Below are positions 1 through 64,000 of a stretch of 64,000 nt of DNA, piece by piece. Position numbers and translations under genes: made by a program. The notes below the pieces were generated by a model. That model worked only from the letters and a program-made list of their open reading frames with translations, was not told the DNA's origin and made no database searches. Every line of letters starts with the position of its first letter. The first letter of the stretch is position 1. This DNA is from an uncultured Prevotellaceae bacterium (lineage in GTDB: Bacteria > Bacteroidota > Bacteroidia > Bacteroidales > Muribaculaceae), in assembly GCA_900318535.1 (NCBI GenBank), contig ONKU01000008.1, forward strand, positions 124,001 to 188,000, read 5' to 3'.

Positions 1-271
1 GCGAGGGGCTGGTCTGGGTGGAGGCCTGCCGCTCGTCGAGCGGGAGCGGCGGCTTGTGGCGCTGGTGGCTCAGGGCCAGGTGGCGTGCAATCACCGTGGC
101 ATAGCCCTCGGGATTGTAGAGGCGGGGATCGTCACGCATTTGCCACAAGCGCAGCATCGTCTCTTGGGCGATGTCCTGGGCTGTGTCGCTATCGGCGCCC
201 GTTGCGGCGGCCGCCTGCAGCGCCAATTGCCTAAGCCTTGTTGCCTTGTTCTCAAATGCGTCTATCGTCAT
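1..271 (-). CDS. ECF RNA polymerase sigma factor, N-terminal part (runs off the window)
   Basis: The reverse strand reads from ATG at 269-271 to the window edge, giving about 90 residues with no stop. The segment AQDIAQETMLRLWQMRDD, followed by NPEGYATVIARHLAL, matches sigma-70 region 2 of extracytoplasmic-function (ECF) sigma factors, including the acidic helix that contacts core polymerase. The N-terminus is short, as is normal for ECF factors. Region 4 lies outside the window. Such factors usually answer to a membrane anti-sigma factor encoded just downstream, which would also lie outside. A reverse-strand TAnnTTTG element sits about 60 bases upstream of the ATG. The family call is fairly secure; the regulon is unknown. 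Confidence 0.75.
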   Translation of the reverse strand, partial: MTIDAFENKATRLRQLALQAAAATGADSDTAQDIAQETMLRLWQMRDDPRLYNPEGYATVIARHLALSHQRHKPPLPLDERQASTQTSPS

Positions 272-333
272 CAGATCCTCGTTGTCTGTTCTGGTGTTAC
301 ACTACTATAACGCACAACCACCCTGTTTTTAAA

Positions 334-341
334 CAAAAGTA
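334..341 (-). promoter_or_regulatory. Promoter -7 element for the ECF sigma gene
   Basis: The reverse strand reads TACTTTTG, a match to the Bacteroidota -7 consensus TAnnTTTG. It lies about 60 bases upstream of the sigma-factor ATG. No TTTG was found at the expected -33 spacing. Confidence 0.5.
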
Positions 342-421
342 AAGTATTTTTTTCAAATACCATAAAGCGAACTTTTGCGGCACGAAAAAAACATAAAAAT
401 ATCAAGTGGTGTGACACATGA

Positions 422-483
422 AACCGAAAAATTGGGCTAAATTTAGCGGTTATAACCGAAAAATTTATTTAATTTTGGCGGTT
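422..483. repeat. Double palindromic repeat upstream of the DUF4143 ATPase gene
   Basis: Two 30-bp units (422-451 and 454-483) are separated by AT. Each begins AACCG and ends CGGTT, and each is an imperfect inverted repeat; the junction CGGTTATAACCG is a perfect palindrome. The same double unit recurs just after the ATPase gene at 1655-1716, in the same orientation. The end of the second unit supplies the TTTG -33 element of the ATPase promoter. Confidence 0.8.
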
Positions 484-505
484 TAAGAAACTCTTTGTAC
501 TTTTG
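474..505 (+). promoter_or_regulatory. Promoter of the DUF4143 ATPase gene
   Basis: TTTG at 474-477, a 20-base spacer and TACTTTTG at 498-505 form a full match to the Bacteroidota vegetative promoter. The predicted start of transcription is near 510, about 20 bases before the ATG at 531. The -33 element lies inside the flanking repeat. Confidence 0.75.
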
Positions 506-530
506 CTGCGAAAGAAAAAACGTTTAGTGT

Positions 531-1652
531 ATGATACAGAGGCAGATTGAATCCAGCTTGAAAAATGACTTTGGTCAGGGTAAAGTGATTGTGTTACTCG
601 GGGCGCGTCAAGTGGGTAAAACGACGTTGATGAAGGCTTTGGGCAGCGACACTGATCATAACCTGTTGCTCAATTGCGACGATCAGGATGATGTCTTGAT
701 GATTGAGGACAAAAGTTCGACAGAATTAAGGGATTTGTTGTCTCCTTACCAGTATGTTTTCATTGATGAGGCTCAACGTGTGAGAAATATAGGTCTTACC
801 ATCAAGAAAATTGCCGACCTAAAGTTATCGACTCAAGTTATTGTGACAGGATCATCATCTTTGGAATTGGCAAATGGTATTCATGAACCTGCAACGGGCC
901 GAACGATAGAGTATAGGCTGTATCCTTTATCGCTAGCCGAATTGGCTAATGAAACAAGCGAACGAGAGGAATCCCGCATGTTGCAGCAGCGTCTGGTCTA
1001 TGGCTGTTATCCAGGAGTAGTTACCAATTCAGCAAGTGCTAAACGAACATTAGCATCACTAGCCAATGACTATCTGTATAAGGATATCCTGTCCTATCAA
1101 GGAATCAAGAAGCCCGAAGTGCTCCAGAAATTAGTGCGAGCCCTTGCTCTGCAGCTGGGCAGTGAGGTATCTTACAATGAATTGAGCAGGCTTTTGGGTG
1201 TTGACAAGGAGACGGTCGAGTCTTATATCGGATTATTGGAGAAGTGTTTTGTTGTTTTCCGCCTGGACTCTTTCAGCCGCAATCTGCGCAATGAAATAAG
1301 AAAAGGCAAGAAAGTCTATTTCTATGACAATGGCGTGCGCAATGCCGTGATATCTAATTATGCACCACCCGAATTGAGATCTGATATGGGAGCGTTGTGG
1401 GAGAATCTGATGGTGAGCGAACGAGTCAAGCGCAATATGTATAATGATAGTTTTGCTCAACTGTTTTTCTGGCGCACCCATGACCAGAAAGAAATTGACC
1501 TCATCGAGGAAGAAGATGGCATGATCCGGGCGTTTGAGTTCAAATGGAATCCTCGTGCTAAATCCCGAGCACCACAGCAATTCATAGAAACCTATGCACC
1601 ATCGGGGTTTACCGTGATTACCCCTGACAACTTCTGGGAATTCGTGAAATAG
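531..1652 (+). CDS. ATP-binding protein, AAA + DUF4143 family
   Basis: This 373-residue protein has a P-loop GARQVGKTT at about residues 23-31, a Walker B-like FIDEAQRV near residue 83 and a sensor-like VTGSSSLEL near 105. The C-terminal part has the DUF4143 layout and ends with EIDLI and AFEFKW, the D...ExK spacing of PD-(D/E)XK nuclease folds. Members are frequent, multi-copy and poorly understood in Bacteroidota; nucleic-acid or selfish-element roles have been suggested but not settled. The gene is alone, more AT-rich than its neighbours, and bracketed by near-identical palindromic repeats. The downstream repeat begins two bases after the stop codon, suggesting that gene plus repeats form one unit. 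Confidence 0.85.
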   Translation: MIQRQIESSLKNDFGQGKVIVLLGARQVGKTTLMKALGSDTDHNLLLNCDDQDDVLMIEDKSSTELRDLLSPYQYVFIDEAQRVRNIGLTIKKIADLKLSTQVIVTGSSSLELANGIHEPATGRTIEYRLYPLSLAELANETSEREESRMLQQRLVYGCYPGVVTNSASAKRTLASLANDYLYKDILSYQGIKKPEVLQKLVRALALQLGSEVSYNELSRLLGVDKETVESYIGLLEKCFVVFRLDSFSRNLRNEIRKGKKVYFYDNGVRNAVISNYAPPELRSDMGALWENLMVSERVKRNMYNDSFAQLFFWRTHDQKEIDLIEEEDGMIRAFEFKWNPRAKSRAPQQFIETYAPSGFTVITPDNFWEFVK

Positions 1653-1654
1653 AT

Positions 1655-1716
1655 AACCGAAAATTTTAGCTAAATTTAGCGGTTATAACCGAAAATTTTA
1701 GTTGAATTTGGCGGTT
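1655..1716. repeat. Double palindromic repeat downstream of the DUF4143 ATPase gene
   Basis: Units at 1655-1684 and 1687-1716 are separated by AT and repeat the structure seen at 422-483, with a few substitutions. Unit one is close to a perfect palindrome centred on AGCT. No TAnnTTTG follows at promoter distance, so unlike the upstream copy this one is not part of a promoter. Confidence 0.8.
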
Positions 1717-1750
1717 TGAAGGGCAAGAAGGCTGATTTGCGTCAATCTCA

Positions 1751-2578
1751 TCAGTGCCGCGGGGTGGTGCGGCGGTAGCGGTTGGCGAGGAAGACGAGGG
1801 TGAAAAAGGTGCCCAGGATGACGGTGATGATCGAGGCTTCGGGGCCGAAGGCGCCGCCCGTGATGATGTCGGGGCCGTTGACGGTGGTGGCGAGGATGGT
1901 TGTGCCGGCTTTGCTGCCCGAGACAGCACATCCGAAGACATTACCCTGCACGTAGTTCCATGCCCAATGGATGCCGATGGGTACCCACAGCGTGCCCGAC
2001 CACTTGTAGGCGGCTGCGAGTAGCAGGCCGGCCTCGATGGAGATGGCCATCGACGACCACCAGGTGGCGTTATCGTTGCTGATGTGCATCCAGCCAAACA
2101 GGAGGGCCGATACCAGCAGCGCCACCCACGTGTTCCACCGCTCGTCGATAAGGCGGAAAATGATGCCACGGCAGATGATTTCCTCACCCACGGCCACGGC
2201 AAGGAAGAGCATGAGCATATTGAATTGTTCTGCGCCCGAGAATCCTTTCCAAGCAATGACAGCGCAGCCCGATGCCACAATGGTGCTCACGACCAATACC
2301 ATGAAGAGGAATCCCACAAGCAGGCCTAACAGGGAGTGCGGAATGGCTTTGCGCAGCGGCAGGTTGGTGGGCCATCGCTGCTCTAGGAGTTTGACCAATA
2401 AGGCATACATGCCCAGAACGATGGCTGCGCACACAATAGTCAGTCCGGGATAACCCATCATTTGCGACAATTCAGACCCCCCGACGAGTGCCGCGTACCC
2501 GATGAAGGACATGATAATCGCACCAATGAACAACAAAATCCATTGCCACCAGGGTAGTTGCTTTATGTCTGTAGTCAT
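1751..2578 (-). CDS. CPBP family intramembrane glutamic endopeptidase
   Basis: This 275-residue protein has about seven to eight hydrophobic segments. The CPBP (Abi/CAAX) signature motifs are in order: GEEIICRGIIFR (EExxxR) near residues 131-142, FGWMHISND (FxxxH) near 162, and GIHWAWNYVQGNVFG (HxxxN) near 203-217. In characterised relatives these Glu and His residues form the active site of a membrane-embedded protease; some process prenylated proteins and others are linked to bacteriocin immunity. The substrate cannot be inferred here. The gene is divergent from the esterase at 2638 and shares a 59-bp intergenic region with it, with its own reverse-strand TACCTTTG at 2606-2613. Confidence 0.85.
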   Translation of the reverse strand: MTTDIKQLPWWQWILLFIGAIIMSFIGYAALVGGSELSQMMGYPGLTIVCAAIVLGMYALLVKLLEQRWPTNLPLRKAIPHSLLGLLVGFLFMVLVVSTIVASGCAVIAWKGFSGAEQFNMLMLFLAVAVGEEIICRGIIFRLIDERWNTWVALLVSALLFGWMHISNDNATWWSSMAISIEAGLLLAAAYKWSGTLWVPIGIHWAWNYVQGNVFGCAVSGSKAGTTILATTVNGPDIITGGAFGPEASIITVILGTFFTLVFLANRYRRTTPRH

Positions 2579-2605
2579 AGCGCGAAAATAATTGTTCTTT
2601 ACGGC

Positions 2606-2633
2606 AAAGGTAGCGATTATTTTGTAATTTTGC
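2606..2633. promoter_or_regulatory. Divergent promoter region
   Basis: The reverse strand reads TACCTTTG (2606-2613), the -7 element for the CPBP gene. The forward strand reads TAATTTTG (2626-2633), the -7 element for the esterase gene. The two elements are only 12 bases apart, so polymerase binding at the two sites should be mutually exclusive. Confidence 0.65.
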
Positions 2634-2637
2634 CACT

Positions 2638-3327
2638 ATGGAAATACAGGAGTTGCAATTTGGTCACCGACGGGTGTGCCTGTATCAGTTGGTAGAGGGG
2701 CCGGCACCGCTGGTCTATTCGATTGATTATCATGAGAATGGACAGTTGCTGCTGGAGGCCTGCCGCCAGGTGGATTGCAGTGGATTCAACCTAGTGACCA
2801 TCAGCGGGCTGCACTGGAATCAGGAATTGTCGCCGTGGCCCATTGAGACGGTCGTTTCCAAGGACGACAAGTTCACGGGTGAGGCTCGCGGCTGGCTCAC
2901 CATGTTCACGGGCGAAGTGGTGTCGCAGGTCGAACGTCTGCTTGACGCACCGCCATCATGGCGCCTGCTGGCGGGTTACTCGATGGCGGGCCTGTTCGCC
3001 GTGTGGACCGCCTTTCAGACGGACTTGTTCTCGCGCATCCTGTCGGCCTCGGGATCGATGTGGTATCCCGGTTGGTTGGAATATGCCCGCGAGCATGAAC
3101 TGGCAGGCGAGTTGGCGGGAGCCTATTTCTCGGTGGGCGACAAGGAAAGCACCTCGCGCAATGCCGTGCTGCAAACCGTGGGCGAGCGCACTCGGGCCAT
3201 GGCCGACCTGATGGCCTCGCGTGGCATTCACTCCAAGTTTGAACTCAACCCCGGCAATCACTTCAAGAATCCTCCCCTGCGTGTTGCCAAGGGCATCAAG
3301 TGGCTCCTGCAACGCGAACAACAATAA
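2638..3327 (+). CDS. Alpha/beta-hydrolase fold putative esterase
   Basis: This 229-residue protein carries the nucleophile elbow AGYSMAGLFAVW near residues 115-126, an acidic residue in FSVGDKE near 165 and a histidine in NPGNHFKNPP near 210. That is a plausible Ser-Asp-His triad in the order of D-type esterases (Fes/IroE-like). No signal peptide is seen, so it is probably cytoplasmic. The ATG lies only five bases after the -7 element TAATTTTG, which predicts a transcript with essentially no leader. The substrate is not predictable. A long AT-rich inverted repeat follows the stop. Confidence 0.65.
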   Translation: MEIQELQFGHRRVCLYQLVEGPAPLVYSIDYHENGQLLLEACRQVDCSGFNLVTISGLHWNQELSPWPIETVVSKDDKFTGEARGWLTMFTGEVVSQVERLLDAPPSWRLLAGYSMAGLFAVWTAFQTDLFSRILSASGSMWYPGWLEYAREHELAGELAGAYFSVGDKESTSRNAVLQTVGERTRAMADLMASRGIHSKFELNPGNHFKNPPLRVAKGIKWLLQREQQ

Positions 3328-3333
3328 AAAAGG

Positions 3334-3432
3334 AAAACAAGAAGTACAATAAATACAATTTATTTAATTGATGGATATTCGTGTATAACTTGTGGATTTA
3401 AATATTTGTATATCTTGTATTTCTTGTTTTTT
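3334..3432 (+). terminator. Long AT-rich inverted repeat ending in a T run
   Basis: The arms at 3334-3359 and 3405-3430 are complementary at about 23 of 26 positions, enclose about 45 bases and end in TTTTTT. The structure follows the esterase stop by a few bases and precedes the MATE promoter. It probably terminates the esterase transcript, although the loop is long for a standard intrinsic terminator. Confidence 0.5.
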
Positions 3433-3512
3433 ATAAACTACTTGAACTATTGTTTTTAATATTAAATATTGTCTTTCTTGGCTTCAAATCAGCGATTAAG
3501 GCAAGTTTTTTT

Positions 3513-3520
3513 GTACCTTT
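3513..3520 (+). promoter_or_regulatory. Promoter -7 element for the MATE transporter gene
   Basis: TACCTTTG matches TAnnTTTG. Transcription should start near 3526. That leaves about 20 bases before the ATG at 3548 but only about seven before the in-frame TTG at 3533, which favours the ATG. Confidence 0.65.
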
Positions 3521-3547
3521 GCACCCTCAAAATTGAAAAAAGGCTCG

Positions 3548-4912
3548 ATGCGCAAGCAAGACAACTATACTTTCCTGACAACGGCGCCCATCCGTCGCGT
3601 GATTCCGGCGATGGCAGTGCCTACCATTATCAGTATGCTTGTCACGAGTATCTACAACGTGGTGGACACCTATTACGTGGGTCTGCTCAATACCCAGGCC
3701 ACAGCGGCCGTGGGCGTAGTGTTCCCCGTGATGGCGATTATCCAGTCCATCGGTTTCTTGTTCGGACAAGGCTCTGGCACTTACATGTCGCGCCACCTGG
3801 GGGCTCGTCGGCTGGACGAGGCGCGCCAAATGGCGGCGACGTCGTTTGTGGGCAGCGTCGTGTGGGGTCTGATCATCACCGTGTTGGGCTTGATTTTCCT
3901 GACACCGCTGTCCATCGCGCTGGGCTCGACACCCACCATCCTGCCTTATACCGAGCAATTCATGGGCGTGATCCTGCTGGGTGCTCCGCTGATGACGGCC
4001 TCGATGGTTATCAATAACCAGATGCGTTTCCAGGGCAATGCCACCCAGGCGATGTACGGCATGATTTCGGGCGCTGTACTCAACGTGCTGCTGGTGCCGT
4101 TGTTCATGTTCACCTTCGGGCTGGGCATCTTGGGCACCGCCATCGGCACGGTGTTGAGCCAGTTGTTCGGTTTCATCGTGTTGTGGGTGATGTCACGTCG
4201 TGGCGAGAACATCCCCATCCAGTTGTCGCAAGCCTCGATGAAATGGCATTTCCAGCAGGAAATCCTCAAGGGCGGCACGCCGTCGCTCACGCGCCAGGCT
4301 CTGGCCAGCATCGCCACGCTGATGCTGAACGTGGCGGCGGGCGTGTATGGCGACGCCGCGATAGCCGGCATGTCGATTGTGTCCAGGCTGGCGTTCATCA
4401 TCTTTGCCATCATCATCGGGGTGGGGCAGGGGTATCAGCCCTTCTGCGGTTTCAACTATGGAGCAGGCCTGTACAAGCGCCTGCGCAGGGGTTTCTACTT
4501 CACCATCCTCCTCGATATGGCGGTATTGCTGGTGATGTGCGGCCCTGCCTTTGTGTTTGCCGAGGAGTTGGTGGACCTGCTGCGTGATGACCCCGAGGTG
4601 GTTGCCGTGGGCGCCGTGGCCCTGCGCTGGCAACTCGTGGCCTTGCCCATGGCGGCTGTGGTCACCGTGTGCAACATGACGCTGCAGACCACCGGCCAGA
4701 GCCTGTCGGCCAACATCCTTGCCGCCGCCCGCAACGGCATTTTCTTCATTCCGTTGATTCTGATTCTGCCTCGCGTGATGGGGCTGTTCGGTGTCGAGAT
4801 CTGCCAGGCCGTGTGCGACGTGCTGGCCTTCCTGCTCGCCATTCCCTTGACGGTGCACTTCTTCCGTAGCACACTGCACAAAAAAAGCCGTGACAAAGCC
4901 ACGGCACAGTAA
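3548..4912 (+). CDS. MATE family multidrug/cation antiporter
   Basis: This 454-residue protein has about twelve hydrophobic segments in two similar halves, as expected for MATE (multi-antimicrobial extrusion) exporters. Typical segments include AVPTIISMLVTSIYNVVDTY near the N-terminus, GQGSGTYMSRHLGA near residue 75 and GVGQGYQPFCGFNYGAG near 300, the equivalent of the first-half GQG motif. These transporters use Na+ or H+ gradients to export cationic drugs and metabolites at the inner membrane. The start at 3548 is preferred over TTG 3533 because of the promoter position. The last codons overlap an intrinsic terminator that serves panB on the other strand. Substrate unknown. Confidence 0.9.
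   Translation: MRKQDNYTFLTTAPIRRVIPAMAVPTIISMLVTSIYNVVDTYYVGLLNTQATAAVGVVFPVMAIIQSIGFLFGQGSGTYMSRHLGARRLDEARQMAATSFVGSVVWGLIITVLGLIFLTPLSIALGSTPTILPYTEQFMGVILLGAPLMTASMVINNQMRFQGNATQAMYGMISGAVLNVLLVPLFMFTFGLGILGTAIGTVLSQLFGFIVLWVMSRRGENIPIQLSQASMKWHFQQEILKGGTPSLTRQALASIATLMLNVAAGVYGDAAIAGMSIVSRLAFIIFAIIIGVGQGYQPFCGFNYGAGLYKRLRRGFYFTILLDMAVLLVMCGPAFVFAEELVDLLRDDPEVVAVGAVALRWQLVALPMAAVVTVCNMTLQTTGQSLSANILAAARNGIFFIPLILILPRVMGLFGVEICQAVCDVLAFLLAIPLTVHFFRSTLHKKSRDKATAQ
4880..4905 (-). terminator. Intrinsic terminator of panB, inside the end of the MATE gene
   Basis: On the reverse strand, GCCGTG, a seven-base loop, CACGGC and then seven T residues form a compact intrinsic terminator. It lies 45 bases past the panB stop and within the last coding codons of the convergent MATE gene. 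The corresponding forward-strand codons encode a Lys-rich tail. Confidence 0.75.
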
Positions 4913-4949
4913 ACCTCCTCTAAACTCTAAACTGCAAGCAACGCGAGCA

Positions 4950-5771
4950 TCAATACTGCTCGTTCTCGTTGGGGAAGTCACCGCTCTTGACGTCGGTGAT
5001 GTAGTTGCCAACGCTGTCGATAATCTGCTCGCCCAGGTTGTTATACACGCGCAGGAACTTGGGCTTGAACTCGCGGTTCAGACCCAGCATGTCGTGCAGC
5101 ACGAGCACCTGGCCGCTGCAGGCTCCGCCACCGCCAATGCCGATGGTGGGCACATTGATGCTCTGGGTGACCTTGGCTGCCAGCGTGGCGGGAATCTTCT
5201 CCAGCACGATACCAAAGCAGCCTATCTCGGCCAGCACCTTGGCGTCGGCCAGCAGGCGTGTGGCTTCGGCCTCACCCTCGGCACGTGTGGCATAGGTGCC
5301 AAACTTGTTGATGGACTGCGGCGTCAATCCCAGGTGACCCATCACGGGGATGCCGGCGCGCAGGATCATCTCGATGGCGGCACGCATCTCACGTCCTCCC
5401 TCCAGCTTCACGCCGTCGGCGCCCGTTTCCTGCATGATGCGCACGGCATTGCGCTGTGCCTCGATAGGGTCGCCCTGATAGGTGCCGAAGGGCATGTCCA
5501 CGATGACCATTGCACGCTTGGCGGCGCGCACCACGGTGCGGCCGTACACGATCATGTCGTCGATGGTGATGGGGATGGTGGTGGCGTTGCCCTGCATGAC
5601 GTTGCTGGCACTGTCGCCCACCAGGATGATGTCGATGCCGGCTTGGTCCACCAGGGTGGCCATCGTGTAGTCATAGGCGGTGATCATCGCGATTTTCTCG
5701 CCTGCCAGGCGCATGTCGGCGATGCGTTTGGTTGTGACCTTGCGGGGGTCCGTAACAGTATAGGTTGACAT
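4950..5771 (-). CDS. panB: 3-methyl-2-oxobutanoate hydroxymethyltransferase (PanB)
   Basis: This 273-residue protein matches PanB in length and throughout. It has KIAMITAYDYTMATLVDQAG near residue 26, the metal-binding VGDSASNVMQGN, DMPFGTYQ near 95, the catalytic-region VKLEGG near 120, VMGHLGLTPQS near 143, IGIGGG near 200 and the VLHDMLG segment. PanB transfers a hydroxymethyl group from 5,10-methylene-tetrahydrofolate to 2-oxoisovalerate, the first committed step to pantothenate and CoA, in the cytoplasm as a decamer. The gene is monocistronic here, with its own full promoter and terminator; panC and panD are not in the window. Confidence 0.95.
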   Translation of the reverse strand: MSTYTVTDPRKVTTKRIADMRLAGEKIAMITAYDYTMATLVDQAGIDIILVGDSASNVMQGNATTIPITIDDMIVYGRTVVRAAKRAMVIVDMPFGTYQGDPIEAQRNAVRIMQETGADGVKLEGGREMRAAIEMILRAGIPVMGHLGLTPQSINKFGTYATRAEGEAEATRLLADAKVLAEIGCFGIVLEKIPATLAAKVTQSINVPTIGIGGGGACSGQVLVLHDMLGLNREFKPKFLRVYNNLGEQIIDSVGNYITDVKSGDFPNENEQY

Positions 5772-5813
5772 GATAATATTCTTCTGTAATTATAGATTGT
5801 TAGTAAGTGGCTG

Positions 5814-5845
5814 CAAATGTACACGTTTTACCCCCAACATTCAAA
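5814..5845 (-). promoter_or_regulatory. Promoter of panB
   Basis: On the reverse strand, TTTG (5842-5845), a 20-base spacer and TACATTTG (5814-5821) match the Bacteroidota promoter fully. The predicted leader is about 38 bases long. Confidence 0.75.
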
Positions 5846-5894
5846 TTTTGGGCCATATTAAACCAAAAAAAGTTTAAAACGTCTTATATTTGGC

Positions 5895-5975
5895 TAATTT
5901 TGGCGGCCTTCGGGCTATAAAGCCGACTTTTTGCACCCCACTTGGTCAAGAATTCGGTTTTTATTGCTAATTTTG
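5895..5975 (+). promoter_or_regulatory. Two candidate promoters for the Cys-rich repeat protein
   Basis: TAATTTTG occurs at 5895-5902 and again at 5968-5975, both ahead of the ATG at 6025. Between them lies a short hairpin (GGCT, ATAA, AGCC near 5909-5921) followed by CTTTTTGC, which could attenuate transcripts from the first promoter. Neither element has a perfect TTTG at -33. Confidence 0.45.
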
Positions 5976-6024
5976 GCGCGCAAAACCTATAAACAACAAT
6001 AATTTATCTAAAACGAAGACAAAA

Positions 6025-6648
6025 ATGAAGAAATTCTTATTATCACTCGCTCTGGTGGCATTTGCCGCAAGCGCATCGATGGCTCAGACTGCTAATGTTT
6101 CTGCTCCTCAGGTAAAGAAGGAATGCTGCAAGGACCACAAGGACGGTCAGAAGTGTGACAAGCCCGCCGACCAGCAGTGCCCGGATTGCAAGGAGAAGGC
6201 TGCCAAGCAGTGTGACAAGGCTGCCATGAAGCACGAGTGCAAGGAGGCCAAGGGCATGAAGCATGAGTGCAAGGAAGGTGCTGCCAAGCAGTGTGACAAG
6301 GCTGCCATGAAGGACTGCAAGAAGGCTGAGGGCATGAAGCATGAGTGCAAGGAAGGTGCTGCCAAGCAGTGTGACAAGGCTGCCATGAAGGACTGCAAGA
6401 AGGCTGAGGGCATGAAGCACGAGTGCAAGGAAGGTGCTGCCAAGCAGTGTGACAAGGCTGCCATGAAGGACTGCAAGAAGGCTGAAGGCATGAAGCACGA
6501 GTGCAAAGAAGGTGCCGCCAAGCAGTGTGATAAGGCCGCTATGAAGAAGATGCACCAGGAGTGCAAGGACCACAAGGACGGCCAGAAGTGCGACAAGCCT
6601 GCCGACCAGCAGTGCCCCGACTGCAAGGAGAAGGCCAAGAAGAACTAA
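6025..6648 (+). CDS. Secreted Cys/Lys/His-rich repeat protein, possible metal binder
   Basis: The protein has 207 residues and a clear signal peptide (cleavage probably after ASASMA). The rest is low-complexity and carries 22 cysteines and about eight histidines. A 26-residue unit containing KHECKEGAAKQCDKAAMK is repeated four times, with cysteines spaced 8, 8 and 10 residues apart. A second block, KDHKDGQKCDKPADQQCPDC, appears once at each end. The repeats are almost identical at the DNA level, so copy number may change by slippage. Composition and regular Cys/His spacing suggest metal binding in the periplasm or a thiol buffer. This is inference from composition only; no named family was recognised. 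It is monocistronic, with a strong terminator. Confidence 0.7.
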   Translation: MKKFLLSLALVAFAASASMAQTANVSAPQVKKECCKDHKDGQKCDKPADQQCPDCKEKAAKQCDKAAMKHECKEAKGMKHECKEGAAKQCDKAAMKDCKKAEGMKHECKEGAAKQCDKAAMKDCKKAEGMKHECKEGAAKQCDKAAMKDCKKAEGMKHECKEGAAKQCDKAAMKKMHQECKDHKDGQKCDKPADQQCPDCKEKAKKN

Positions 6649-6705
6649 TCAAGGCCCCCGTCAAGGCCATGGCTTGAGTGGTATCATCCATCAAGCCAGC
6701 ATCAT

Positions 6706-6740
6706 AATCCCTGATTTCCTCGATGAAATCGGGGATTTTT
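6706..6740 (+). terminator. Intrinsic terminator after the Cys-rich repeat gene
   Basis: A 13-bp stem (6706-6718 with 6725-6737, one G-T pair), a six-base loop and a run of five T residues form a good intrinsic terminator 57 bases past the stop codon. Confidence 0.8.
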
Positions 6741-6877
6741 GTGTTTCTTGGGCCGTGGAAGGGTGTGATGAGGCACATGGAAATGAATTTAGATATATTG
6801 CATAGACGAAACGATGTAATATTCTGTAAAACAGCTATATAGAATTTTAAATAACTTTGATTTTTATTGGATGGTGT

Positions 6878-6907
6878 TTTGGGTGTCGGGCTAATGCCAT
6901 AACTTTG
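6878..6907 (+). promoter_or_regulatory. Promoter of the large secreted starch-binding protein
   Basis: TTTG at 6878-6881 and TAACTTTG at 6900-6907 are separated by 18 bases. The predicted leader is about 28 bases before the ATG at 6940. Confidence 0.65.
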
Positions 6908-6939
6908 CAACAAATCACCTTTTTTAATATTGTCTCAAT

Positions 6940-9900
6940 ATGAAGAAATTTTCAACTTTAATCAATCTTGCCGTTGTCATGCTGCTGGCTGGCGCATGGA
7001 GCGGCAATCTGTGGGCCCAGGAGGCATTGCAGATCACTGCTGACGCCACCCAGGTGACCCAGAATTTTGACGGCATGTGGGACAGCGATGCCCAGGCAGC
7101 AACGCTCGACATGCCGCAGGGATGGCGTGTGGAGCGCCAGATGAACGCGCCCCGCACCGTGGGCAGCTATGCCAATGCTGCGACTGCTGTCATGTACACT
7201 GGCGGCACCAGCCTGGCCAGCAATGCCAAGAATGGCACCTGGAACTTCGCTTCCAGCAGTGTGCCCAGCGATTGCTCGGTGGGCGGCTTGTCGACCACGG
7301 TCGATGGTGGCACCCGCTGCATCAGCGTGATGACCTGCCTGCACAATGCCGGCGACGAGGCCATCACCAAGCTGGCGCTGAACTATGACATCGAGAAGTA
7401 CCGCGACGGCGATAATGCCGCCGGCTTTGCCGTGCAGCTCTACGTCTCAACCGATGGTGTCAACTGGAGCAGCGCAGGCGATGACTTCTACACCTATTTT
7501 GCCCCTGACGCCGCCACGATCGGTGCCGAGGTGGTCCCCATCAGCACCACTGCCGTCAATGGCAAGCAGCTCATGGTGGACGTTGCTGCCGGCAGCGACC
7601 TGTATCTGGCCTGGAACATCAGTGTGGCCAGTGGCAGCAGCCCCAATAAGGCGATGGGTCTGGCCATCGACAACGTCGTTATCGACGCCACGTTTGCCTC
7701 GCAGGACCAGTCCTGCTACATCTACGTTGAGGATGTGACCAAGTGGAGCAGCCTGCTGATGGGCGTTGACGGTGCCGAGGCACAGCCCGCCAGCGGCAGT
7801 GCTGTGGTCAACGGTGTTTCCTACAAGGTGTGGTCCATGGCCATGGACGGCGCCGAGCATGCGCTCGTGTTTACCGACAACAACGGCAATGCCGTGAACA
7901 GCACCATTACGGCCGATGGTGACCACTACCTGTGCCTGACCAAGGAGGAAGTAACCGAAATCACCGATCCTCAGAACTATACCGGCTATGTTGACCCGAC
8001 GCGTCCTCCGTTTGTGGCCTCGGGCATCTACCTGCGCGGCGAGGTGAACAGCTGGGGCGCCGTGAGTGACTGGGAATTCAGTGATGAGGGCAACGGCACC
8101 TATGTGCTGTATGACAAGACCCTGAACGGCCAGTTCAAGGTCGCCGACTCGGGCTGGACCAGCGCCTGCAACTACGGCAGCAACGGCACCAGCGTGCAGC
8201 TGGACGTACCCTACAATCTCGTGCTGGGTACCAACGACAACATCTCGTGCGGCGGCAACACCTACGTGTGCAAGCGCATCGTCCTCAACATCGTTGACGG
8301 TGCCGCCACCCTGCTGCTCGAGAGCGATGACGATGACACGGGCCTGACTTCGGTCTATGTCATCGGTGACAACAACGGCTGGAACTACATGGACGCCTCG
8401 GGCGAGCTGAAACTCGTCGAGGGCAAGACCTTCCAGGGCCAGGTGACCATGCCTGCCGTGGGCGACGGCTACAGCCACTGGCGCATCTATCAGCGCCTGG
8501 GTATGGGCGGCGTGTGGGGTGCCGAGAGTGACCTCACCGGCGACAACACCAGCGGCACGCTCGTCAAGGGCGCCACGGGCAAGGTGTCGACCGCTCCGGG
8601 TACCTATGACGTGACCTTCAACCTCGAGACGGGCGAGTACAGCCTCGTGATTGCCGCCTCGACGCCCTCCACGATGACGCTGCAGCCCGCCAATGTCGTG
8701 CTCGTGCCCGAGTTGCCCGAGCAGGTCAAGGTGCTCTCGCTGAACAACAGCCTCATCTATTATAATGACCAGGATGCCGTGTTCAACGGCATCGCCCAGG
8801 CCATGGGCAAGGATGCCAACTGGACCAAGCACACCCTGCTGGGCAAGTCGCTCAAGACCCATTGGGACGAGGGTGACGGCGTGGCCGAGGACGGTAACCC
8901 CGGTGCCAAGATGCTCGTGCGCAGCGAGGCCTGGAGCCACATCATCCTGCAGGAGCAGAGTTCGCTGCCCCGCACCGACATCGAGACCTTCCGTGCCAAC
9001 GTGAAGCGCTGGGTGGACTACATCCGCGAATACTGCCCCAACCCCAACGCCATCATCATCGTGCCCGTGAACTGGGCCTATAGCGGCGACTGGGAGAATT
9101 ACACCGCCTTCAACTCTACCTTTGTCAAGAACTACCAGGATGTAGCCCTTGACCTGGGCGTGACGCTGTGCCCCGTGGGCGTGGCCTACCAGGAAGTGTA
9201 TGACCTGGAGGGCAGCGCAGGCACCCTGACGTGGTTCCTCGACGACCGCCATCCGACCCTCAAGGCCACCTATATGGCTGCCGCGATGGAATACGGCCTC
9301 ATCTACGGCGTTGACCCGATGGAAATCACCTGGGCACCCAGCGGCCTGAGCAGCGACGATGCGGCCGCCATGCGAGGCTATGCCAGCCGTGCCCTGAACG
9401 GCTTCACCAACTATGTGGACCACACTGCCGGCCAGGTACATTACAAGGTGACCGTGCGCGACCAGTTCGGCATGGAAATCGACGCTCCCACTCCCGTGGA
9501 GATGACCCTGAGCGACGGCGGCGACATTGACGCCAACCTGGTATTCACCAGCAACGGTACCAACGGCGAGTATACCGTGACCGCCACTACTGGTGACTTC
9601 ACCCAGAACGCTACCGTCAAGGTGGCTACTGCCCTGACCGAGGTGGTGACCTATCCCGCCATCGAACTGAACGAGAGCGTCCTGAACGCCAGCGAGAGCT
9701 TTGACGTGATGGGCGAGGACGCCACCGCCACGTTGCCCGAGGCCTGGCGCATCGACCGCATCCTGACCGCCCCGCGCACCGTGGGCCGCTACGACCAGGC
9801 CGATGACCAGACAATGTACAGCGGCGGCGTGAGCCTGCCCAGCAATGCCAAGAACGGCACGTGGAACTTTGGCGACAATGCCGGTGACGACCGTGCCCTG

Positions 9901-10833
9901 GGTGGCATATCGACCGGTGTGGCTGGTGGCACGCGCTGCGTCAACGTGTATGCCCACCTGCTGAACACGGGCAAGAAGGACATCGAGAACGTCAATGTCA
10001 ACTACAACGTCGAGAAGTACCGCAAGGGTAACAACAGCGCCGGCTTTGCCGTGCAGTTGTATTACAGCATCGACGGCCGCAACTGGACCAGTGCCGGCAA
10101 CGGTTTCTACACCTATTTCGCCCCCGATGCCGAGACCATCGGCTACGAGATCGTGCCTGGCGATGTGGCTCCCGTGAGCGGCGTGCTCCCCACCAAGCTC
10201 TCGCGCGGCTGCGACCTGTATCTGGCCTGGAACATCAGCGTGGCCAGCGGTGATGCCGCACAGGGTGCCATGGCACTGGGTATCGACGACTTCGCCATCA
10301 GCGGCGAGCTGCCCAAGATTCCCGAGAGCCAGCACTACATCTTTGTCAACGACCAGACCGGTTGGGATGCCCTGGGCCTGTATGCTTGGGGTGACAGCGA
10401 ACTCTTCGGTGCCTGGCCTGGCGAGGCCAGCGTGGGCGATTCCATCGTCAACGGCATCAATTACAAGGTGTTCCTGCTCGATGCCAATAGCGGCAACTAC
10501 CACCTGATCTTCAACAACTGGAACAACGGCGTGCAGCTGCCCGACTACGACATCGTGGCCGACCGTGACTACTTCTTCACCATCACCGGCGCCGGCGTGA
10601 CCGAGGACCAGGCCACCGTTATCGAGTGCCTTACCGACGTTGCACCTGTTATCCAGATCAACGGCAAGCAGGTGAGCTATCCCGGCCTGATTACCGTTTA
10701 TAACCTCCAGGGTCAGGTAATCGCCAGCGGCAAGGAAAGCATAGGCCTTTCCCATCTGTCACGCGGCATCTACATCGTGCAGGGCCGCAGCGGCAGCAAC
10801 GTCTCCACCATCAAGCTCACTATCGGTTCATAA
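6940..10833 (+). CDS. Large secreted protein: duplicated beta-sandwich, CBM26-type modules, SGNH-like domain, T9SS tail
   Basis: 1297 residues with a signal peptide ending near residue 26. A domain at about 30-250 recurs at 907-1120 (shared APRTVG, SNAKNGTWNF and DLYLAWNISVASG). Each copy is followed by a CBM26-like starch-binding module (255-345 and 1128-1220); the second keeps the aromatic pattern of YAWGDSELFGAWPGE, the first looks degenerate. Two more starch-binding-like beta domains lie at 359-575. A middle domain (595-800) resembles DUF4886/SGNH hydrolases: VLSLNNSL is the candidate block-I serine and DDRHPT the candidate Asp-x-x-His. The last 65 residues resemble a T9SS type A sorting domain. 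A surface glycan-binding esterase is a reasonable guess. The gene stands alone between a promoter and a terminator. Confidence 0.75.
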   Translation: MKKFSTLINLAVVMLLAGAWSGNLWAQEALQITADATQVTQNFDGMWDSDAQAATLDMPQGWRVERQMNAPRTVGSYANAATAVMYTGGTSLASNAKNGTWNFASSSVPSDCSVGGLSTTVDGGTRCISVMTCLHNAGDEAITKLALNYDIEKYRDGDNAAGFAVQLYVSTDGVNWSSAGDDFYTYFAPDAATIGAEVVPISTTAVNGKQLMVDVAAGSDLYLAWNISVASGSSPNKAMGLAIDNVVIDATFASQDQSCYIYVEDVTKWSSLLMGVDGAEAQPASGSAVVNGVSYKVWSMAMDGAEHALVFTDNNGNAVNSTITADGDHYLCLTKEEVTEITDPQNYTGYVDPTRPPFVASGIYLRGEVNSWGAVSDWEFSDEGNGTYVLYDKTLNGQFKVADSGWTSACNYGSNGTSVQLDVPYNLVLGTNDNISCGGNTYVCKRIVLNIVDGAATLLLESDDDDTGLTSVYVIGDNNGWNYMDASGELKLVEGKTFQGQVTMPAVGDGYSHWRIYQRLGMGGVWGAESDLTGDNTSGTLVKGATGKVSTAPGTYDVTFNLETGEYSLVIAASTPSTMTLQPANVVLVPELPEQVKVLSLNNSLIYYNDQDAVFNGIAQAMGKDANWTKHTLLGKSLKTHWDEGDGVAEDGNPGAKMLVRSEAWSHIILQEQSSLPRTDIETFRANVKRWVDYIREYCPNPNAIIIVPVNWAYSGDWENYTAFNSTFVKNYQDVALDLGVTLCPVGVAYQEVYDLEGSAGTLTWFLDDRHPTLKATYMAAAMEYGLIYGVDPMEITWAPSGLSSDDAAAMRGYASRALNGFTNYVDHTAGQVHYKVTVRDQFGMEIDAPTPVEMTLSDGGDIDANLVFTSNGTNGEYTVTATTGDFTQNATVKVATALTEVVTYPAIELNESVLNASESFDVMGEDATATLPEAWRIDRILTAPRTVGRYDQADDQTMYSGGVSLPSNAKNGTWNFGDNAGDDRALGGISTGVAGGTRCVNVYAHLLNTGKKDIENVNVNYNVEKYRKGNNSAGFAVQLYYSIDGRNWTSAGNGFYTYFAPDAETIGYEIVPGDVAPVSGVLPTKLSRGCDLYLAWNISVASGDAAQGAMALGIDDFAISGELPKIPESQHYIFVNDQTGWDALGLYAWGDSELFGAWPGEASVGDSIVNGINYKVFLLDANSGNYHLIFNNWNNGVQLPDYDIVADRDYFFTITGAGVTEDQATVIECLTDVAPVIQINGKQVSYPGLITVYNLQGQVIASGKESIGLSHLSRGIYIVQGRSGSNVSTIKLTIGS

Positions 10834-10854
10834 CCAACTATTCAATTATTTCCG

Positions 10855-10887
10855 GCTGCCGCATGGTAACATGCGGCAGCTTTTTTT
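10855..10887 (+). terminator. Intrinsic terminator of the large secreted protein gene
   Basis: A perfect 11-bp stem (GCTGCCGCATG and its complement) with a GTAA loop is followed by seven T residues. It lies 22 bases after the stop codon. Confidence 0.9.
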
Positions 10888-10954
10888 ACACCCTCATCAG
10901 TGTCGCTGAATTCGTTGATTTGTAACCTTAAAAAAACTGAAGGGGATAGATTAT

Positions 10955-10986
10955 TTTGGCTGATTGGGCAAAATGTCGTAATTTCG
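10955..10986 (+). promoter_or_regulatory. Promoter of dusB
   Basis: TTTG at 10955-10958, a 20-base spacer and TAATTTCG at 10979-10986 (one mismatch). This promoter overlaps the upstream in-frame start candidate at 10956 and so supports the ATG at 11022. Confidence 0.65.
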
Positions 10987-11021
10987 CAGTGTTAAAACAA
11001 ATCTTGAGGAACAAAAGCACG

Positions 11022-12047
11022 ATGAAAATCGGGAATATAGACTTGGGCGAACGCCCTGTGATGCTGGCACCCATGGAGGATGTGACTGACCAGTCGTTCA
11101 GGCTCATCTGCCGTGAGCAGGGGGCCGACATGGTCTATACCGAGTTTGTCAGTGCCGATGCGCTGATACGCAGCATCGAACGCTCGTTCCAGAAGATGGC
11201 GATTGCCCCCGGCGAGCGTCCTGCCGCCATTCAGATCTATGGTCGCTACAAGGATGCCATGGTCGAGGCGGCCCGCATCGCCGCCACCGCCAAGCCCGAT
11301 TTCATCGACATCAATTGGGGCTGTCCCGTCAAGAAGATCGCGGGCAAGGGCTCGGGAGCCGGCATGCTGCGCAACATACCGCTGATGCTCGAGATTACCA
11401 GTGCCATCGTCAAGGCCGTTGACCTGCCCGTGACGGTAAAGACCCGTCTGGGCTGGGACCATGACAACAAGATCATCGTCGAGCTCGCCGAGCAGCTGCA
11501 GGACTGCGGCATCGCGGCCCTCACCATCCATGGGCGCACGCGTTCACAGATCTACAGCGGCGAGGCCGACTGGACGCTCATCGGCGAGGTGAAGAACAAC
11601 CCGCGCATGAAGATTCCCATCATCGGCAACGGCGACGTGACCACCCCGCAGCGCCTCAAGGAGTGCTTTGACCGCTACGGCGTTGACGGCGTGATGGTGG
11701 GCCGTGCCAGCATTGGCGCACCGTGGATCTTCAGGGAGATGAAGCAGTATCTGCTCACGGGCGAGGTGCCCGTCATCAGCAACACCGAGAAGATGGCGCT
11801 GATACGCCGCCAGATCGACGAGAGCATCGACCGCATCGACGAGTACCGCGGCATCCTGCACATCCGCCGTCACCTGGCTGCCACGCCGCTGTTCAAGGGC
11901 ATCCGCAACTTCAGGCCGCTACGCATCGCCATGCTGCAGGCAAACACGCGTCAGGAACTCGATACCATTCTCGACCATATCGAGAACGACATATTACCGA
12001 ACTTAGACAACCAAAACCTAGAGGAAAATGAAGCGAGGATTGATTAG
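11022..12047 (+). CDS. dusB: tRNA dihydrouridine synthase DusB
   Basis: 341 residues from the ATG at 11022. The FMN-binding TIM-barrel start PVMLAPMEDVTDQSFR is at residues 12-27, the catalytic-cysteine motif NWGCPVKKIAGKGSGAGML near 102-120, VKTRLGWD near 145, LTIHGRTR near 170, and the phosphate-binding GNGDV and GVMVGRASIG near 207-233. DusB enzymes reduce specific uridines in the tRNA D-loop using FMN and NADPH. The Asn-Trp-Gly-Cys motif replaces the commoner Asn-x-Gly-Cys with Trp. The gene overlaps the start of the DUF2807 gene by 20 bases, so the two are translationally linked. Confidence 0.93.
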   Translation: MKIGNIDLGERPVMLAPMEDVTDQSFRLICREQGADMVYTEFVSADALIRSIERSFQKMAIAPGERPAAIQIYGRYKDAMVEAARIAATAKPDFIDINWGCPVKKIAGKGSGAGMLRNIPLMLEITSAIVKAVDLPVTVKTRLGWDHDNKIIVELAEQLQDCGIAALTIHGRTRSQIYSGEADWTLIGEVKNNPRMKIPIIGNGDVTTPQRLKECFDRYGVDGVMVGRASIGAPWIFREMKQYLLTGEVPVISNTEKMALIRRQIDESIDRIDEYRGILHIRRHLAATPLFKGIRNFRPLRIAMLQANTRQELDTILDHIENDILPNLDNQNLEENEARID

Positions 12048-12735
12048 TATCGTGCTGATGGCCCTCGTGGCGCTGGCAGGCATGGCCCAAGTCACGCGTC
12101 ATGAGGTGAAAGTGGGAAATTTCTCACGATTGGCGCTGATCGATAACATCAACGTGAACTACCGTTGCAATGCCGACTCGGCGGGCCTGGCGGTGCTCAC
12201 GTGCAACCAGGATATCGCCGACCACATCATGTTCTCCCTGTCCAGCAAGGGACAGTTGAGCATCCAGGTGGTTGACGAGTATGAGCGCACGGGACACCTG
12301 CCCACCATCACGGTCTATTCATCGTCGCTCGAGAATGCCGAGAATGCCGGAGACAGCACCCTGCGGCTTTATGGCTTGCCCCCGATGAAGGAGTTCAAGG
12401 TGATTCTCATCGATAACGGCAAGGTCATCGCCAGGGGACTGAGGGCATCGAAGCTCGAGCTGCAGATCCTGAGCGGCAAGGGCAAAATCATTGCCGACGG
12501 TTCCTGTGACGATCTGCATTTGCGCCTTGTGGGAACGGGCGAAATCCAGGCCGACAATGTGACCGCAACCAACGTGACGTGCCGCATCATGGGCACCGGC
12601 AGGCTGGGCTGCAACGTCGACGGCGGCTTGCTCAAGGTGAGCGGCAGCGGCACGGGCAAGGTCTATTACAAGGGCAATCCCAGCAAGGTGACCGTGCGCA
12701 AGCTGGGCACCATCAAGGCGATACCGATGGAGTAG
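12028..12735 (+). CDS. Secreted DUF2807 (GIN domain, auto-transporter head-like) protein
   Basis: This 235-residue protein has a signal peptide (MKRGLISIVLMALVALAGMA). The remainder is repetitive beta-structure typical of DUF2807 head-GIN proteins in Bacteroidota, with strand-turn repeats such as VIARGLRASKLELQILSGKG and later GTGRLGCNVDGGLLKVSGSG. These domains form short right-handed beta-helices at the cell surface or in the periplasm; their function is not established. It is co-transcribed with dusB (20-base overlap), which is probably operon economy and not a shared pathway. aminopeptidase P follows after 55 bases. Confidence 0.8.
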   Translation: MKRGLISIVLMALVALAGMAQVTRHEVKVGNFSRLALIDNINVNYRCNADSAGLAVLTCNQDIADHIMFSLSSKGQLSIQVVDEYERTGHLPTITVYSSSLENAENAGDSTLRLYGLPPMKEFKVILIDNGKVIARGLRASKLELQILSGKGKIIADGSCDDLHLRLVGTGEIQADNVTATNVTCRIMGTGRLGCNVDGGLLKVSGSGTGKVYYKGNPSKVTVRKLGTIKAIPME

Positions 12736-12790
12736 GCTTTAGGATAGGAGATAATCAAGAGATAAACCGGAAACTAAATACGATATCATT

Positions 12791-14191
12791 ATGTTTAAGA
12801 AAGAGACTTACATCGAGAGACGCAACGAGTTGAAGAAGCTCGTGGGCGACGGCGTGGTTCTGCTGTTTGGCAACAACGAGTCGCCGTGTAATTATCCCAA
12901 TAATGCTTACTATCCCTTCCGCCAGGACTCGACGTTCCTGTACTACTTCGGTCAGCAGCGCGACGGTCTGGTGGGCGTGATCGACATCGACAACAATAAG
13001 GAAATACTGGTGGGCGATGACATCGACATCGAGGACATCGTGTGGTATGGTTCGGTGGACAGCGTGGCCGACATGGCTGCTCAGGTGGGCGTGGCCAACT
13101 CGGCTCCCATGAAGCAGTTACAGGTCATCTGTGACGAAGCCAAGGCCAAGGGCCGCCGCATCCACTTCCTGCCGCCTTACCGCCACGACACCAAGATCCA
13201 GATCATGGACCTGCTGGGCATCCACCCCGACAAACAGGCCGAGTCCGTGAGCCACGACCTGCGCATGGCGGTGATCAACATGCGCTCGGTGAAGACGGCC
13301 GAGGAGATCGTCGAACTGGAGCGCGCCGCCGAGGTGGGCTACCTGATGCACACTACCGCCATGCGCTTGATCAAGCCGGGCGTGACCGAGAAATACATTG
13401 GCGGCCAGATTGACGGCATCGCCGAGAGCTATGGCGCAAAGGTGAGCTTTGCCACCATCTTCTCGCAGCATGGCGAGATCATGCACGGCAATCCGTCGAT
13501 GGCTCCGCTCGAGGCCGGCCGCCTCGCCCTGTGTGACTGCGGTGCCGAGACCATGGAGTTCTACTGCAGCGACAACACTCGCACGATGCCCGTGACGGGC
13601 AAGTATGACCAGCGTCAGTTGGAGATTTACCGCATCGTTGAGGAATGCCACGACCTAGCCCTGGGCATCTCCAAGCCCGGCATGAAGTACTTTGACGTGC
13701 ACATGGCCGTTTGCCGCCTGATGACCGAGCGCCTCAAGGAACTGGGCCTGATGAAGGGTGACGTGGACGAGGCCGTTGCTGCCGGTGCCCACGCCATGTT
13801 CCTGCCTCACGGCTTGGGTCACATGATGGGTATGGACGTGCACGACATGGAAGGCCTGGGACAGATCTACGTGGGATTTGACGAGGAGACACGCCCCCGT
13901 TTGGATCAGTTCGGCACCAACGCCCTGCGCATGGGACGTCGCCTGCAGGAAGGATTCGTTGTGACCGACGAGCCGGGTATCTACTTCATCCCCGCCCTTA
14001 TCGACGACTGGCGCGCCAGCGGCCACTGCGCTGAATTCCTGAACTTCGACAAGCTGGAGACCTACAAGGACTTTGGTGGCATCCGCATCGAGGACGACAT
14101 CCTCATCACCGCCGACGGCTGCCGCTTCCTGGGTGAGAAGCGCATCCCCTACCATCCCAAGGATGTCGAGGACTTCATGGCCGCCAACTGA
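12791..14191 (+). CDS. Xaa-Pro aminopeptidase (aminopeptidase P, M24B)
   Basis: This 466-residue protein has the two-domain layout of aminopeptidase P. The N-terminal domain contains NNESPCNYPNNAYYPFRQDS. The C-terminal pita-bread domain carries the dinuclear metal ligands: Asp in LCDCGAE (near 248) and CSDNTRT (near 259), His in HGLGHMMGMDVHD (near 343), Glu in VTDEPGIYF (near 396) and Glu in GGIRIEDD (near 433). It removes N-terminal residues preceding proline. No signal peptide is visible, so the enzyme is cytoplasmic. A 12-bp perfect stem follows the gene. Confidence 0.92.
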   Translation: MFKKETYIERRNELKKLVGDGVVLLFGNNESPCNYPNNAYYPFRQDSTFLYYFGQQRDGLVGVIDIDNNKEILVGDDIDIEDIVWYGSVDSVADMAAQVGVANSAPMKQLQVICDEAKAKGRRIHFLPPYRHDTKIQIMDLLGIHPDKQAESVSHDLRMAVINMRSVKTAEEIVELERAAEVGYLMHTTAMRLIKPGVTEKYIGGQIDGIAESYGAKVSFATIFSQHGEIMHGNPSMAPLEAGRLALCDCGAETMEFYCSDNTRTMPVTGKYDQRQLEIYRIVEECHDLALGISKPGMKYFDVHMAVCRLMTERLKELGLMKGDVDEAVAAGAHAMFLPHGLGHMMGMDVHDMEGLGQIYVGFDEETRPRLDQFGTNALRMGRRLQEGFVVTDEPGIYFIPALIDDWRASGHCAEFLNFDKLETYKDFGGIRIEDDILITADGCRFLGEKRIPYHPKDVEDFMAAN

Positions 14192-14220
14192 TAGCGGTTA
14201 CATTCGCGCATAACAACAGT

Positions 14221-14253
14221 CAGGTCCGCCAAACATACCCGTTGGCGGACCTG
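14221..14253 (+). terminator. Stem-loop after aminopeptidase P
   Basis: A perfect 12-bp stem (CAGGTCCGCCAA and its complement) with a nine-base loop lies 30 bases past the stop. The T tract (ATTGTGTTAATTG) is weak, so it may act in both directions or protect the 3' end. Confidence 0.6.
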
Positions 14254-14297
14254 ATTGTGTTAATTGTCCTAGACAACTAATAATCAGTGAATTGTCT

Positions 14298-14327
14298 TGT
14301 AGAGACGCAAAATCTTGCGTCTCTACA
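14298..14327. repeat. Dispersed palindromic repeat, copy 1
   Basis: A perfect hairpin with 13-bp arms built on GTAGAGACGCAA and a four-base AATC loop. Two further copies lie at 43010-43093. It sits between convergent genes and could also terminate transcription, though it lacks a T run. Confidence 0.8.
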
Positions 14328-14356
14328 TGTCTAGTGGCTGATAGTTATTTGATGGA

Positions 14357-14956
14357 TTATATTGCGGGCTCGATGTTGAGTCCGGCGACGATGAAGCACA
14401 CCAGCACGATGAGCAGGACGAGGATGACACAGTAGGCCACGATTTTGAATGTGCGGCTTGGCATGGTGCCATTTTGGTGCAGCTGGGGGCGCATGCTGTT
14501 GTTGTAGCGGCGTGAGATGGTGCGCAACTTGTCCTCGACTTGATTTTGTGACTGTTGCCGCTGCTCGGGCTGTGGGGTGCGCTCGGCCTTGGCGGCAGGC
14601 TTTTTCTCTTGAGCGGCAGTCTGCGCACGCGAGGGCTCAGGCTTGATGTCGGCCGTTTTGGGCTGCGAGAACGGAGCGCTCAAGTCGGCCCCGCAATAAG
14701 GACAAAACTTGATGCCGCTGGGCAGTTTCTTGCCGCAGCTGTGGCAGAATTTGGTACTTTCTTGCTTGCTGCTGGCGACGTCAACGCTCGCCGTGTGGCG
14801 GTAGGGGGCGTCGCTGTCGTCCTTCACGACGAGGGCGCCGTCAATGTAACGGCACACGGCCAGGCACTGGGGGCACACGACCTGACTGTCGTGAATCACA
14901 AGCTCCTCCTGTGACATGACCATCTTCTTTCCGCATTGTGGGCATCTGAGTTCCAT
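14357..14956 (-). CDS. Zinc-ribbon protein with C-terminal membrane anchor
   Basis: This 199-residue protein begins with a CPQCGKK...CPQC pair (residues 4-34), followed by a second zinc ribbon FCHSCGKKLPSGIKFCPYCG (near 70-89). A low-complexity Gln/Lys/Pro linker and a single hydrophobic segment near the C-terminus (IVAYCVILVLLIVLVCFIV) complete it. The ribbons should face the cytoplasm. Such proteins are common and functionally undefined. The N-terminal ribbon style resembles that of the three genes in the comM cassette at 38.8-41.3 kb, although this gene is GC-rich like its surroundings. It has a full reverse-strand promoter and no co-directional neighbour. Confidence 0.7.
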   Translation of the reverse strand: MELRCPQCGKKMVMSQEELVIHDSQVVCPQCLAVCRYIDGALVVKDDSDAPYRHTASVDVASSKQESTKFCHSCGKKLPSGIKFCPYCGADLSAPFSQPKTADIKPEPSRAQTAAQEKKPAAKAERTPQPEQRQQSQNQVEDKLRTISRRYNNSMRPQLHQNGTMPSRTFKIVAYCVILVLLIVLVCFIVAGLNIEPAI

Positions 14957-14982
14957 GTTGTTCGCACTGATAGTCGTGACCG

Positions 14983-15014
14983 CAAAAGTACAACTTTAAT
15001 GGCAAAAATGCAAA
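14983..15014 (-). promoter_or_regulatory. Promoter of the zinc-ribbon protein gene
   Basis: On the reverse strand, TTTG (15011-15014), a 20-base spacer and TACTTTTG (14983-14990) match the consensus fully, about 27 bases before the start codon. Confidence 0.75.
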
Positions 15015-15117
15015 TAATTTGCCCCTTAGTGGTTTATAAAACCCCAAAGTAGGTCTCAAAAATGCCGCTAAAACAAAAAATGTTGCCTTTTTGCTTTTTC
15101 ATGTTAATATATTCTAT

Positions 15118-15125
15118 TACTTTTG
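15118..15125 (+). promoter_or_regulatory. Promoter -7 element for the TPR protein gene
   Basis: TACTTTTG lies 43 bases before the ATG at 15169. A TTTG is present farther upstream, but its spacing of about 24 bases is longer than usual. Confidence 0.55.
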
Positions 15126-15168
15126 CACCCGCTAAAGTGTCGAAAACATTAAAATTAACGCAATAGAA

Positions 15169-15861
15169 ATGGCAAAAAAACAAAATCAAAGTGCCCGCAC
15201 GACCCTCGAAGAGGTGAACGAATCACTGACGTCGGCGGCACAACGCATTGAGGACAACAAGAAGTACATCAACTGGGCTCTTATCGCTATCGCTGTGCTT
15301 GCTCTGCTTGCTGGCGGTTACATCTGGCTGCACAACAAGAACGTGCAGGAGGCCAAGGAGAAAATCGGTGAGGCTGATATCGAGCTGATGCAAGGTCAGG
15401 GTGATTCCACCATGATGGCCAAGGCTTTGAAGGACTATGAGAAGGTGGCTGCCGATTATGGCAACAAGGTTGGTGAGCGCGCTCACCTGAACGCTGCCAT
15501 CCTGCTCTACGAAAAAGGAGAATATGAGAAGGCTGTTAAGCACCTCGAGGATTTCAGCCCTGCTGGCAACCTGATTGGTCCCGCCTCACAGTCGCTGCTG
15601 GGTGACTGCTATGTGAACCTCAAGAAGCTTGACAAGGCTTTGGCTGCCTATGACAAGGCTATCAGCATGGCTGGTGACAACGAGGCTTATGCTCCCGCTT
15701 TCATGATCAAGAAGGCTGTCGTGCTGCATGAGCAGAAGAAGTTTGCCGACGAGGCCGCTATTTACCAAACCATTAAGGACAAGTATCCCATGTACGGCCA
15801 GCAGAACGGCTTCAATGTGGACAAGTACTTGGAGCGTGCCAACGCACTTGCAGGCAAATAA
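15169..15861 (+). CDS. Membrane-anchored tetratricopeptide repeat protein (YfgM-like)
   Basis: This 230-residue protein has a charged N-terminal stretch, one transmembrane helix (WALIAIAVLALLAGGYIW, about residues 44-61) and then helical TPR-like repeats: AHLNAAILLYEKGEYEKAVKH near 105, SLLGDCYVNLKKLDKALAAY near 145 and AFMIKKAVVLHEQKKFADEA near 175. The topology, with a short cytoplasmic N-terminus and a periplasmic TPR domain, resembles YfgM, which works with the SecYEG/PpiD periplasmic chaperone network in E. coli. That role here is inference. The gene has its own promoter and a strong terminator. Confidence 0.75.
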   Translation: MAKKQNQSARTTLEEVNESLTSAAQRIEDNKKYINWALIAIAVLALLAGGYIWLHNKNVQEAKEKIGEADIELMQGQGDSTMMAKALKDYEKVAADYGNKVGERAHLNAAILLYEKGEYEKAVKHLEDFSPAGNLIGPASQSLLGDCYVNLKKLDKALAAYDKAISMAGDNEAYAPAFMIKKAVVLHEQKKFADEAAIYQTIKDKYPMYGQQNGFNVDKYLERANALAGK

Positions 15862-15888
15862 TCATCACTTGATAATGATTTAAATCTT

Positions 15889-15929
15889 AAAGAGTTGGGC
15901 AAAACATGGTTTTGTGCCGACTCTTTTTT
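15889..15929 (+). terminator. Intrinsic terminator between the TPR gene and pyrH
   Basis: A long stem pairs AAAGAGT-GGGCAAAAC with GTTTTGTGCC-ACTCTTT (one internal mismatch, a three-base loop), followed by T residues. An in-frame ATG (15906) inside the loop is the longest-frame start for pyrH, but the terminator makes it an unlikely translation start. Confidence 0.85.
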
Positions 15930-15950
15930 CATAACAACACTTCCAGAACT

Positions 15951-16664
15951 ATGACACCTATCTATCATCGCATATTGCTCAAGCTCAGCGGCGAGTCGCT
16001 GGCAGCCGAGCAGGGTAGCGGCATCGACGCCCAGCGCGTGGCCGACTATGCCACCCAAATCAAGGAAATCGTGGACGCCGGCGTCCAGGTAGCCATCGTC
16101 GTTGGCGGCGGCAACATCTTCCGCGGCCTCAAGGGTGCCGCCCAGGGTTTTGACCGCGTCAAGGGCGACCAGATGGGCATGCTTGCCACGGTCATCAACG
16201 CGTTGGCCATCTCGTCGGCCCTCGAAGCCATCGGGCAGCCCGCCCAGGTCTTCACCGCCATCGGCATGTTCCCCATCGGCGAGCCTTACAGCAAGTGGCG
16301 CGCCATCGACGCCATGAAGGCCGGCAAGGTAGCCATCTGCTCCTGCGGCACGGGTAGCCCCTTCTTCACCACCGACACGGGCAGCACGCTGCGCGCCATC
16401 GAAGTGGAGGCCGACGTCATGCTCAAGGGCACCCGCGTGGACGGCATCTACACCGCCGACCCCGAGAAGGACCCCACGGCAACGAAGTTTGACCGCATCA
16501 CCTACGACGAGATCTACAACCGTGGCCTCAAGGTCATGGACATGACCGCCACCGTGATGGCCCGCGACAACAAGCTGCCCATCCACGTCTTCAACATGGA
16601 CGTGTTCGGCAACCTGCGCAAGGTCATGGCCGGTGAACCCATCGGCACCGTCGTCACACTTTAA
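15951..16664 (+). CDS. pyrH: Uridylate kinase (UMP kinase)
   Basis: 237 residues from the ATG at 15951. The amino-acid kinase fold motifs are all present: the N-terminal KLSGESLA (residues 9-16), the glycine-rich VVGGGNIFRG near 46-55, D-Q-M-G-M-L-A-T near 75-82, FTTDTGSTLRA near 139-149 and GVYTADP-like GIYTADPEKDP near 166-176. It phosphorylates UMP to UDP as a hexamer, the first step from UMP towards all other pyrimidine nucleotides. The longer frame from 15906 begins within a terminator stem and is rejected. No frr or tsf neighbour is present. Confidence 0.95.
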   Translation: MTPIYHRILLKLSGESLAAEQGSGIDAQRVADYATQIKEIVDAGVQVAIVVGGGNIFRGLKGAAQGFDRVKGDQMGMLATVINALAISSALEAIGQPAQVFTAIGMFPIGEPYSKWRAIDAMKAGKVAICSCGTGSPFFTTDTGSTLRAIEVEADVMLKGTRVDGIYTADPEKDPTATKFDRITYDEIYNRGLKVMDMTATVMARDNKLPIHVFNMDVFGNLRKVMAGEPIGTVVTL

Positions 16665-16681
16665 TGCGGGCTAACGCCCGC

Positions 16682-16712
16682 AGTTTAGGGTTTAGAAGTT
16701 AGAGTTTAGGGA
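16682..16712. repeat. Short degenerate 7-mer tract (TTTAGGG/TTTAGAG type)
   Basis: Irregular repeats of TTTAGGG, TTAGAAG and TTAGAGT directly follow pyrH. Related tracts occur at 4918-4933 and 34399-34425, and CTAGTTT/CTAGTCC tracts at 22251-22296 and 33651-33710. All are at gene ends. Confidence 0.6.
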
Positions 16713-16768
16713 GGCATCCGCGCTCGGGAGCCTCATGCTGAGGCGCAAAGCCGCTAAGAATATAAACG

Positions 16769-16796
16769 ACAACAAGTACAAATTTGTACTTGTTGT
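16769..16796. terminator. Perfect palindrome between convergent pyrH and LOG-family genes
   Basis: Two 14-base arms meet without a loop (ACAACAAGTACAAA and its complement), followed on the forward strand by TTTCTTTTTTG. It probably ends transcription from both sides. Confidence 0.7.
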
Positions 16797-16820
16797 TTTC
16801 TTTTTTGTTGTAGACCCTCC

Positions 16821-17780
16821 TTAGCGTGTCGCCTGTTGGCTGTAGGCCTGCAGGGTGTGGACGACTTCGTCGATGTCGTCGGTGAGGGTGAGCAGCAGGT
16901 TGCGGTATTTGCCGGTGTTCATCAGGCGGTCCATGAGGGGATAGACGGGGATTTCCTCGGTCCAGAATCGCTTGCCCAGGAAAATCATGGGACTGGAGAA
17001 GCCGTAGGACAGGTAGTGGTTCTGCACCGCTTCCTGGAAGATCTCCTGCAGGGTGCCCGCACTGCCTGGGGCATAAATGGTGCCGCCAAAGGCGAGGGTG
17101 AGGATGTGGTCCTCGCGCAAGCTGTTCTCGAAGTACTTGGCGATGTGGGTGGCAAACGGCGTTGACGGCTCGTGGCCATAGAGCCACGTGGGAATGCCCA
17201 GACTCACATACTCCTGCTGGGGATACTTGTCGATAACGCTGAAGGCGGTGCGCAGCCACCCCGCGTCCCTGAACGAGGGTGAGGGCGTCAACATGGCGAG
17301 GGCATCTTCCACGTCTCGGGTTGTGAACCCTGCCATCCAGGCTCCCAGGTGGGTCGCCTCCATGGCACCGGGACCACCGCCGCTCAGCATGATGAATCCC
17401 TCTTGGGTGAGGCGCTGGCTCAACAAGACGATATCACGGTAGATCGTGTCGGTCCTGAGCAGGGCATGCCCGCCCATGATGCCCACGCTGCGGCGATGGT
17501 CGTGGGTCTTGAAGAACCGCGCCAGCGCCGTGTGGATGCAGTGGTCGTGCAGGGTGCGCGCCAGCAGCTCCTTCACGTTGTTGGTGTGCTGTCCCATTGC
17601 CTTGTAGCGCTGATAAATCACACTGTCGAAGCACCGGTCAAAGCTGCTCTCGTCCTCGGGGTCGAATCGCTCATAGAGTTCGGCCGGATGGTAGAGCGAC
17701 CTGCGTGCCACGTCATAGGGAACCTCGGCCAGATAGGCCATCACGTCCTTCAGTTCTTCTTGTCCAGTAGATGTAATCAT
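16821..17780 (-). CDS. LOG family (lysine decarboxylase-like) protein, possible nucleotide phosphoribohydrolase
   Basis: 319 residues from the ATG at 17778-17780. Family signatures are MLSGGGPGAMEATHLGAW near residue 145 and YAPGSAGTLQEIFQEA near 242, the Rossmann-fold PGG-x-GT-x-x-E type motif of LOG proteins. LOG enzymes release free cytokinin or cleave nucleotide 5'-monophosphates; the length and insertions mark this as the longer LOG-like subgroup, whose substrate is uncertain. A reverse-strand TAACTTTG at 17819-17826 lies between the longest-frame start (17843) and 17780, so the inner start is preferred. Confidence 0.8.
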   Translation of the reverse strand: MITSTGQEELKDVMAYLAEVPYDVARRSLYHPAELYERFDPEDESSFDRCFDSVIYQRYKAMGQHTNNVKELLARTLHDHCIHTALARFFKTHDHRRSVGIMGGHALLRTDTIYRDIVLLSQRLTQEGFIMLSGGGPGAMEATHLGAWMAGFTTRDVEDALAMLTPSPSFRDAGWLRTAFSVIDKYPQQEYVSLGIPTWLYGHEPSTPFATHIAKYFENSLREDHILTLAFGGTIYAPGSAGTLQEIFQEAVQNHYLSYGFSSPMIFLGKRFWTEEIPVYPLMDRLMNTGKYRNLLLTLTDDIDEVVHTLQAYSQQATR

Positions 17781-17818
17781 AGGCTTGGTCCTTTTTTCGG
17801 GGGGATGTATGACTGCAG

Positions 17819-17826
17819 CAAAGTTA
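17819..17826 (-). promoter_or_regulatory. Promoter -7 element for the LOG-family gene
   Basis: The reverse strand reads TAACTTTG about 39 bases before the chosen start codon. No clear -33 TTTG was seen. Confidence 0.55.
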
Positions 17827-18013
17827 CCATTTATTTGTCTCATTTTCCTGCGTTTTTAACAGTTTCGGACTGTTAAAAAGTGTAATAATGTGGCGATATG
17901 GGGCAAAAAAGCCATTTTTTGTGCCTTTTTGCCCAGCATTTTACGCCAGAGGAGTAATTTTGTAGTCTCAAAATCTCCATTTCAGGTTTGTATATATTAA
18001 AAATGTGATAGCA

Positions 18014-19462
18014 ATGAAAAGAATTACGACATTAGTGCTCTCTCTCACTACCGTAGGCCTGTCGGCATTGGCTGGTGGCCTGCTCCATAACACCAACCAG
18101 CACATCGCTTTCATGCGCATGATGGCCCGTGGTGCCAGCCACGAGATTGACGCCGTTTACACCAACCCCGCCGGCTTGGCCTTTATGGACCATGACGGCT
18201 GGACGTTGTCGCTGAACATCCAGAGTGCCACCCAGTCGCGTGACGTACTCACAACGTTCGCCCTCTTCCCCGAGCCCGACCACACCCGCCTGTACAAGGG
18301 CAAGGCATCGGCTCCTGTGATTCCATCTCTTTATGGCGCCTATAAGAAAGACCGTTGGACATTCTCTGGTTTCTTCGGTTTCACCGGTGGCGGTGGCAAG
18401 TGTGACTTCGACAGCGGCCTACCCATGTTTGATGCGGCTGTTATGGCTGGTGTAGCATCACAAACGGCACCGCTCATTTTGAAGTTTCCCCAAGCTGCTG
18501 CTTTATTCCCCCAAGGATATGTTGATCCGTCTTTCTATGATATCGAGTCATCAATGAAGGGACGCCAATATATTTATGGTTTACAACTGGGTGGAACTTA
18601 TAAAATTCTTGATTGGCTGAGTGCCTATGCTGGTTTCCGTATGAACTATTTTGACGGTAACTATTCTGGCTTTATCACTGCAAGTGCAAATGATAAATTG
18701 AAGGGAGCCGTCGGCCAGATGCTGCCACTGGTTCAACAGTATGCTCCAGAATATGTACCTGTGCTCTCCGGAATGTCTGGCGAGGGAGGTTTGGCCAAGG
18801 TTGCACTCGATTGCTCACAAACTGGATGGGGCGTGACTCCCATCATCGGTGTGGATCTCGTGTGGAAGGGCTTTACCCTGGCTGCCAAGTATGAGTTCAA
18901 GACCAACCTCAGCATCGAGAACGATAACAAGACATTTGAAACTGATGTACCCGATGCTTTCAAGGAGAAGATGGCCGATTACAAGCATGGCGTGAATACG
19001 CCCAACGACCTGCCCGCTGTACTCTATACTGCTCTGGGTTATGAGTTCATCCCCGAGAAGCTGCGCGCCACCGTCGAGTATCACTACTATGACGACAAGC
19101 ATGCCGAGATGGCCCATGACAAGCAGACGCATCTCAAGCACGGTACCCATGAGGTGCTGGCCGGTGTGGAGTGGGACATCAACAAGATGTTTACAGTGAG
19201 TGGAGGTTTCCAGAACACCGACTATGGTCTGACTGACGATTATCAGACCCACACCTCATTCTCGTGCGACAGCTACTCCATCGGCTTTGGTGGCGCTGTG
19301 AACGTGAACGAGCATATCAAAGTGAACGTGGGCTACTTCTGGACCACTTATAAGGACTATGACCGCAGCGAGGAGAACTACTTCAACACCACGCTGCCCG
19401 GTAAGGACACCTACAGCCGCACCAACAAGGTGTTTGGCGCTGGCGTCGACTTCAAGTTCTAA
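18014..19462 (+). CDS. FadL/OmpP1-type outer-membrane transport protein
   Basis: 482 residues from ATG 18014 (the GTG at 18005 is less likely). A signal peptide (MKRITTLVLSLTTVGLSALA) is followed by GLLHNTNQHIAFMRMMARGA and IDAVYTNPAGLAFM, the conserved N-terminal hatch region of FadL-family channels, including the NPAG motif. The protein ends in beta-strands and a terminal phenylalanine (GAGVDFKF), as outer-membrane barrels do. FadL proteins let hydrophobic molecules cross the outer membrane; the ligand here is unknown. A segment near 18430-18780 is more AT-rich than the rest, within a loop-rich region. Confidence 0.88.
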   Translation: MKRITTLVLSLTTVGLSALAGGLLHNTNQHIAFMRMMARGASHEIDAVYTNPAGLAFMDHDGWTLSLNIQSATQSRDVLTTFALFPEPDHTRLYKGKASAPVIPSLYGAYKKDRWTFSGFFGFTGGGGKCDFDSGLPMFDAAVMAGVASQTAPLILKFPQAAALFPQGYVDPSFYDIESSMKGRQYIYGLQLGGTYKILDWLSAYAGFRMNYFDGNYSGFITASANDKLKGAVGQMLPLVQQYAPEYVPVLSGMSGEGGLAKVALDCSQTGWGVTPIIGVDLVWKGFTLAAKYEFKTNLSIENDNKTFETDVPDAFKEKMADYKHGVNTPNDLPAVLYTALGYEFIPEKLRATVEYHYYDDKHAEMAHDKQTHLKHGTHEVLAGVEWDINKMFTVSGGFQNTDYGLTDDYQTHTSFSCDSYSIGFGGAVNVNEHIKVNVGYFWTTYKDYDRSEENYFNTTLPGKDTYSRTNKVFGAGVDFKF

Positions 19463-19563
19463 GAGCTACTCTCCTAGGCAGAGCGCGCATCTGATGCTTG
19501 AGCTCTGGATAAAAGTAAAATGCATGCATCTGTAAGGATGTAAACCAGCATAGATTGCAATGG

Positions 19564-19592
19564 GCCCCAAGAGCGAAAATCACTTTTGGGGC
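19564..19592. terminator. Stem-loop between convergent FadL and downstream reverse gene
   Basis: GCCCCAAGAG pairs with CTTTTGGGGC (one G-T pair) around a nine-base AT-rich loop. It lies about 100 bases past the FadL stop. T tracts are weak on both sides. Confidence 0.5.
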
Positions 19593-19645
19593 TCATAGTA
19601 TCAGGTCCTGATTAGCTTTAATTGAGCATCAGGTGATGAGATTGT

Positions 19646-21442
19646 CTAGTCTTCTGAGGAATTGCGTTTGATAGTTCTCTTTTTTGTTTTTAATGCCTTA
19701 TTGGGTAGCACTGTTTGACCTTTTTTAGCTTTCGAGTATTTGATACGTTCTTCTGCAATAATGTCTGGAACACCCTTTTCACTGATGGTGATGATGAGAT
19801 TGTTGACACCATCACGCAAAGGTTGAACGTCAATAAGATATTTAGTTTTGCTCAACTGCTTGGTTTTACAAACTACACTATCGCAGATGTTCCCCTCATT
19901 ATCCATGATGTATCGATCTTCGACTTCGCAATTTATTAACAATGGATAATCTGGTTCACCTGTCTTTTTCTCTTTGTTAAGAGTTAATGTAGCGGTGTAG
20001 TGATTATTGTTTATCTTTTGGTTAGTAAGATTAAGAGATATGTATTTGCTGGCTAGCGATCTGGACTGAATTGAGAAAACTGGTGACTTGAGATTGTCAT
20101 ATTGAACCTGAACATCATAGTTGATGACAGTGACGCTATTTTCTAAATCACTACCCTCAAATTTGAGTTCATTGGGATAATACAAGTCACATTTGTATTG
20201 GATTGAGTTCCCATGTATGAGCTTAGAGTCTGCATTGATTATGCCATTCTCCGATATCATCTTTAGCTCAGCGTTGGTTGGCGTGATGGCTTTTGGCAGA
20301 TCGACTCGCACTTTGGTATCATAAGTCGCGTGTCTAAAGTCTATGAGTTTGCCCTCGTTGAGCGACAGGGTAAATTTCTCATCTTTAAAGGTCTTGATTA
20401 ATCCCCATTTTCCATTGAGTTTAACACAAACTTTTTCGTCAAAGCGTGTCCCGACTTCATCGAACTGCGGCGCAAGAATCTCGAGCGAATCACCCCACCA
20501 GATGGCTTTATTCCTTAGACCTGATTTTACACGTAATTTTGAAGTGTAATATTGCTGTTCAATGGTTCGAGGTTTAAATACCCTCTCTCCATTGACATAT
20601 TTGATGGATACAGGAGCGCAGAACGTGTTAAGATTGATAATGATATTACCTTCATCACCACATTTTGCCGGAAGTGTAGAATAGCCTCTGAAGTCATAGG
20701 TAAGAACCTTTTTCCAATCTTCGACTTCAGCTTGATGCTTACCATCCCAGTAGTCCTGATGCGCATACATGGGATTGAGAGTAATCACGTCGGGTTTTCC
20801 AATCACTTCAAATGTGAATAGTTTGTCCTTAACGACCGCGATACCGATGCCTTCATCGTTGATCGATGAAATAAAAGTCATTCGTTCTGGATCTATCGGT
20901 TGACCAGATCGATCAACGAATGTAACGGGCTGCAAATCCTTATTCAATAATACATAGTGCTCACATGGTGTATTCTTAGGTACACAGATAGCATAATCGT
21001 TCAAAAACGGGCAAGCATCTTTGAAGTTCAAACCATGAGGTTTACCATCAGTACCAATGAAATCATAACCATTCTCGTTCTTGACAAGTAACAAATGGTT
21101 GCTGAATCGATTATACTTGTAGGCGAGCTCGTAATGACCATCTTTGAGATTTGTAAATTGCCCCTTTGTATCAAAGAACCCTGTAACTTTATAAATGCTG
21201 TCAGGGTAAGTCGTGACAGCAAGGTCCTCGACAAAAGGCATGATATGGTCTTGGGTAAAAGCTAATTTTTCGCCGTCAAAAGTCCATAATGTACTCTCAC
21301 CGTTTGATTCCGAAATAATAAGGGGAGCACCTTCGGCGATATCGATCTTGTCGTAGTCGGGTTGAATGATCCATTGTGCAATTTGCGCATTGGCAATACT
21401 TGCCGTGATAATGGCCATTATCGATAGGAGTTTTCGTATCAT
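19646..21442 (-). CDS. Secreted protein of unknown function (WG-repeat-like N-terminal part)
   Basis: This 598-residue protein starts with a signal peptide (MIRKLLSIMAIITASIANA). The N-terminal half has loose repeats ending in short W/G or FDTKGQ-like turns (FFDTKGQFTNLKDGHYELAY, GTDGKPHGLNFKDACPFLN, KLNGKWGLIKTF), reminiscent of WG beta-propeller-like repeats. The C-terminal half is probably beta-sandwich, and the tail is Lys/Arg-rich. No catalytic motif was recognised. The gene is clearly more AT-rich than its neighbours, suggesting acquisition by transfer. It stands alone on the reverse strand and no consensus promoter was found. Confidence 0.6.
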   Translation of the reverse strand: MIRKLLSIMAIITASIANAQIAQWIIQPDYDKIDIAEGAPLIISESNGESTLWTFDGEKLAFTQDHIMPFVEDLAVTTYPDSIYKVTGFFDTKGQFTNLKDGHYELAYKYNRFSNHLLLVKNENGYDFIGTDGKPHGLNFKDACPFLNDYAICVPKNTPCEHYVLLNKDLQPVTFVDRSGQPIDPERMTFISSINDEGIGIAVVKDKLFTFEVIGKPDVITLNPMYAHQDYWDGKHQAEVEDWKKVLTYDFRGYSTLPAKCGDEGNIIINLNTFCAPVSIKYVNGERVFKPRTIEQQYYTSKLRVKSGLRNKAIWWGDSLEILAPQFDEVGTRFDEKVCVKLNGKWGLIKTFKDEKFTLSLNEGKLIDFRHATYDTKVRVDLPKAITPTNAELKMISENGIINADSKLIHGNSIQYKCDLYYPNELKFEGSDLENSVTVINYDVQVQYDNLKSPVFSIQSRSLASKYISLNLTNQKINNNHYTATLTLNKEKKTGEPDYPLLINCEVEDRYIMDNEGNICDSVVCKTKQLSKTKYLIDVQPLRDGVNNLIITISEKGVPDIIAEERIKYSKAKKGQTVLPNKALKTKKRTIKRNSSED

Positions 21443-21703
21443 ATAAAAAGAATTAAGCTTAAGATTACAAACTGGCGCAATTAGACAATAAAAAAGAAAT
21501 AGCTACACAATCAATCATTGATTACATAAGCAACTTTTTGCAAAAGTCGCAATAATTCCTGATGTATGCAAATTATCGCCCTATTTTAATTAATGAAACA
21601 TCTAGTAAACAATGATATAAAGAAAAAAGCATGTAGAGCCATAATCCGTAAAAACTTATCGGTTTCACGGATGGGCTAAGGTCATGTGTTAAGCCTTATG
21701 TGG

Positions 21704-22246
21704 TTAGCGCAGCAGGTTGGACATCATGGTGTTCCAGTCCTGGGCATCGGAGATGCTGCTGAGCATGCCCTCATGGGCGGGGAAGGCGAGGCTGTCGTTG
21801 AGGGTGTAGGTCACCCGCGGCAGCTTGACGTAGAGGCTGATGGTGTTCAACGTCTCGCCGTTCTTGAACTGCTGGCCCAGCTGCTTGAAGTCGTCGGCAT
21901 TGATGTAGTAGAGGCGGTCGCCCTTGTTGCACAGGTAGATGCGCGTGAAGTCGCGTTCGCCCAGCTCCTGGGCGCACTGCAGCAGGCAACGGGTGACATC
22001 AAAGCGGTCGAAACTGCGCTCGTCGGCCTCGCCCACGTTGAAGGCCAACTCCTTGGTGGGATTGAACCAGGGCTGCCTCACCTCGATGTTGATGCCGTTG
22101 TTGGCAGGGTCAAGGTTCTTGAGCTGCACGCGCGAGATGACCTTGCGTCCGCCGCGCACAGCGTCCACCGACACAAAGGCATGGGCGGCGACCAGCGCCA
22201 GCACCGCGATGATGGCGAGCAGTATAAGTTTGTCTTTGCGGGTCAT
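21704..22246 (-). CDS. Small membrane-anchored protein, last gene of the peptidoglycan-turnover operon
   Basis: This 180-residue protein has one N-terminal hydrophobic segment (LILLAIIAVLALVAAHAFV) acting as signal or anchor, then a soluble domain with two cysteines (TRCLLQCAQELG, YLCNKGD). No family was recognised. It follows the S66 carboxypeptidase gene by 35 bases on the same strand and is probably co-transcribed. A periplasmic location would fit a helper role in wall turnover, but this is inference from position only. Confidence 0.6.
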   Translation of the reverse strand: MTRKDKLILLAIIAVLALVAAHAFVSVDAVRGGRKVISRVQLKNLDPANNGINIEVRQPWFNPTKELAFNVGEADERSFDRFDVTRCLLQCAQELGERDFTRIYLCNKGDRLYYINADDFKQLGQQFKNGETLNTISLYVKLPRVTYTLNDSLAFPAHEGMLSSISDAQDWNTMMSNLLR

Positions 22247-22250
22247 TTGG

Positions 22251-22296
22251 TTTTTAGTTTCTAGTCCTTAGTCCCTAGTTTCTAGTTCTTAGTTTT
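22251..22296. repeat. Degenerate CTAGTTT/CTAGTCC tract
   Basis: Irregular 7-base repeats (TTCTAGTCC, TTAGTCCC, TAGTTTC and similar) overlap the last codons of the S66 gene. It is closely similar to the tract following rpoN at 33651-33710. Confidence 0.65.
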
Positions 22297-23337
22297 TTGT
22301 TCAAACTTTAGGGTGACGCCCTCGGGAGCAACGGTGAGTGTGGCGGGACAGCCCTCGATGATGGGGTAGTTCCAGCTCTCGTCGTGGCTGGCGGGGAAGT
22401 CGTAGCACACGGGGATGTTGTACTGGTTGAGGGTCTCGCTCAGCATCTCGAACATGTCGTTGTAGCCGTCGCGGGGTTCATATTCGGTGAAACGGCCCAC
22501 GATGATGCCTTTGACGTGGCTGAGCACACCCTTGAGGCGCAGTTGCTGCAGCATGCTGTTGACGCGCGGCATGCTCTCGCTCACGTCCTCAAAGAAGAGG
22601 ATGATGTCTTTGCCCCTGATGTTGTCGCGGTCCAGGAAATCCCACTGGCTGCTGCCGCCGATGTTGGTGAACACGGACATATTGCCGCCGATGACGATGC
22701 CGCGTGCCGTTCCCTGCTTGTTCAGCGGATGGGCGGGGACGGTGTAGCTGGGCAACTTGCCCATGAGCACGTCGCGCAACATCATGTTGACGTTGTCGTT
22801 GGCACCGCGCTCACCCAGGGCGCCGCCCATGTTGGCGTGCAGGCTCATCACTCCGCTGCACACCATGGCGCTGTGCAGGGCGGTAATGTCGCTATAGCCC
22901 ACGATCCACTTGGGGTGTTTTTTGAAGTCGGCATGGGTCATCGGATCCAGGAGCATGGCCGAGCCGTAGCCGCCGCGTGAACACACGATGGCCTTGATGG
23001 TCGAGTCGTTGAGTGCCCAGCGCAGGTCGGCGCAGCGCTCCTCGATGGTGCCGGCATAGGCATGGCACTTGCCGAGCACGTGCTGGCCGATGACGGGTTC
23101 AAAACCCCATGCGCGCAATGTTGCAGCGGCCTTCTCGGGGTTGTCGTTGCCAGGTGTGCTGGCGGGCGAGATGATAGCGATCTTGTCGCCGGGCTTGAGG
23201 GCCTTGGGCATCACCAGGGTTGTTGCCTTGTGTGTCCTGAGCGGGCCGTTACGGCGGGGTTTGCGTTGTCCGTTTGCCATGATGGTCGTGGTGGCAATTA
23301 AAGCGATAGCAGCAATTAAGAATAAACGTTTCATCAT
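22282..23337 (-). CDS. S66 family LD-carboxypeptidase, exported
   Basis: This 351-residue protein has an N-terminal signal peptide (MMKRLFLIAAIALIATTTIM). The S66 (LdcA/MccF) fold follows: KPGDKIAIISPAS near residue 46, the ICSRGGYGSAMLL segment near 118, the nucleophile region WIVGYSDITALH near 143 (Ser in GYSD), FFEDVSE near 245 carrying the probable Glu, and a His in FPASHDESWNYPI near 320. LD-carboxypeptidases trim the terminal D-Ala from tetrapeptides during peptidoglycan recycling. Cytoplasmic in E. coli, the enzyme here appears exported. It starts three bases after the NagZ-like gene. Confidence 0.88.
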   Translation of the reverse strand: MMKRLFLIAAIALIATTTIMANGQRKPRRNGPLRTHKATTLVMPKALKPGDKIAIISPASTPGNDNPEKAAATLRAWGFEPVIGQHVLGKCHAYAGTIEERCADLRWALNDSTIKAIVCSRGGYGSAMLLDPMTHADFKKHPKWIVGYSDITALHSAMVCSGVMSLHANMGGALGERGANDNVNMMLRDVLMGKLPSYTVPAHPLNKQGTARGIVIGGNMSVFTNIGGSSQWDFLDRDNIRGKDIILFFEDVSESMPRVNSMLQQLRLKGVLSHVKGIIVGRFTEYEPRDGYNDMFEMLSETLNQYNIPVCYDFPASHDESWNYPIIEGCPATLTVAPEGVTLKFEQKTKN

Positions 23338-23340
23338 TGA

Positions 23341-24453
23341 TTATTTGGTATTTGTCAGTTTCATGATTCTCTCGTGGGACTCTTGCAGACGCTCCCATGG
23401 AATGCGCCCCTGCTTGACCGAATTAACGATCATGTCCACCAGTTTGAAGGGTCTGTCGGCCTCAAAGCCGGTGCTGATGTTGTTGCCCACGCAGATGAGG
23501 TCGGCACCCGCATTGATGGCCAGTTCCAGCGCTGTGGGGATGCTGTACTGGTTGCGGATGGCCTGCATGTACAGGTCATCGGTCACCACCACGCCGTCAT
23601 AGCCCATCTGGCCGCGTAGCAGTCCGTTGATGGTTTTGGCCGACAGGGTGGCGGGATATTCGTCGTCGATGTTGCGGTTGAACAGATGGGCTGTCATGAC
23701 CATGTCGGCCTTGCCGGCCTCGATGAGCATCCTGAAGGGTTCCAGCTCCTGGGGCGTCCAGCCGTTGGTCACGTCCACGAAGCCGTAGTGCGAGTCGTCG
23801 ATGGCATTGCCGTGGCCTGGAAAATGCTTGAGGGTGCACAGCACGCCTTGGCGGTGACATTCGTCGATGAACCAGCCTGCATGACGGGCAATCACTTGCG
23901 GGTCAACTGAGTAGCAGCGCAGGAAATGGCCCACTGCGGCACAGTCGTGGTTGAGCACATCGACCACAGGCGCCAGGTTGACGTTCACGCCCGCCTCGGC
24001 CATCTCGCGGGCGAGCCGCGAGGCGTAATAGCGCGTGGTGTCCTCGTTATCGACGGTGCCCAGATACTCAGCCGTGACCGTGGGCAGGAAGCCGTATTGC
24101 GGCTTGAGGCGTGCCACCTTGCCACCCTCCTGGTCGGTGGCTATGAGCAGGGGATAGTCAGCCCAAGCCTGCAACTGGCTGGTCATGCGCGTGAGGCGTT
24201 CCTTGCTGGTGATGTTGCGGGATCCCAACGTGGCCTCGCCCGTCATGTCGATGTCAAACAGCACGATGGCGCCCACCTTGAGGTCGCGCACATAGCGTGC
24301 CGCGTCACAGTCCTCGGTCACGCTGTCGCCCCTGAAGCCCACCATGAGCATGCCGGCGGCATAGCGGCGCAATACCGAGTCGGGCGGCAGTTGTGCAAAA
24401 AGGCTATTGGCTGCCAGCAGCACAATAGCCAATGTTATTGACAAACGTCTCAT
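23341..24453 (-). CDS. Glycoside hydrolase family 3, NagZ-like beta-N-acetylhexosaminidase, exported
   Basis: 370 residues from the ATG at 24451-24453; the longer frame adds 25 residues before the signal peptide MRRLSITLAIVLLAANSLFA and is rejected. The NagZ signature KHFPGHG is at residues 209-215 with the catalytic-loop DSH at 220-222, and VVTDDLYM holds the likely nucleophile Asp292. This His-on-a-loop arrangement is specific to the N-acetylglucosaminidase branch of GH3. It would remove GlcNAc from muropeptides. Unlike classical cytoplasmic NagZ it carries a signal peptide, consistent with periplasmic recycling. It sits 10 bases after the beta-flower gene in a four-gene operon. Confidence 0.9.
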   Translation of the reverse strand: MRRLSITLAIVLLAANSLFAQLPPDSVLRRYAAGMLMVGFRGDSVTEDCDAARYVRDLKVGAIVLFDIDMTGEATLGSRNITSKERLTRMTSQLQAWADYPLLIATDQEGGKVARLKPQYGFLPTVTAEYLGTVDNEDTTRYYASRLAREMAEAGVNVNLAPVVDVLNHDCAAVGHFLRCYSVDPQVIARHAGWFIDECHRQGVLCTLKHFPGHGNAIDDSHYGFVDVTNGWTPQELEPFRMLIEAGKADMVMTAHLFNRNIDDEYPATLSAKTINGLLRGQMGYDGVVVTDDLYMQAIRNQYSIPTALELAINAGADLICVGNNISTGFEADRPFKLVDMIVNSVKQGRIPWERLQESHERIMKLTNTK

Positions 24454-24463
24454 TGCCACGCGT

Positions 24464-24895
24464 TTACTTGTCAAAGAAGTGGAAGAAGTAGTAGCAGGCA
24501 ATCCAATCGACGCGCACACCGCGGGCAAAGCCGATGGTCTCCTTGTTGGCGTTGGTCACCTTGCCGTCGTTGATGCTGATGCAGCCCAGCAGGTTGCTCT
24601 CGCCGTCACGCACGGTGCCGTCGGGGTTGATGTAGCCGATGCGGTTGCCCGTGGTATCAAAGATTTCCAGCTCCTTGATGACGCCCATTGCCGTGCCCTT
24701 GACATCGCGCACGGTGCCGTCGTCGTCAAACAGGCCGGCCGATCGGCCCGTGGCGTCCCTGACGACGCCGTTGCCGTTGATGCGGCCAATGCTGTTGAAG
24801 TCGGCATCGCGCAGCACTTGTGCGCCAGCCTGGGTTGCCATGATGCCGGCCAGTGCCAGCACCGCAGCAGTGATGTATAATCTAATCGGTTTCAT
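24464..24895 (-). CDS. 5-fold beta-flower protein, exported
   Basis: This 143-residue protein has a signal peptide (ITAAVLALAGIMATQAGA) and then about five repeats of roughly 18-20 residues of the form G-x-I/G-x-x-DG-x-V-R-D (NGNGVVRDATGRSAGLF, DDDGTVRDVKGTAMGVI, NPDGTVRDGESNLLGCI). This matches the small Bacteroidota family called 5-fold beta-flower proteins, thought to be compact five-bladed structures of unknown ligand. It is the first gene of the operon with the NagZ-like and S66 enzymes, so binding of wall fragments or assembly with those enzymes is a testable idea. Its promoter (TAACTTTG at 24954-24961, reverse strand) gives a leader of about 55 bases. Confidence 0.75.
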   Translation of the reverse strand: MKPIRLYITAAVLALAGIMATQAGAQVLRDADFNSIGRINGNGVVRDATGRSAGLFDDDGTVRDVKGTAMGVIKELEIFDTTGNRIGYINPDGTVRDGESNLLGCISINDGKVTNANKETIGFARGVRVDWIACYYFFHFFDK

Positions 24896-25257
24896 AATCG
24901 TCTCTTTTTTTAGTTGTAACGTGTTGGTTGTCTGTTAGACTGATAAAGAGCCACAAAGTTAAATAGTTTTCGTGAAAAAACAACTTTCGGGCGGCAAGTT
25001 TTCATGCAAAAACGGGTCGAGGGAGGGGCAGGCGGGGCGATGAGACCGAGGTGGGGCCTCGGTTTACGGGACAACTTCACCGGAAAGCGGGAGACCCCCA
25101 AAGGCTGGGTGAGAAGGGTGCGGTAACTTAAATTGTGGTTAAATTTGGTCAAATATAGGGGTTTGTGGGGGGTGTTTTAAAAGATTTAGAGTAATTTTGC
25201 CGTTTGGTAAATAAAGGAAACGAAATACAATCAATTTTTCACAAGAGAAAAGAAACG
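24896..25257. promoter_or_regulatory. Divergent intergenic region with two promoters and a GC-rich block
   Basis: The reverse strand carries TAACTTTG (24954-24961) for the beta-flower operon. The forward strand carries TAATTTTG (25192-25199) for the DUF2723 gene. Between them, about 24990-25135, lies a GC-rich stretch with a small hairpin (CCGAGG, TGGGG, CCTCGG near 25046-25063) that contrasts with its AT-rich flanks. It is outside both predicted transcripts. No RNA family was recognised. Confidence 0.55.
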
Positions 25258-28200
25258 ATGAAGAAGTACAAGCTCATCAACAATGTGCTGGGATGGCTCA
25301 TCTTTGTGGTGGCGGCAGCAACCTATCTGCTGACCATCGAGCCGACAGCCAGCTTCTGGGACTGCCCGGAATTTATCGCTCAAGGTTTTAAGACAGAAAT
25401 CGGCCATCCGCCCGGCAACCCGATTTTCATTCTTGCCGCCAACTTTGCGAGCAAGTTTGCCGGTGGTGACGTGATGGCTGTTGCCAAGTGCGTCAACGCG
25501 ATGTCGGCCATCTTTAGTGCGCTGACCATCCTGCTGCTCTTCTGGTCTATCACCCACCTGGTGAAGAAACTCGTTGTCAAGGACGGCGAGGAGGACCAGA
25601 TGACGCTGGCCCAGTACCTGGTGGTAATGGGCAGCGGCATTTGCGGTGCGCTGGCCTACACGTGGAGTGACACTTTCTGGTACAGTGCCGTTGAGGCCGA
25701 GGTATATGCCTTCTCGTCGTTCTGTACCGCGCTGGTATTCTGGCTCATCCTCAAGTGGGAGAACCGTGCCGACGAGCCCAACAGCGACCGCTGGATTGTG
25801 CTCATCGCCTATGTACTGGGTGTGTCACTGGGTGTGCACCTGCTGAACCTGCTGTGCATCCCTGCCATTGCGCTAATTTTCTATTACCGCCAGTGCCGTG
25901 CCAAGGGCAAGGACTCGAGCGCCAAGGGCTCGCTGCTCACGCTGCTCGTGTCGTTTGCCGTTGTGGGTCTGATCCTCTACGGCCTGGAACCCGGTTTTGT
26001 GGAGTGGGGTCAGAAGTTTGACCTGTTCTTCGTCAACACGCTGGGCATGTCGTTCAACTCGGGTGTGCTGGTTTATGCCATCGTGCTGCTGGCAGCCCTG
26101 GCATGGGGCTTGTGGGAGCTTTACAGCAACAAGAGCCCGCTGCGCATGAAGTTGTCGTTTGCCCTGGCCATCGTGATGTCGGGTATGCTGTTCATTGGCG
26201 AGAGCATGCTCATTCCGCTGGTGCTGCTCATTGCCCTGTGCGTTTACCTGTTCAGGTTCTGCAAGCGTGTCCCTGTGCGCGTGTTCAGCAATATTTTGGC
26301 CTGCATTCTGGTGATTTTCATCGGTTTCAGCAGCTATGCGCTGATTCTGATCCGCAGCTCGCAAAATACCCCGCTGGACGAGAACTCGCCCAACAACACC
26401 TTCTCGCTGGCCAAGTACCTGAGCCGCGAACAGTATGGCGAGACCCCGTTGCTCTATGGTCGCACGCTGTACAGCGACATCATGTACGAGGCCAACGGCA
26501 ACGGCACCATGCAGCCCGCTACCAAGGACGGTCCCACGCAATATGCCCCCGAGGTGAAGGAAAGCCCCGACCAGCCTGACCGCTACAAGGACCTGGGCCC
26601 CAAGAAGAGCTATCGCTACAGCCCCGAGCAGAACATGCTGTTCCCGCGTATCCACGACGAGAAGCGCGAGCGCGAGTATGTCGAGTGGCTGGGCATGCAG
26701 GGCACTCAGGTGGAGGCTACCACCCAGATCGACGCCAGCGGCAATGCCGTCACCAAGGAGACGAAGATGAAGCCCACAATGTCTGAGAACCTGCGCTTCT
26801 TTGTTGACTATCAGCTCAATTACATGTACTGGCGCTACTTCATGTGGAACTTTGCCGGTCGCCAGAACGACTTCCAGGGCATGGGCGAAATCACCCACGG
26901 CAACTGGATTTCGGGCTACTCGTTCATCGATAATCCCCGCCTGGGTGACCAGAGCCTGCTGCCCGACGACCTGGGCAAGGGCAACAAGGGACACAACGTG
27001 TTCTACATGCTGCCGCTGTTGATGGGTATCATCGGCCTGTTGTGGCAGGCCTACCGCGGCCGTCGTGGCATCGAGCAGTTCTGGGTGATTTTCTTCCTGT
27101 TCTTCATGACGGGTATCGCCATCGTGCTCTACCTGAACCAGACGCCTAGCCAGCCACGTGAGCGTGACTATGCCTATGCCGGTTCGTTCTATGCCTACAG
27201 CATCTGGATCGGCATGGGTGTTGCCGGACTGTGGAGCCTCGTGATGTGGGCTCTGAAGAAGAAGGGCAAGAAGGAGGCCAAGGGTGAGGCTGCCGCCGTC
27301 ACCGCTAACGGAAACCAGGGCGCTGTGGCCACCGCCATTGCCGCCGTCGCTGCCCTCATCGGCCTGATCGTGCCCCTGCAGATGGTGAGCCAGACGTGGG
27401 ATGACCACGACCGCAGCGGCCGCACCGCCGCGCGCGACTTTGGCCGCAACTACCTGTCCAGCGTGGCGCCCAACGGCATCATCTTCTGCAACGGTGACAA
27501 CGACACCTTCCCCTTGTGGTACCTGCAGGAGGTGGAGGGTTACCGCACCGACGTGCGTGCCGTGAACCTGAGCTACCTGGCCACCGACTGGTACATCAGC
27601 CAGATGCAGCGTGCCGCCTATGAGTCGGCTCCGCTGCCCATGTCGGCCGATAAGACCACCTATGCCTACGATGACCGTCAGTTCAACTACTTCATCCAGC
27701 CTGACCTGACGCCTACCGAGGCACTCAAGTCGATTGCTGCCGTCTATAGTGTGGACAGCAAGAACAACCCCTATGGCATCAGCGAGATCCATTATCCCAA
27801 GATTTACATCCCCGTGGATGCCGACCAGGCCATCAAGGCAGGCATCGTGCGCGAGGAATACCGCGACAAGATTCAGCAGTCGATCAACCTGGATCTGCAG
27901 GGCATGGGCTCGGGCATGACCTCGAGCCAGCTGATGTCGCTCGACATCGTTGCCAACAGCATCGCCCAGGGCTGGAACCGTCCTTGCTACTTTGCCATGA
28001 CGGTGCCCGACAACCTGTATCTGGGTCTGAATCCCTACCTGAGCCTGACGGGTCTTGTCTATCAGGTGACCCCTGTGGTGAACGACACGCAGCACGGCGG
28101 ATTTGCCGTATCGACCGATATCATGTATGACAATGTGGTCAACAAGTTCCGTTGGGGCGGTCTTGACACGGCTACTCCTGGCAGCATCTACCTTGACGAG

Positions 28201-28824
28201 ACGGTGAACCGCATGGTAACCACTACCCGCAGCGCAATGATCGACCTGGCCAGCGCGCTGACCAACGAGGGTACTATGGCCAAGAACGGCGAGGGTGCCG
28301 TTCCCGCCGGCATGACTGCCGAGGCCTATGCTGCCGACCGTTACAAGAAGGCCATCACCATCCTGGACCTGATGATGGAGAAACTGCCCACCAGCATTTC
28401 GCCGTTCACCGTCCAGATGGGTGAGGAAGTGGCCAACGTCTATTACATGTTGGGCAAGGCCTGTGGTGACAACACCTGTGTGGAGAAGTCCAACAAACTG
28501 CTTGAGCAGGAAATCATGCGCTATGGCAGCTACATGCGCTTCTACCAGTCGCTGGATGCCGATCAGTACTCCCGCTTGACTAACGCCGACAAGTTCATCG
28601 ACCAGCAGTACCTCGTGTTCATGCTGCATGACTATTTCCGTCAGTGCGGTGAGGCCAAGTACAAAGAGCTCATGGGCAAGCTGAATGCCGCAGGCGTGAA
28701 TACCGAGCGCCTGCAAGCCTATCAGCGCTCCTATGAGCAGGCAATGCAGCAGCAGGCCGCTCAAGCCGCTGCCCCGGCCGAGGAGGAGTCCTCCATCAGC
28801 CTGGAAGAGGCTTTGGGCAATTGA
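25258..28824 (+). CDS. DUF2723 large membrane protein (GT117-type O-mannosyltransferase-like)
   Basis: 1188 residues from ATG 25258. The family start is WLIFVVAAATYLLTIEPTASFWDCPEFI, followed by GHPPGNPIFIL, with the early Asp/Glu-bearing loop typical of GT-C glycosyltransferases. About ten to twelve membrane helices fill the first 400 residues and a few more near 600-720. The C-terminal part is soluble, with TPR-like helices and a low-complexity Gln/Ala tail. DUF2723 proteins are proposed protein O-mannosyltransferases of Bacteroidota, consistent with general O-glycosylation of exported proteins in this phylum. The promoter TAATTTTG predicts a start near 25205 and supports this ATG. The deacetylase follows after 27 bases. 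Confidence 0.88.
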   Translation: MKKYKLINNVLGWLIFVVAAATYLLTIEPTASFWDCPEFIAQGFKTEIGHPPGNPIFILAANFASKFAGGDVMAVAKCVNAMSAIFSALTILLLFWSITHLVKKLVVKDGEEDQMTLAQYLVVMGSGICGALAYTWSDTFWYSAVEAEVYAFSSFCTALVFWLILKWENRADEPNSDRWIVLIAYVLGVSLGVHLLNLLCIPAIALIFYYRQCRAKGKDSSAKGSLLTLLVSFAVVGLILYGLEPGFVEWGQKFDLFFVNTLGMSFNSGVLVYAIVLLAALAWGLWELYSNKSPLRMKLSFALAIVMSGMLFIGESMLIPLVLLIALCVYLFRFCKRVPVRVFSNILACILVIFIGFSSYALILIRSSQNTPLDENSPNNTFSLAKYLSREQYGETPLLYGRTLYSDIMYEANGNGTMQPATKDGPTQYAPEVKESPDQPDRYKDLGPKKSYRYSPEQNMLFPRIHDEKREREYVEWLGMQGTQVEATTQIDASGNAVTKETKMKPTMSENLRFFVDYQLNYMYWRYFMWNFAGRQNDFQGMGEITHGNWISGYSFIDNPRLGDQSLLPDDLGKGNKGHNVFYMLPLLMGIIGLLWQAYRGRRGIEQFWVIFFLFFMTGIAIVLYLNQTPSQPRERDYAYAGSFYAYSIWIGMGVAGLWSLVMWALKKKGKKEAKGEAAAVTANGNQGAVATAIAAVAALIGLIVPLQMVSQTWDDHDRSGRTAARDFGRNYLSSVAPNGIIFCNGDNDTFPLWYLQEVEGYRTDVRAVNLSYLATDWYISQMQRAAYESAPLPMSADKTTYAYDDRQFNYFIQPDLTPTEALKSIAAVYSVDSKNNPYGISEIHYPKIYIPVDADQAIKAGIVREEYRDKIQQSINLDLQGMGSGMTSSQLMSLDIVANSIAQGWNRPCYFAMTVPDNLYLGLNPYLSLTGLVYQVTPVVNDTQHGGFAVSTDIMYDNVVNKFRWGGLDTATPGSIYLDETVNRMVTTTRSAMIDLASALTNEGTMAKNGEGAVPAGMTAEAYAADRYKKAITILDLMMEKLPTSISPFTVQMGEEVANVYYMLGKACGDNTCVEKSNKLLEQEIMRYGSYMRFYQSLDADQYSRLTNADKFIDQQYLVFMLHDYFRQCGEAKYKELMGKLNAAGVNTERLQAYQRSYEQAMQQQAAQAAAPAEEESSISLEEALGN

Positions 28825-28851
28825 TGTTCAATTCACGCATCAGTCAATACC

Positions 28852-29469
28852 GTGTTAGTTGAACGTCCGCCGCTCATTTACCGAATGATATTCCCCGAGA
28901 CCGTGTGGCGCATCCACAAGCGCGACCACACGGTCTATTTGACCTTTGATGACGGACCCATCCCCGAGGTGACGCCGTGGGTGCTCGACACACTCGACCG
29001 CTATGGCATCAAGGCCACCTTTTTTATGGTGGGCGAGAACGTGGAGCGTCATCCCGAGTTGCTCGAGGAGGTGCGCCGCCGCGGCCACAGCGTGGGCAAT
29101 CACACGATGAGCCACTTGCAAGGAGCCCACGTGGGTACCAAGCACTATCTGCACAACGTGTTCAGGGCCAATGAATTGATTGGTTCGACACTGTTCCGTC
29201 CTCCTCACGGCTTGTTGCGCTGGGGACAGTCCAAAGTGTTGCGCTCGCGTTTTGCCATCATCATGTATGACCTGGTGACGCGCGACTACAGCCGCAAACT
29301 CACGGGCAAACAGGTGCTCAACAACGTCAAGCGCTATGCCCGCAACGGATCGATTATCGTCTTCCACGACTCGCTGAAGGCCGAAAAGAACATGAAATAT
29401 GCCCTGCCGCGCGCCATCGAGTGGCTGCAAAGCAAAGGCTATAAATTCGATGCCATACCCGAACTCTGA
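28852..29469 (+). CDS. Polysaccharide deacetylase family protein (NodB domain, CE4)
   Basis: 205 residues from a GTG start. All five CE4 motifs are visible: TFDDGP near residue 27 (metal-binding Asp), HTMSH near 84-88 (the two metal His), RPPHG near 110, a DLVTRDY region near 135 and the IIVFHDS motif near 168. Such enzymes remove N-acetyl groups from peptidoglycan or other polysaccharides. No signal peptide is seen, but the N-terminus is hydrophobic enough (LIYRMIFPETVW) for membrane contact; family relatives in this arrangement act on lipid-linked or envelope glycans. It lies between the DUF2723 gene and queG, overlapping queG by 20 bases. Confidence 0.88.
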   Translation: MLVERPPLIYRMIFPETVWRIHKRDHTVYLTFDDGPIPEVTPWVLDTLDRYGIKATFFMVGENVERHPELLEEVRRRGHSVGNHTMSHLQGAHVGTKHYLHNVFRANELIGSTLFRPPHGLLRWGQSKVLRSRFAIIMYDLVTRDYSRKLTGKQVLNNVKRYARNGSIIVFHDSLKAEKNMKYALPRAIEWLQSKGYKFDAIPEL

Positions 29470-30394
29470 TATCGCATCACTGATCAAATCCCAGGCCGCA
29501 AGCCTGGGTTTTGACGCTTGTGGCTTTGCCGCCGCTGCTCCCGTCGATGACGAGTCAGTAGCGCGCTATGACCGCTGGGTCGAGCAGGGCCATCATGGCT
29601 GCATGCAGTGGGCAGCAGGCCATCGCGACCTGCGCCGCGATCCGTCGATGCTGCTCGAGGGTGCCCAGACGGTCATCTCGCTGGCCTTGAACTACTATCC
29701 GGCCCGTTTTCAGCCCTCTGGAACGCTGCGCGTCGCCTATTATGCCTATGGGCGTGACTACCATGAGGTTTTGCGGGAGAAATTGACAAAAATGGCCCAT
29801 TTCATCGAGGAAATTACCCACTGCACGACCCGTCCGTGCGTCGACTCGGCACCCATCCGCGAGCGCTATTGGGCGCAGCAGGCAGGCATCGGCTTCGTGG
29901 GCCGCAACAACTGCCTCATCCTGCCCGGCAGGGGGTCTTTCTTCTTTCTGGGCGAGATAGTCACCACTGCTCAACTGCCGCCCGACGAGCCCTGCACAAT
30001 GACCTGCGGCGACTGTGGCAAGTGTGTTGAGGCATGCCCCACGGGAGCCATGTCCCATCAGGGCGCCGTCGATGCTTCGCGTTGCCTGTCGTGCCTGCTC
30101 ATCGAGAACCATGACGAGCAGTTGCCCGAGTGGGTTGGTGATGTCATTGGCAACAGGGTGGTTGGCTGTGACGAATGCCAGCTGTGCTGCCCACACAACG
30201 CCCGTGCGGTGGCGACCACGATCGAGGATTTTGCCCCGACCCCGGCGGTGATGACCCTCACGCGCGAGCGCATCGAGGCGATGACCGCGGGCGAATTCAA
30301 GCGCACCTTTTCCCACAGCGCCATCTCCCGCCTGCGCTACAAGACCCTGCGTCGCAACGCCGCCCTCGTGCAGCAAAGCGACGATAACCTATAA
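29450..30394 (+). CDS. queG: Epoxyqueuosine reductase
   Basis: 314 residues from ATG 29450, which overlaps the end of the deacetylase gene by 20 bases; the longer frame from 29399 lies deeper in that gene and is unlikely. The cobalamin-binding N-terminal domain contains the ALNYYP and YGRDYH segments; a catalytic-region Asp lies in CVDSAPIRERYWA. Two [4Fe-4S] clusters follow: CGDCGKCVEACPTGA near residues 185-199 and CDECQLCCPHN near 240. QueG makes the last step of queuosine, reducing epoxyqueuosine in tRNA. Translational coupling with a deacetylase is probably positional and not functional. Confidence 0.95.
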   Translation: MPYPNSDIASLIKSQAASLGFDACGFAAAAPVDDESVARYDRWVEQGHHGCMQWAAGHRDLRRDPSMLLEGAQTVISLALNYYPARFQPSGTLRVAYYAYGRDYHEVLREKLTKMAHFIEEITHCTTRPCVDSAPIRERYWAQQAGIGFVGRNNCLILPGRGSFFFLGEIVTTAQLPPDEPCTMTCGDCGKCVEACPTGAMSHQGAVDASRCLSCLLIENHDEQLPEWVGDVIGNRVVGCDECQLCCPHNARAVATTIEDFAPTPAVMTLTRERIEAMTAGEFKRTFSHSAISRLRYKTLRRNAALVQQSDDNL

Positions 30395-30429
30395 ATCATG
30401 TGATATGCACGTTTTTTGAAAATATGTTG

Positions 30430-30437
30430 TATTTTTG
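30430..30437 (+). promoter_or_regulatory. Promoter -7 element for cstA
   Basis: TATTTTTG lies 36 bases before the ATG at 30474, and queG ends 35 bases upstream. No TTTG was found at standard -33 spacing. Confidence 0.5.
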
Positions 30438-30473
30438 CGCGTCGTTAGATAAGAATTAAGCTTCTAGTTCATT

Positions 30474-32051
30474 ATGATAACCTTTATCATCAGTTTAGTG
30501 GCCCTGGTGTTGGGCTATTGGATATATGGAGGCATCGTGGAGCGCGTGATGCGCCCCGATGACCGTGAGACGCCCGCCGTGCGTCTTGCCGACGGTGTGG
30601 ACTATGTGGTACTGCCCACGTGGAAGGTGTTTATGATCCAGTTCCTGAACATCGCGGGAACGGGCCCCATCTTCGGTGCCATCATGGGCATGTGGTTTGG
30701 CCCCGCCAGCTACCTGTGGATTGTGCTGGGCAGCATCTTTGCAGGAGCGGTGCACGACTTCATGAGCGGCATGCTGTCGTTGCGACACGACGGCGCCAGC
30801 CTGCCCACGCTCATCGGCAAGTACCTGGGAGGCGGCACACGCAACCTGATGCTGGTGTTCACCGTGCTGCTGTTAATGATGGTGGGCGCCGTGTTTGTGT
30901 ATAGTCCTGCGCTCATCTTGAGCGGCATGTGTAACGACATTACCTCGCCGGCATTGAACTTGTTGACCCAACCCCTCTTCTGGATTGTCGTCATCTTCTG
31001 TTACTATGTCATTGCCACGTTGCTGCCCATCGACAAGATTATCGGCAGGATTTATCCTGTGTTTGCCATCGCCCTGCTGGTGATGGCACTGGGCTTGCTG
31101 ATAGGACTGTTTGTGAAAATGCCGCACCTGCCCGAACTGTGGAACGTGGGCAGCATGGACGCTTGGCGCCAGTCCCAGGTCGTTGACGGCACGGATACCC
31201 TAGGCATTGTCGGTTACCTGCAGAAGAATCCCATTTTCCCCTGTATGTTCATCACTATCGCCTGTGGTGCCATCAGCGGATTCCATGCTACACAGAGCCC
31301 GTTGATGGCGCGTTGCCTCAAGAGCGAGCGTCTGGCACGTCCTGTGTTCTATGGTGCCATGATCACCGAGGGAATTGTTGCGCTGATCTGGGCAACGGTA
31401 TCGTCCTATTTCTTTTACTATGGCGGATGGAAAGAAGTGGTCAGTCCCGAAAAGGTTACTGAATTCATGGCTCAGGTTCAACTGGCCGACGGAAAGACGC
31501 TGATCCAGTACTTTACCGCTCCCCAGGTGGTGAATCTGGTGTGCAGCAGCTGGTTGGGCATCTTTGGCGGCACGCTGGCCGTGCTGGGCGTGGTGGCTGC
31601 CCCCATCACGAGCGGCGACACGGCCTTCCGCAGCGCACGCCTCATCATTGCCGAGGCGCTGCACTTTGAGCAGAAGAGCATGGTGCGCCGCCTGATGATC
31701 AGCATACCGCTGTTTGTGGCCTCGCTGCTGCTGCTCATCTGGCAAATGGAGAACCCCGACGGCTTCAACGTGCTGTGGCAGTACTTCGGCTGGTCCAACC
31801 AGGCACTGTCAGTATTTACGTTGTGGATGATTACCGTCTTTCTGGCCCGCAACCGCAAGGCCTATATCATCACGCTCATTCCCGCCATCTTCATGACGGT
31901 GGTGTGCACCTCGTTCCTGGTGGTTTCGCCCCAGGCCTTCGGCCAAGCCGACCTGGCACCCTGGTCGGTTCTCACCGTGATTGCCGTTGCCGTCATCTGG
32001 TTTGCCGTCTGGCTCAAGAAGGACAGGGAGAGAAATAAGATCTCAGCATAA
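30474..32051 (+). CDS. cstA: Carbon starvation protein A family transporter
   Basis: 525 residues with about 13-14 hydrophobic segments. Family hallmarks are the N-terminal YWIYGGIVERVM, TWKVFMIQFLNIAGTGPIFGAIMG near residue 50, DFMSGMLSLRHDGASLP near 96, CGAISGFHATQSPLMARC near 262 and the APITSGDTAFRSARLI motif near 375. CstA-type proteins import peptides or pyruvate when carbon is scarce. This is the shorter form, lacking the extended C-terminus of E. coli CstA. In E. coli the gene answers to cAMP-CRP; no such site is seen here. It ends in a clear terminator. Confidence 0.9.
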   Translation: MITFIISLVALVLGYWIYGGIVERVMRPDDRETPAVRLADGVDYVVLPTWKVFMIQFLNIAGTGPIFGAIMGMWFGPASYLWIVLGSIFAGAVHDFMSGMLSLRHDGASLPTLIGKYLGGGTRNLMLVFTVLLLMMVGAVFVYSPALILSGMCNDITSPALNLLTQPLFWIVVIFCYYVIATLLPIDKIIGRIYPVFAIALLVMALGLLIGLFVKMPHLPELWNVGSMDAWRQSQVVDGTDTLGIVGYLQKNPIFPCMFITIACGAISGFHATQSPLMARCLKSERLARPVFYGAMITEGIVALIWATVSSYFFYYGGWKEVVSPEKVTEFMAQVQLADGKTLIQYFTAPQVVNLVCSSWLGIFGGTLAVLGVVAAPITSGDTAFRSARLIIAEALHFEQKSMVRRLMISIPLFVASLLLLIWQMENPDGFNVLWQYFGWSNQALSVFTLWMITVFLARNRKAYIITLIPAIFMTVVCTSFLVVSPQAFGQADLAPWSVLTVIAVAVIWFAVWLKKDRERNKISA

Positions 32052-32091
32052 CCGTTGCCGCGCCCATCGAGTCGCGTATAATGACCTAAAG

Positions 32092-32125
32092 AGCCACCAG
32101 GTGAAATCGTGCCTGGTGGCTTTTT
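32092..32125 (+). terminator. Intrinsic terminator of cstA
   Basis: A 10-bp perfect stem (AGCCACCAGG and its complement) with a nine-base loop is followed by TTTTT. The T run is also part of the -33 element of the rpoN promoter. Confidence 0.88.
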
Positions 32126-32154
32126 GGATATATGAAAACTTTGTTGTACCTTTG
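32123..32154 (+). promoter_or_regulatory. Promoter of rpoN
   Basis: TTTG at 32123-32126, a 20-base spacer and TACCTTTG at 32147-32154 match the consensus fully. The element begins within the T run of the cstA terminator. Transcription should start near 32160, about 20 bases before the ATG. Confidence 0.8.
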
Positions 32155-32180
32155 CCTATGATTCATGGAGGAAACTGAAA

Positions 32181-33653
32181 ATGGCTAAACAGGGACTTAC
32201 ACTCGAGCAGAAACAGACCCAGCGGTTGGCACTGGAACAACAGCGCCTGCTGGGACTCATCCTGGAAAAAAACGATGCCGAAATGGCCGAATTCATCGAC
32301 AACAAGGTCAATGAGATTCAGGCCCTCGAAAAGAAATCGGACGACGAGAATGACGATTATGGCAGCGATGGCGACAACCGCCAGACGGGTGACCGCGACC
32401 GCGAGGGTGGGGACACCACATCGAGCGGCGAAGTGAACAGCGACGGCGACGACGACACGGCGGCCTGGTACCGCTACTTTGCCAACAACCGCAGCCGTGA
32501 CGACGAGTACTATGCGCCGACGGCAGTGAGTGAAAAGACGCTGCAGGAATACCTCGCCGAGCAACTGGGCGAACTGGAACTGGACGAGACCCAGCAGATC
32601 ATCGCTCGTGCCATCGTGGGTAACCTGGAGGATGACGGATACCTGCGCCGCTCGGTCAACGAGATTGCCGACGACGTGACGTTTAACGACGGCTATGTGG
32701 TGGATGCCCGCCAGGTGGAGCAGATGCTGGCAACGGTCCAGACGCTGGATCCGCCGGGCATCGCGGCACGTGACCTGCGGGAGTGCATCCTGCTGCAGTT
32801 GCGGCGCAAACCGCGTAGCGAGGACGTGGAGCTGGCCATCACGATGGTTGAGAAGTACTTCGACGACTTCGCCGCCATGCGCTTCGACACGATGGCGCGC
32901 AAGATGGGCGTGTCCAGCGAACAGCTGGAGGAGGTGTTCAAGCACCAGATAAGGCGGGGACTGAATCCCTATCCCGGCAGCGCCTTCGGCTCGCGCTCGG
33001 ACAGCAGCCAGCAGGTGACGCCCGACTTTGACGTGGAGCTCGAGGAGGAAACGGGAAGGTTGACGGTGACCCTGCGCAACAACATCCCCGCGCTGCAGAT
33101 CAGCGAGAGCTATGTGCTGATGAATGACCGCTACAAGAGCGCAGCGCCGCTGAGCGTGAAAGAAACCAAGGAGAAAAAGCAGATCCAGGACGCTTACCAG
33201 CGTGCCAGCATGTTCATCGAGGTGCTCAAGCAGCGCCAGGAAACGCTGTTCAATACCATGAGCGCCATCGTCAAGTGCCAGCGCGACTATTTCCTGCATG
33301 GCGACGAGCGTGACCTGAAACCGCTGGGACAGCAGCAAATCGCCGACATGATCGGCAAGGACGTCTCGGTGGTCTCGCGTGCCGTGAGCAACAAGTACGT
33401 GCAGCTGCCGTGGGGCGTGAAAAGCCTCAAGTCCTTCTTCAGCGAGGATATCAACGGCTCGTCGAGGCACGAGGTCTACGACGACCTGAAAAAGCTGGTC
33501 GATGGCGAGGACAAGAGACATCCGTTGAGCGACGATGCCCTGTGTGACAAGCTCAAGGAAATGGGCTATAAGCTGGAGCGCCGCACCGTGGCCAAGTATC
33601 GTGATGCGCTGAAGATTCCCAGCAGCACCATCCGCCGCAAGATGGCGCGTTAG
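32181..33653 (+). CDS. rpoN: RNA polymerase sigma-54 factor
   Basis: 490 residues. The N-terminal activator-interacting region I is Gln/Leu-rich (LTLEQKQTQRLALEQQRLLG). A very acidic region II follows at about residues 50-95. The core-binding domain includes LAEQLGELELDETQQIIARA near 128 and LDPPGIAARDLRECILLQL near 190. The HTH and the C-terminal RpoN box RRTVAKYRDAL near 466-476 recognise the -24/-12 promoter. Sigma-54 needs an AAA+ enhancer-binding protein, and none is encoded in this window. It has its own promoter and is followed by a degenerate 7-mer tract. Confidence 0.95.
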   Translation: MAKQGLTLEQKQTQRLALEQQRLLGLILEKNDAEMAEFIDNKVNEIQALEKKSDDENDDYGSDGDNRQTGDRDREGGDTTSSGEVNSDGDDDTAAWYRYFANNRSRDDEYYAPTAVSEKTLQEYLAEQLGELELDETQQIIARAIVGNLEDDGYLRRSVNEIADDVTFNDGYVVDARQVEQMLATVQTLDPPGIAARDLRECILLQLRRKPRSEDVELAITMVEKYFDDFAAMRFDTMARKMGVSSEQLEEVFKHQIRRGLNPYPGSAFGSRSDSSQQVTPDFDVELEEETGRLTVTLRNNIPALQISESYVLMNDRYKSAAPLSVKETKEKKQIQDAYQRASMFIEVLKQRQETLFNTMSAIVKCQRDYFLHGDERDLKPLGQQQIADMIGKDVSVVSRAVSNKYVQLPWGVKSLKSFFSEDINGSSRHEVYDDLKKLVDGEDKRHPLSDDALCDKLKEMGYKLERRTVAKYRDALKIPSSTIRRKMAR

Positions 33654-33710
33654 TTTCTAGCTTCTAGTCCCTAGTTTCTAGTTTCTAGTCCCTAGTTTTT
33701 TAGTTTCTGG
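33651..33710. repeat. Degenerate CTAGTTT/CTAGTCC tract after rpoN
   Basis: About eight irregular 7-base units (TTCTAGT, CCCTAGT, TTTCTAG and similar) begin at the rpoN stop codon itself. The same type of tract lies at 22251-22296, in opposite orientation relative to its gene. Confidence 0.7.
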
Positions 33711-33740
33711 TTCATTATCAACTTAGGATATTAAACGAAC

Positions 33741-34382
33741 ATGAACAGATACTCTGTCAACAAGTTAATAGCGGGGGTTGCGCGCTTCCTGACCACGGCA
33801 TTGAGTCCGTTGCTGATGCCCACCTATGGCGTGTTCCTTGTCCTGTGGGTGTCGGTGCTGTGCCTGCTGCCTTACGGCCGCCGCGTGGCCGTGCTGCTGG
33901 TGTGCATGGGCATCACGTGTATTGTGCCGCTGATTTTCCTGAGTGTGCTGCGTCACTTCAACCTGGTCAAGGATTTGCATGTCGAGGTGCGCGAGCAACG
34001 CCTCATCCCTTACCTGTTCACAGCCTTCTGCTATGGCGTCGCGGCCTATTACCTTTATGCCACCTGCCATGCTCCGCAGTGGTTTGTGATGTTCATGGTG
34101 GGCTCGGCGATTACGGTGGTTTTGATGGCGGTCATCAACATCTGGTGGAAAATCAGTGCTCACATGGCGGGCATCGGAGGGGTAGTCGCCCTGATTTATC
34201 AGATTCATGTACAAGGTCTTAGCGCCTTTGACCTGCTGTGGCTGCTGTGTTTGAGTATCATTGTCGCCGGCTTGCTGGGCTCTTCCCGCCTGGCCTTGAA
34301 GCAGCACAACATCTGGCAGGTGCTGGCCGGCGCCGTTGTTGGCTTCCTGTCCATCTCCTTCACCATGCGCCTGCTGGGCTAA
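33741..34382 (+). CDS. PAP2-like integral membrane protein
   Basis: This 213-residue protein has about six membrane helices. Three weak phosphatidic-acid-phosphatase (PAP2) motifs are in order: REQRLIPYL near residue 87, KISAHMAGIGG near 138 (for the PSGH motif) and SSRLALKQHNIWQ near 183 (for SRx5Hx3D, with Gln in place of Asp). Bacteroidota proteins of this type are annotated as PAP2 family, but the changed residues mean catalysis cannot be assumed. An active enzyme would dephosphorylate lipid phosphates such as undecaprenyl pyrophosphate. It lies just upstream of ispG, which would suit an isoprenoid-lipid role; that link is inference. Confidence 0.6.
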   Translation: MNRYSVNKLIAGVARFLTTALSPLLMPTYGVFLVLWVSVLCLLPYGRRVAVLLVCMGITCIVPLIFLSVLRHFNLVKDLHVEVREQRLIPYLFTAFCYGVAAYYLYATCHAPQWFVMFMVGSAITVVLMAVINIWWKISAHMAGIGGVVALIYQIHVQGLSAFDLLWLLCLSIIVAGLLGSSRLALKQHNIWQVLAGAVVGFLSISFTMRLLG

Positions 34383-34398
34383 TGACGGATGACTCTTT

Positions 34399-34425
34399 TA
34401 ACTTTAACCCTAAACTCTAAACTAA
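34399..34425. repeat. Short degenerate TAAACCC/TAAACTC tract
   Basis: ACTTTAACCCTAAACTCTAA and the adjoining bases form 7-base irregular repeats between the PAP2-like gene and ispG. Similar units lie at 4918-4933 and, inverted, at 16682-16712. Confidence 0.6.
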
Positions 34426-34428
34426 AAT

Positions 34429-36249
34429 ATGCTCTTCAACTATAAACGCCGTCCGACAGTGAGCGTCAATGTGGGTGGAATCGCCATGGGAGGCGATTGG
34501 CCCGTACGCGTCCAGTCGATGACCAACACTGCCACCGATGATATCGAGTCGAGCGCTGCCCAGTGCCAGCGCATTGCCTATGCTGGAGCCGACTATGTGC
34601 GGCTGACGGCCCAAGGCGTGAAACAGGCCCGCAGCATCGGCCAGATTTCGCAACTGCTGCGAGGCAATGGCTGCGACATCCCCCTGATTGCCGACATCCA
34701 CTTCAATCCGCAGGCAGCACTCGCTGCAGCCGAGGTGTGCGAGGGCGTGCGCATCAATCCGGGCAACTTTGTGGACCCGGCACGCACCTTCAAGCAGCTG
34801 GAATACACCGATGAGGAATACACCGCCGAGCTGGGCCGCATCCGCGAGGCCCTGCTGCCGTTCATCGCCTTGTGCCGCGAGCACCACACGGCGGTTCGCC
34901 TGGGCGTGAACCACGGTTCGTTGAGCGACCGCATCATGAGCCGCTACGGCAACACGGCGGCCGGTATGGTCGAGAGCGTGATGGAGTTCCTGCGCGTTTT
35001 TATCGAGGAGAATTTCATGGAAGTGGTGATCTCGATGAAGGCGTCCAATGTCGTCGTCATGGTCGAGGCCGTGCGGCGCCTGGTGGATGCCATGGACCGC
35101 GAGGACATGCACTTCCCGCTCCATTTAGGCGTTACCGAAGCCGGATTCGGCGAGGACGGGCGTGTCAAGAGCGCTGTGGGCATCGGTGCGCTGATGGCGC
35201 AGGGCGTGGGTGACACCATCCGCGTGTCGCTCAGCGAGGAACCCGAGCTCGAGGTGCCTGTGGCGCGCAAGCTGGTGGACTATATCGCGCAGCGTGAGGG
35301 AGAGGCCGACATCGTCGGGGACTATGCCGCGGGATTTGACCCCTTGTGTCCCGTGCGCAGGGCGACCGTCGCGGTCAACGACTGTATCGGCGGCAACAGG
35401 CCGCCCGTGGTCATCGCCAGCTATCGTCCCGATGAGCTGAAAGACGCTTCCACGATGCCTGATCTCTATTATAGCGCCAATGGCCTCATCGACGGCATGC
35501 ACCAGTTCCTGGTGCCCCTGGACTGCTGGCATGGCGAGCGCAACGTCTATCCGCTGCTCACCTTGGGCGAGTGGGAGCGCTGCCCGTCGGTGCCCATGCG
35601 GTTCCTGCAACTGCCCGCTACCACATCGGCGCAGCGCTTGGAATTCCTGCGAGGCCGCAGCGACACGGTACTGGTCATTACCCCGGTGGGGAAGGATATC
35701 CCTGGCGAGCAGCAGGCCTTGATTCATGCCATGGACAGGGCCGGCATCAACTGCCCGGTGATTGTGCGCAATACCTATACCGACAGTTCTAACGAGTGGC
35801 TGCAGGTCAAGGCGGGCGCCGACATGGGTGCGGTGCTGCTTAATGGCCGGGCCGACGGCGTGTGGCTCGAGGCTCCCAATATCCACAACAGCGTGGAGGT
35901 GGTACGATATGCCTTCGCCATCCTGCAGGCGGCACGGTTGCGCATCAGCAAGACGGAGTTCATCTCGTGTCCGGGCTGTGGCAGGACCATGTTTGACCTG
36001 CAGACGACCGTGCAGCGCGTGCAGCAGGCGACGGCCCACCTGACCCACTTGAAGATCGGCGTGATGGGCTGCATCGTGAACGGCCCTGGCGAGATGGCCG
36101 ATGCCGATTACGGCTATGTGGGCGCCGCTGCGGGACGCATCAGCCTGTACAAGGGCAAGAAGTGTGTCGAGATGAATATCCCCGAGGATGATGCCATCGA
36201 CCGCCTTGTTGCCCTCATCAAGGAGAACGGTGACTGGCGTGAGCCCTGA
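34429..36249 (+). CDS. ispG: 4-hydroxy-3-methylbut-2-enyl diphosphate synthase (long, three-domain form)
   Basis: 606 residues, the long form known from plants, Chlamydia and Bacteroidota, in which a middle domain is inserted between the TIM barrel and the reductase domain. The barrel contains VRVQSMTNTATDDIE near residue 28, PLIADIHFNP near 85 and VRINPGNFVDPAR near 105. The C-terminal [4Fe-4S] ligands are in SCPGCGRT (near 511-518) and MGCIVNGPGEMADADYGYVG (near 546). IspG converts MEcPP to HMBPP, the penultimate step of the MEP isoprenoid pathway. Length and motifs are normal for the group. Confidence 0.95.
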   Translation: MLFNYKRRPTVSVNVGGIAMGGDWPVRVQSMTNTATDDIESSAAQCQRIAYAGADYVRLTAQGVKQARSIGQISQLLRGNGCDIPLIADIHFNPQAALAAAEVCEGVRINPGNFVDPARTFKQLEYTDEEYTAELGRIREALLPFIALCREHHTAVRLGVNHGSLSDRIMSRYGNTAAGMVESVMEFLRVFIEENFMEVVISMKASNVVVMVEAVRRLVDAMDREDMHFPLHLGVTEAGFGEDGRVKSAVGIGALMAQGVGDTIRVSLSEEPELEVPVARKLVDYIAQREGEADIVGDYAAGFDPLCPVRRATVAVNDCIGGNRPPVVIASYRPDELKDASTMPDLYYSANGLIDGMHQFLVPLDCWHGERNVYPLLTLGEWERCPSVPMRFLQLPATTSAQRLEFLRGRSDTVLVITPVGKDIPGEQQALIHAMDRAGINCPVIVRNTYTDSSNEWLQVKAGADMGAVLLNGRADGVWLEAPNIHNSVEVVRYAFAILQAARLRISKTEFISCPGCGRTMFDLQTTVQRVQQATAHLTHLKIGVMGCIVNGPGEMADADYGYVGAAAGRISLYKGKKCVEMNIPEDDAIDRLVALIKENGDWREP

Positions 36250-36294
36250 TTCGGGCAAGGGATGGTTGTTGATAAGCTTAAACGACTGATTATG

Positions 36295-37284
36295 ATGAAG
36301 AAAATAGCTTTTGCGCTGCTCGTGCTAGTCATGACGGCAGCGTGCAGCAGCGACAAGTTCAAGATCGACGGCAATGTCGTCAATCTTGAGGATGGGGCAG
36401 TGCATGTCGTCTTCAGCGCCGACTCGGGCGTGGTCGACCAGTGGGTGGAAGTGGACAAGAAGGGACATTTCAAGTTCAAGGGTGTCTCGTCTCAACCCGT
36501 GTTGGTGACCCTGAGTGGCAAACGTGGCGAGCCACTGGCAACACTTGTGGCTGTGAACGGTGACCACCTCAAAGTTAAGGGCGATGGCGGCAAGTCGCTG
36601 AGTGTTAGAGTGAAAGGAAATAGCCTAAACGAGGAATGGCAACTGTTTCGTGACGAGCACCGCGCCTTCTATGCCGACCCCAATCCTAGCCGCCTGGATG
36701 CCGCCATCGAAAAGTATGTGCGCGAGCATCCGTCCAATATGCTCTCCACGGTACTGCTCGTGGTGGATTACAGCGATTTTAGTGACCACGACAAGGTGGA
36801 CAAGCTGCTGCGCGGTATCGAGATACAGGCGCGCCCCGAGTCGCTGACAGGGCTGCTGTATGGCAACGAAAAGGACCGCAAACGCGCCGTCTTGCCCCGA
36901 TTGATGTCGCTCACGCTGTTCAAGCATGGCGGCAAGTTTGAGGAAATCAAGTTGACGGACAAGACGTCGATTCTCAGCCTGTGGGCCAATCCTCAAAATT
37001 CCCGTAATGCGCTGATCAATAAGCTGCAAACACTCGACAAGGGCATCCGCATCATCGACGTCCTTACCGAGAGCGACAGCCTGCGCTGGCACCAGACGAT
37101 TGCCGGCGACCCCGCCGAATGGCAGCACTATTGGGCACCTGGCGGCCCGATGGAACAGGGTATCCAGATGCTCGGCATCAAGTCGTTGCCGTGGTTTGCC
37201 GTCACCGACAGCACCGGCCTGGTCGTCTATTCGGGTCCCAATTGTGACCTGGCGTCCAAGAAGGCATCAGAACTGATTCGTTAA
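36295..37284 (+). CDS. DUF4369-type lipoprotein with thioredoxin-like domain lacking CxxC
   Basis: 329 residues from ATG 36295 (36292 is equally possible). The lipobox VMTAACSSD makes it a lipoprotein. The N-terminal beta-domain (FKIDGNVVNLEDGAVHVVFSA) is DUF4369-like. The C-terminal domain resembles the thioredoxin-like part of AhpC/TSA-type Bacteroidota lipoproteins: SILSLWANPQNSRN stands where WATWCPPC would be, and a cis-Pro-like KSLPWFAV follows. Without the CxxC pair a redox role is unlikely; binding or structure is more plausible. It lies 45 bases after ispG and 23 bases before comM, so it may be co-transcribed with both. Confidence 0.65.
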   Translation: MKKIAFALLVLVMTAACSSDKFKIDGNVVNLEDGAVHVVFSADSGVVDQWVEVDKKGHFKFKGVSSQPVLVTLSGKRGEPLATLVAVNGDHLKVKGDGGKSLSVRVKGNSLNEEWQLFRDEHRAFYADPNPSRLDAAIEKYVREHPSNMLSTVLLVVDYSDFSDHDKVDKLLRGIEIQARPESLTGLLYGNEKDRKRAVLPRLMSLTLFKHGGKFEEIKLTDKTSILSLWANPQNSRNALINKLQTLDKGIRIIDVLTESDSLRWHQTIAGDPAEWQHYWAPGGPMEQGIQMLGIKSLPWFAVTDSTGLVVYSGPNCDLASKKASELIR

Positions 37285-37307
37285 CCCCCTCATAATCTGT
37301 CGATAAT

Positions 37308-38942
37308 ATGTTAGCCAGAACGATTGCAGCAGCGGTACAAGGCATCGATGCCATCAGGGTCGAGATTGAGGTGACGGTCGATTGGGGGTCGGGGTTCTTG
37401 GTCATCGGCCTGCCCGACACGGCCGTCAAGGAGAGCGCCGAACGTGTGCGCTGCGCCATCAAGCAGGCGGGATACAAGTTCCCGGGCAAAAAGGTGATGG
37501 TGAACATGTCGCCCGCCGACATCAAGAAGGAAGGGTCGGCCTATGACTTGCCGCTGGCCATCGGCATCATGGCTGCCGATGAGAAGATTTCGACCGAGCG
37601 GCTGGACCGCTATATGTTCATGGGCGAACTGTCGCTGGACGGCAGTCTGCGGCCCGTCAAGGGCGCGCTGCCCATGGCGATTCTGGCCCGTGAGCTCAAA
37701 CTGGACGGCTTTATCCTGCCGCGCGCCAATGCGATGGAGGCGGCAGTGGTCAACAACCTGAATATCTATGGCGTGGACAATTTCACACAGGTGGTGCAGT
37801 TCCTCAATGGCGACATCAGCCTGGAACCCACCGTGGTCGATACCCGCGCCGAGTTTGCCAAGGCGCAGGGCGTCTTCCCCTACGATTTTGCCGATGTCAA
37901 GGGGCAGGAGAACGTCAAGCGCGCCTTTGAAGTCGCTTGCGCCGGCGGTCACAACATCCTGCTGGTGGGCAGCCCGGGTTCTGGCAAATCGATGATGGCC
38001 AAGCGCTTGCCGTCCATCATGCCGCCCCTCACCCTGAGCGAAGCCCTCGAAACGACCAAAATCCACAGCGTGGCCGGCAAACTGCAGCAGGGCACCACGC
38101 TGATGACCGTGCGCCCCTTCCGCAGCCCGCACCACACCATCTCGCCCGTCGCCCTTGTCGGTGGCGGCAGTTTCCCCATGCCCGGCGAGATCAGTCTGGC
38201 TCACAATGGCGTGCTCTTCCTGGACGAACTGCCTGAATTCAATCGCTCCGTTTTAGAGGTGATGCGTCAGCCGTTGGAAGACAGGATTATAAGTATCAGT
38301 AGGGCGAAATACTCGACCGAATACCCCGCATCATTTATGCTCGTGGCGAGCATGAATCCCTGCCCGTGCGGGTACTACGGGCACCCCAAGAAGAAGTGCG
38401 TCTGCAACGAGTACCAGCGCACCCACTACATGAGCAAAATCAGTGGGCCGCTATTGGACCGCATTGACCTTCAGATTGAGGTCCAGCCCGTCGATTTCGA
38501 CCAAATGTCGAGTAAGGCCCCAGGCGAGCCCTCTGCCGCCATCCGCCAGCGCGTCATCGCCGCGAGGATGCTGCAGGAACGCCGCTTCAAGGACGAACCC
38601 GGCATCCACTGCAACGCCCAGATGACCCCATCCCTGCTCCACAAATACGCCGAGCCCAACGCCGCCGGCCTGGAAAAACTAAAAGACGCCATGGAACGCA
38701 TGAACATGAGCGCAAGGGCCTACGACCGCATCCTCAAAGTCGCCCGCACCATCGCCGACCTCGAAGGCACCGCCGACGTCCTCGACCACCACATCATGGA
38801 AGCCATCGCCTACTGCTTCGTTGATGGGCGAGTAATCATCGAAACGATACATAGTAACTTCAGGTTCAGAACAATGAGTGTAAAATTTCGTATCGTTATC
38901 AACACCGTCTTCCTCAAAAATCACTTTCTCTTTAATTTTTGA
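37308..38942 (+). CDS. comM: ComM/YifB family AAA+ helicase-like ATPase with replaced C-terminus
   Basis: 544 residues. An N-terminal Lon-protease-like domain (VEIEVTVDWGSGFLVIGLPD, about 1-170) precedes an AAA+ domain with Walker A GSPGSGKS near 224 and Walker B GVLFLDELPEF near 302, a zinc-finger-like CPCGYYGHPKKKCVC near 346-360 and the C-terminal lid. ComM promotes branch migration during natural transformation. Up to codon 502 the gene looks normal. After EAIAY the natural ending RNLDRPTYMGANL is replaced by about 42 unrelated residues read antisense through a zinc-ribbon gene. The proper ending survives at 42307-42348. Whether this altered protein folds and works is uncertain. Confidence 0.85.
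   Translation: MLARTIAAAVQGIDAIRVEIEVTVDWGSGFLVIGLPDTAVKESAERVRCAIKQAGYKFPGKKVMVNMSPADIKKEGSAYDLPLAIGIMAADEKISTERLDRYMFMGELSLDGSLRPVKGALPMAILARELKLDGFILPRANAMEAAVVNNLNIYGVDNFTQVVQFLNGDISLEPTVVDTRAEFAKAQGVFPYDFADVKGQENVKRAFEVACAGGHNILLVGSPGSGKSMMAKRLPSIMPPLTLSEALETTKIHSVAGKLQQGTTLMTVRPFRSPHHTISPVALVGGGSFPMPGEISLAHNGVLFLDELPEFNRSVLEVMRQPLEDRIISISRAKYSTEYPASFMLVASMNPCPCGYYGHPKKKCVCNEYQRTHYMSKISGPLLDRIDLQIEVQPVDFDQMSSKAPGEPSAAIRQRVIAARMLQERRFKDEPGIHCNAQMTPSLLHKYAEPNAAGLEKLKDAMERMNMSARAYDRILKVARTIADLEGTADVLDHHIMEAIAYCFVDGRVIIETIHSNFRFRTMSVKFRIVINTVFLKNHFLFNF
38220..38813. repeat. 594-bp direct repeat, copy 1 (comM 3' part)
   Basis: This segment aligns without gaps to 41713-42306. By eye there are about 67 mismatches in 594 bases: about 44 in the first 270 and about 23 in the rest. 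Almost all are synonymous, with only four amino-acid changes. Confidence 0.9.
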
Positions 38943-39713
38943 GCCATCAAATGTTATTTTATTCCATTGAGCACCACCCATATAAGCCATGCAAACGAGA
39001 ATGTACTTATCTCCTCGATGAATACTTGAATGAAAAGTTCCAATTTCATCGACCTTTAAAGCAACACCGTCTTTTAATGTGTAAATATATGTCATATTGT
39101 CGGCTTCACAGGTGCCTGCCTTAACCCATAATTCAGGCACACCGTCCTGTGTAATGTCATAGAGAAAATAGCCCCAATAGACATATTCATCAACTCCATA
39201 TTTGTTAATATAGCCTCTCAATACATCAATATAAGATTGACGGTTTTTATCAATGAGTTGCTGATGCATTGCCTCTGCGATAGAGTCTTGACGGGCCTGT
39301 TCGCGGAGTTCGGCAACGGCGATGGAGTCTTGGCGAGCCTGCTCTCGTTGAATGGCCAGTTGTCGTTCCAGTTCGGCTTGCTTTTGAGAGTTATCATACC
39401 ACAGCCAGCCTGCACCAGCAAGTAGCGCCAATAGAGCAACGACAAGGATGGCAACTAAACCTCCTTTGCCTTTCTTAGGCTCATCATCCCAGTCATAGGT
39501 AGGATCAGCCTGTAGTTGTGGTTTTGGTTGGGTTTCTTGGAGATGCTGGCTTTCTGCCTCCGACTGAGGTTGATGGATCGGCTCTTGGTTCCGCAAAATT
39601 TCCTCTTGGACAGGTTCGCTAACCGCCAATTTAACTGGACTGCCGCAGTGCGGACAGGCTTTTGCCTTGTCCGAAACTCTCTTGCCACATTTGCTACATG
39701 TTATCAGTGCCAT
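38679..39713 (-). CDS. Zinc-ribbon membrane protein, 3' end truncated by comM junction
   Basis: The 344-residue frame starts with a zinc ribbon (CSKCGKRVSDKAKACPHCG, residues 6-24). It continues with a Gln/Pro linker, one membrane helix (GLVAILVVALLALLAGAGWLWY near 85), a coiled-coil rich in Arg-Gln-Asp-Ser and a soluble domain likely outside the membrane (DVLRGYINKYGVDEYVYWGYF onward). The genuine sequence stops near 38814; the last 45 residues are antisense comM, so the original C-terminus is lost. AT-rich, unlike comM. First of three zinc-ribbon genes in this cassette by position, last by transcription. No known function. Confidence 0.7.
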   Translation of the reverse strand: MALITCSKCGKRVSDKAKACPHCGSPVKLAVSEPVQEEILRNQEPIHQPQSEAESQHLQETQPKPQLQADPTYDWDDEPKKGKGGLVAILVVALLALLAGAGWLWYDNSQKQAELERQLAIQREQARQDSIAVAELREQARQDSIAEAMHQQLIDKNRQSYIDVLRGYINKYGVDEYVYWGYFLYDITQDGVPELWVKAGTCEADNMTYIYTLKDGVALKVDEIGTFHSSIHRGDKYILVCMAYMGGAQWNKITFDGSKIKEKVIFEEDGVDNDTKFYTHCSEPEVTMYRFDDYSPINEAVGDGFHDVVVEDVGGAFEVGDGAGDFEDAVVGPCAHVHAFHGVF

Positions 39714-39730
39714 ATCTTTTCCAATCTATA

Positions 39731-40615
39731 CTATTGTTGGTAACCAAGCCTTTGTAATGCTGCTTTAGCATCATCATTAAGATGGTTTGCCGCTTCACGA
39801 TACCATTTCACGGCTTCCTCCAAGTCAATAGAGGCCCCATGGCCCTTTTCATAACATGCACCAATATGAAATTCAGCATCACCAGTATAATAATGATTAG
39901 CCTCAGCAATAGCCTTTGCCTTTAGGTAATGGTTTATTGCCATAGCATAATCTTGATTCAAACCTGTTCCATTTTCATAACATTCACCCAATCGTACTAT
40001 TGCCCACGGATAATCCGGATGCAGAGCCGCTGCTTTGCGAAAACAGTTTACAGCCATTTCATAGTCCTGACTTACGCCTTCTCCATTTAAATAGCAATCC
40101 CCCAAACGAAGTAGAGCATTATAGTTGTCTTGCTCTGCGGCTAGACTAAACCATTTAAATGCTTCGGTAAAATCTTGGGAAACGCCTTCTCCATTTTTAT
40201 AACACTCTCCCAATTCAACTTGTGCGTAACTATAACCTTGATCGGCTGCTTTGCGATACCACTTGACTGCCGCTTTGAAATCTTTATCATAATAATAATG
40301 GGAACCTAACAACTCCTGAGCCTCGGCCTCTCCTTTCATTGCACCGAACAAGTGCTCCCAATAACCGCTACTCCATTGACTCATCTGGCCTAGATAAATA
40401 AATAGCGAAGTCAATGAAACAATAATAGCAGCAGTGACTAATATCACTTTTGATTGTTTTTTCTTTCTTACAGATGCTTTTTCAGGATTACTAATTGTTT
40501 TGTTATCTGAAGGAGTATCAACTTGGCTTTGATTAATAATAGTTCCACAGTGGGGGCAAGCCTTCGCCTTGTCCGATACATTGCCACCACATTTTTCACA
40601 TTTGATAATTGCCAT
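39731..40615 (-). CDS. Zinc-ribbon membrane protein with Sel1-like repeats
   Basis: 294 residues. The N-terminal zinc ribbon (CEKCGGNVSDKAKACPHCG, residues 6-24) is nearly the same as in the next gene. A membrane helix follows near residues 57-76 (VILVTAAIIVSLTSLFIYLG). About five Sel1-type repeats come after it, each with A-x-x-x-LG-x-x-Y-x-x-G and W-x-x-x-A (AQVELGECYKNGEGVSQDF, ALLRLGDCYLNGEGVSQDY). Sel1 repeats mediate protein contacts. The predicted topology puts the ribbon inside and the repeats outside the membrane. The gaps to its neighbours (17 and 18 bases) indicate one operon. Confidence 0.85.
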   Translation of the reverse strand: MAIIKCEKCGGNVSDKAKACPHCGTIINQSQVDTPSDNKTISNPEKASVRKKKQSKVILVTAAIIVSLTSLFIYLGQMSQWSSGYWEHLFGAMKGEAEAQELLGSHYYYDKDFKAAVKWYRKAADQGYSYAQVELGECYKNGEGVSQDFTEAFKWFSLAAEQDNYNALLRLGDCYLNGEGVSQDYEMAVNCFRKAAALHPDYPWAIVRLGECYENGTGLNQDYAMAINHYLKAKAIAEANHYYTGDAEFHIGACYEKGHGASIDLEEAVKWYREAANHLNDDAKAALQRLGYQQ

Positions 40616-40633
40616 GATGAAAGAATTTAATAA

Positions 40634-41332
40634 TTAAGAAATTGCCCATATTGTACCACCAATAACCACAAAATATATGATGATGAAAGCGACAGCCGCA
40701 ATGATGCACCACATTGCAATTTCTGTTCCTTTATCAGGCAAAACTTCTGCAACATAATTTGGGTCATATTTTGGTGATTTGCCATACTCATTGGTCTCTT
40801 TATCGGAGTCCCTAAACATGAAAATCCACGGAATTACAGGGCAAATAACCCACCATCCGTTTCGACCTATATCATGAAGCCTTCTTGCAACTGCAGCAAA
40901 CCATGGAATTGCAGTGATTAACAAAAAGATATAGGCAAGAGTGGGATAACCAAAAGAAAGAATGAGCCAGATAAATAGTACGCAAACGAAAAACGGGAAA
41001 ACTTCGCTTCGGCGTGAACGCCCAGAAAACTTGGCAAATTTGCGGCAGAAACAATCATAAATTGAATCGCCATAATCTAATGGTGCATAAATCCCTTTTG
41101 CACCACACTGCGGACAACGCTTTGCGTCAATTGAAATCTGGTGTCCACATTCACGACAAGTATTCAGATTACCTCTCTGTTTTTGAATAGGAGAATTGGG
41201 TGATGACACATTCGCTTTGTGCTGTTTATCATTGACTTTTACACACTCGCTGGCAGGATTGCCACATTCTGGACAGGATTGAAGGTTGGCGTCGAATTCA
41301 AAACCACATTCAGTACATAATAGTTTTGCCAT
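40634..41332 (-). CDS. Zinc-ribbon DUF805 membrane protein
   Basis: 232 residues. Two zinc ribbons come first: CTECGFEFDANLQSCPECG (5-23) and CRECGHQISIDAKRCPQCG (58-76). A DUF805 domain follows, with FAKFSGRSRRSEVFPFF near 99 and AVARRLHDIGRNGWWVICPV near 147 and several membrane helices; an additional C-terminal helix closes the protein. DUF805 proteins are small inner-membrane proteins without a settled function. It is the first transcribed gene of the cassette operon. AT-rich throughout. Confidence 0.85.
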   Translation of the reverse strand: MAKLLCTECGFEFDANLQSCPECGNPASECVKVNDKQHKANVSSPNSPIQKQRGNLNTCRECGHQISIDAKRCPQCGAKGIYAPLDYGDSIYDCFCRKFAKFSGRSRRSEVFPFFVCVLFIWLILSFGYPTLAYIFLLITAIPWFAAVARRLHDIGRNGWWVICPVIPWIFMFRDSDKETNEYGKSPKYDPNYVAEVLPDKGTEIAMWCIIAAVAFIIIYFVVIGGTIWAIS

Positions 41333-41712
41333 AACCGATTAATAATTAATTACGTTATCCAGCGACTCCTTGCTGGCAAGATAATTAGTTTCATAGGCAT
41401 AAAAAGAAACGCAGAAGTCCATATTTGTTACTCATAACTAAGCTCCAAATAAACGCCATTTTATGTCATGAGTTCCCTGCCATACACCCACCGACACATA
41501 GGACGACGGAGTGCAGCCAAAGCACAACTGCAAATATACACATTTTTTCACAATTCTGCACAATCTGTTTGCTTTTTTCCAGCAGGTCAACAGAAATACG
41601 AATTAGTTGTATTACCTTTGTGATTGTGATTGCTTTAATGGTGAACATAATTGGCCTTTCCATAGCTTTATGGCTGTCTGTGAGGCTGTTGCAATGGGGC
41701 AAGTTCTTCCTC
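41333..41712. other. 380-bp AT-rich spacer between the cassette operon and the comM fragment
   Basis: No gene is seen. The reverse strand has TATATTTG at 41531-41538, a -7 candidate for the cassette operon with a leader near 190 bases. The forward strand has TACCTTTG near 41611-41618, which could drive the comM fragment. A forward open frame crosses this region from 41425 into the comM fragment, but its N-terminal part has no family resemblance. Confidence 0.5.
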
Positions 41713-42306
41713 TTGGATGAGCTGCCCGAGTTCAATCGCTCCGTTTTAGAGGTGATGCGCCAGCCGTTGGAGGACAGAATTATCAGTATTAGTAGGGCAA
41801 AATATTCTACAGAGTATCCCGCGTCGTTTATGCTGGTGGCGTCGATGAATCCGTGCCCCTGCGGATACTATGGCCATCCCAAGAAAAAATGCGTCTGCAA
41901 CGAGTACCAGCGCACGCACTACATGAGCAAGATTTCGGGACCACTGCTTGACCGCATTGACCTGCAGATCGAAGTCCAGCCCGTCGATTTTGACCAGATG
42001 TCCAGTAAAGCCCCTGGCGAGCCCTCTGCTGCCATCCGCCAGCGCGTCATCGCCGCGAGGATGCTGCAGGAGCGCCGCTTCAAGGACGAACCCGGTATCC
42101 ACTGCAACGCCCAGATGACCCCGTCCCTGCTGCACAAATACGCCGAGCCCAACGCCGCCGGCCTGGAAAAGCTTCGCGACGCCATGGAACGCATGAACAT
42201 GAGCGCGAGGGCCTACGACCGCATCCTCAAAGTCGCCCGCACCATCGCCGACCTCGAGGCCTGCGCCGTTGTCCTTGACCACCACATCATGGAAGCCATC
42301 GCCTAC
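41713..42306. repeat. 594-bp direct repeat, copy 2 (comM 3' part)
   Basis: Same orientation as copy 1 at 38220-38813, 3493 bases downstream, and about 89% identical without gaps. Identity is higher in its second half than in its first. Confidence 0.9.
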
Positions 42307-42348
42307 CGCAACCTCGACCGCCCCACCTATATGGGAGCAAACTTATAG
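41713..42348 (+). pseudogene. comM 3' fragment with the authentic C-terminus
   Basis: Residues from the Walker B LDELPEF to the family end RNLDRPTYMGANL are present, about 211 residues. The Lon-like domain and Walker A are missing. An open frame upstream to 41425 supplies an unrelated N-terminus with a hydrophobic stretch, so a fusion product is possible but cannot bind ATP as a normal ComM. It is best read as the displaced 3' end of comM, or as a donor copy from a related strain. Confidence 0.85.
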
Positions 42349-42414
42349 ATTTCCAAATACTTTCAGAGATACTTGTAAACCTTACTCCGTCAAAGGCTTA
42401 TCCAACTTAGAGTT

Positions 42415-42942
42415 ATGGAGATATTGCATCGATACTATTACCGGCAGGGGCTGGCGGTTGCAAAGGCGGTGATTTATACGATCCTGTCGGTGGCGTTTGT
42501 CGCTTTTGGGGTGTACAGCTTTATCCATTGGGAGTTGTCGTTTATGTTTCATGACTGGCATGGTTACGTGGTGCTCATTGTCTATGGCATGATGACATTG
42601 GCCGTGATCCTGTCGGCTGTCGAATCTTTCAAGAAAGTCGCTAAAACACGTCGCGATATACCCGCATTTGCTGTTGGCGCTGACTTCTTCGTCTTCTACG
42701 GCCATGACGGCTCGGCTACAACGATACCTTTTGCTGACTGTGAACAGGTGAGGTTCAATTCAGTCATACGATTTCGTGTCCCCACGCTTCTGCTCATCGT
42801 GAAATATCATGAAAAGAAGGACCCAGAGAGCACCCTTCGTTTCGAGGTGAGTCTAAGCGAACTCAACTGTTCTGTCAAAGAGATTGACAAACAGCTGAAA
42901 AAAGTGTACCAGAAATACAAGAAAGCGTCTGCCGAGCAATAA
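42415..42942 (+). CDS. Small membrane protein with PH-like domain (STM3941-like)
   Basis: This 175-residue protein has two N-terminal membrane helices (VIYTILSVAFVAFGVYSF and VVLIVYGMMTLAVILSAV). A soluble domain with short beta-strands follows (FFVFYGHDGSATTIPFADCEQV, TLRFEVSLSEL), and a Lys-rich helical tail ends the protein. The helix-hairpin plus PH-like arrangement recalls the STM3941/YcxB-type families; the match is tentative and no function is known. It lies just downstream of the comM fragment and upstream of a pair of dispersed palindromes. Confidence 0.5.
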   Translation: MEILHRYYYRQGLAVAKAVIYTILSVAFVAFGVYSFIHWELSFMFHDWHGYVVLIVYGMMTLAVILSAVESFKKVAKTRRDIPAFAVGADFFVFYGHDGSATTIPFADCEQVRFNSVIRFRVPTLLLIVKYHEKKDPESTLRFEVSLSELNCSVKEIDKQLKKVYQKYKKASAEQ

Positions 42943-43009
42943 GACACATTGGCCGCTGAATTCAAACAACAGATTTATCTGAGATTTCTGATGGGTATCC
43001 GCACGAACA

Positions 43010-43093
43010 GTAGAGACGCAAAAAATCTTGCGTCTCTCATTGTGAAATAGTAACAAAATGCTTGCCTGGAGACGCAAGATTTTGCGTCTCTAC
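43010..43093. repeat. Dispersed palindromic repeat, copies 2 and 3, in inverted arrangement
   Basis: Copy 2 (43010-43037) and copy 3 (43068-43093) share the TAGAGACGCAA/TTGCGTCTCTA arms of the element at 14298-14327, but their loops have opposite orientation. Each can fold alone, or the two can pair into one large cruciform. They separate convergent genes, with the acyl-CoA synthetase stop 23 bases away. Confidence 0.8.
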
Positions 43094-43116
43094 AAGTTCG
43101 CCAAACTATCGTATTT

Positions 43117-44736
43117 TTACTTGTAGAGGAAGCGTTTGATGGTTCTCTTCGGGGTTTTCTCGAAGGGTTCTTTCATCATTTCCACTTTTGCGATCTTGCT
43201 GTAGGAGGGGAGGGATTTGTTGGCTGCCTCGCGGATTTGTCCGGGGATGGCTGCTTTGGTCTCCTCGTCCATGTCTTCGGGGAACTCGGTGTAAACGAGT
43301 GCCGTGATTTTGCCGTCGCGGTCCACCACAAGGCATTCATCGACATTCGGGCAGTTGGACAGGACGGCCTCGACCTCTTCAGGATAGATGTTTTGACCAG
43401 AGGAGTTGAGGATCATCGATTTGATGCGGCCGCGGATGAAGATGTTGCCCTTCTCGTCGATGATGCCCAGGTCGCCGGTGCGGAACCATCCGTCCTCGGT
43501 AAAGGCTGCCTCGGTGGCCTCGGGGTTCTTGTAGTATCCGATGGTGAGGTTGCGGCCGCGGGCCTGGATTTCGCCGGGGATGTGGTGCGGGTCGTCGGAG
43601 TCGATGCGCAGTTCGTGGACGGGCTTTCCGCAGGAGCCGGGCACAAACTTGGTCCACCACTCATAGCCCAGCAGCGGGCAGGCCTCGGTCATGCCATAGC
43701 CCACGGTATAAGGCAGGCGGATCTTCTTGAAGCACTGCTCGGCCTCGGGGTTGAGCGCCGCGCCGCCCATGATGAAGCATTGCACGGCCCCGCCGAAGGC
43801 CTCGATGACCTTGTTGCGTGCCTTGCGGTAAATGAGTTTGTTCAGTCCGGGGATGGCCAGCAGCGATTTGGCTTTCTCCAGCGCCGGCTTGATGGCATTG
43901 GCATAGATCTTCTCCATCACCAGGGGCACCGTGACCACCATGTAGGGCTTGATGTCCTTCATCGCCTTGAGCAGGGTAGTGGGCGACGGGGTCTTGCCCA
44001 GGAAATAGACGGTAACGCCATCCACGTTGGGGTGGATGAACTCGATGGCCAAGCCGTACATGTGTGCCAGGGGCAGCATCGACACCACGGTCTGGCCGGG
44101 AGTGTTCGGGAAGTGGCTGTTGGCGAAGTCGTCGGTGTCGGACATGGCGTTATAGGTGAGCATCACGCCCTTGGGGTTGCCCGTGGTTCCTGACGTGTAG
44201 TTGATGATGGCCAGGTCGTCGCCATTGTCACCGGGATAGGACACCTGCTCGGGGTACATTCCATTGGGGTGTTGTTGCGAGAATGCGGCCATGCGGTTAT
44301 TCCAGGCATTGGCCACCGCTTCGTCCTGGTGCCACAGCAGGTTGCCGTTCTTGACGTTGATTGCCGCCTTGAGGTTGGGCGTCTCGTCAGGATTCATTTT
44401 GGCCCAGATGTCGTCGTCGACAAAGAGCAGAACACTGTCGGAATGGTTGGTGAGGGTAGAAACCGTGTTCGGGTGGAAATCGGACAGCAGCGGCACCGCC
44501 ACGCAGCCATTGACATTGATTCCCCAAAAGGTCATCGCCCAACGGGCGCTGTTGCGGGCACAGAGGGCGATTTTATCCCCCTTGCTGATACCTACAGCCT
44601 CGAAAAAGATGCGGAACCGTTCAACGTTGATAGCCAGCTGTGCATAGGTAAAAGAGTCGCCATTGTAGTCACACAGGGCCTTTTGGGTCCAATGCTGGCG
44701 CACAGTGTCCTCGAGATTCTTCAGATAGTGCCTCAT
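43117..44736 (-). CDS. AMP-binding acyl-CoA synthetase (long-chain fatty acid-CoA ligase type)
   Basis: 539 residues with the adenylate-forming enzyme motifs in order: INYTSGTTGNPKGVMLTY near residue 177 (phosphate loop), IMGGAALNPEAEQ near 318, VGYGMTEACPLLGY near 341, GWFRTGDLG near 413, and the C-terminal catalytic Lys in TPKRTIKRF near 531. It activates fatty acids with ATP and CoA at the inner membrane. The protein is somewhat shorter than E. coli FadD and resembles the Bacteroidota long-chain synthetases. It has its own promoter (TACCTTTG, reverse strand). Confidence 0.9.
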   Translation of the reverse strand: MRHYLKNLEDTVRQHWTQKALCDYNGDSFTYAQLAINVERFRIFFEAVGISKGDKIALCARNSARWAMTFWGINVNGCVAVPLLSDFHPNTVSTLTNHSDSVLLFVDDDIWAKMNPDETPNLKAAINVKNGNLLWHQDEAVANAWNNRMAAFSQQHPNGMYPEQVSYPGDNGDDLAIINYTSGTTGNPKGVMLTYNAMSDTDDFANSHFPNTPGQTVVSMLPLAHMYGLAIEFIHPNVDGVTVYFLGKTPSPTTLLKAMKDIKPYMVVTVPLVMEKIYANAIKPALEKAKSLLAIPGLNKLIYRKARNKVIEAFGGAVQCFIMGGAALNPEAEQCFKKIRLPYTVGYGMTEACPLLGYEWWTKFVPGSCGKPVHELRIDSDDPHHIPGEIQARGRNLTIGYYKNPEATEAAFTEDGWFRTGDLGIIDEKGNIFIRGRIKSMILNSSGQNIYPEEVEAVLSNCPNVDECLVVDRDGKITALVYTEFPEDMDEETKAAIPGQIREAANKSLPSYSKIAKVEMMKEPFEKTPKRTIKRFLYK

Positions 44737-44762
44737 AGATATCTAGTTTTGGTTGATATTCA

Positions 44763-44770
44763 CAAAGGTA
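44763..44770 (-). promoter_or_regulatory. Promoter -7 element for the acyl-CoA synthetase
   Basis: The reverse strand reads TACCTTTG, 26 bases before the start codon. No clean TTTG at -33. Confidence 0.6.
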
Positions 44771-44840
44771 CAACAAATTATTGGATTATTGCATATTTGT
44801 CAATAAATACTTTGCTTTGTTGAATAGGAATACACCAAAG

Positions 44841-44868
44841 GCCCCTGACGGCAAGTGCTGTCAGGGGC
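44841..44868 (-). terminator. Stem-loop after the PatB-type gene
   Basis: GCCCCTGAC pairs with its complement around a short loop, about 26 bases past the stop of the reverse-strand gene. The following CTTTGG is a weak T tract. Confidence 0.6.
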
Positions 44869-44894
44869 TGTACTGAACAGTTGTGTGACTTGGC

Positions 44895-46085
44895 TTATTT
44901 CAGGCTCTTGACGGCGGCTTCGAGCTGGTGCATGGCCTGCTCGAGGACACTGCGCGGGCTGCCCATGTTGCAGCGCATGTGGCAATTGCCGGCGGCGCCA
45001 AACATCGTGCCCTCGTTCATGGCCAGTCCGGCCTTGTTGCGGATGAGGTCGATGACCCCTTCGTGGGTCAGTCCCAGTCCCGTGCAGTCGAGCCACACCA
45101 GGAAACCGGCCTGTGGCTTGATGGCAACCACGCCGGGAATGTGCTCGCGGCAATATTGCTCCACGTAGTCGATGTTGCCCTCGATATAGTGCAGGCACTG
45201 CTCGAGCCACTGCGCGCCGTTGCGGTAGGCGGCCTCGGTGGCGATGATGGCGGGGAAGTTGGCGTTGCACAGCTCGTTGATCTCGATCCACTCAAAGAAA
45301 GGCTTGCGCAGTTCGGGGTTCTTGACCACGCACCACGAGCTCTTGAGGCCCGCGATGTTGAACGTCTTGCTGGGCGCGCCGCAGGTCACGGTTACGGCGG
45401 CTGCATCTTCGCTCACGGTGGCCATAGCGGTGTGGCGGTGGCCATAGAGCATCAAGTCACCGAAAATCTCGTCCGAGAAGATGATGACGCCGTGCTTGCG
45501 GGCCAGCCGAGCCACCTCGCGCAGCACCTCGGGTTCCCAGGCGATGCCCACGGGGTTGTGTGGGTTGCACACGACCATCATCTTGGGCTTTTCCTGCTCG
45601 AAGATGCGTTCGAGGCCCTCGAGATCCATGCGGTAGAAGTTGTCCTCGGTGTGTATGAGTTCGTTATCTACCATCACGCGGCCGTTGCCGGCGATGACGT
45701 CCTTGAACGGGTAATAGACAGGTTCCTGGATGACGATTTTGTCGCCAGGGCGGGTGAAATGGTTCACGGCCAGGCCAAAGCCCGTGACGATGCCGGCCAC
45801 AAAGGTGACCTCCTCGCGCGTGAATTCAAAGCCGTTGCGCTCGCGTTGCCAGTCGATGATCGACTGCCAGTACTCGTCGTACAGGCACGTGTAGCCATAC
45901 ACCGGATGATCGGCCAGACGCCGCACCAGGGCTTGGGTCACCTCAGGACAAACGGCAAAGTCCATATCGGCAATCCACAACGGCACCAGGTCGTCGCGTC
46001 CGTAATCTTGTTTCAATACTTCAATCTTCTTGCATTGCGTTCCATGGCGGTCAATGCGTTTGTCAAAATCGTAATGTGGCATCAT
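44895..46085 (-). CDS. PatB/MalY-type PLP enzyme (cystathionine beta-lyase or aminotransferase)
   Basis: 396 residues, fold-type I aminotransferase. The subgroup start YDFDKRIDRHGTQCKKIE and PLWIADMDFAVCPEV is typical of MalY/PatB C-S lyases. Further motifs are VYGYT near 79, VCNPHNPVG near 172, FSDEIFGDLMLYG near 202 and the PLP lysine in GAPSKTFNIAGLKSSW near 237. These enzymes cleave cystathionine or cysteine conjugates to pyruvate and ammonia. Substrate choice cannot be read from sequence alone. A reverse-strand TACATTTG at 46123-46130 is the likely -7 element. Confidence 0.9.
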   Translation of the reverse strand: MMPHYDFDKRIDRHGTQCKKIEVLKQDYGRDDLVPLWIADMDFAVCPEVTQALVRRLADHPVYGYTCLYDEYWQSIIDWQRERNGFEFTREEVTFVAGIVTGFGLAVNHFTRPGDKIVIQEPVYYPFKDVIAGNGRVMVDNELIHTEDNFYRMDLEGLERIFEQEKPKMMVVCNPHNPVGIAWEPEVLREVARLARKHGVIIFSDEIFGDLMLYGHRHTAMATVSEDAAAVTVTCGAPSKTFNIAGLKSSWCVVKNPELRKPFFEWIEINELCNANFPAIIATEAAYRNGAQWLEQCLHYIEGNIDYVEQYCREHIPGVVAIKPQAGFLVWLDCTGLGLTHEGVIDLIRNKAGLAMNEGTMFGAAGNCHMRCNMGSPRSVLEQAMHQLEAAVKSLK

Positions 46086-46122
46086 TTAAGGTATTAATGC
46101 GGTATTAAATATGATTTGGCTG

Positions 46123-46130
46123 CAAATGTA
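46123..46130 (-). promoter_or_regulatory. Promoter -7 element for the PatB-type gene
   Basis: The reverse strand reads TACATTTG, identical to the panB -7 element, 37 bases before the start codon. Confidence 0.6.
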
Positions 46131-46170
46131 CACCATTTTTCTGACAAGAGGCAGAATTGCCGGTGTTTTA

Positions 46171-46201
46171 TTGGGAGGGAGGGCTAAAATCTGTATCTTT
46201 G
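46171..46201 (+). promoter_or_regulatory. Promoter of dapF
   Basis: TATCTTTG at 46194-46201 is preceded at 20 bases by ATTG, one mismatch from TTTG. The start of transcription should be near 46206, 16 bases before the ATG. Confidence 0.6.
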
Positions 46202-46221
46202 CAGCCTAATCATCTGTATCC

Positions 46222-47055
46222 ATGAACAAGAACAACACCAACCGAATCCACTTCATGAAGATGCACGGTGTGGGCAACGACTATATCTTTGTCGATACTG
46301 CGCAGTGTGCCATCCCCGATCCCCAGGCAGCATCCATCGCCTGGAGCCGCCCCCACATGGGTATCGGCAGCGATGGCCTGGTGCTCATCGGGCGCGCCGA
46401 GACGCCCGACGCCGATTTCGCCATGCGCATTTTCAACGCCGACGGCTCCGAGGGACTGATGTGCGGCAATGCCAGCCGCTGCATCGGCAAGTATGTGTAT
46501 GAGCGCGGTCTGACCGACCAGACGCGGGTGCGCCTGCTCACTGCATCGGGCATCAAGTTGCTGGAACTGGCCGTCAATCCCGACGGCACCGTCAGCAGCG
46601 TGACCGTGGATATGCTGGCACCGATGCTGGAGCACGAGACGCAGTTCCTGCCCGATGGCGAGCCGTTGCCCGATGGCGTATTCGTGTCGATGGGCAACCC
46701 GCATTACGTCATCTTTGTCGATGACCTCGACAGCGTTGACGTGGCTGCCCGAGGTGCTGCGCTGGAACGCCACCAGCGCTTCCCCGAGCGCTGCAACATC
46801 GAGTTTGCACAAGTGACAGCCGACGGCATCCGCATGCGCGTGTGGGAACGTGGCAGCGGCATCACCATGGCCTGCGGCACAGGCGCCTGTGCCACCGCCG
46901 TTGCCGCGGCAGTGACGGGCCGCAGTGGCCGCAAGTCGCGCGTGATCATGGATGGCGGTGTGCTCGACATAGAGTGGCGCGCCAGCGACAACCACGTCTA
47001 TCTTTCCGGCCCCGCCACCTTCGTCTACGAGGGCGACATCGATCTCCCCGAGTGA
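46222..47055 (+). CDS. dapF: Diaminopimelate epimerase
   Basis: 277 residues. The family start FMKMHGVGNDYIFVD is at residues 11-25. The first catalytic cysteine is in LMCGNASRCIGKY near 83-95 and the second in TMACGTGACATAVAAA near 215-230. DapF interconverts LL- and meso-diaminopimelate, giving the cross-linking residue of peptidoglycan and the precursor of lysine. The first motif reads CGNASRC, where most family members have CGNGxRC. The gene is monocistronic, between its own promoter and a converging toxin-antitoxin pair. Confidence 0.95.
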   Translation: MNKNNTNRIHFMKMHGVGNDYIFVDTAQCAIPDPQAASIAWSRPHMGIGSDGLVLIGRAETPDADFAMRIFNADGSEGLMCGNASRCIGKYVYERGLTDQTRVRLLTASGIKLLELAVNPDGTVSSVTVDMLAPMLEHETQFLPDGEPLPDGVFVSMGNPHYVIFVDDLDSVDVAARGAALERHQRFPERCNIEFAQVTADGIRMRVWERGSGITMACGTGACATAVAAAVTGRSGRKSRVIMDGGVLDIEWRASDNHVYLSGPATFVYEGDIDLPE

Positions 47056-47146
47056 CCCTCCACCTGATTTCAAACCACTGATCCATCTAAGATTTCTGAG
47101 CGGCTACAGCGTTTTACTCAGCCGTTCTGCAGTCCAGGCGTAGGTG

Positions 47147-47425
47147 TCATTTGTCGCCGTAATGGCCTTTGAGTGAGACAATAAATACAGTGATGATATC
47201 TTCTTCTATTTTATAGATTAGTCGTGAACTTTTGTTGATTCGTCGGCTCCAAAAGCCTTCAAGGTCGCCTTTTAACTGTTCAACCTTGCCTGTACCTGTT
47301 GTTGGATGTTCACGCAGTTCTTCAAAAAGGGCTGCTATCTTTAGTAAAGTCTTCTTTTGGCCCGATTTGCGCCATTCGTCAAGATGGCGCTCAGCCTCAG
47401 GCATGAGTATCAACTGGTAACTCAT
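47147..47425 (-). CDS. YoeB/Txe-type ribosome-dependent mRNA endonuclease toxin
   Basis: This 92-residue protein matches YoeB closely in its second half: GTGKVEQLKGDLEGFWSRRI near residues 44-63, NKSSRLIYKI near 64-73, and VSLKGHYGDK at the C-terminus, whose His-Tyr corresponds to the catalytic end of YoeB (the Arg in SRLIYK and the Glu in GKVEQLK are the other conserved residues). Such toxins cleave mRNA on the ribosome. The start overlaps the antitoxin stop by four bases (ATGA), a coupled arrangement. Confidence 0.88.
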   Translation of the reverse strand: MSYQLILMPEAERHLDEWRKSGQKKTLLKIAALFEELREHPTTGTGKVEQLKGDLEGFWSRRINKSSRLIYKIEEDIITVFIVSLKGHYGDK

Positions 47426-47715
47426 AATCCCAATCGCTCTCTGATTTCATCCAGGGTGTATGCTTTGCCTTTATCTTCTTTCATTTCCTGGATACCGCGA
47501 CGCACCGATTCCATATTCTCGGGGTCGTTGAACCACTTGTCTCCTGAGGGCGAGGGATTTTCGTGCACCTCAATAGAGATACTGTTGGCTTTAGCAATCA
47601 GAAGTTGCTCGATATAGGCTTTAAGACTGCGCCCTTGTGCCACTGCCATGAGTGAGAGTTTTTGAAGCACATCTACAGGCAGATCAATATTCTTTCTCTT
47701 AATTGTCGTTTCCAT
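47422..47715 (-). CDS. Antitoxin of the YoeB-type module (ribbon-helix-helix-like)
   Basis: 97 residues from the ATG at 47713-47715; eleven extra codons upstream lie at or before the predicted transcription start. The N-terminus IKRKNIDLPVDVLQKLSLMAVAQ with GRSLKAYIEQLLI suggests a ribbon-helix-helix DNA-binding domain, and the rest (SVRRGIQEMKEDKGKAYTLD) is the flexible toxin-binding tail. This differs from the Phd/YefM antitoxin usual for YoeB. It probably represses its own promoter. Confidence 0.75.
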   Translation of the reverse strand: METTIKRKNIDLPVDVLQKLSLMAVAQGRSLKAYIEQLLIAKANSISIEVHENPSPSGDKWFNDPENMESVRRGIQEMKEDKGKAYTLDEIRERLGL

Positions 47716-47745
47716 GTCTTCCTCCAATATTGAGTTTTGTCGCCG

Positions 47746-47800
47746 CAAAGGTATATAATATATTTTATATATACAATATATATTTTAATAATTGGTACCA
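47746..47800 (-). promoter_or_regulatory. Toxin-antitoxin promoter and AT-only operator-like region
   Basis: The reverse strand reads TACCTTTG (47746-47753), with ATTG 20 bases upstream. The stretch 47751-47795 is almost pure A/T with overlapping palindromes of TATATA and AATATATT type, covering the -33 region. This is a likely site for antitoxin binding. Confidence 0.55.
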
Positions 47801-47836
47801 TTTGAGGTGGGGAAGGGAATTATTGGCGTGGGTATT

Positions 47837-47866
47837 TTTGTGTTTGGCGAAGTTGCATTATCTTTG
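47837..47866 (+). promoter_or_regulatory. Promoter of the small secreted protein and PhzF-like gene
   Basis: TTTG at 47837-47840 and TATCTTTG at 47859-47866 are 18 bases apart. Transcription should start near 47872, making ATG 47893 (or 47881) the start. Confidence 0.6.
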
Positions 47867-47892
47867 TGGAGTTACTTTCAATGCGAGGAGAT

Positions 47893-48342
47893 ATGAAGAA
47901 GTTGATCGTTTTATTGGTTTTTGCGTTGGCGGTGGGTCTCACGGCCGTGGCGCAGAGGAGTTATGTGAATGTGGTGGCCGACCACATCTATTCGTCTATC
48001 TATCAGGAGATTTACTTGACGGGCGATGTGCCGGCGGGCATCAAGACGCATTATGACAGCTATGGCAGCGAAGCGATGACGGTGGGCAAGGTGCTCAACT
48101 TGCTGGCCAAGGAGGGATTTGTAGTGGACAAGATGAGCTGCAGTGCCGAGGGCGAGGTGATTGTGCTCTCGCGTGTAGCCTTGGATCCCGATGCTATCGA
48201 ACGCATCGTTGCCGATGACGGCCAGGAGGCCGTGGAAGTCGCGCGTTACAACCTGCAAGGCGTGCCGGTGGACAAGAATGAGAAAGGCATCCAAATTGTG
48301 GTCTATTCCAATTACACAACCAAAACCGTTATTGTCGAATGA
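47893..48342 (+). CDS. Small secreted protein with T9SS-like C-terminal tail
   Basis: 149 residues from ATG 47893. A signal peptide (MKKLIVLLVFALAVGLTAVA) is followed by about 90 residues of unknown fold. The ending ARYNLQGVPVDKNEKGIQIV and then KTVIVE resembles the last strands of a T9SS type A sorting domain (xYNLxGxxV...GIxIV...KVxV). If real, the tail takes up a quarter of the protein. The stop overlaps the PhzF-like start by four bases (ATGA), so the two genes are translationally coupled, though no functional link is obvious. Confidence 0.6.
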   Translation: MKKLIVLLVFALAVGLTAVAQRSYVNVVADHIYSSIYQEIYLTGDVPAGIKTHYDSYGSEAMTVGKVLNLLAKEGFVVDKMSCSAEGEVIVLSRVALDPDAIERIVADDGQEAVEVARYNLQGVPVDKNEKGIQIVVYSNYTTKTVIVE

Positions 48343-49184
48343 AATACTACATTGTTGACGCATTCACCAGCGAGCCTTTTGGCGGCAACCCCGCGGGAGT
48401 GGTGTTGCTGGATTCGGGTTTCCCCAGTGACAAGCTGATGCAGCAGGTGGCCGCAGAGCTGCGTTATAGCGAGACGGCCTTCGTGCAGCGCAACGGCCCC
48501 GCTGAGTTCACGGTGCGCTATTTCACGCCGGCGGGCGAGGTGGACCTGTGCGGCCATGCGACGATTGCTACTTTCGGCCTGATGAGGCGCCTGGGCATCA
48601 TCGCTGATGGCGAATTGTGCATGAACCATACGCTGGCGGGTGATCTCAAGGTCGAGGCCGGCGAACAGGTGATGATGCAGATGGCTAGTCCTGCCGTTGT
48701 AGAAGCACAGCTCGAGCTCGAGCGGCTGCACCGCATCATGGGAGGAGAAACGGCCCAACTATGGCCCGAAATGCCCGTTGAAATCGTCTCTACCGGCTTG
48801 CCTGACATCATCATGCCCGTAGCCAGCCAGGAGGCGCTGAATGCCCTGCGCCCCGACATGGCGGCCTTGGCCGCTTACAGCATCGAGCTCGATGTGGTGG
48901 GCGTCCATGCCTTTGCACTGAGTGATGACGGCTATACCGCCCACGTGCGCAACTTCGGCCCCCGGTATGACATCCCCGAGGAGTCGGCTACCGGCACTGC
49001 CAATGCCGCGCTGACCCATTACCTGCAGCGCCGCAAACTGGTCACTGCTGGCGACAGTTGCCGCTTCCTGCAAGGCGAGGCCATGGGACGTCCTTCGGTC
49101 GTTGCCACCACGTTGTCCACCGATGGCGACATCTGGGTGGGAGGCAACAGCTATATCCTCGCAAAGGGCGATCTGCTGGTGTGA
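48339..49184 (+). CDS. PhzF family isomerase/epimerase-like protein
   Basis: 281 residues with the two-lobed DapF-like PhzF fold. Signatures are VDAFTSEPFGGNPAGVVLL (residues 5-23), SETAFVQRN near 47 with the catalytic-type Glu, RYFTPAGEVDLCGHATIAT near 60-78, and RNFGPRYDIPEESATGTANAAL near 204-225. In phenazine producers PhzF isomerises DHHA, but most members are housekeeping enzymes of unknown substrate, and no phenazine genes are here. It is translationally coupled to the small secreted protein upstream. Confidence 0.88.
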   Translation: MKYYIVDAFTSEPFGGNPAGVVLLDSGFPSDKLMQQVAAELRYSETAFVQRNGPAEFTVRYFTPAGEVDLCGHATIATFGLMRRLGIIADGELCMNHTLAGDLKVEAGEQVMMQMASPAVVEAQLELERLHRIMGGETAQLWPEMPVEIVSTGLPDIIMPVASQEALNALRPDMAALAAYSIELDVVGVHAFALSDDGYTAHVRNFGPRYDIPEESATGTANAALTHYLQRRKLVTAGDSCRFLQGEAMGRPSVVATTLSTDGDIWVGGNSYILAKGDLLV

Positions 49185-49300
49185 TTTTGCTGAATTTTCT
49201 TCAAAAAAAGCTGTTATTTCGCTTTATTTTAATAAATTTGGCGGCGCCTCAGTAAAATCAGATTTTATGTGTTTTGTGTTCGACTTTCACAAATTTTGTC

Positions 49301-49308
49301 TATTTTTG
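49301..49308 (+). promoter_or_regulatory. Promoter -7 element for the DUF4923 lipoprotein
   Basis: TATTTTTG lies 40 bases before the start codon. The nearest upstream TTTG is 24 bases away, longer than the usual spacing. Confidence 0.5.
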
Positions 49309-49347
49309 CGACAGATAACAAAAATATTCACCAATAATTGTGGTAAG

Positions 49348-50037
49348 ATGATGAAAAAGATTTACAGCTTAGCTCTAGCAGCGTTGATGTTGCTGTGTTC
49401 AGGATGCGAAACCGGTCTGCTCGGCGGCCTGGGTGGCCTGGGTGGTAGTGGCGACGACGGCACCGCCAGTGGCGGCACGCTGGGCAGTGTGCTGGGCGGC
49501 ATCTTGGGCGTGCTGGGGTCCCAGAATACGGTTGACGGCTTGCTGGGCCTGGTCATCGGCAGTGTCAAGGTTCAGGAGAATGAGCTATATGGCGCGTGGT
49601 ACTATACCCAGCCCGGTTGTGCCTTCACCAGCGAGAATCTGCTGGCCAAGGCCGGTGGCACCGTGGCTGCCGAGAATTGCAAAGAGAAGCTGGCTCCAGT
49701 TTACAACTCCCTGGGAATCAGTTCACAGAACACCCAGTTCCAGTTCACTCAGGACCATCAGTTTTCGGCCTACGTCAAGGGCATCCCCCTGAGCGGTACC
49801 TACACCTATGACCCGAACACCGCCACCATCAAGCTCAAGACGATGCTCTTCACCTGCAATATGTATGTGACGCGCACGGCCCATGGCCTGGGCTTCACCT
49901 TCGAGAGCAAGAACCTGCTGAAGGTGCTGCAGACCATCGCGGCCATGAGCGGCAACACTACATTGCAGACTGTGGGCGACCTGAGCAAGCAGTATGACGG
50001 CGTTCGTCTGGGCTTCGATATGGCCCCGATAAACTGA
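49348..50037 (+). CDS. DUF4923 family lipoprotein
   Basis: 229 residues from ATG 49348 (ATG 49351 is equally likely). The signal ends in the lipobox LLCSGC. A glycine-rich low-complexity stretch follows (LLGGLGGLGGSG). The DUF4923 domain from about residue 70 (VQENELYGAWYYTQPGCAFTSENLL) is predicted lipocalin-like beta structure with its pattern of G-x-W and F-x-F strands. These surface or periplasmic lipoproteins occur across Bacteroidales with unknown ligands. The gene is monocistronic, with a promoter and terminator. Confidence 0.8.
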   Translation: MMKKIYSLALAALMLLCSGCETGLLGGLGGLGGSGDDGTASGGTLGSVLGGILGVLGSQNTVDGLLGLVIGSVKVQENELYGAWYYTQPGCAFTSENLLAKAGGTVAAENCKEKLAPVYNSLGISSQNTQFQFTQDHQFSAYVKGIPLSGTYTYDPNTATIKLKTMLFTCNMYVTRTAHGLGFTFESKNLLKVLQTIAAMSGNTTLQTVGDLSKQYDGVRLGFDMAPIN

Positions 50038-50069
50038 TTTGGTTATTGCTGGCTGAGTAAAAGGTTAAG

Positions 50070-50111
50070 AGAGAGGCATCTGCATGGATTTGCGGGTGTC
50101 CCTCTTTTTCT
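50070..50111 (+). terminator. Terminator of the DUF4923 gene
   Basis: AGAGAGGCATCTGC pairs with GCGGGTGTCCCTCT (13 of 14 positions counting G-T pairs), followed by TTTTTCTT. It lies about 30 bases past the stop. Confidence 0.7.
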
Positions 50112-50240
50112 TCGGGGCGCTTCAATACTGGAAACGCATTGTTAACATAAAGTAGGCTCGATTGGCCGAAAAATATTACTAATTTGTTGAATTTCATTAA
50201 AATTACACAATTCAAGGGCTTGAGTTTCGCTAATTATATA

Positions 50241-50248
50241 TAATTTTG
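50241..50248 (+). promoter_or_regulatory. Promoter -7 element for the VTC operon
   Basis: TAATTTTG is followed only eight bases later by the GTG start codon at 50256, predicting a transcript with almost no leader. Confidence 0.6.
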
Positions 50249-50255
50249 CAGTTCT

Positions 50256-51047
50256 GTGGACAAGATTATCAGGACATACGACCCGATTACTTTGGATGAA
50301 ATGAGCGGCATCAAGCTGATGAACCGCACCGACACCAAATTTGTCACGACGGTTGACAGATTGATGCTTCTGTTGGCGAAAGCTCGTGACGAGTACCGTG
50401 TTCAAGAGGTTGACGGCAGGCGCATTGCGACATATTATACCGCTTATTTTGACACACCAGACTGCAACATGTACACCGTTCACCAGAACGGGCATGCCGG
50501 GCGCCAGAAGCTGCGCATCCGCTCCTATGTGGACTCGGGTCTCAATTTCCTGGAGGTGAAAACCAAGAACAACCACGGGCGCACCAAGAAGAAACGCATC
50601 GACATGGTGGGCTTTGACCCGATGCATCCCGACCATGGCATCCGTTTCCAGCGCCAGGACGAGCAGTACAAGGTCTATGATGAGTTCCTGCGCAAGCATC
50701 TGCGCTACGATCCCGCCATCATGAGCGAGAAGCTGGAGAACCACTTCAACCGCATCACGCTGGTCAACAAGTCCAAGACCGAGCGCCTGACCATCGACAC
50801 GGGCCTGTGTTTCCACAACTTGCTGACGGGCCGTGATGCTGACCTGACGGGCCTGGCCATCATCGAGTTGAAGCGTGACGGCTTGCAGCCGTCGCCCATC
50901 CTGGAGATGCTGCGCGAGCTGCGCATCAAGCCATGCGGATTCAGCAAGTACTGCATGGGCTCGGCGTTTACCAACCCGTCGTTGAAGCGCAACAACTTCA
51001 AGGAGCGCATGCGCCTGGTGGAACGTTTCCTGTCGCGAATGAACTAA
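50256..51047 (+). CDS. VTC domain polyphosphate polymerase
   Basis: 263 residues from GTG 50256. The VTC tunnel-domain motifs are all in place: PITLDEMSGIKLMNRTDTKF near residues 10-29, YYTAYFDTPDCNMYTVHQNG near 66-85, RQKLRIRSYVDSGLNFLEVK near 90-109, KTKNNHGRTKKKR near 109-121, LTIDTGLCF near 184, and IIELKRDG near 202. In yeast VTC4 this fold makes polyphosphate from ATP inside a tunnel of basic residues. Bacterial members usually pair with a DUF4956 membrane protein, as here. The N-terminal PITLDEM is conserved, so a start farther inside is unlikely. First gene of a probable five- or six-gene operon. Confidence 0.9.
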   Translation: MDKIIRTYDPITLDEMSGIKLMNRTDTKFVTTVDRLMLLLAKARDEYRVQEVDGRRIATYYTAYFDTPDCNMYTVHQNGHAGRQKLRIRSYVDSGLNFLEVKTKNNHGRTKKKRIDMVGFDPMHPDHGIRFQRQDEQYKVYDEFLRKHLRYDPAIMSEKLENHFNRITLVNKSKTERLTIDTGLCFHNLLTGRDADLTGLAIIELKRDGLQPSPILEMLRELRIKPCGFSKYCMGSAFTNPSLKRNNFKERMRLVERFLSRMN

Positions 51048-51095
51048 GTAATAAATAAACACAATCAATATAAGGGCTAAATAATCAAATTTGAG

Positions 51096-51833
51096 ATGAT
51101 ATTATTGCAAGACATAGGTTTAGATAACGGCGCTGAGGTCGTTGAGGAGGCTGTGAGCACTGCCGTCAAGGGCTTCAGGTGGTATGATGCCGCTGGAGTT
51201 ACCGAGATGCTGCTGCGCTTCGGGTTCTTCTTGCTGGTGCTGTTCTTCATCGTCTATCTGTTGTATTACCGCAAGACACATCGCCGCGATTACTTCTTTA
51301 CGCTCGTGTTGCTCAGCGTGAGCATCTTCTTCCTCATCTATCTGCTGGGCAGTGTCAAGGTGAAGATCGGCTTTGCGCTGGGATTGTTTGCCATCTTTGG
51401 CGTGCTGCGGTACCGCACCGAGACGATACCCGTCAGGGAGATGTCCTACATGTTCGGCGTTATCAGTCTGTCGGTCATCAATGCGCTGGCCGACGCGTTG
51501 AGCTTTGCTGAGCTGCTGCTGCCCAATGCGGCGATCGCCTTGCTCATCTGGATGTTCGAGACGTTTGTGCTGCGGCGCAACCTGGCGAGCAAGCTGATTC
51601 TGTATGACCGCATCGAACTGATTTCGCCCGAGCGGCGCGAGGAACTGATTGAGGACCTGCACAAGCGCACGGGCCTGAACATCACCAAGGTGAATGTGGG
51701 CTCGGTCGACTTCCTCAAGGATACGGCCATTCTCAAGATCGAGTATGAGAACGACTGTGAGAACACCAGCCACGTGAATAACACCCTGAAGATTCACCGC
51801 GACGAATGGGAAAATGTAAGGGAAAACAACTAG
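51096..51833 (+). CDS. DUF4956 membrane protein, partner of the VTC polymerase
   Basis: 245 residues with four membrane helices at about residues 45-65, 70-90, 95-115 and 130-155. The family core VKVKIGFALGLFAIFGVLRYRTETIPVREMSY (positions 84-115, key residues Gly, Phe-Gly, Leu-Arg-Tyr-Arg) is plain. A cytoplasmic C-terminal domain follows (RRNLASKLILYDRIELISPE). DUF4956 is regularly found next to VTC-domain genes and may channel or export the polyphosphate; that role is proposed, not proven. It overlaps the DUF2490 start by 28 bases. Confidence 0.9.
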   Translation: MILLQDIGLDNGAEVVEEAVSTAVKGFRWYDAAGVTEMLLRFGFFLLVLFFIVYLLYYRKTHRRDYFFTLVLLSVSIFFLIYLLGSVKVKIGFALGLFAIFGVLRYRTETIPVREMSYMFGVISLSVINALADALSFAELLLPNAAIALLIWMFETFVLRRNLASKLILYDRIELISPERREELIEDLHKRTGLNITKVNVGSVDFLKDTAILKIEYENDCENTSHVNNTLKIHRDEWENVRENN

Positions 51834-52567
51834 TACTCGGCCTGTTGCTGCTGTGTGCCGTAATGCTGCCGTTGCAGTCCCGTGCCGATGACTCGGGACT
51901 CATCGTCAGTGCCGAGGCGTCACACAAGATCAAGAAAGGTCTGAATGTGGATTTCGGTACCGAGTTCCGCTCGCGCAACCACTTCCGCACGGCCGACCGT
52001 GTGAGTTTTGGTGCCAGCATCAGCTACAAGGTGCTGCCGTGGCTCAAGGCTAGCGGCGGCTATGACCTGCTCATCGACAACAATCACGAGAAAATCACCT
52101 ATCAGGACGATGGCGTGAGCTATAACAACTGGCGTCCCAGCTATTGGGGCGTGCGCCACCGCTTCAACGTCACGCTCACGGGCAGCTACAAGGTGCAGCG
52201 CGTGGAGTTTAGCCTGCGCGAGCGCTGGCAATACACCTACCGCCCCAGCAAGATCATCGACAACTTTGACTTTGACGAGGGCGAGTGGGAAGACCATGAG
52301 GTGCGCGGCAAGGGCAAGAACATGCTACGCAGCCGCCTGCAGGTGGAGTGGGACATCCCTAAGTTCAAGTTTGACCCGTATGCCAGCGTGGAGTTCCACA
52401 CCGCACGCGAGCTGGAGAAGACGCGTTTTATCGTCGGCGTGGACCACACCATCAAGAAGACCCACAATTTCAAGCTCTATTACCGTTACCAGAACGTGAA
52501 CGGCAATGGTGACGACGACGAGCCAAACATCCACATGGTGGGCCTGGGTTACACCTATAAATTCTGA
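51806..52567 (+). CDS. DUF2490 outer-membrane protein
   Basis: 253 residues with a signal peptide (VLGLLLLCAVMLPLQSRA). The remainder alternates in amphipathic strands with aromatic girdles (VDFGTEFRSRNHF, WGVRHRFNVTLTGSY, VEFSLRERWQYTYRP, HMVGLGYTYKF) and ends in phenylalanine, as outer-membrane beta-barrels of the DUF2490 family do. The 28-base overlap with the DUF4956 gene ties its translation to the VTC pair. A barrel in the same operon suggests the product of the polymerase, or its partner polymer, crosses or touches the outer membrane; this is inference. Confidence 0.85.
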   Translation: MGKCKGKQLVLGLLLLCAVMLPLQSRADDSGLIVSAEASHKIKKGLNVDFGTEFRSRNHFRTADRVSFGASISYKVLPWLKASGGYDLLIDNNHEKITYQDDGVSYNNWRPSYWGVRHRFNVTLTGSYKVQRVEFSLRERWQYTYRPSKIIDNFDFDEGEWEDHEVRGKGKNMLRSRLQVEWDIPKFKFDPYASVEFHTARELEKTRFIVGVDHTIKKTHNFKLYYRYQNVNGNGDDDEPNIHMVGLGYTYKF

Positions 52568-52572
52568 CCGTT

Positions 52573-53790
52573 ATGAAGAAGGTTTTACGCTATAGCCTGT
52601 TATTGACCGCCTTGACGCTCGTGATGGCATCGTGCCAGAAGGATGACACCGACATGGACGATATCATCGCCGAGTACCAGGTGGAGCCCGTAGAGGTGGA
52701 GCTGGATTTCTCGGCACTGACCGAGGCGCCTGACGTGCCGGTCACCGACGAGAACGATTCGGCCTTCAACGACTATGTGGAGAACAGCCCATGGAACAAA
52801 GTCATCGGCATCGCCTTTGATGGCGAGAATGCCACGGTTAGCGGCAGTGTGCCCGGTGTCATGGTTCGGCAGCAGGGTGCGCACTTGACAATCATGAATA
52901 TATCAGGGCCGGTGAAATTTGTCGTGAGCGGCAAGACCAACAACGGTTCGATCAAGTTCTACGGCGACAAGCGCTTCCAGGTGCTGCTCAGCGGTGCCGA
53001 AATCACCAACCCCAACGGCGCTGCCATCAACAACCAGGGCGGCAAAACGATGTATGTCGTGCTGGATGACGGTACGGTCAACCGTCTGCAGGACGGTGAG
53101 AACTATGTTATGGTCGACGAGGAGGACCAGAAGGCTGCGCTCTTCAGCGAGGGACAAATAGTCTTCAGTGGCCATGGCGAGTTGAGTGTTATTGCCGTGG
53201 GACGCGGCGGCATCCGCAGCGATGACTATATCCGCATCCGCCCGGGCGTGAAGATTCATGTCAACAGTTCGGCGCTTGACGGCCTGCGTGCCAACGACGG
53301 CATCATCGTCGATGGCGGTGTGCTCAATATCGAGACCACCGGTGCCGGTGCCAAGGGCGTGCGCAGCGGCGGTGTGATGACCGTCAACGGCGGCCGCATG
53401 ATTGCATTGTGTGCCGGTGACTCGCGTACCGAGCTGGAAGATGATGGCATGACCGACACTACAGCCTGTGCGGCATTGTATTGCGACAGCCTGCTTACCG
53501 TTAACGGCGGTGTGCTCAAGTTCAAGGCCACGGGCGACGGCGGCAAGGGCCTCAACGGTAAGTGGAATGTGGATATCCGGGGCGGCTCGTTCTTCGCGGT
53601 GGCTACCGGTACCCGCGAGGTCAAGAAACCCAAGGGCGTGAAGCTGGATGGCTCGCTCAACATCAGCGGCGGCTATTTTTACAGCTACAGCAAGCGCAGC
53701 GACCCGGTGGAGACGGGCGGCATGCTGAATGTGGCGCCGGGATATACAACCTATAGCCATGGCCCCAAGGTGGTGACGATAGCCTTTTAG
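52573..53790 (+). CDS. Carbohydrate-binding (Cthe_2159-like) lipoprotein
   Basis: 405 residues. The lipobox LVMASCQ gives a lipidated N-terminus. From about residue 75 the protein has the right-handed beta-helix pattern of Cthe_2159-type carbohydrate-binding domains (DUF4353): ANDGIIVDGGVLNIETTG, GAKGVRSGGVMTVNGGRM, DGGKGLNGKWNVDIRGGSF. The Clostridium thermocellum founder binds cellulose and acidic pectins and is found near CotH or VTC genes. It is 44% or so similar by eye to the next gene along its whole domain, a tandem duplicate. It starts five bases after the DUF2490 stop. Confidence 0.85.
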   Translation: MKKVLRYSLLLTALTLVMASCQKDDTDMDDIIAEYQVEPVEVELDFSALTEAPDVPVTDENDSAFNDYVENSPWNKVIGIAFDGENATVSGSVPGVMVRQQGAHLTIMNISGPVKFVVSGKTNNGSIKFYGDKRFQVLLSGAEITNPNGAAINNQGGKTMYVVLDDGTVNRLQDGENYVMVDEEDQKAALFSEGQIVFSGHGELSVIAVGRGGIRSDDYIRIRPGVKIHVNSSALDGLRANDGIIVDGGVLNIETTGAGAKGVRSGGVMTVNGGRMIALCAGDSRTELEDDGMTDTTACAALYCDSLLTVNGGVLKFKATGDGGKGLNGKWNVDIRGGSFFAVATGTREVKKPKGVKLDGSLNISGGYFYSYSKRSDPVETGGMLNVAPGYTTYSHGPKVVTIAF

Positions 53791-53825
53791 ATGAAGAGAA
53801 TAACAAACGACAACCAAAATAGACT

Positions 53826-55175
53826 ATGAGGAATTTTTTATTGCTTGTTGGTGCGATGATGGCGGTTTTCACTGCTGGCGCTGTCACTGGCGACGTGAAT
53901 GGCGACGCTGAGGTGAACATTGCCGACGTGAATGCGGTGATTGAAATCATCATGAATAACAGTCATGACATGGCAGCCGACGTGAACGGTGACGGTGAAA
54001 TCAACATTGCCGACGTCAATACCATTATCGACATTATCTTGAGCGATGAGCCTGTAGGAGAGATTATTCCCAAGGAAATCGCGCTGGACTACAGTGAACT
54101 GGCAGAGCCTGCCGAGACCATCCCCGAGGATGAGGAGGCACTCGACTATGGCGACTATGTCGAGAACACCACCTGGAGCACGACCATGTACATCAACTTT
54201 GATGGAGACACGGCTACCGTGACCGGTGAAACGACCTCTACCTTTGTCACCGTCGAGGGTGCCCATGTGACCATCACCAGCGCCACCAGGCGTGTGCGCT
54301 ACATCGTCTCGGGCAGCACGTCCAACGGTTCGCTCAAGTTCTACAGCGAGCGCAAGTTCCAGCTGCTGCTCAATGGCGCGGACATCACCAATCCCCATGG
54401 CGCCGCCATCAACAACCAGTGCGGCAAGCCGTTGTATGTGGTACTCAAGGAAGGCACCGTCAACACCCTGCGCGACGGTGAGGTTTACGACATGATTGAA
54501 GGCGAGGACCAGAAGGCGGCACTCTTCAGCGAGGGCCAGATCCTGATCAGCGGCAAGGGCCAACTCAACATCTACAGCACGGGTAAGAGTTGCATCAACT
54601 GCGATGACTATGTGATGGTGCGCCCTGGTACCAAACTGTACTTGAACAGCACTAGTGGCCATGGTATCAAGGCCAAGGACTATATCTATATCAAGGGCGG
54701 AGTCATCAACATGGAAATTGCTGCCGATGGCGCTAAGGGTCTCAACTGTGACAGCCTGATTTACATCGCTGGCGGCCGCACCACCATCATCAACAGCGGC
54801 ACAACCGAGTTTGGGACCGACAGCCTGGGTAATGAGGAAACGACAGGTGCTGCAGGCATGAAGGCCGATTACAACATCACCATGACGGGCGGCACGCTCA
54901 ACATCAAGTGCACTGGCGATGATGCCAAGGGCGTGAACGTGACTGAGCCGTTCCTGTTCACTGGCGGTGAACTCAATGTGGTGCTCACGGGACGCAATGC
55001 GACCATGGATCCCAAGGGCGTGAAGTGTGATACCGACTGCACCATCCGGGGCGGTTCGTTCTACAGCTGTGCCCTCAACGGCAGGGCCATGGACGTTAAT
55101 GGCACCCTGACCGTCGAGCCGGGTTACACCACCTTCAACGACAGTAACTACCATCTGTTCGAGGTGGCCTACTAG
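53826..55175 (+). CDS. Carbohydrate-binding (Cthe_2159-like) protein with dockerin-type repeats
   Basis: 449 residues with a type I signal peptide (MRNFLLLVGAMMAVFTAGA). Two dockerin-like calcium loops come first: GDVNGDAEVNIADVNAVIE (about 19-37) and ADVNGDGEINIADVNTIID (about 49-67). A Cthe_2159-type beta-helix follows from residue 100, parallel to that of the gene before (DYVENTTWSTTMYINFDGD, GAAINNQCGKPLYVVLKEG, EDQKAALFSEGQI). No cohesin partner is seen. The difference between the paralogues, lipid anchor against dockerin module, suggests two ways of placing the same binding domain at the surface. Confidence 0.85.
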   Translation: MRNFLLLVGAMMAVFTAGAVTGDVNGDAEVNIADVNAVIEIIMNNSHDMAADVNGDGEINIADVNTIIDIILSDEPVGEIIPKEIALDYSELAEPAETIPEDEEALDYGDYVENTTWSTTMYINFDGDTATVTGETTSTFVTVEGAHVTITSATRRVRYIVSGSTSNGSLKFYSERKFQLLLNGADITNPHGAAINNQCGKPLYVVLKEGTVNTLRDGEVYDMIEGEDQKAALFSEGQILISGKGQLNIYSTGKSCINCDDYVMVRPGTKLYLNSTSGHGIKAKDYIYIKGGVINMEIAADGAKGLNCDSLIYIAGGRTTIINSGTTEFGTDSLGNEETTGAAGMKADYNITMTGGTLNIKCTGDDAKGVNVTEPFLFTGGELNVVLTGRNATMDPKGVKCDTDCTIRGGSFYSCALNGRAMDVNGTLTVEPGYTTFNDSNYHLFEVAY

Positions 55176-55230
55176 CACCCGCATCTGTGCTAATGCGGTT
55201 ATTCACATTGATTTTATAAATGAAAAGCTC

Positions 55231-57117
55231 ATGAAGAAAATTTTCTTGATTGTGCTGATGGCCGCTTTGGGATTCTCCATGATGCAGGCCCAGCAGAGTT
55301 TCCCGGCAAAGGCCCGTGCTAAACAGGCATCGGCAGTTATTCGCAACACCGGCCAAGTTACACCTGTGCAGATCAAGACCAATCCCAATGATCCCATTCC
55401 CGAGGGTATGGCCCGGGTTACCTTGACCGCAGGCCCAGGCCAAATGCTTGACAACACCGGCTATCAGATGCTGCTTGATGCCGATGCAACGGCCTATGGC
55501 ACAGTTATCCCAGTCAGTGGTCCCCTGAACGAGCGTGGTAATTGCCCGGATTCGGTGTATAATCAGTTTGAGTACAAGATTCCCGAGAATGCCGATGGCA
55601 TGCTCTACACGGGCAACGTGGTGTGGAGCAACGACACCGTCAGCATCCTGATTCCCGCTGGTGTATATGACTATGCCATCACCAACCCAACGCCTGGTGA
55701 TCGTGTCTGGATTGCCAAGTACGGTAACATTGGTGGACGCTATGACAACTTCAACTTCAAGGCCGGCAAGGCTTATACCTTCACCGTATCAATAGATTAT
55801 GAATATAACGTTCATGGTACCTTCCTCGAGGTGAGTGATGCTGAGGTAACCGAAGTTCAACCCGCCGTACCCACCGGATTGGTCGTTGAGACAGGCGCTA
55901 CCTTTGCAAAGATGGAATGGGCCTCCGACCCTAGCGCTCTGAATTGGAACCTGCGCTATCGTCCCTGGGTTGACATGAGTTACAACCCCGTTGAATACGA
56001 TTTTAACTCAAACACCTATCACTTGGAAGAGAACGGCTGGGTTTGCGTTGATGCTGATGGTGATGGTAGAAATTGGCGCCACAGCGGTTGGCATGTGGAA
56101 TCGTACTCATGGGATTTTCAAGACAATAATGTCACTCCCGATAATTATCTGTACAGTCCTGTGGTCCATTTGCACGGCATGCTCAAGTTCACCCATTGGA
56201 ACTGGAACTTAGACGATATTGATTATTATGATCATCTCATGGTCTATGCTCAGGTCGGTGAATATGGAGAGTTGCGTCCCCTGATTGACTCAGACATTGT
56301 GGTTACAGGAAGTGAACCCAAGACCGAAATAATCGACTTGAGCCGGTTCGAAGGTCAATATGGCCGCATTGTCTTCCGCCACTACAACTGCTCAAATCAG
56401 TTTGCCGTGTCTCTGGATGATATCTACATTGGCGATCCCAATCACGTGAATGAACTTGCTGAGTGGACCGATGTCAATGCGTTGACCCAGCCCAGCTACA
56501 TCATCCAGGATCTGAATCCCAACACCAAGTATGAAGTTCAGGTCATGGCCTATAACGATATTTTCCACTCCGACTGGTGCAATATCGTTGACTTCACGAC
56601 TAAGGGGCCGGAGGTTCAGGATTATGAACTTGGTGATGTCAACCATGACTTCGAGACAAACATCGCCGATGTTACCGCTCTTATCGACTACCTGCTGGGT
56701 TCTGGCAGAATCCATGAGGAGCAAGCCGATACCTATGGCGACGATGCAATCAACATCGCTGATGTGACCACCTTGATCGACCACCTGCTGGGTAACGACT
56801 GGCCTTACGTCGAGCCTGTTTACACCGTTATCGGCACCCCCAACCTGTTTGGAAGCGAATGGGACCCCTACGACGAGCAAAACGAAATGACTAAGGGCAG
56901 TGACGGCCGCTATCATCTGAGAACGGGAGGTTATTTCACGGAGGGTACCGAAATCTATTTCAAGGTCGTTCGTAATCACAATTTGAACTGCTCATGGCCT
57001 GAAGAAAATAGGCCCATCAACATTGCCGAGACTGGCGGCTGGGACATTGAAATCATCTTCGATCCCAATGCTTACGGCGATGATATGTTTACCCTCGAGA
57101 TCAACAAGTTGTTCTAG
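55231..57117 (+). CDS. Secreted multidomain adhesin-like protein (DUF2436, choice-of-anchor J, dockerin)
   Basis: 628 residues, signal peptide first (IFLIVLMAALGFSMMQA). DUF2436, best known from gingipains, is at about 58-190 (ARVTLTAGPG...TGYQMLLDADATAYG). An FN3-like segment begins near 210 (VPTGLVVETGATFAKMEW). A cleaved-adhesin/choice-of-anchor-J jelly roll spans about 245-395 (DFNSNTYHLEENGWVCVDAD to FAVSLDDIYIG). A second FN3 piece follows. Two dockerin-like loops lie at 468-530 (GDVNHDFETNIADVTALIDY, and DAINIADVTTLIDHLLG) and a SusE/starch-binding-like domain ends the protein. No sorting tail is obvious. It follows the VTC operon by 55 bases and may belong to it. A 17-bp palindrome follows. 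Confidence 0.75.
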   Translation: MKKIFLIVLMAALGFSMMQAQQSFPAKARAKQASAVIRNTGQVTPVQIKTNPNDPIPEGMARVTLTAGPGQMLDNTGYQMLLDADATAYGTVIPVSGPLNERGNCPDSVYNQFEYKIPENADGMLYTGNVVWSNDTVSILIPAGVYDYAITNPTPGDRVWIAKYGNIGGRYDNFNFKAGKAYTFTVSIDYEYNVHGTFLEVSDAEVTEVQPAVPTGLVVETGATFAKMEWASDPSALNWNLRYRPWVDMSYNPVEYDFNSNTYHLEENGWVCVDADGDGRNWRHSGWHVESYSWDFQDNNVTPDNYLYSPVVHLHGMLKFTHWNWNLDDIDYYDHLMVYAQVGEYGELRPLIDSDIVVTGSEPKTEIIDLSRFEGQYGRIVFRHYNCSNQFAVSLDDIYIGDPNHVNELAEWTDVNALTQPSYIIQDLNPNTKYEVQVMAYNDIFHSDWCNIVDFTTKGPEVQDYELGDVNHDFETNIADVTALIDYLLGSGRIHEEQADTYGDDAINIADVTTLIDHLLGNDWPYVEPVYTVIGTPNLFGSEWDPYDEQNEMTKGSDGRYHLRTGGYFTEGTEIYFKVVRNHNLNCSWPEENRPINIAETGGWDIEIIFDPNAYGDDMFTLEINKLF

Positions 57118-57182
57118 ATTATTAGTGTACGGGGAAACATCGTAGATGTTAGCGGTTCGAAGAACCGATTTCAAATAGTAAG

Positions 57183-57219
57183 ACCAAGCTGCGAACCTCG
57201 GAGAGGTTCGCAGCTTGGT
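57183..57219 (+). terminator. Perfect 17-bp stem-loop downstream of the adhesin gene
   Basis: ACCAAGCTGCGAACCTC, a three-base GGA loop and the exact complement form a very stable hairpin 66 bases past the stop. The T tract is poor (TTCATGAG), so it may be a processing or mobile palindrome as well as a terminator. The rest of 57118-57348 shows no gene. Confidence 0.65.
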
Positions 57220-57348
57220 TCATGAGCAAAATACGGCAAGTGCCTCGAAGAGGAACTTTGTGATTGACAGTCAAATAACAGCTGTGGAAGTTCGTTTCCG
57301 ACGCACTTGCTGCCTCTTCTTATCGCTGTTTGCAACAGCCTCTACGCT

Positions 57349-58053
57349 TTATTCATCAGAGTTGATCCATCTGTCCCACGGGTCAAAAATCTCGTTGGGA
57401 TTGTCGGTGCTGGTGATGTCTTCGTCGGAATAGTAGTTGCGGATGGTGTAGCGGTGCGTCACATGGTAACTGTCATAACAGGACCTGTCGCCGATAATCA
57501 GGAACGTTTCCTCGCTCTGGAGGTCGGTGCCTTGCCAAATCATCATAGTGTAGGTGGTCTCAACTGCCGAACTTGACGTCCTGCGATAAACCACCATGCG
57601 GCTCGGGTCGTAGAAGAAGTCACCGTTGAATATGCTGAAACCGTCATTGGTGGCCCGCGCCCAGCAATTCTCCTCATGGTCCCACATGATCAAGGCACTG
57701 TATTCACGGTTACAGCCCGGCCCGATCAGGATATCGACATTGCCGTCGAAATTGGCGTCAAGGAAATGCACCTCGTTACGCGTGATGGCGTCTTCCTCCC
57801 TGACGGGGAGGCTCTGCATCAGCATCCCTTCGGCAAAAATCTGGATTTTGTCAATCCTATTCTCGTTCTCAAGCAGCTTCACTTCCAGTGTCTCGTGCGT
57901 CGTCGGACAATCGGCCACCGTGAATGTCCCGTACCGGTCGAGTGTCACTGCAGGTACCGCCAGGGGGTTAGACTCTTGCGCCTGGGCTAAAGAAGCCATA
58001 AAAACAAGAGCGACCAACACCACAACATGTCTGAAAAAAACATCTGTTCTCAT
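57349..58053 (-). CDS. Secreted protein of unknown function with FG-GAP-like calcium loop
   Basis: 234 residues with a signal peptide (VVLVALVFMASLAQA). One segment, FLDANFDGNVDILIGPG near residue 98, has the DxNxDGxxD calcium-loop form of FG-GAP/VCBS repeats. The following CNREYSALIMWDHEENC and VVYRRTSSSAVETTYTMMIW are unassigned. No catalytic motif was recognised. A full reverse-strand promoter lies upstream. Part of the signal/N-terminal coding sequence is repeated in degraded form at 58217-58324. Confidence 0.6.
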   Translation of the reverse strand: MRTDVFFRHVVVLVALVFMASLAQAQESNPLAVPAVTLDRYGTFTVADCPTTHETLEVKLLENENRIDKIQIFAEGMLMQSLPVREEDAITRNEVHFLDANFDGNVDILIGPGCNREYSALIMWDHEENCWARATNDGFSIFNGDFFYDPSRMVVYRRTSSSAVETTYTMMIWQGTDLQSEETFLIIGDRSCYDSYHVTHRYTIRNYYSDEDITSTDNPNEIFDPWDRWINSDE

Positions 58054-58083
58054 ATCTCTATGTCAATTATTCCATTTCACAGG

Positions 58084-58115
58084 CAAACTTACTTCTATTT
58101 CATCAAACGGCCAAA
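58084..58115 (-). promoter_or_regulatory. Promoter of the FG-GAP-like protein gene
   Basis: On the reverse strand, TTTG (58112-58115), a 20-base spacer and TAAGTTTG (58084-58091) match the consensus fully. Confidence 0.7.
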
Positions 58116-58151
58116 TCACCACCACAAAATAATCTGATTGAAAAAGATGGT

Positions 58152-58190
58152 GAAAAAACAGAGGCGGCCTCTCGTGATTGAGAAACCGCC
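58152..58190 (-). terminator. Intrinsic terminator, reverse strand
   Basis: GGCGGTTTCTC pairs with GAGAGGCCGCC (two G-T pairs) around a six-base loop, followed by TCTGTTTTTTC. It ends transcription entering from the 58.3-59.3 kb gene and the small remnant frame. Confidence 0.8.
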
Positions 58191-58216
58191 CTTAATGATT
58201 TGTTTGGCGTTGGAGA

Positions 58217-58324
58217 TTACTCCTCGTCGCCGCCTTCGGCCTCGGCCATGGTCGATACTGCCAGGGGATTAGACTCTTGCACCTGGGCAGGAGGATCATG
58301 GACGCGGATGCCTGCTTTAAACAT
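58217..58324 (-). pseudogene. Remnant of a secreted-protein gene (35-codon frame)
   Basis: The reverse strand reads a 35-residue frame containing PPAQVQESNPLAVSTMAEAE. The part AQVQESNPLAV matches AQAQESNPLAV at the signal-peptide cleavage region of the neighbouring gene (57349-58053), and the DNA similarity spans about 40 bases. The ATG falls in a hairpin that follows the gene at 58348, and the frame lacks a signal peptide. It is best explained as the leftover of a duplicated gene, still ahead of a working terminator. Confidence 0.5.
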
Positions 58325-58347
58325 TCGCTAGCGGGCGAATGTCCGCT

Positions 58348-59289
58348 TTAACGCACTACGATTTTCTTGCCGTGGTGGATGTAGATGCCGGGGGTGGTAG
58401 GCAGCGTTTTGCCCACGGGCTGGCCCATCAGGTTGTAGTAGTTGTCGTCAACCTGACGCGCCTGCGGCTTCTCGGCCGCCACCTCGTCGATGCCCGTCAT
58501 GTTGCCGGGACTGTAGCGCATGCCCTTGTAGATGATCTGGCCATCCTTGATGACGTGGCTCAATCCGCAATACTCCTGGTAGTCGGCATCGGGGTCAGGC
58601 TCGCGGGTAAACGGAGTCAACAGGTCGCCCATGTTGCGGCTGTCAAACCCGATGCCCTCAACCACATAGCACATCGTGTCCCCATTCTCCTTCACATAGG
58701 CATAACGGCTGCAGGAAATTCCCTCTATCTCAATCGGCTCAACCTCAGTGAAGTTCTCTTCGGTTAATACTTCTTCATAACCATAGAGATCATGAAAAGC
58801 GTGTTGAATAGAGAGATAATAACCAACGCAATTCCATTTTGGATTGTTGAAATTGTAAATAATCATTGTGCCACCGTCGGTATAGCCTGCTAAAGGGAAC
58901 ATTAGTCTATATTCTTTACCTTCATTATTTACATAATTGATCATATCTTCCCAATAAAGCGCGTAATAGGCATTATTTCTAACAAATGTAACTTGACCAT
59001 TATCTCGTAATCCTGCAATGAGACTATCACGATCCGCATCCAGCTCACTAGCTCTATAATAAAAACATGCATTATTAATCTCACCTGCCATATTGGTAAG
59101 ATTATCTTCACCGCTGAACTCGTAAATGTAATAATATTTGGTCGTGTCATCCTGATTGATGATGACCTTCTCGTTGACCCATTTGACACCCTCGCGAACG
59201 ATGGGCAGGTAATCTGAACTATCCCATGCTGCTGATGCCTGAATAGTAGCAAGCAAGGCGAGCAGAGTTATTGATTGTATCTTTTTCAT
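58348..59289 (-). CDS. Secreted protein of unknown function with short C-terminal sorting-like motif
   Basis: 313 residues, signal peptide first (IQSITLLALLATIQASA). The body is unassigned and unusually AT-rich between about 58740 and 59150, while both ends of the gene are GC-rich. The C-terminus YYNLMGQPVGKTLPTTPGIY, then IHHGKKIVVR, is the short T9SS-type tail common in Bacteroidales secreted proteins. TATATTTG (59319-59326, reverse strand) is the likely -7 element, so it is separately expressed from the C25 peptidase gene upstream. An eight-bp hairpin (58321-58342) follows the stop. Confidence 0.6.
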   Translation of the reverse strand: MKKIQSITLLALLATIQASAAWDSSDYLPIVREGVKWVNEKVIINQDDTTKYYYIYEFSGEDNLTNMAGEINNACFYYRASELDADRDSLIAGLRDNGQVTFVRNNAYYALYWEDMINYVNNEGKEYRLMFPLAGYTDGGTMIIYNFNNPKWNCVGYYLSIQHAFHDLYGYEEVLTEENFTEVEPIEIEGISCSRYAYVKENGDTMCYVVEGIGFDSRNMGDLLTPFTREPDPDADYQEYCGLSHVIKDGQIIYKGMRYSPGNMTGIDEVAAEKPQARQVDDNYYNLMGQPVGKTLPTTPGIYIHHGKKIVVR

Positions 59290-59357
59290 AATCTTATATA
59301 CTTATCGTTATACTTTTGCAAATATACAATTATTAAAACAAATCGGAACATGTTTCA

Positions 59358-61730
59358 TTAAAAACATGATGGATAGACTGCAAATGTTGCTCCCTTCTCT
59401 ACCTTAAATCCATCTTCAAGTCTTACTGTACCAGTAGCTTCAATCTCATACTCCACGCCATTACTTATTGTAAAACCACCATTGGTGCGAATGTTGTCGA
59501 CAGATTCACCTGCAGTCACATCATTAGCTATAACATATTGAGACTCTTCTATAGTTTGATTTTGAAGTGTCAACGGCGCAAAATAAGGAATATAGTTCCG
59601 TTGATACAGCATGATGGGACTGTTAGGTGAGACATTGTATATTGTATTGCTATAAGTGGTTACAATTTTAGTTTTATATTGATGATCATCAGCTAGATAA
59701 CCTGCAATTGTTTGCCCTGGTGGTAATCCAGATATAATGACAGAATTGTCTGTTCTTGTGACATCTATATCTGAATAACATTCAGGAATGACCATCCATA
59801 ATTCTACTTCCGGATCGCCGAAGTAGCCATGTTTCAAATAACTATAATGCTCTTCATAAACTGCATCTACTATTGACATTGCGAATGCGCTACCGAGCTT
59901 AACACATCCGTTATGAATTTGCATAGAAAAAGCTTCTATAAGACTCTTTCCATCGAGTTCAAAAATACCTCTGGTATATCCAATATAAACGGGGCCTCCA
60001 TAATCTTTTCCCGTGATAAAAGATTCACCAAAAGAAAGTTTATTTTTGTTGTCAAAAGGTATTGTAGCACATGATGGTGAATAATAAATCATCGGGTAAT
60101 ACTTGTTTTGGAGGCAGTTTAAACCATCTCTTTTAATGATGGGTCTTATAGCATGTATGAAAAAGATATTACTATCACAATCATATCCATAGACTCTTGT
60201 CCTGGTTGTATCCCCATGATTAAAAATGCTAAGGAAACTCACGGGATTTGAGTTAATGGTATCAATGATGTCTTTACCATCAGGATGCAAACTATTATTG
60301 ACTAAACCTTCATCGAGTTGCACTGGATTCGGGTATATTAGGTTAAGATTCTGTTTTGCAGTTGCAAGATATCTTGAAAATTTTGAACCTTCCGAGAATA
60401 AAGCTTTCCTTAAATATGAATAATCTCCATTTCCGGGATTCAACTCATAGCGGAACAGTTTATCAGTATAATTGTTTATTTGTTCAACATGATTTGATCC
60501 TATATGATTTGCCACGATTCGTCCAACATACAATTCTGGATTACGGTCTGTTGTTATCGTGTCTTGCCAGCTAGCGCTAAGGTCGCTATAATATAAATCT
60601 GTCAGATAATCGAACGTTGATCCTGGAATAATGCGATGAGGCACGTCTCCGGCCAGCAGCACATATTTTGTTCCATAGTATTTATAGTGGTTTCTCAAGT
60701 ACTGTCGTAGCTTTCCTGCGTCATCGGTATATGCTAGATGAGCATTGCTACCTTCCCCTATGATGTCTCCACTTCCCGACAGCGGGCTTGATAACACCTC
60801 GTTTATTGTCACAATCTTGACATTATAGCCTTTTTGACGCTTGAGTGCGGCAATTCTGCGTACCGCATGCTTCAGCTCAGAAGTAGTGACAATCAGATAG
60901 GTGTAATTGCCGCCGTCAATGAGCAATTCCTCCTCCCCGAGGTCGCCTGGGTCAACAGGGGTGGGGTCGGGAAGGCCGCCATTAATCAGATCCCCGCCGA
61001 TGCCGCCTTGGATTAGGCCTGTCGAGTCGATGCCGGGATTGATCGTCTGTGTCGGTGCAAAGTTATTCACCTGACCAGGGTTGACGACCATGCTTTGGGT
61101 GAGCAAGTAGCCTTCTTCCCTCAGCAGGCTGTCTTTACGCACGATAGGACTCATTGCCAGCGAGTCGCTGAGGTCATACCTCAGTGTCACGACGCAATTT
61201 ATGGCCCTAGAAAGCACGTCGGAATTGGTGGTGTGCTTATAGCGGAAAGGCATTACCGCCACGGTGACGATATGGTTCTCACCTGCAAGGAAGCCCTCGT
61301 CGGCAATCCATGCCATCTGCGACGGATAGGAATTGCCCGAGTAATAGGCCGAAGTGTCGGGAAGCACGATGGGCGGTACTGGAGAGCCGATCATCCAAGG
61401 GCTTTGGCACGGATATACCAGGTAATTCAGATTTTGGCTTGCCCAGCGGGTGGTAGCGGTCACGGTGAAGTTGGTAGCGTTGTAGGGAACCGAAAACTTG
61501 AGATAGTCGATAGGCAGCGACGGCATGCCTGGTTCCCCACCATTGTACAGATCCTCGTAACTGACTGTGGCATAGGTCACACCTCCCAAGGTGTCGGTGC
61601 CGATAGTCAGGCCGTTATTGTTATAGCTGGCCGTATAGGTAATCCGGTTGAGGACTCCGGCTGCCGAGGTGAGCAGCGGCACCAGCATGGCCGCGGCCAG
61701 CGCCACGGGAAAGATGCATTTCTTTTTCAT
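59358..61730 (-). CDS. C25 family (gingipain-like) cysteine peptidase, secreted
   Basis: 790 residues with a signal peptide (PVALAAAMLVPLLTSAAG). After an N-terminal prodomain-like region (about 25-270) comes the C25 catalytic domain: YLIVTTSELKHAVRRIAALK near 283, VLLAGDVPHRIIPG near 360, and the catalytic His505 (LSIFNHGDTT) and Cys554 (YYSPSCATIP). The C-terminus (ISNGVEYEIEATGTVRLEDG, ending PSCF) resembles the 3-coathanger stack seen in T9SS cargo. Gingipains cleave after Arg or Lys; specificity here is unknown. The N-terminal third is GC-rich, the rest distinctly AT-rich, with the change near 60900. It lies 12 bases after the S74 gene in one operon. Confidence 0.88.
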   Translation of the reverse strand: MKKKCIFPVALAAAMLVPLLTSAAGVLNRITYTASYNNNGLTIGTDTLGGVTYATVSYEDLYNGGEPGMPSLPIDYLKFSVPYNATNFTVTATTRWASQNLNYLVYPCQSPWMIGSPVPPIVLPDTSAYYSGNSYPSQMAWIADEGFLAGENHIVTVAVMPFRYKHTTNSDVLSRAINCVVTLRYDLSDSLAMSPIVRKDSLLREEGYLLTQSMVVNPGQVNNFAPTQTINPGIDSTGLIQGGIGGDLINGGLPDPTPVDPGDLGEEELLIDGGNYTYLIVTTSELKHAVRRIAALKRQKGYNVKIVTINEVLSSPLSGSGDIIGEGSNAHLAYTDDAGKLRQYLRNHYKYYGTKYVLLAGDVPHRIIPGSTFDYLTDLYYSDLSASWQDTITTDRNPELYVGRIVANHIGSNHVEQINNYTDKLFRYELNPGNGDYSYLRKALFSEGSKFSRYLATAKQNLNLIYPNPVQLDEGLVNNSLHPDGKDIIDTINSNPVSFLSIFNHGDTTRTRVYGYDCDSNIFFIHAIRPIIKRDGLNCLQNKYYPMIYYSPSCATIPFDNKNKLSFGESFITGKDYGGPVYIGYTRGIFELDGKSLIEAFSMQIHNGCVKLGSAFAMSIVDAVYEEHYSYLKHGYFGDPEVELWMVIPECYSDIDVTRTDNSVIISGLPPGQTIAGYLADDHQYKTKIVTTYSNTIYNVSPNSPIMLYQRNYIPYFAPLTLQNQTIEESQYVIANDVTAGESVDNIRTNGGFTISNGVEYEIEATGTVRLEDGFKVEKGATFAVYPSCF

Positions 61731-61742
61731 GGCTGTAGTGTG

Positions 61743-62762
61743 TTACTTGGTGAGAATCATCTGCTTGCTGTCAACTAGGGCACCATCGGCGACGAGGGCA
61801 TACAGGTACATGCCGGCCTTGAGGTCACGGGCGGTAAGTGTTACCTGGCTCTCGCCGCGGCCCTGTGCGGGGATGCACTTGAGTTGGGCGCCCTGCATGT
61901 CATAGATATAGATGTCGGCCTTGGCCACGCTCTGGGGCAGACAGTAGCGTATCACCGTCTCGCTGCTCCAGGGGTTGGGGGCGTTCTGATAGAGCTTGGC
62001 GGCACCAAGGCTGGCCTCGAGCTCGCTTTGTGCAGCTTGCTCGGCGCTCTGCACGGGAGTGCCGTCTTCCTGTTTCTCTCCTTTGAGTTCCGCCAGCTCG
62101 ACTCGCAGTTCGTTGATGGACTGTACCAGGATGGGAATCAGGCCGATGTAATCGACTGCCATGTAGCCATTGGTATCGGTATGTACCAGTTCGGGGAACA
62201 CTTCCTGCACGTTCTGAGCCAAGAAACCGTAACGCTCACTGCCGTTTTTAGCGGCAGACCTCATTGTGCCATCGCTTTTCCTGCTTTTCAGGTTATAGGT
62301 GACAGGCTCCAGATTCCTTATTGAGGATAAAACTTCTCCCACAGGCTCGATATTCTCCTTATACCGCTCATCAGATTGCATATACATGGTTGGAACGGTC
62401 ACATCAAAATTGAAATTGAAGTTGTCGTCAACATCTGCGTCATAATAAGCGATTGTTGTGGGGACGTCGGGTTGAGCAATGCTCATATATACACCCTTCT
62501 TTCCGTACAAGAACAATTTGTTGGTGTTATCCGTTCCTTTTTCACCGATGTACACATAAGCGCTGTCCCCGAATGTGATGCGCCCAGCCGAGCCCAGGAT
62601 GCTGTCACCGAATATTTTCAGAGTGGTGACCATGTCACTGTCATTCACGATGGGGTTTGTGCCGATTTCAGCATGGCCACTGTTGCGGATGATGAGCTGA
62701 GCGCTCACTGGGCTGGCACTTGCCAGCAGGCAGAGTACTGCCAGAATTAAAAACTTCTTCAT
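61743..62762 (-). CDS. S74 intramolecular-chaperone protein with T9SS sorting domain
   Basis: 339 residues from the ATG at 62760-62762; the longer frame starts before the signal peptide MKKFLILAVLCLLASASPVSA. The S74 tail-spike chaperone domain begins at SDERYKENIEPV, with the self-cleavage Ser130 and Lys135, and continues to RYGFLAQNVQEVFPELV and YIGLIPILVQSINELRVELA. A coiled coil follows, then a T9SS type A domain (NAPNPWSSETVIRYCLP, and DIYIYDMQGAQLKCIP to the end). S74 domains help trimeric phage fibres fold and then cut themselves off. A T9SS tail after that domain means cleavage would separate the passenger from the sorting signal. Upstream of the C25 peptidase gene in the same operon. 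Confidence 0.85.
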   Translation of the reverse strand: MKKFLILAVLCLLASASPVSAQLIIRNSGHAEIGTNPIVNDSDMVTTLKIFGDSILGSAGRITFGDSAYVYIGEKGTDNTNKLFLYGKKGVYMSIAQPDVPTTIAYYDADVDDNFNFNFDVTVPTMYMQSDERYKENIEPVGEVLSSIRNLEPVTYNLKSRKSDGTMRSAAKNGSERYGFLAQNVQEVFPELVHTDTNGYMAVDYIGLIPILVQSINELRVELAELKGEKQEDGTPVQSAEQAAQSELEASLGAAKLYQNAPNPWSSETVIRYCLPQSVAKADIYIYDMQGAQLKCIPAQGRGESQVTLTARDLKAGMYLYALVADGALVDSKQMILTK

Positions 62763-62856
62763 AATTTCTGATATTGTTAGTAATGTGAATTGTTTTTGTT
62801 GAAAAATCCCGATTTCATCGAAGGATTTCGGCAATGGAATCGGGTAAAAAGGTGTT

Positions 62857-63191
62857 TTAGTAGGTGGTAAAAGTACCCTCGTAGACATCGCCTAAAGGCG
62901 ACGTGATGGTGATGATGTGTGAGCCTGCTGCAAGCGAAGACACATCAAAGGTGACCCATTGATAGCGGAAGTAATCTCCACTTCATAGTAACTCACATCG
63001 TCACCTCCATCGATGATGATGACGTGTTCAAAATAATCTATAAACGCTTCGGGTTCAACGACGGGATCGTCAGCGCGCGGACCACCTAGTTTCTTGTGCT
63101 GAAGATTTATCTGCGCTGCAGCTGTTCCGTCGGCAGCCATATTTCCATAAATGGAAATCACAAATAACAGAATTAAAAAAATACGTTTCAT
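62857..63191 (-). pseudogene. DUF3244-like secreted protein with a frameshift
   Basis: A frame from the ATG at 63189-63191 gives a signal peptide (MKRIFLILLFVISIYG) and then EAFIDYFEHVIIIDGGDDV and YYEVEI. There it leaves the natural frame and ends as a false tail. In the next frame, YFRYQWVTFDVSSLAAGSHI and TSPLGDVYEGTFTTY run to a stop at 62857, giving a plausible DUF3244-type beta-sandwich. One extra T at about 62976 (ATTAC read as ATTTAC) would join the halves. A real mutation and a base-call error are both possible. Upstream of the S74 gene, probably in its operon. Confidence 0.7.
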
Positions 63192-63212
63192 AATCATAGA
63201 ATTTGTTTCATA

Positions 63213-63220
63213 CAAAGTTA
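63213..63220 (-). promoter_or_regulatory. Promoter -7 element for the DUF3244/S74/C25 operon
   Basis: The reverse strand reads TAACTTTG, 22 bases before the start codon at 63191. No TTTG at standard -33 spacing. Confidence 0.55.
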
Positions 63221-63322
63221 TGACTTGAAACGCAGTCTTAGAGAAAAAATCAGTGCATTTTTTGCACTATTAATCAGTTGACTGTCAGGATATTAGCAAA
63301 TCTTATATGACACTTCCTTATT

Positions 63323-64000
63323 TTATGAACTATATTTCTTATCATCTCCCAGTGAAAAACCACCATCCATATACATCTTGATGAATGTATCTAATGACAT
63401 GTCAAGTCCCATCTTCTTCTTGACGATTACGCTCCTGTAATTGGTGATGCTTCTTGCACTGGTTAGATTCATGCATAATCTGATGAGTTGGGGAGATAGA
63501 CCAGCACATAAAAGGCAGAAAATCTTTAAGTCTCTTTCATTAAGGTTTGGATAATTCTGCTCAACGAATGAATAGATACCGTTATATTCCCCGTCCACCG
63601 AGCGTTTCATGTTCTCCCAAAATTTTTCCCTTAAATTGAGTTCGAGTATTTCATTTCGTTCATGCATGCTTTGAAACACACTGGTTAAAGGAATGACTTT
63701 CTTGACTTTACTATCATCTTTAATCCTGACACGAATGTCTTGATAGAGTTCCCGTATTGCCGCTGTGCGATAAGCTACTAATTCCGAGACAGTTTTATTC
63801 TTTTTGGCTTGCTCATTGAGATCAACCAAGGCTTTTTCCAATTCATGTTTAATGGCCTTGTTCTCGTTAAGGCGTTTACGCAACTGCCTATGGGCTGAAT
63901 AATAGACTATTATGAAGACTGTCAGCAAGAGAAAAAGAATGGCAGCAGCAATCTTGATGTACTTTTTCCTTTTCCCTTCAAAGTCGTTTTGGTAATGTAC
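63323..64000 (-). CDS. Membrane-bound regulator with C-terminal LuxR-like HTH (N-terminus outside window)
   Basis: The reverse-strand frame is open to the window edge; 225 residues are visible. It begins with a charged stretch, one membrane helix (IKIAAAILFLLLTVFIIVYY), then a long coiled coil (QLRKRLNENKAIKHELEKAL). The C-terminal domain (NLNERDLKIFCLLCAGLSPQ, then RSITNYRSVIVKKKMGLD) has the layout of a LuxR-type helix-turn-helix. Bacteroidota proteins of this build carry N-terminal TPR repeats in the periplasm. AT-rich. It stops 132 bases before the DUF3244/S74/C25 operon on the same strand and is a candidate regulator of it. Confidence 0.7.
   Translation of the reverse strand, partial: VHYQNDFEGKRKKYIKIAAAILFLLLTVFIIVYYSAHRQLRKRLNENKAIKHELEKALVDLNEQAKKNKTVSELVAYRTAAIRELYQDIRVRIKDDSKVKKVIPLTSVFQSMHERNEILELNLREKFWENMKRSVDGEYNGIYSFVEQNYPNLNERDLKIFCLLCAGLSPQLIRLCMNLTSARSITNYRSVIVKKKMGLDMSLDTFIKMYMDGGFSLGDDKKYSS

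Follow-up and report, generated by a model that had tools for sequence, protein, structure and literature searches.

A split comM gene in an uncultured gut bacterium looks like one member of a genus-wide array of comM-anchored cassettes

Integron arrays are made up of small promiscuous cassettes with toxin-antitoxin and defense-type cargo, each with a copy of the site. For the TnsF protein of Tn6022 and Tsy, the target is a 10-bp stretch of Walker B sequence in comM (PMC10293859), CIMEs accrete at a gene end as tandem recombinase-less units bounded by copies of the target-gene end (PMC5704250), and AbaR and other islands make comM in Acinetobacter a hot spot for islands with defense systems (PMC11472951). 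The main text of PMC10293859 nowhere contains the string "Bacteroid", and we found no published account of comM arrays in Bacteroidales in the open-licence literature.

We analyzed a stretch of 64 kb (the window) that occurs once in its genome assembly and belongs to a genus of gut bacteria from ruminants. The features of the locus are as follows.

37308 to 38813, plus strand: first comM copy, codons 1-502 (ORF list and alignment to the second copy)
38214 to 38231, plus strand: Walker B codons LFLDEL of comM (nt 907-924), the presumed crossover site (distance break near nt 900-925, 912-type fragment starts, published TnsF target motif)
38814 to 38942, plus strand: aberrant comM tail (translation; AT-rich step)
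38814 to 39713 (ORF 38679-39713), minus strand: cassette gene 1, zinc-ribbon protein carrying a single membrane segment (Pfam Zn_Ribbon_1; membrane segment read from the sequence)
39731 to 40615, minus strand: cassette gene 2, Sel1 repeats with a weak N-terminal zinc-ribbon match (Pfam; zinc-ribbon matches below the curated cut-off)
40634 to 41332, minus strand: cassette gene 3, zinc ribbon and DUF805 (Pfam; relatives)
41600 to 41712, plus strand: stretch upstream of the comM fragment, like that before many other 912-type fragments (36 rows compared by eye; boundary approximate), a possible element end
41713 to 42348, plus strand: second comM copy, codons 305-515 and stop with the correct end, presumably the displaced comM 3' half
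42415 to 42942, plus strand: 175-aa membrane protein gene, right array border (same gene near the array end in several relatives)
43117 to 44736, minus strand: acyl-CoA synthetase gene, conserved right border (comparison with relatives)

As the first-pass annotation had described, comM is normal up to codon 502, where its natural end is lost, and is followed by three reverse-strand zinc-ribbon genes and a second copy with the correct 3' end. Compared with 55 other first copies, this one is without the terminal YRNLDR motif and the last 13 codons; past codon 502 it enters AT-rich DNA (GC in 300-nt steps drops from 0.60 to 0.37) and reads on into the cassette as a 544-aa ORF ending at 38942. The aberrant tail may be what is left of a deletion in which the comM end was lost together with the 3' end of the neighboring cassette gene, and cassette gene 1 is probably 3'-truncated, since its 3' end runs antisense into comM. 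The 38813/38814 junction is known from one assembly in 43 contigs. The 29 bases that end the stretch before the second copy have a single occurrence in this genome at up to 3 mismatches.

The same annotation had reported two gapless 594-nt repeats, about 89% identical and with almost only synonymous differences, and the recount bears this out. At an offset of 3493 bp, 527 of 594 bases match over 38220-38813 (88.6%); over codons 304-501, 68 of 594 bases differ, with 139 codons identical, 54 differing synonymously, and 5 non-synonymously, so that 54 of the 59 differing codons are synonymous. Similarity is uneven in the ungapped comparison, at 84% over nt 912-1210, 96% over nt 1211-1360, and 91% over nt 1361-1500. 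Judged by its length and identity, the repeat is far above chance expectation, and a like arrangement recurs in relatives.

We compared 71 loci: the window, 40 region stretches, and 30 out of a further 64 contig loci, of which the other 34 were shown by a 60-mer check to have DNA in common with the region stretches. Three loci outside the genus (L131, L141, and L145) were dropped from the count of first copies and downstream fragments, and these together with L133 from the cargo-representative set and the matching of fragments to comM. Unrelated small cassettes, many with toxin-antitoxin or defense-type genes, lie between comM and conserved downstream genes, and 3'-half or 3'-end fragments of comM stand between the cassettes in comM orientation; such fragments were identified downstream of comM in 30 of the 43 genus loci with more than 3 kb downstream. 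Cassettes between comM fragments include toxin-antitoxin, RhuM, DUF4143, FRG, nuclease, and zinc-ribbon genes. The Pfam scan of the cargo covered 109 of 138 representatives (matches listed for 25 of 96 families), with further Pfam results taken from 25 of 237 and 25 of 145.

Cassettes begin at the comM stop, several genes have a comM tail within about 20 bases after them, and DUF4143 genes join comM at several points rather than one. In certain cassette families the comM junction is the same from one species to another, and a cassette may follow either the true comM or an internal fragment. Among the matches listed, G024 and four other genomes have a cassette block in common at 97.8-99.8% DNA identity, while their comM nt 1-840 are only 82-84% alike, and another pair (G011 and L127) differs up to nt 1527 and then has about 98% in common in the following DNA. 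In a cassette-poor relative (L129), comM and the acyl-CoA synthetase gene are about 1.2 kb apart. For many contigs, the end falls within an array or shortly after it; none of the arrays came from a complete genome, and the genomes named here are assemblies from uncultured organisms. Taken together, the locus looks like one member of a genus-wide comM-anchored cassette array in which the comM 3' half has been repeatedly copied and swapped between species along with cassettes.

The YRxLDR end is kept by comM in 46 of 56 loci (47 counting G042), and loci that have lost the comM end are in the minority in the genus; several first copies have frame-breaking deletions. The proposal of a private reversible comM switch did not hold up against these relatives, which hold arrays of different cassettes. 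Checking related genomes, as had been suggested, revealed that cassette content varies between strains, but the deleted form of this cassette was not found.

In 36 rows a long fragment begins at nt 908-916 (two of the rows, L144 and L153, represent a single contig), and in many of these the sequence upstream of the fragment is similar; shorter fragments start at nt 1363-1444, and fragment length ranges from 23 to 699 nt. In gapped alignment, the own genome's comM was the best match for only 5 of 43 fragments tested (2 of 39 in the close clade), and local comM duplication was set aside on this count. For 3 of the 4 far-clade fragments, the closest match is the comM of their own genome, so that these may be home-made products of local duplication. 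The first copy of the present genome ranks 25th among 55 genus first copies as a match to its own fragment, in agreement with the earlier suggestion of import from related strains rather than simple local duplication. Distances among distal fragments correlate with those of the comM 5' part at 0.17 (p 0.14, 15 taxa), and following of the 5' part would be expected of native 3' halves. A repeat of about 50 bp, inserted at comM nt 1459 in degenerate fragments and also present outside comM, was considered as a candidate site; by eye, parts of it are not clearly more conserved than their surroundings, and no conclusion was drawn.

The 3' half of the true comM has itself moved between species, and the main break lies close to the Walker B codons. 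Across 28 species, it is decoupled from the 5' half with a break near nt 900-925: distance correlation with the 5' part is 0.57-0.59 in windows at 780-869, 0.04-0.10 in windows starting at 900-960, and -0.05 to 0.24 beyond. A clear change point was identified in 32 of 378 species pairs, 11 of them in nt 900-959 and 20 in nt 780-959, against a largest bin of 4 in 60 shuffles; these pairs are not independent, G018 being in 8 of the 25 listed. One pair (G009/G058) switches at nt 924 and the present genome and G018 near 915-924, and in other pairs the change lies elsewhere, near nt 786 (G036/G037) or 947 (G025/L130). Since 21-mers are common to at most 4% of species pairs in nt 900-959, compared with 17-67% in nt 1020-1440, the spot is favored neither by local identity nor by k-mer joining. 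Towards the comM 3' end, four-fold-site identity in the genus goes up from 0.47-0.69 to 0.98 (at most 0.63 in comparison genera), reaching 0.98 at nt 1441-1500 in the close clade; it climbs from about nt 1020 without a step at 912, which points to homologous exchange as well. In a contig binned to Lentisphaeria, the genus comM 5' part continues in frame at Walker B into a comM 3' part that is diverged.

No recombinase responsible for the arrays was identified in a PF00589 search of 36 genomes: the comM stretches of 35 had no tyrosine recombinase, many arrays being cut by contig ends, and the only match, in G100 from another genus, is a 169-aa remnant between comM and a comM fragment that does not start at Walker B. 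The same general model detected no IntI integrase beside the arrays, and tnsABC/tniQ were absent among the 25 of 96 Pfam families listed for 109 cargo proteins. The flanks of tyrosine recombinases elsewhere in four genomes match comM over 14-44 nt only (blastn). Phage or plasmid carriage was set aside, as two exact comM-end patterns had 0 matches in viral contigs and blastn with the fragment matched 6 plasmid records and 2 phage records, with identities of 60-80% and no more than 39% coverage.

The explanation we lean towards, and consider slightly more probable than not, is site-specific insertion at Walker B by recombinase-less elements together with homologous shuffling. Elements without their own recombinase would recombine at Walker B through a tyrosine-type recombinase acting in trans, as for TnsF/Tsy; the reading frame would be restored by a comM 3' half that the element brings along, and the old 3' half would be displaced beyond the cargo. 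Other junctions would be the source of the shorter fragments with starts at nt 1363-1444, and homologous recombination between repeats would then shuffle, lose, and homogenize cassettes. In this genome, the zinc-ribbon cassette would have been put in by the Walker B route, and a later left-edge deletion would have taken the comM end. The coincidence of the break at nt 900-925 with the long-fragment starts supports this model, as do the low k-mer sharing at that spot, the comM fragments downstream of comM in 30 of 43 loci, the small number of fragments that match their own comM best, the near-identical cassette block in genomes with diverged comM, the high four-fold-site identity towards the 3' end, the recombinase remnant in G100, and the published TnsF target. 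It is weakened by the shorter fragments, which need a second site or mechanism, by a recombinase match in the comM stretches of only 1 of 36 genomes, by a distal-fragment correlation not clearly as expected, by the absence of a step in four-fold identity at nt 912, by far-clade fragments that may be home-made, by a G100 fragment with its start away from Walker B, and by DUF4143 genes that join comM at several points and pairs that change elsewhere.

The main rival, which we rate as a serious contender though not the probable one, dispenses with a site-specific enzyme: incoming chromosomal DNA, by transformation, conjugation, or transduction, would recombine in the comM 3' repeats and add, replace, or delete cassettes. 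It accounts for the homogenization gradient over nt 1020-1500, fits comM stretches without recombinase in 35 genomes, and can draw on fragments from a genus-wide pool and on long homologous arms, but not readily for a break concentrated near Walker B, where few k-mers are common and long fragments start. An integron-like system, in which the last ~100 bp of comM serve as attachment site and a cassette of gene plus comM-end site is inserted behind comM by a trans recombinase, is unlikely; cassettes that begin at the comM stop, comM tails shortly after several genes, the high four-fold identity at nt 1441-1500, the G011/L127 pair, and the toxin-antitoxin and defense-type cargo speak for it, whereas it leaves the break near nt 912 unexplained and sits poorly with fragment lengths of 23-699 nt and with comM stretches that show no integrase in 35 of 36 genomes.

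Wrong joining of comM copies by short-read assembly is very improbable. Contigs that stop inside or just after arrays, the in-frame Walker B join in the Lentisphaeria-binned contig, and the frame-breaking deletions would suit such an artefact, but the same cassette-fragment junctions recur in different assemblies and the break falls where k-mer sharing is low. We give even less credence to the reversible deletion that the first-pass annotation had envisaged as switching comM and competence in this strain. A crossover between the direct repeats would take out 3493 bp, such repeats at 88.6% identity make deletion possible, and a cassette-poor relative exists, but the comM end is kept in most first copies, array or not, and no reversible switching of competence could be demonstrated for this genome.

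More tentatively, and as a reading we hold to be possible rather than probable, comM in these Bacteroidales would be a gene-conserving cassette platform, with a trans recombinase swapping the 3' half at Walker B with each added defense-type cassette. If this were true, comM would serve as attachment site, as selectable marker for correct insertion, and as homology anchor for spread between species. The arrays suggest that a housekeeping recombination gene is a docking site for genus-wide trade in small genes of the defense and toxin-antitoxin kinds, in which mobile-element machinery is not visible and the docking gene is usually preserved. The cassettes behind comM offer a direct route to new defense candidates, and the locus links the Walker B targeting of comM by TnsF, as published in PMC10293859, to a comM-preserving form in Bacteroidales.

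The arrays resemble integrons in their small promiscuous cassettes with toxin-antitoxin or defense-type cargo and a site copy each, and differ in that an integrase is absent from the comM stretches of 35 of 36 genomes and the site is the end of a coding gene. With Tsy and Tn6022, as described in PMC10293859, they have in common the gene and its Walker B region, and with Tsy loci the comM 3' portion beyond the cargo. The insertion point agrees with that of TnsF-guided elements in the break at nt 900-925 and the long-fragment starts at 908-916, with shorter fragments starting elsewhere; unlike those elements, the arrays hold several cassettes each, comM is complete in most genomes despite the 3' portion beyond the cargo, and no YRec or TnsF was recognized (general PF00589 model, 36 genomes, the G100 remnant only). 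Tandem units without recombinase between copies of the target-gene end are found here as in CIMEs (PMC5704250), but the repeats are often hundreds of bp long and exchanged between species, and the units are often single genes. As with the AbaR islands (PMC11472951), comM is a hot spot for defense islands here too; the Acinetobacter islands inactivate comM, whereas the present arrays usually keep its first copy.

The first-pass annotation had described comM as split, with three minus-strand genes before a second 3' half, and both the reading frames and an alignment of the two copies in this 2.92-Mb genome (43 contigs) bear that out. Positions written as nt or codon are those of comM.

37308-38813: comM first copy, codons 1-502, running on into 129 bp of foreign reading frame (ORF list and alignment)
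Running antisense into comM: minus-strand cassette gene with a zinc ribbon (Pfam and ORF list)
39731-40615: minus-strand cassette gene with Sel1 repeats and a weak zinc ribbon (Pfam)
40634-41332: minus-strand cassette gene with DUF805 and a zinc ribbon (Pfam)
41608-42348: zone with a possible promoter and an open frame in which a membrane segment is fused to the C-terminal half of ComM, as in many 912-type fragments (long comM 3' fragments starting at nt 908-916)
41713-42348: second comM 3' half, codons 305-515

Pfam likewise confirmed the zinc ribbons proposed for the three cassette genes, weakly in 39731-40615, and the differences between the copies are, as had been noted, nearly all synonymous (54 of 59 differing codons; 68 of 594 bases differ across codons 304-501). 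Because one of the three zinc-ribbon genes runs antisense into comM, its 3' end and the end of comM both look cut. The missing comM end includes YRNLDR; YRxLDR was found in 46 of 56 first copies (the comM copies retaining the 5' part), with genome G042, whose 513-aa ORF matches to the end, counted among those without owing to an error in its start coordinate. A repeat of ~50 bp (AAACAACTGATT..TCTGA..TTTCTGAT) lies at 42958-43010 and recurs in loci L056, L060, L072 and L153; its copies occupy intergenic sites or, where a comM fragment is degenerate, nt 1459 of comM, with one copy near a recA-like gene on contig 43 of the window genome.

The named relatives, filed as Muribaculaceae, Prevotellaceae or Bacteroidales, are assemblies of uncultured bacteria, and ruminant gut is the source of most; the locus set comprised regions around matches and loci from named genomes, with redundant loci removed. 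A comM DNA search identified partial extra matches, with recurring starts, in many of the 61 genomes of g1, the genus of the window genome, which is itself included. At least one fragment lay downstream of comM in 30 of 43 loci with >3 kb of downstream DNA, searched on the comM strand only, and fragments ran in the comM direction in a both-strand search too. Many arrays end at contig ends; where the right side was present, arrays were bordered by comM on the left and, on the right, by a membrane-protein gene (175 aa), an acyl-CoA synthetase gene, or both. In other genera of the family, a search with the comM C-terminal half found pieces downstream of comM in 3 of 110 genomes (G100, G110 and G128), along with two long matches on separate contigs in G086 and weak matches in G064 and G122. 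Fragments can also occur away from the locus, since L154 (G018 contig 3) carries one at 10010-10186 (nt 1363-1539), ~25 kb from comM on the opposite strand.

Gapped alignment against 55 first copies was made for the 43 fragments of at least 140 nt whose locus has a first copy of its own, and that own copy was the best match for 5 (close clade of g1, 2 of 39; far clade, 3 of 4). The window fragment best matched L097, with its own first copy 25th, which supports the earlier proposal of DNA from a related strain rather than a recent simple local duplication.

Some cassette families hold one fixed comM junction, whereas DUF4143 genes do not. Wherever a RhuM gene directly precedes a fragment (5 of 5 loci), the junction falls at nt 1378-1381 (in G035 a DUF4143 remnant rather than a fragment lies behind RhuM). 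One far-clade cassette joined at nt 1438 in 3 of 3, and the end stretch of the MqsR/Panacea cassette at nt 1425-1427 in 6 of 6 loci (by eye; 2 of the 6 identified from that stretch alone). DUF4143 junctions lay at nt 1429 in 4 of 8 cases, the rest at 1053, 1363, 1376 and 1418. The RhuM start was found behind the first comM in G032, G009, G059, G035 and L097 and behind an internal fragment in G033, and that of MqsR/Panacea behind comM in G024 and G054 and behind fragments in L108, L123, G009 and G033. Among the matches listed, the MqsR/Panacea block of G024 was 97.8-99.8% identical to those of G009, L108, L123 and G054, with comM nt 1-840 of these pairs only 82-84% identical.

Among the Pfam families listed, predicted cargo included toxin-antitoxin proteins (MqsR-like [weak], Panacea), YoeB, RhuM, DUF4143 ATPase, archaeal-type ATPase, FRG, ORF6N, DUF1016/YhcG nuclease, SEFIR/TIR, HNH, GmrSD, NYN, SNF2 helicase, and zinc-ribbon proteins, as well as non-defence-looking BspA-type repeats, a sulfate permease, 2 dockerin proteins, and 1 IS1595 transposase. 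Among the matches listed, RhuM matched the predicted PADLOC candidate PDC-S05 and other cargo PDC-S01 and S02.

Four-fold-site identity among 28 first copies was 0.47-0.69 in all 20-codon bins to codon 380, then climbed to 0.98 at codons 481-500, with 0.81 in the last 16 codons. In 17 more distant g1 members the rise was confined to roughly the final 200 nt and reached 0.75 and 0.89; comparison sets (g14, 9 genomes, 0.30-0.49; g23, 7 genomes, 0.37-0.63; 20 loci mostly from other genera, 0.33-0.58) showed a mild rise at the comM end. Pairwise distances at nt 1-450 and 451-900 correlated at 0.59, and those of nt 1-900 at 0.06 with nt 901-1050, 0.32 (p 0.014) with 1051-1200, and -0.04 with 1201-1350. 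In sliding windows, correlation with the 5' part was 0.57-0.59 at starts 780-810, fell from 0.42 to 0.15 at 825-885, and was 0.04-0.10 at 900-960. A change-point scan placed 32 of 378 pairs above threshold, pairs that have genomes in common and are not 32 independent events; 11 fell in nt 900-959 and 20 in 780-959, against a maximum of 4 in any bin over 60 block shuffles. Followed base by base, the switch in G009/G058 comes after nt 924 and that in the window genome/G018 between 915 and 924, while differences between G036 and G037 start at ~nt 786, which counts against a single switch point. The comM end is a second exchange place, since G011 and L127 diverge up to nt 1527 and then have ~98% of the DNA beyond in common.

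These loci show an array with common units, between-species transfer, and decoupling of the comM 5' and 3' parts with a break near Walker B (LFLDEL, nt 907-924). We propose that a recombinase supplied in trans would catalyze site-specific exchange at Walker B, that an element would restore the gene by carrying a comM 3' half, and that homologous recombination, to which the identity gradient points, would act in addition. Homologous recombination alone is a serious rival; yet shared 21-mers occur in at most 4% of pairs in nt 900-959 (rare in much of the 5' part too) against 17-67% in nt 1020-1440, so neither identity-driven crossovers nor assembly joins should cluster near Walker B. One case warns that joins there can be artefacts: in L133 1-1350, on a contig binned as Lentisphaeria, g1 comM nt 176-939 (96.5% identical to the window among the matches listed) continues without loss of frame into a diverged comM 3' half, the join falling at Walker B. 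It may be an assembly chimera or wrong join, or a real exchange between distant groups. Contig ends aside, the first copy is broken in 8 close-clade loci (window genome, L140, G024, L129, G017, L123, G054 and L138), some of which could be assembly errors; in L140 the frame is broken near 10921, where 23 nt are missing at nt 921, directly at Walker B.

For site-specific exchange, many 912-type fragments are similar in upstream sequence, as expected of an element end. Many carry TAxxTTTG, a possible Bacteroidales promoter, and their membrane-segment/ComM frame may be expressed. A search of 36 genomes for tyrosine recombinases gave, within the comM stretches covered, one match between comM and a fragment, a truncated 169-aa remnant in G100, of another genus (L186 5562-6071). 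Two adjoining tyrosine recombinases on contig 30 of the window genome (L227 4229-7222), with no comM remnant seen nearby, are candidate trans-acting enzymes. Unusually long ones occur in two relatives (L228 3934-8360, 945 aa beside 481 aa; L229 5590-8811, 1074 aa in one frame), near a gene that is presumably riboflavin synthase.

Among published systems, A. baumannii comM is reported to be often inactivated, in 22% of strains; AbaR islands are among the elements responsible, many of which carry defence systems (PMC11472951). CIMEs without a recombinase are reported to accrete at gene ends (PMC5704250). PMC10293859 reports that both Tn6022 and the tyrosine-recombinase element Tsy have a TnsF whose target is a conserved stretch of 10 bp in the comM Walker B, and that in Tsy loci the comM 3' portion lies behind the cargo. 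The motif targeted by Tsy/TnsF in that account is the one at which the 912-type fragments start here.
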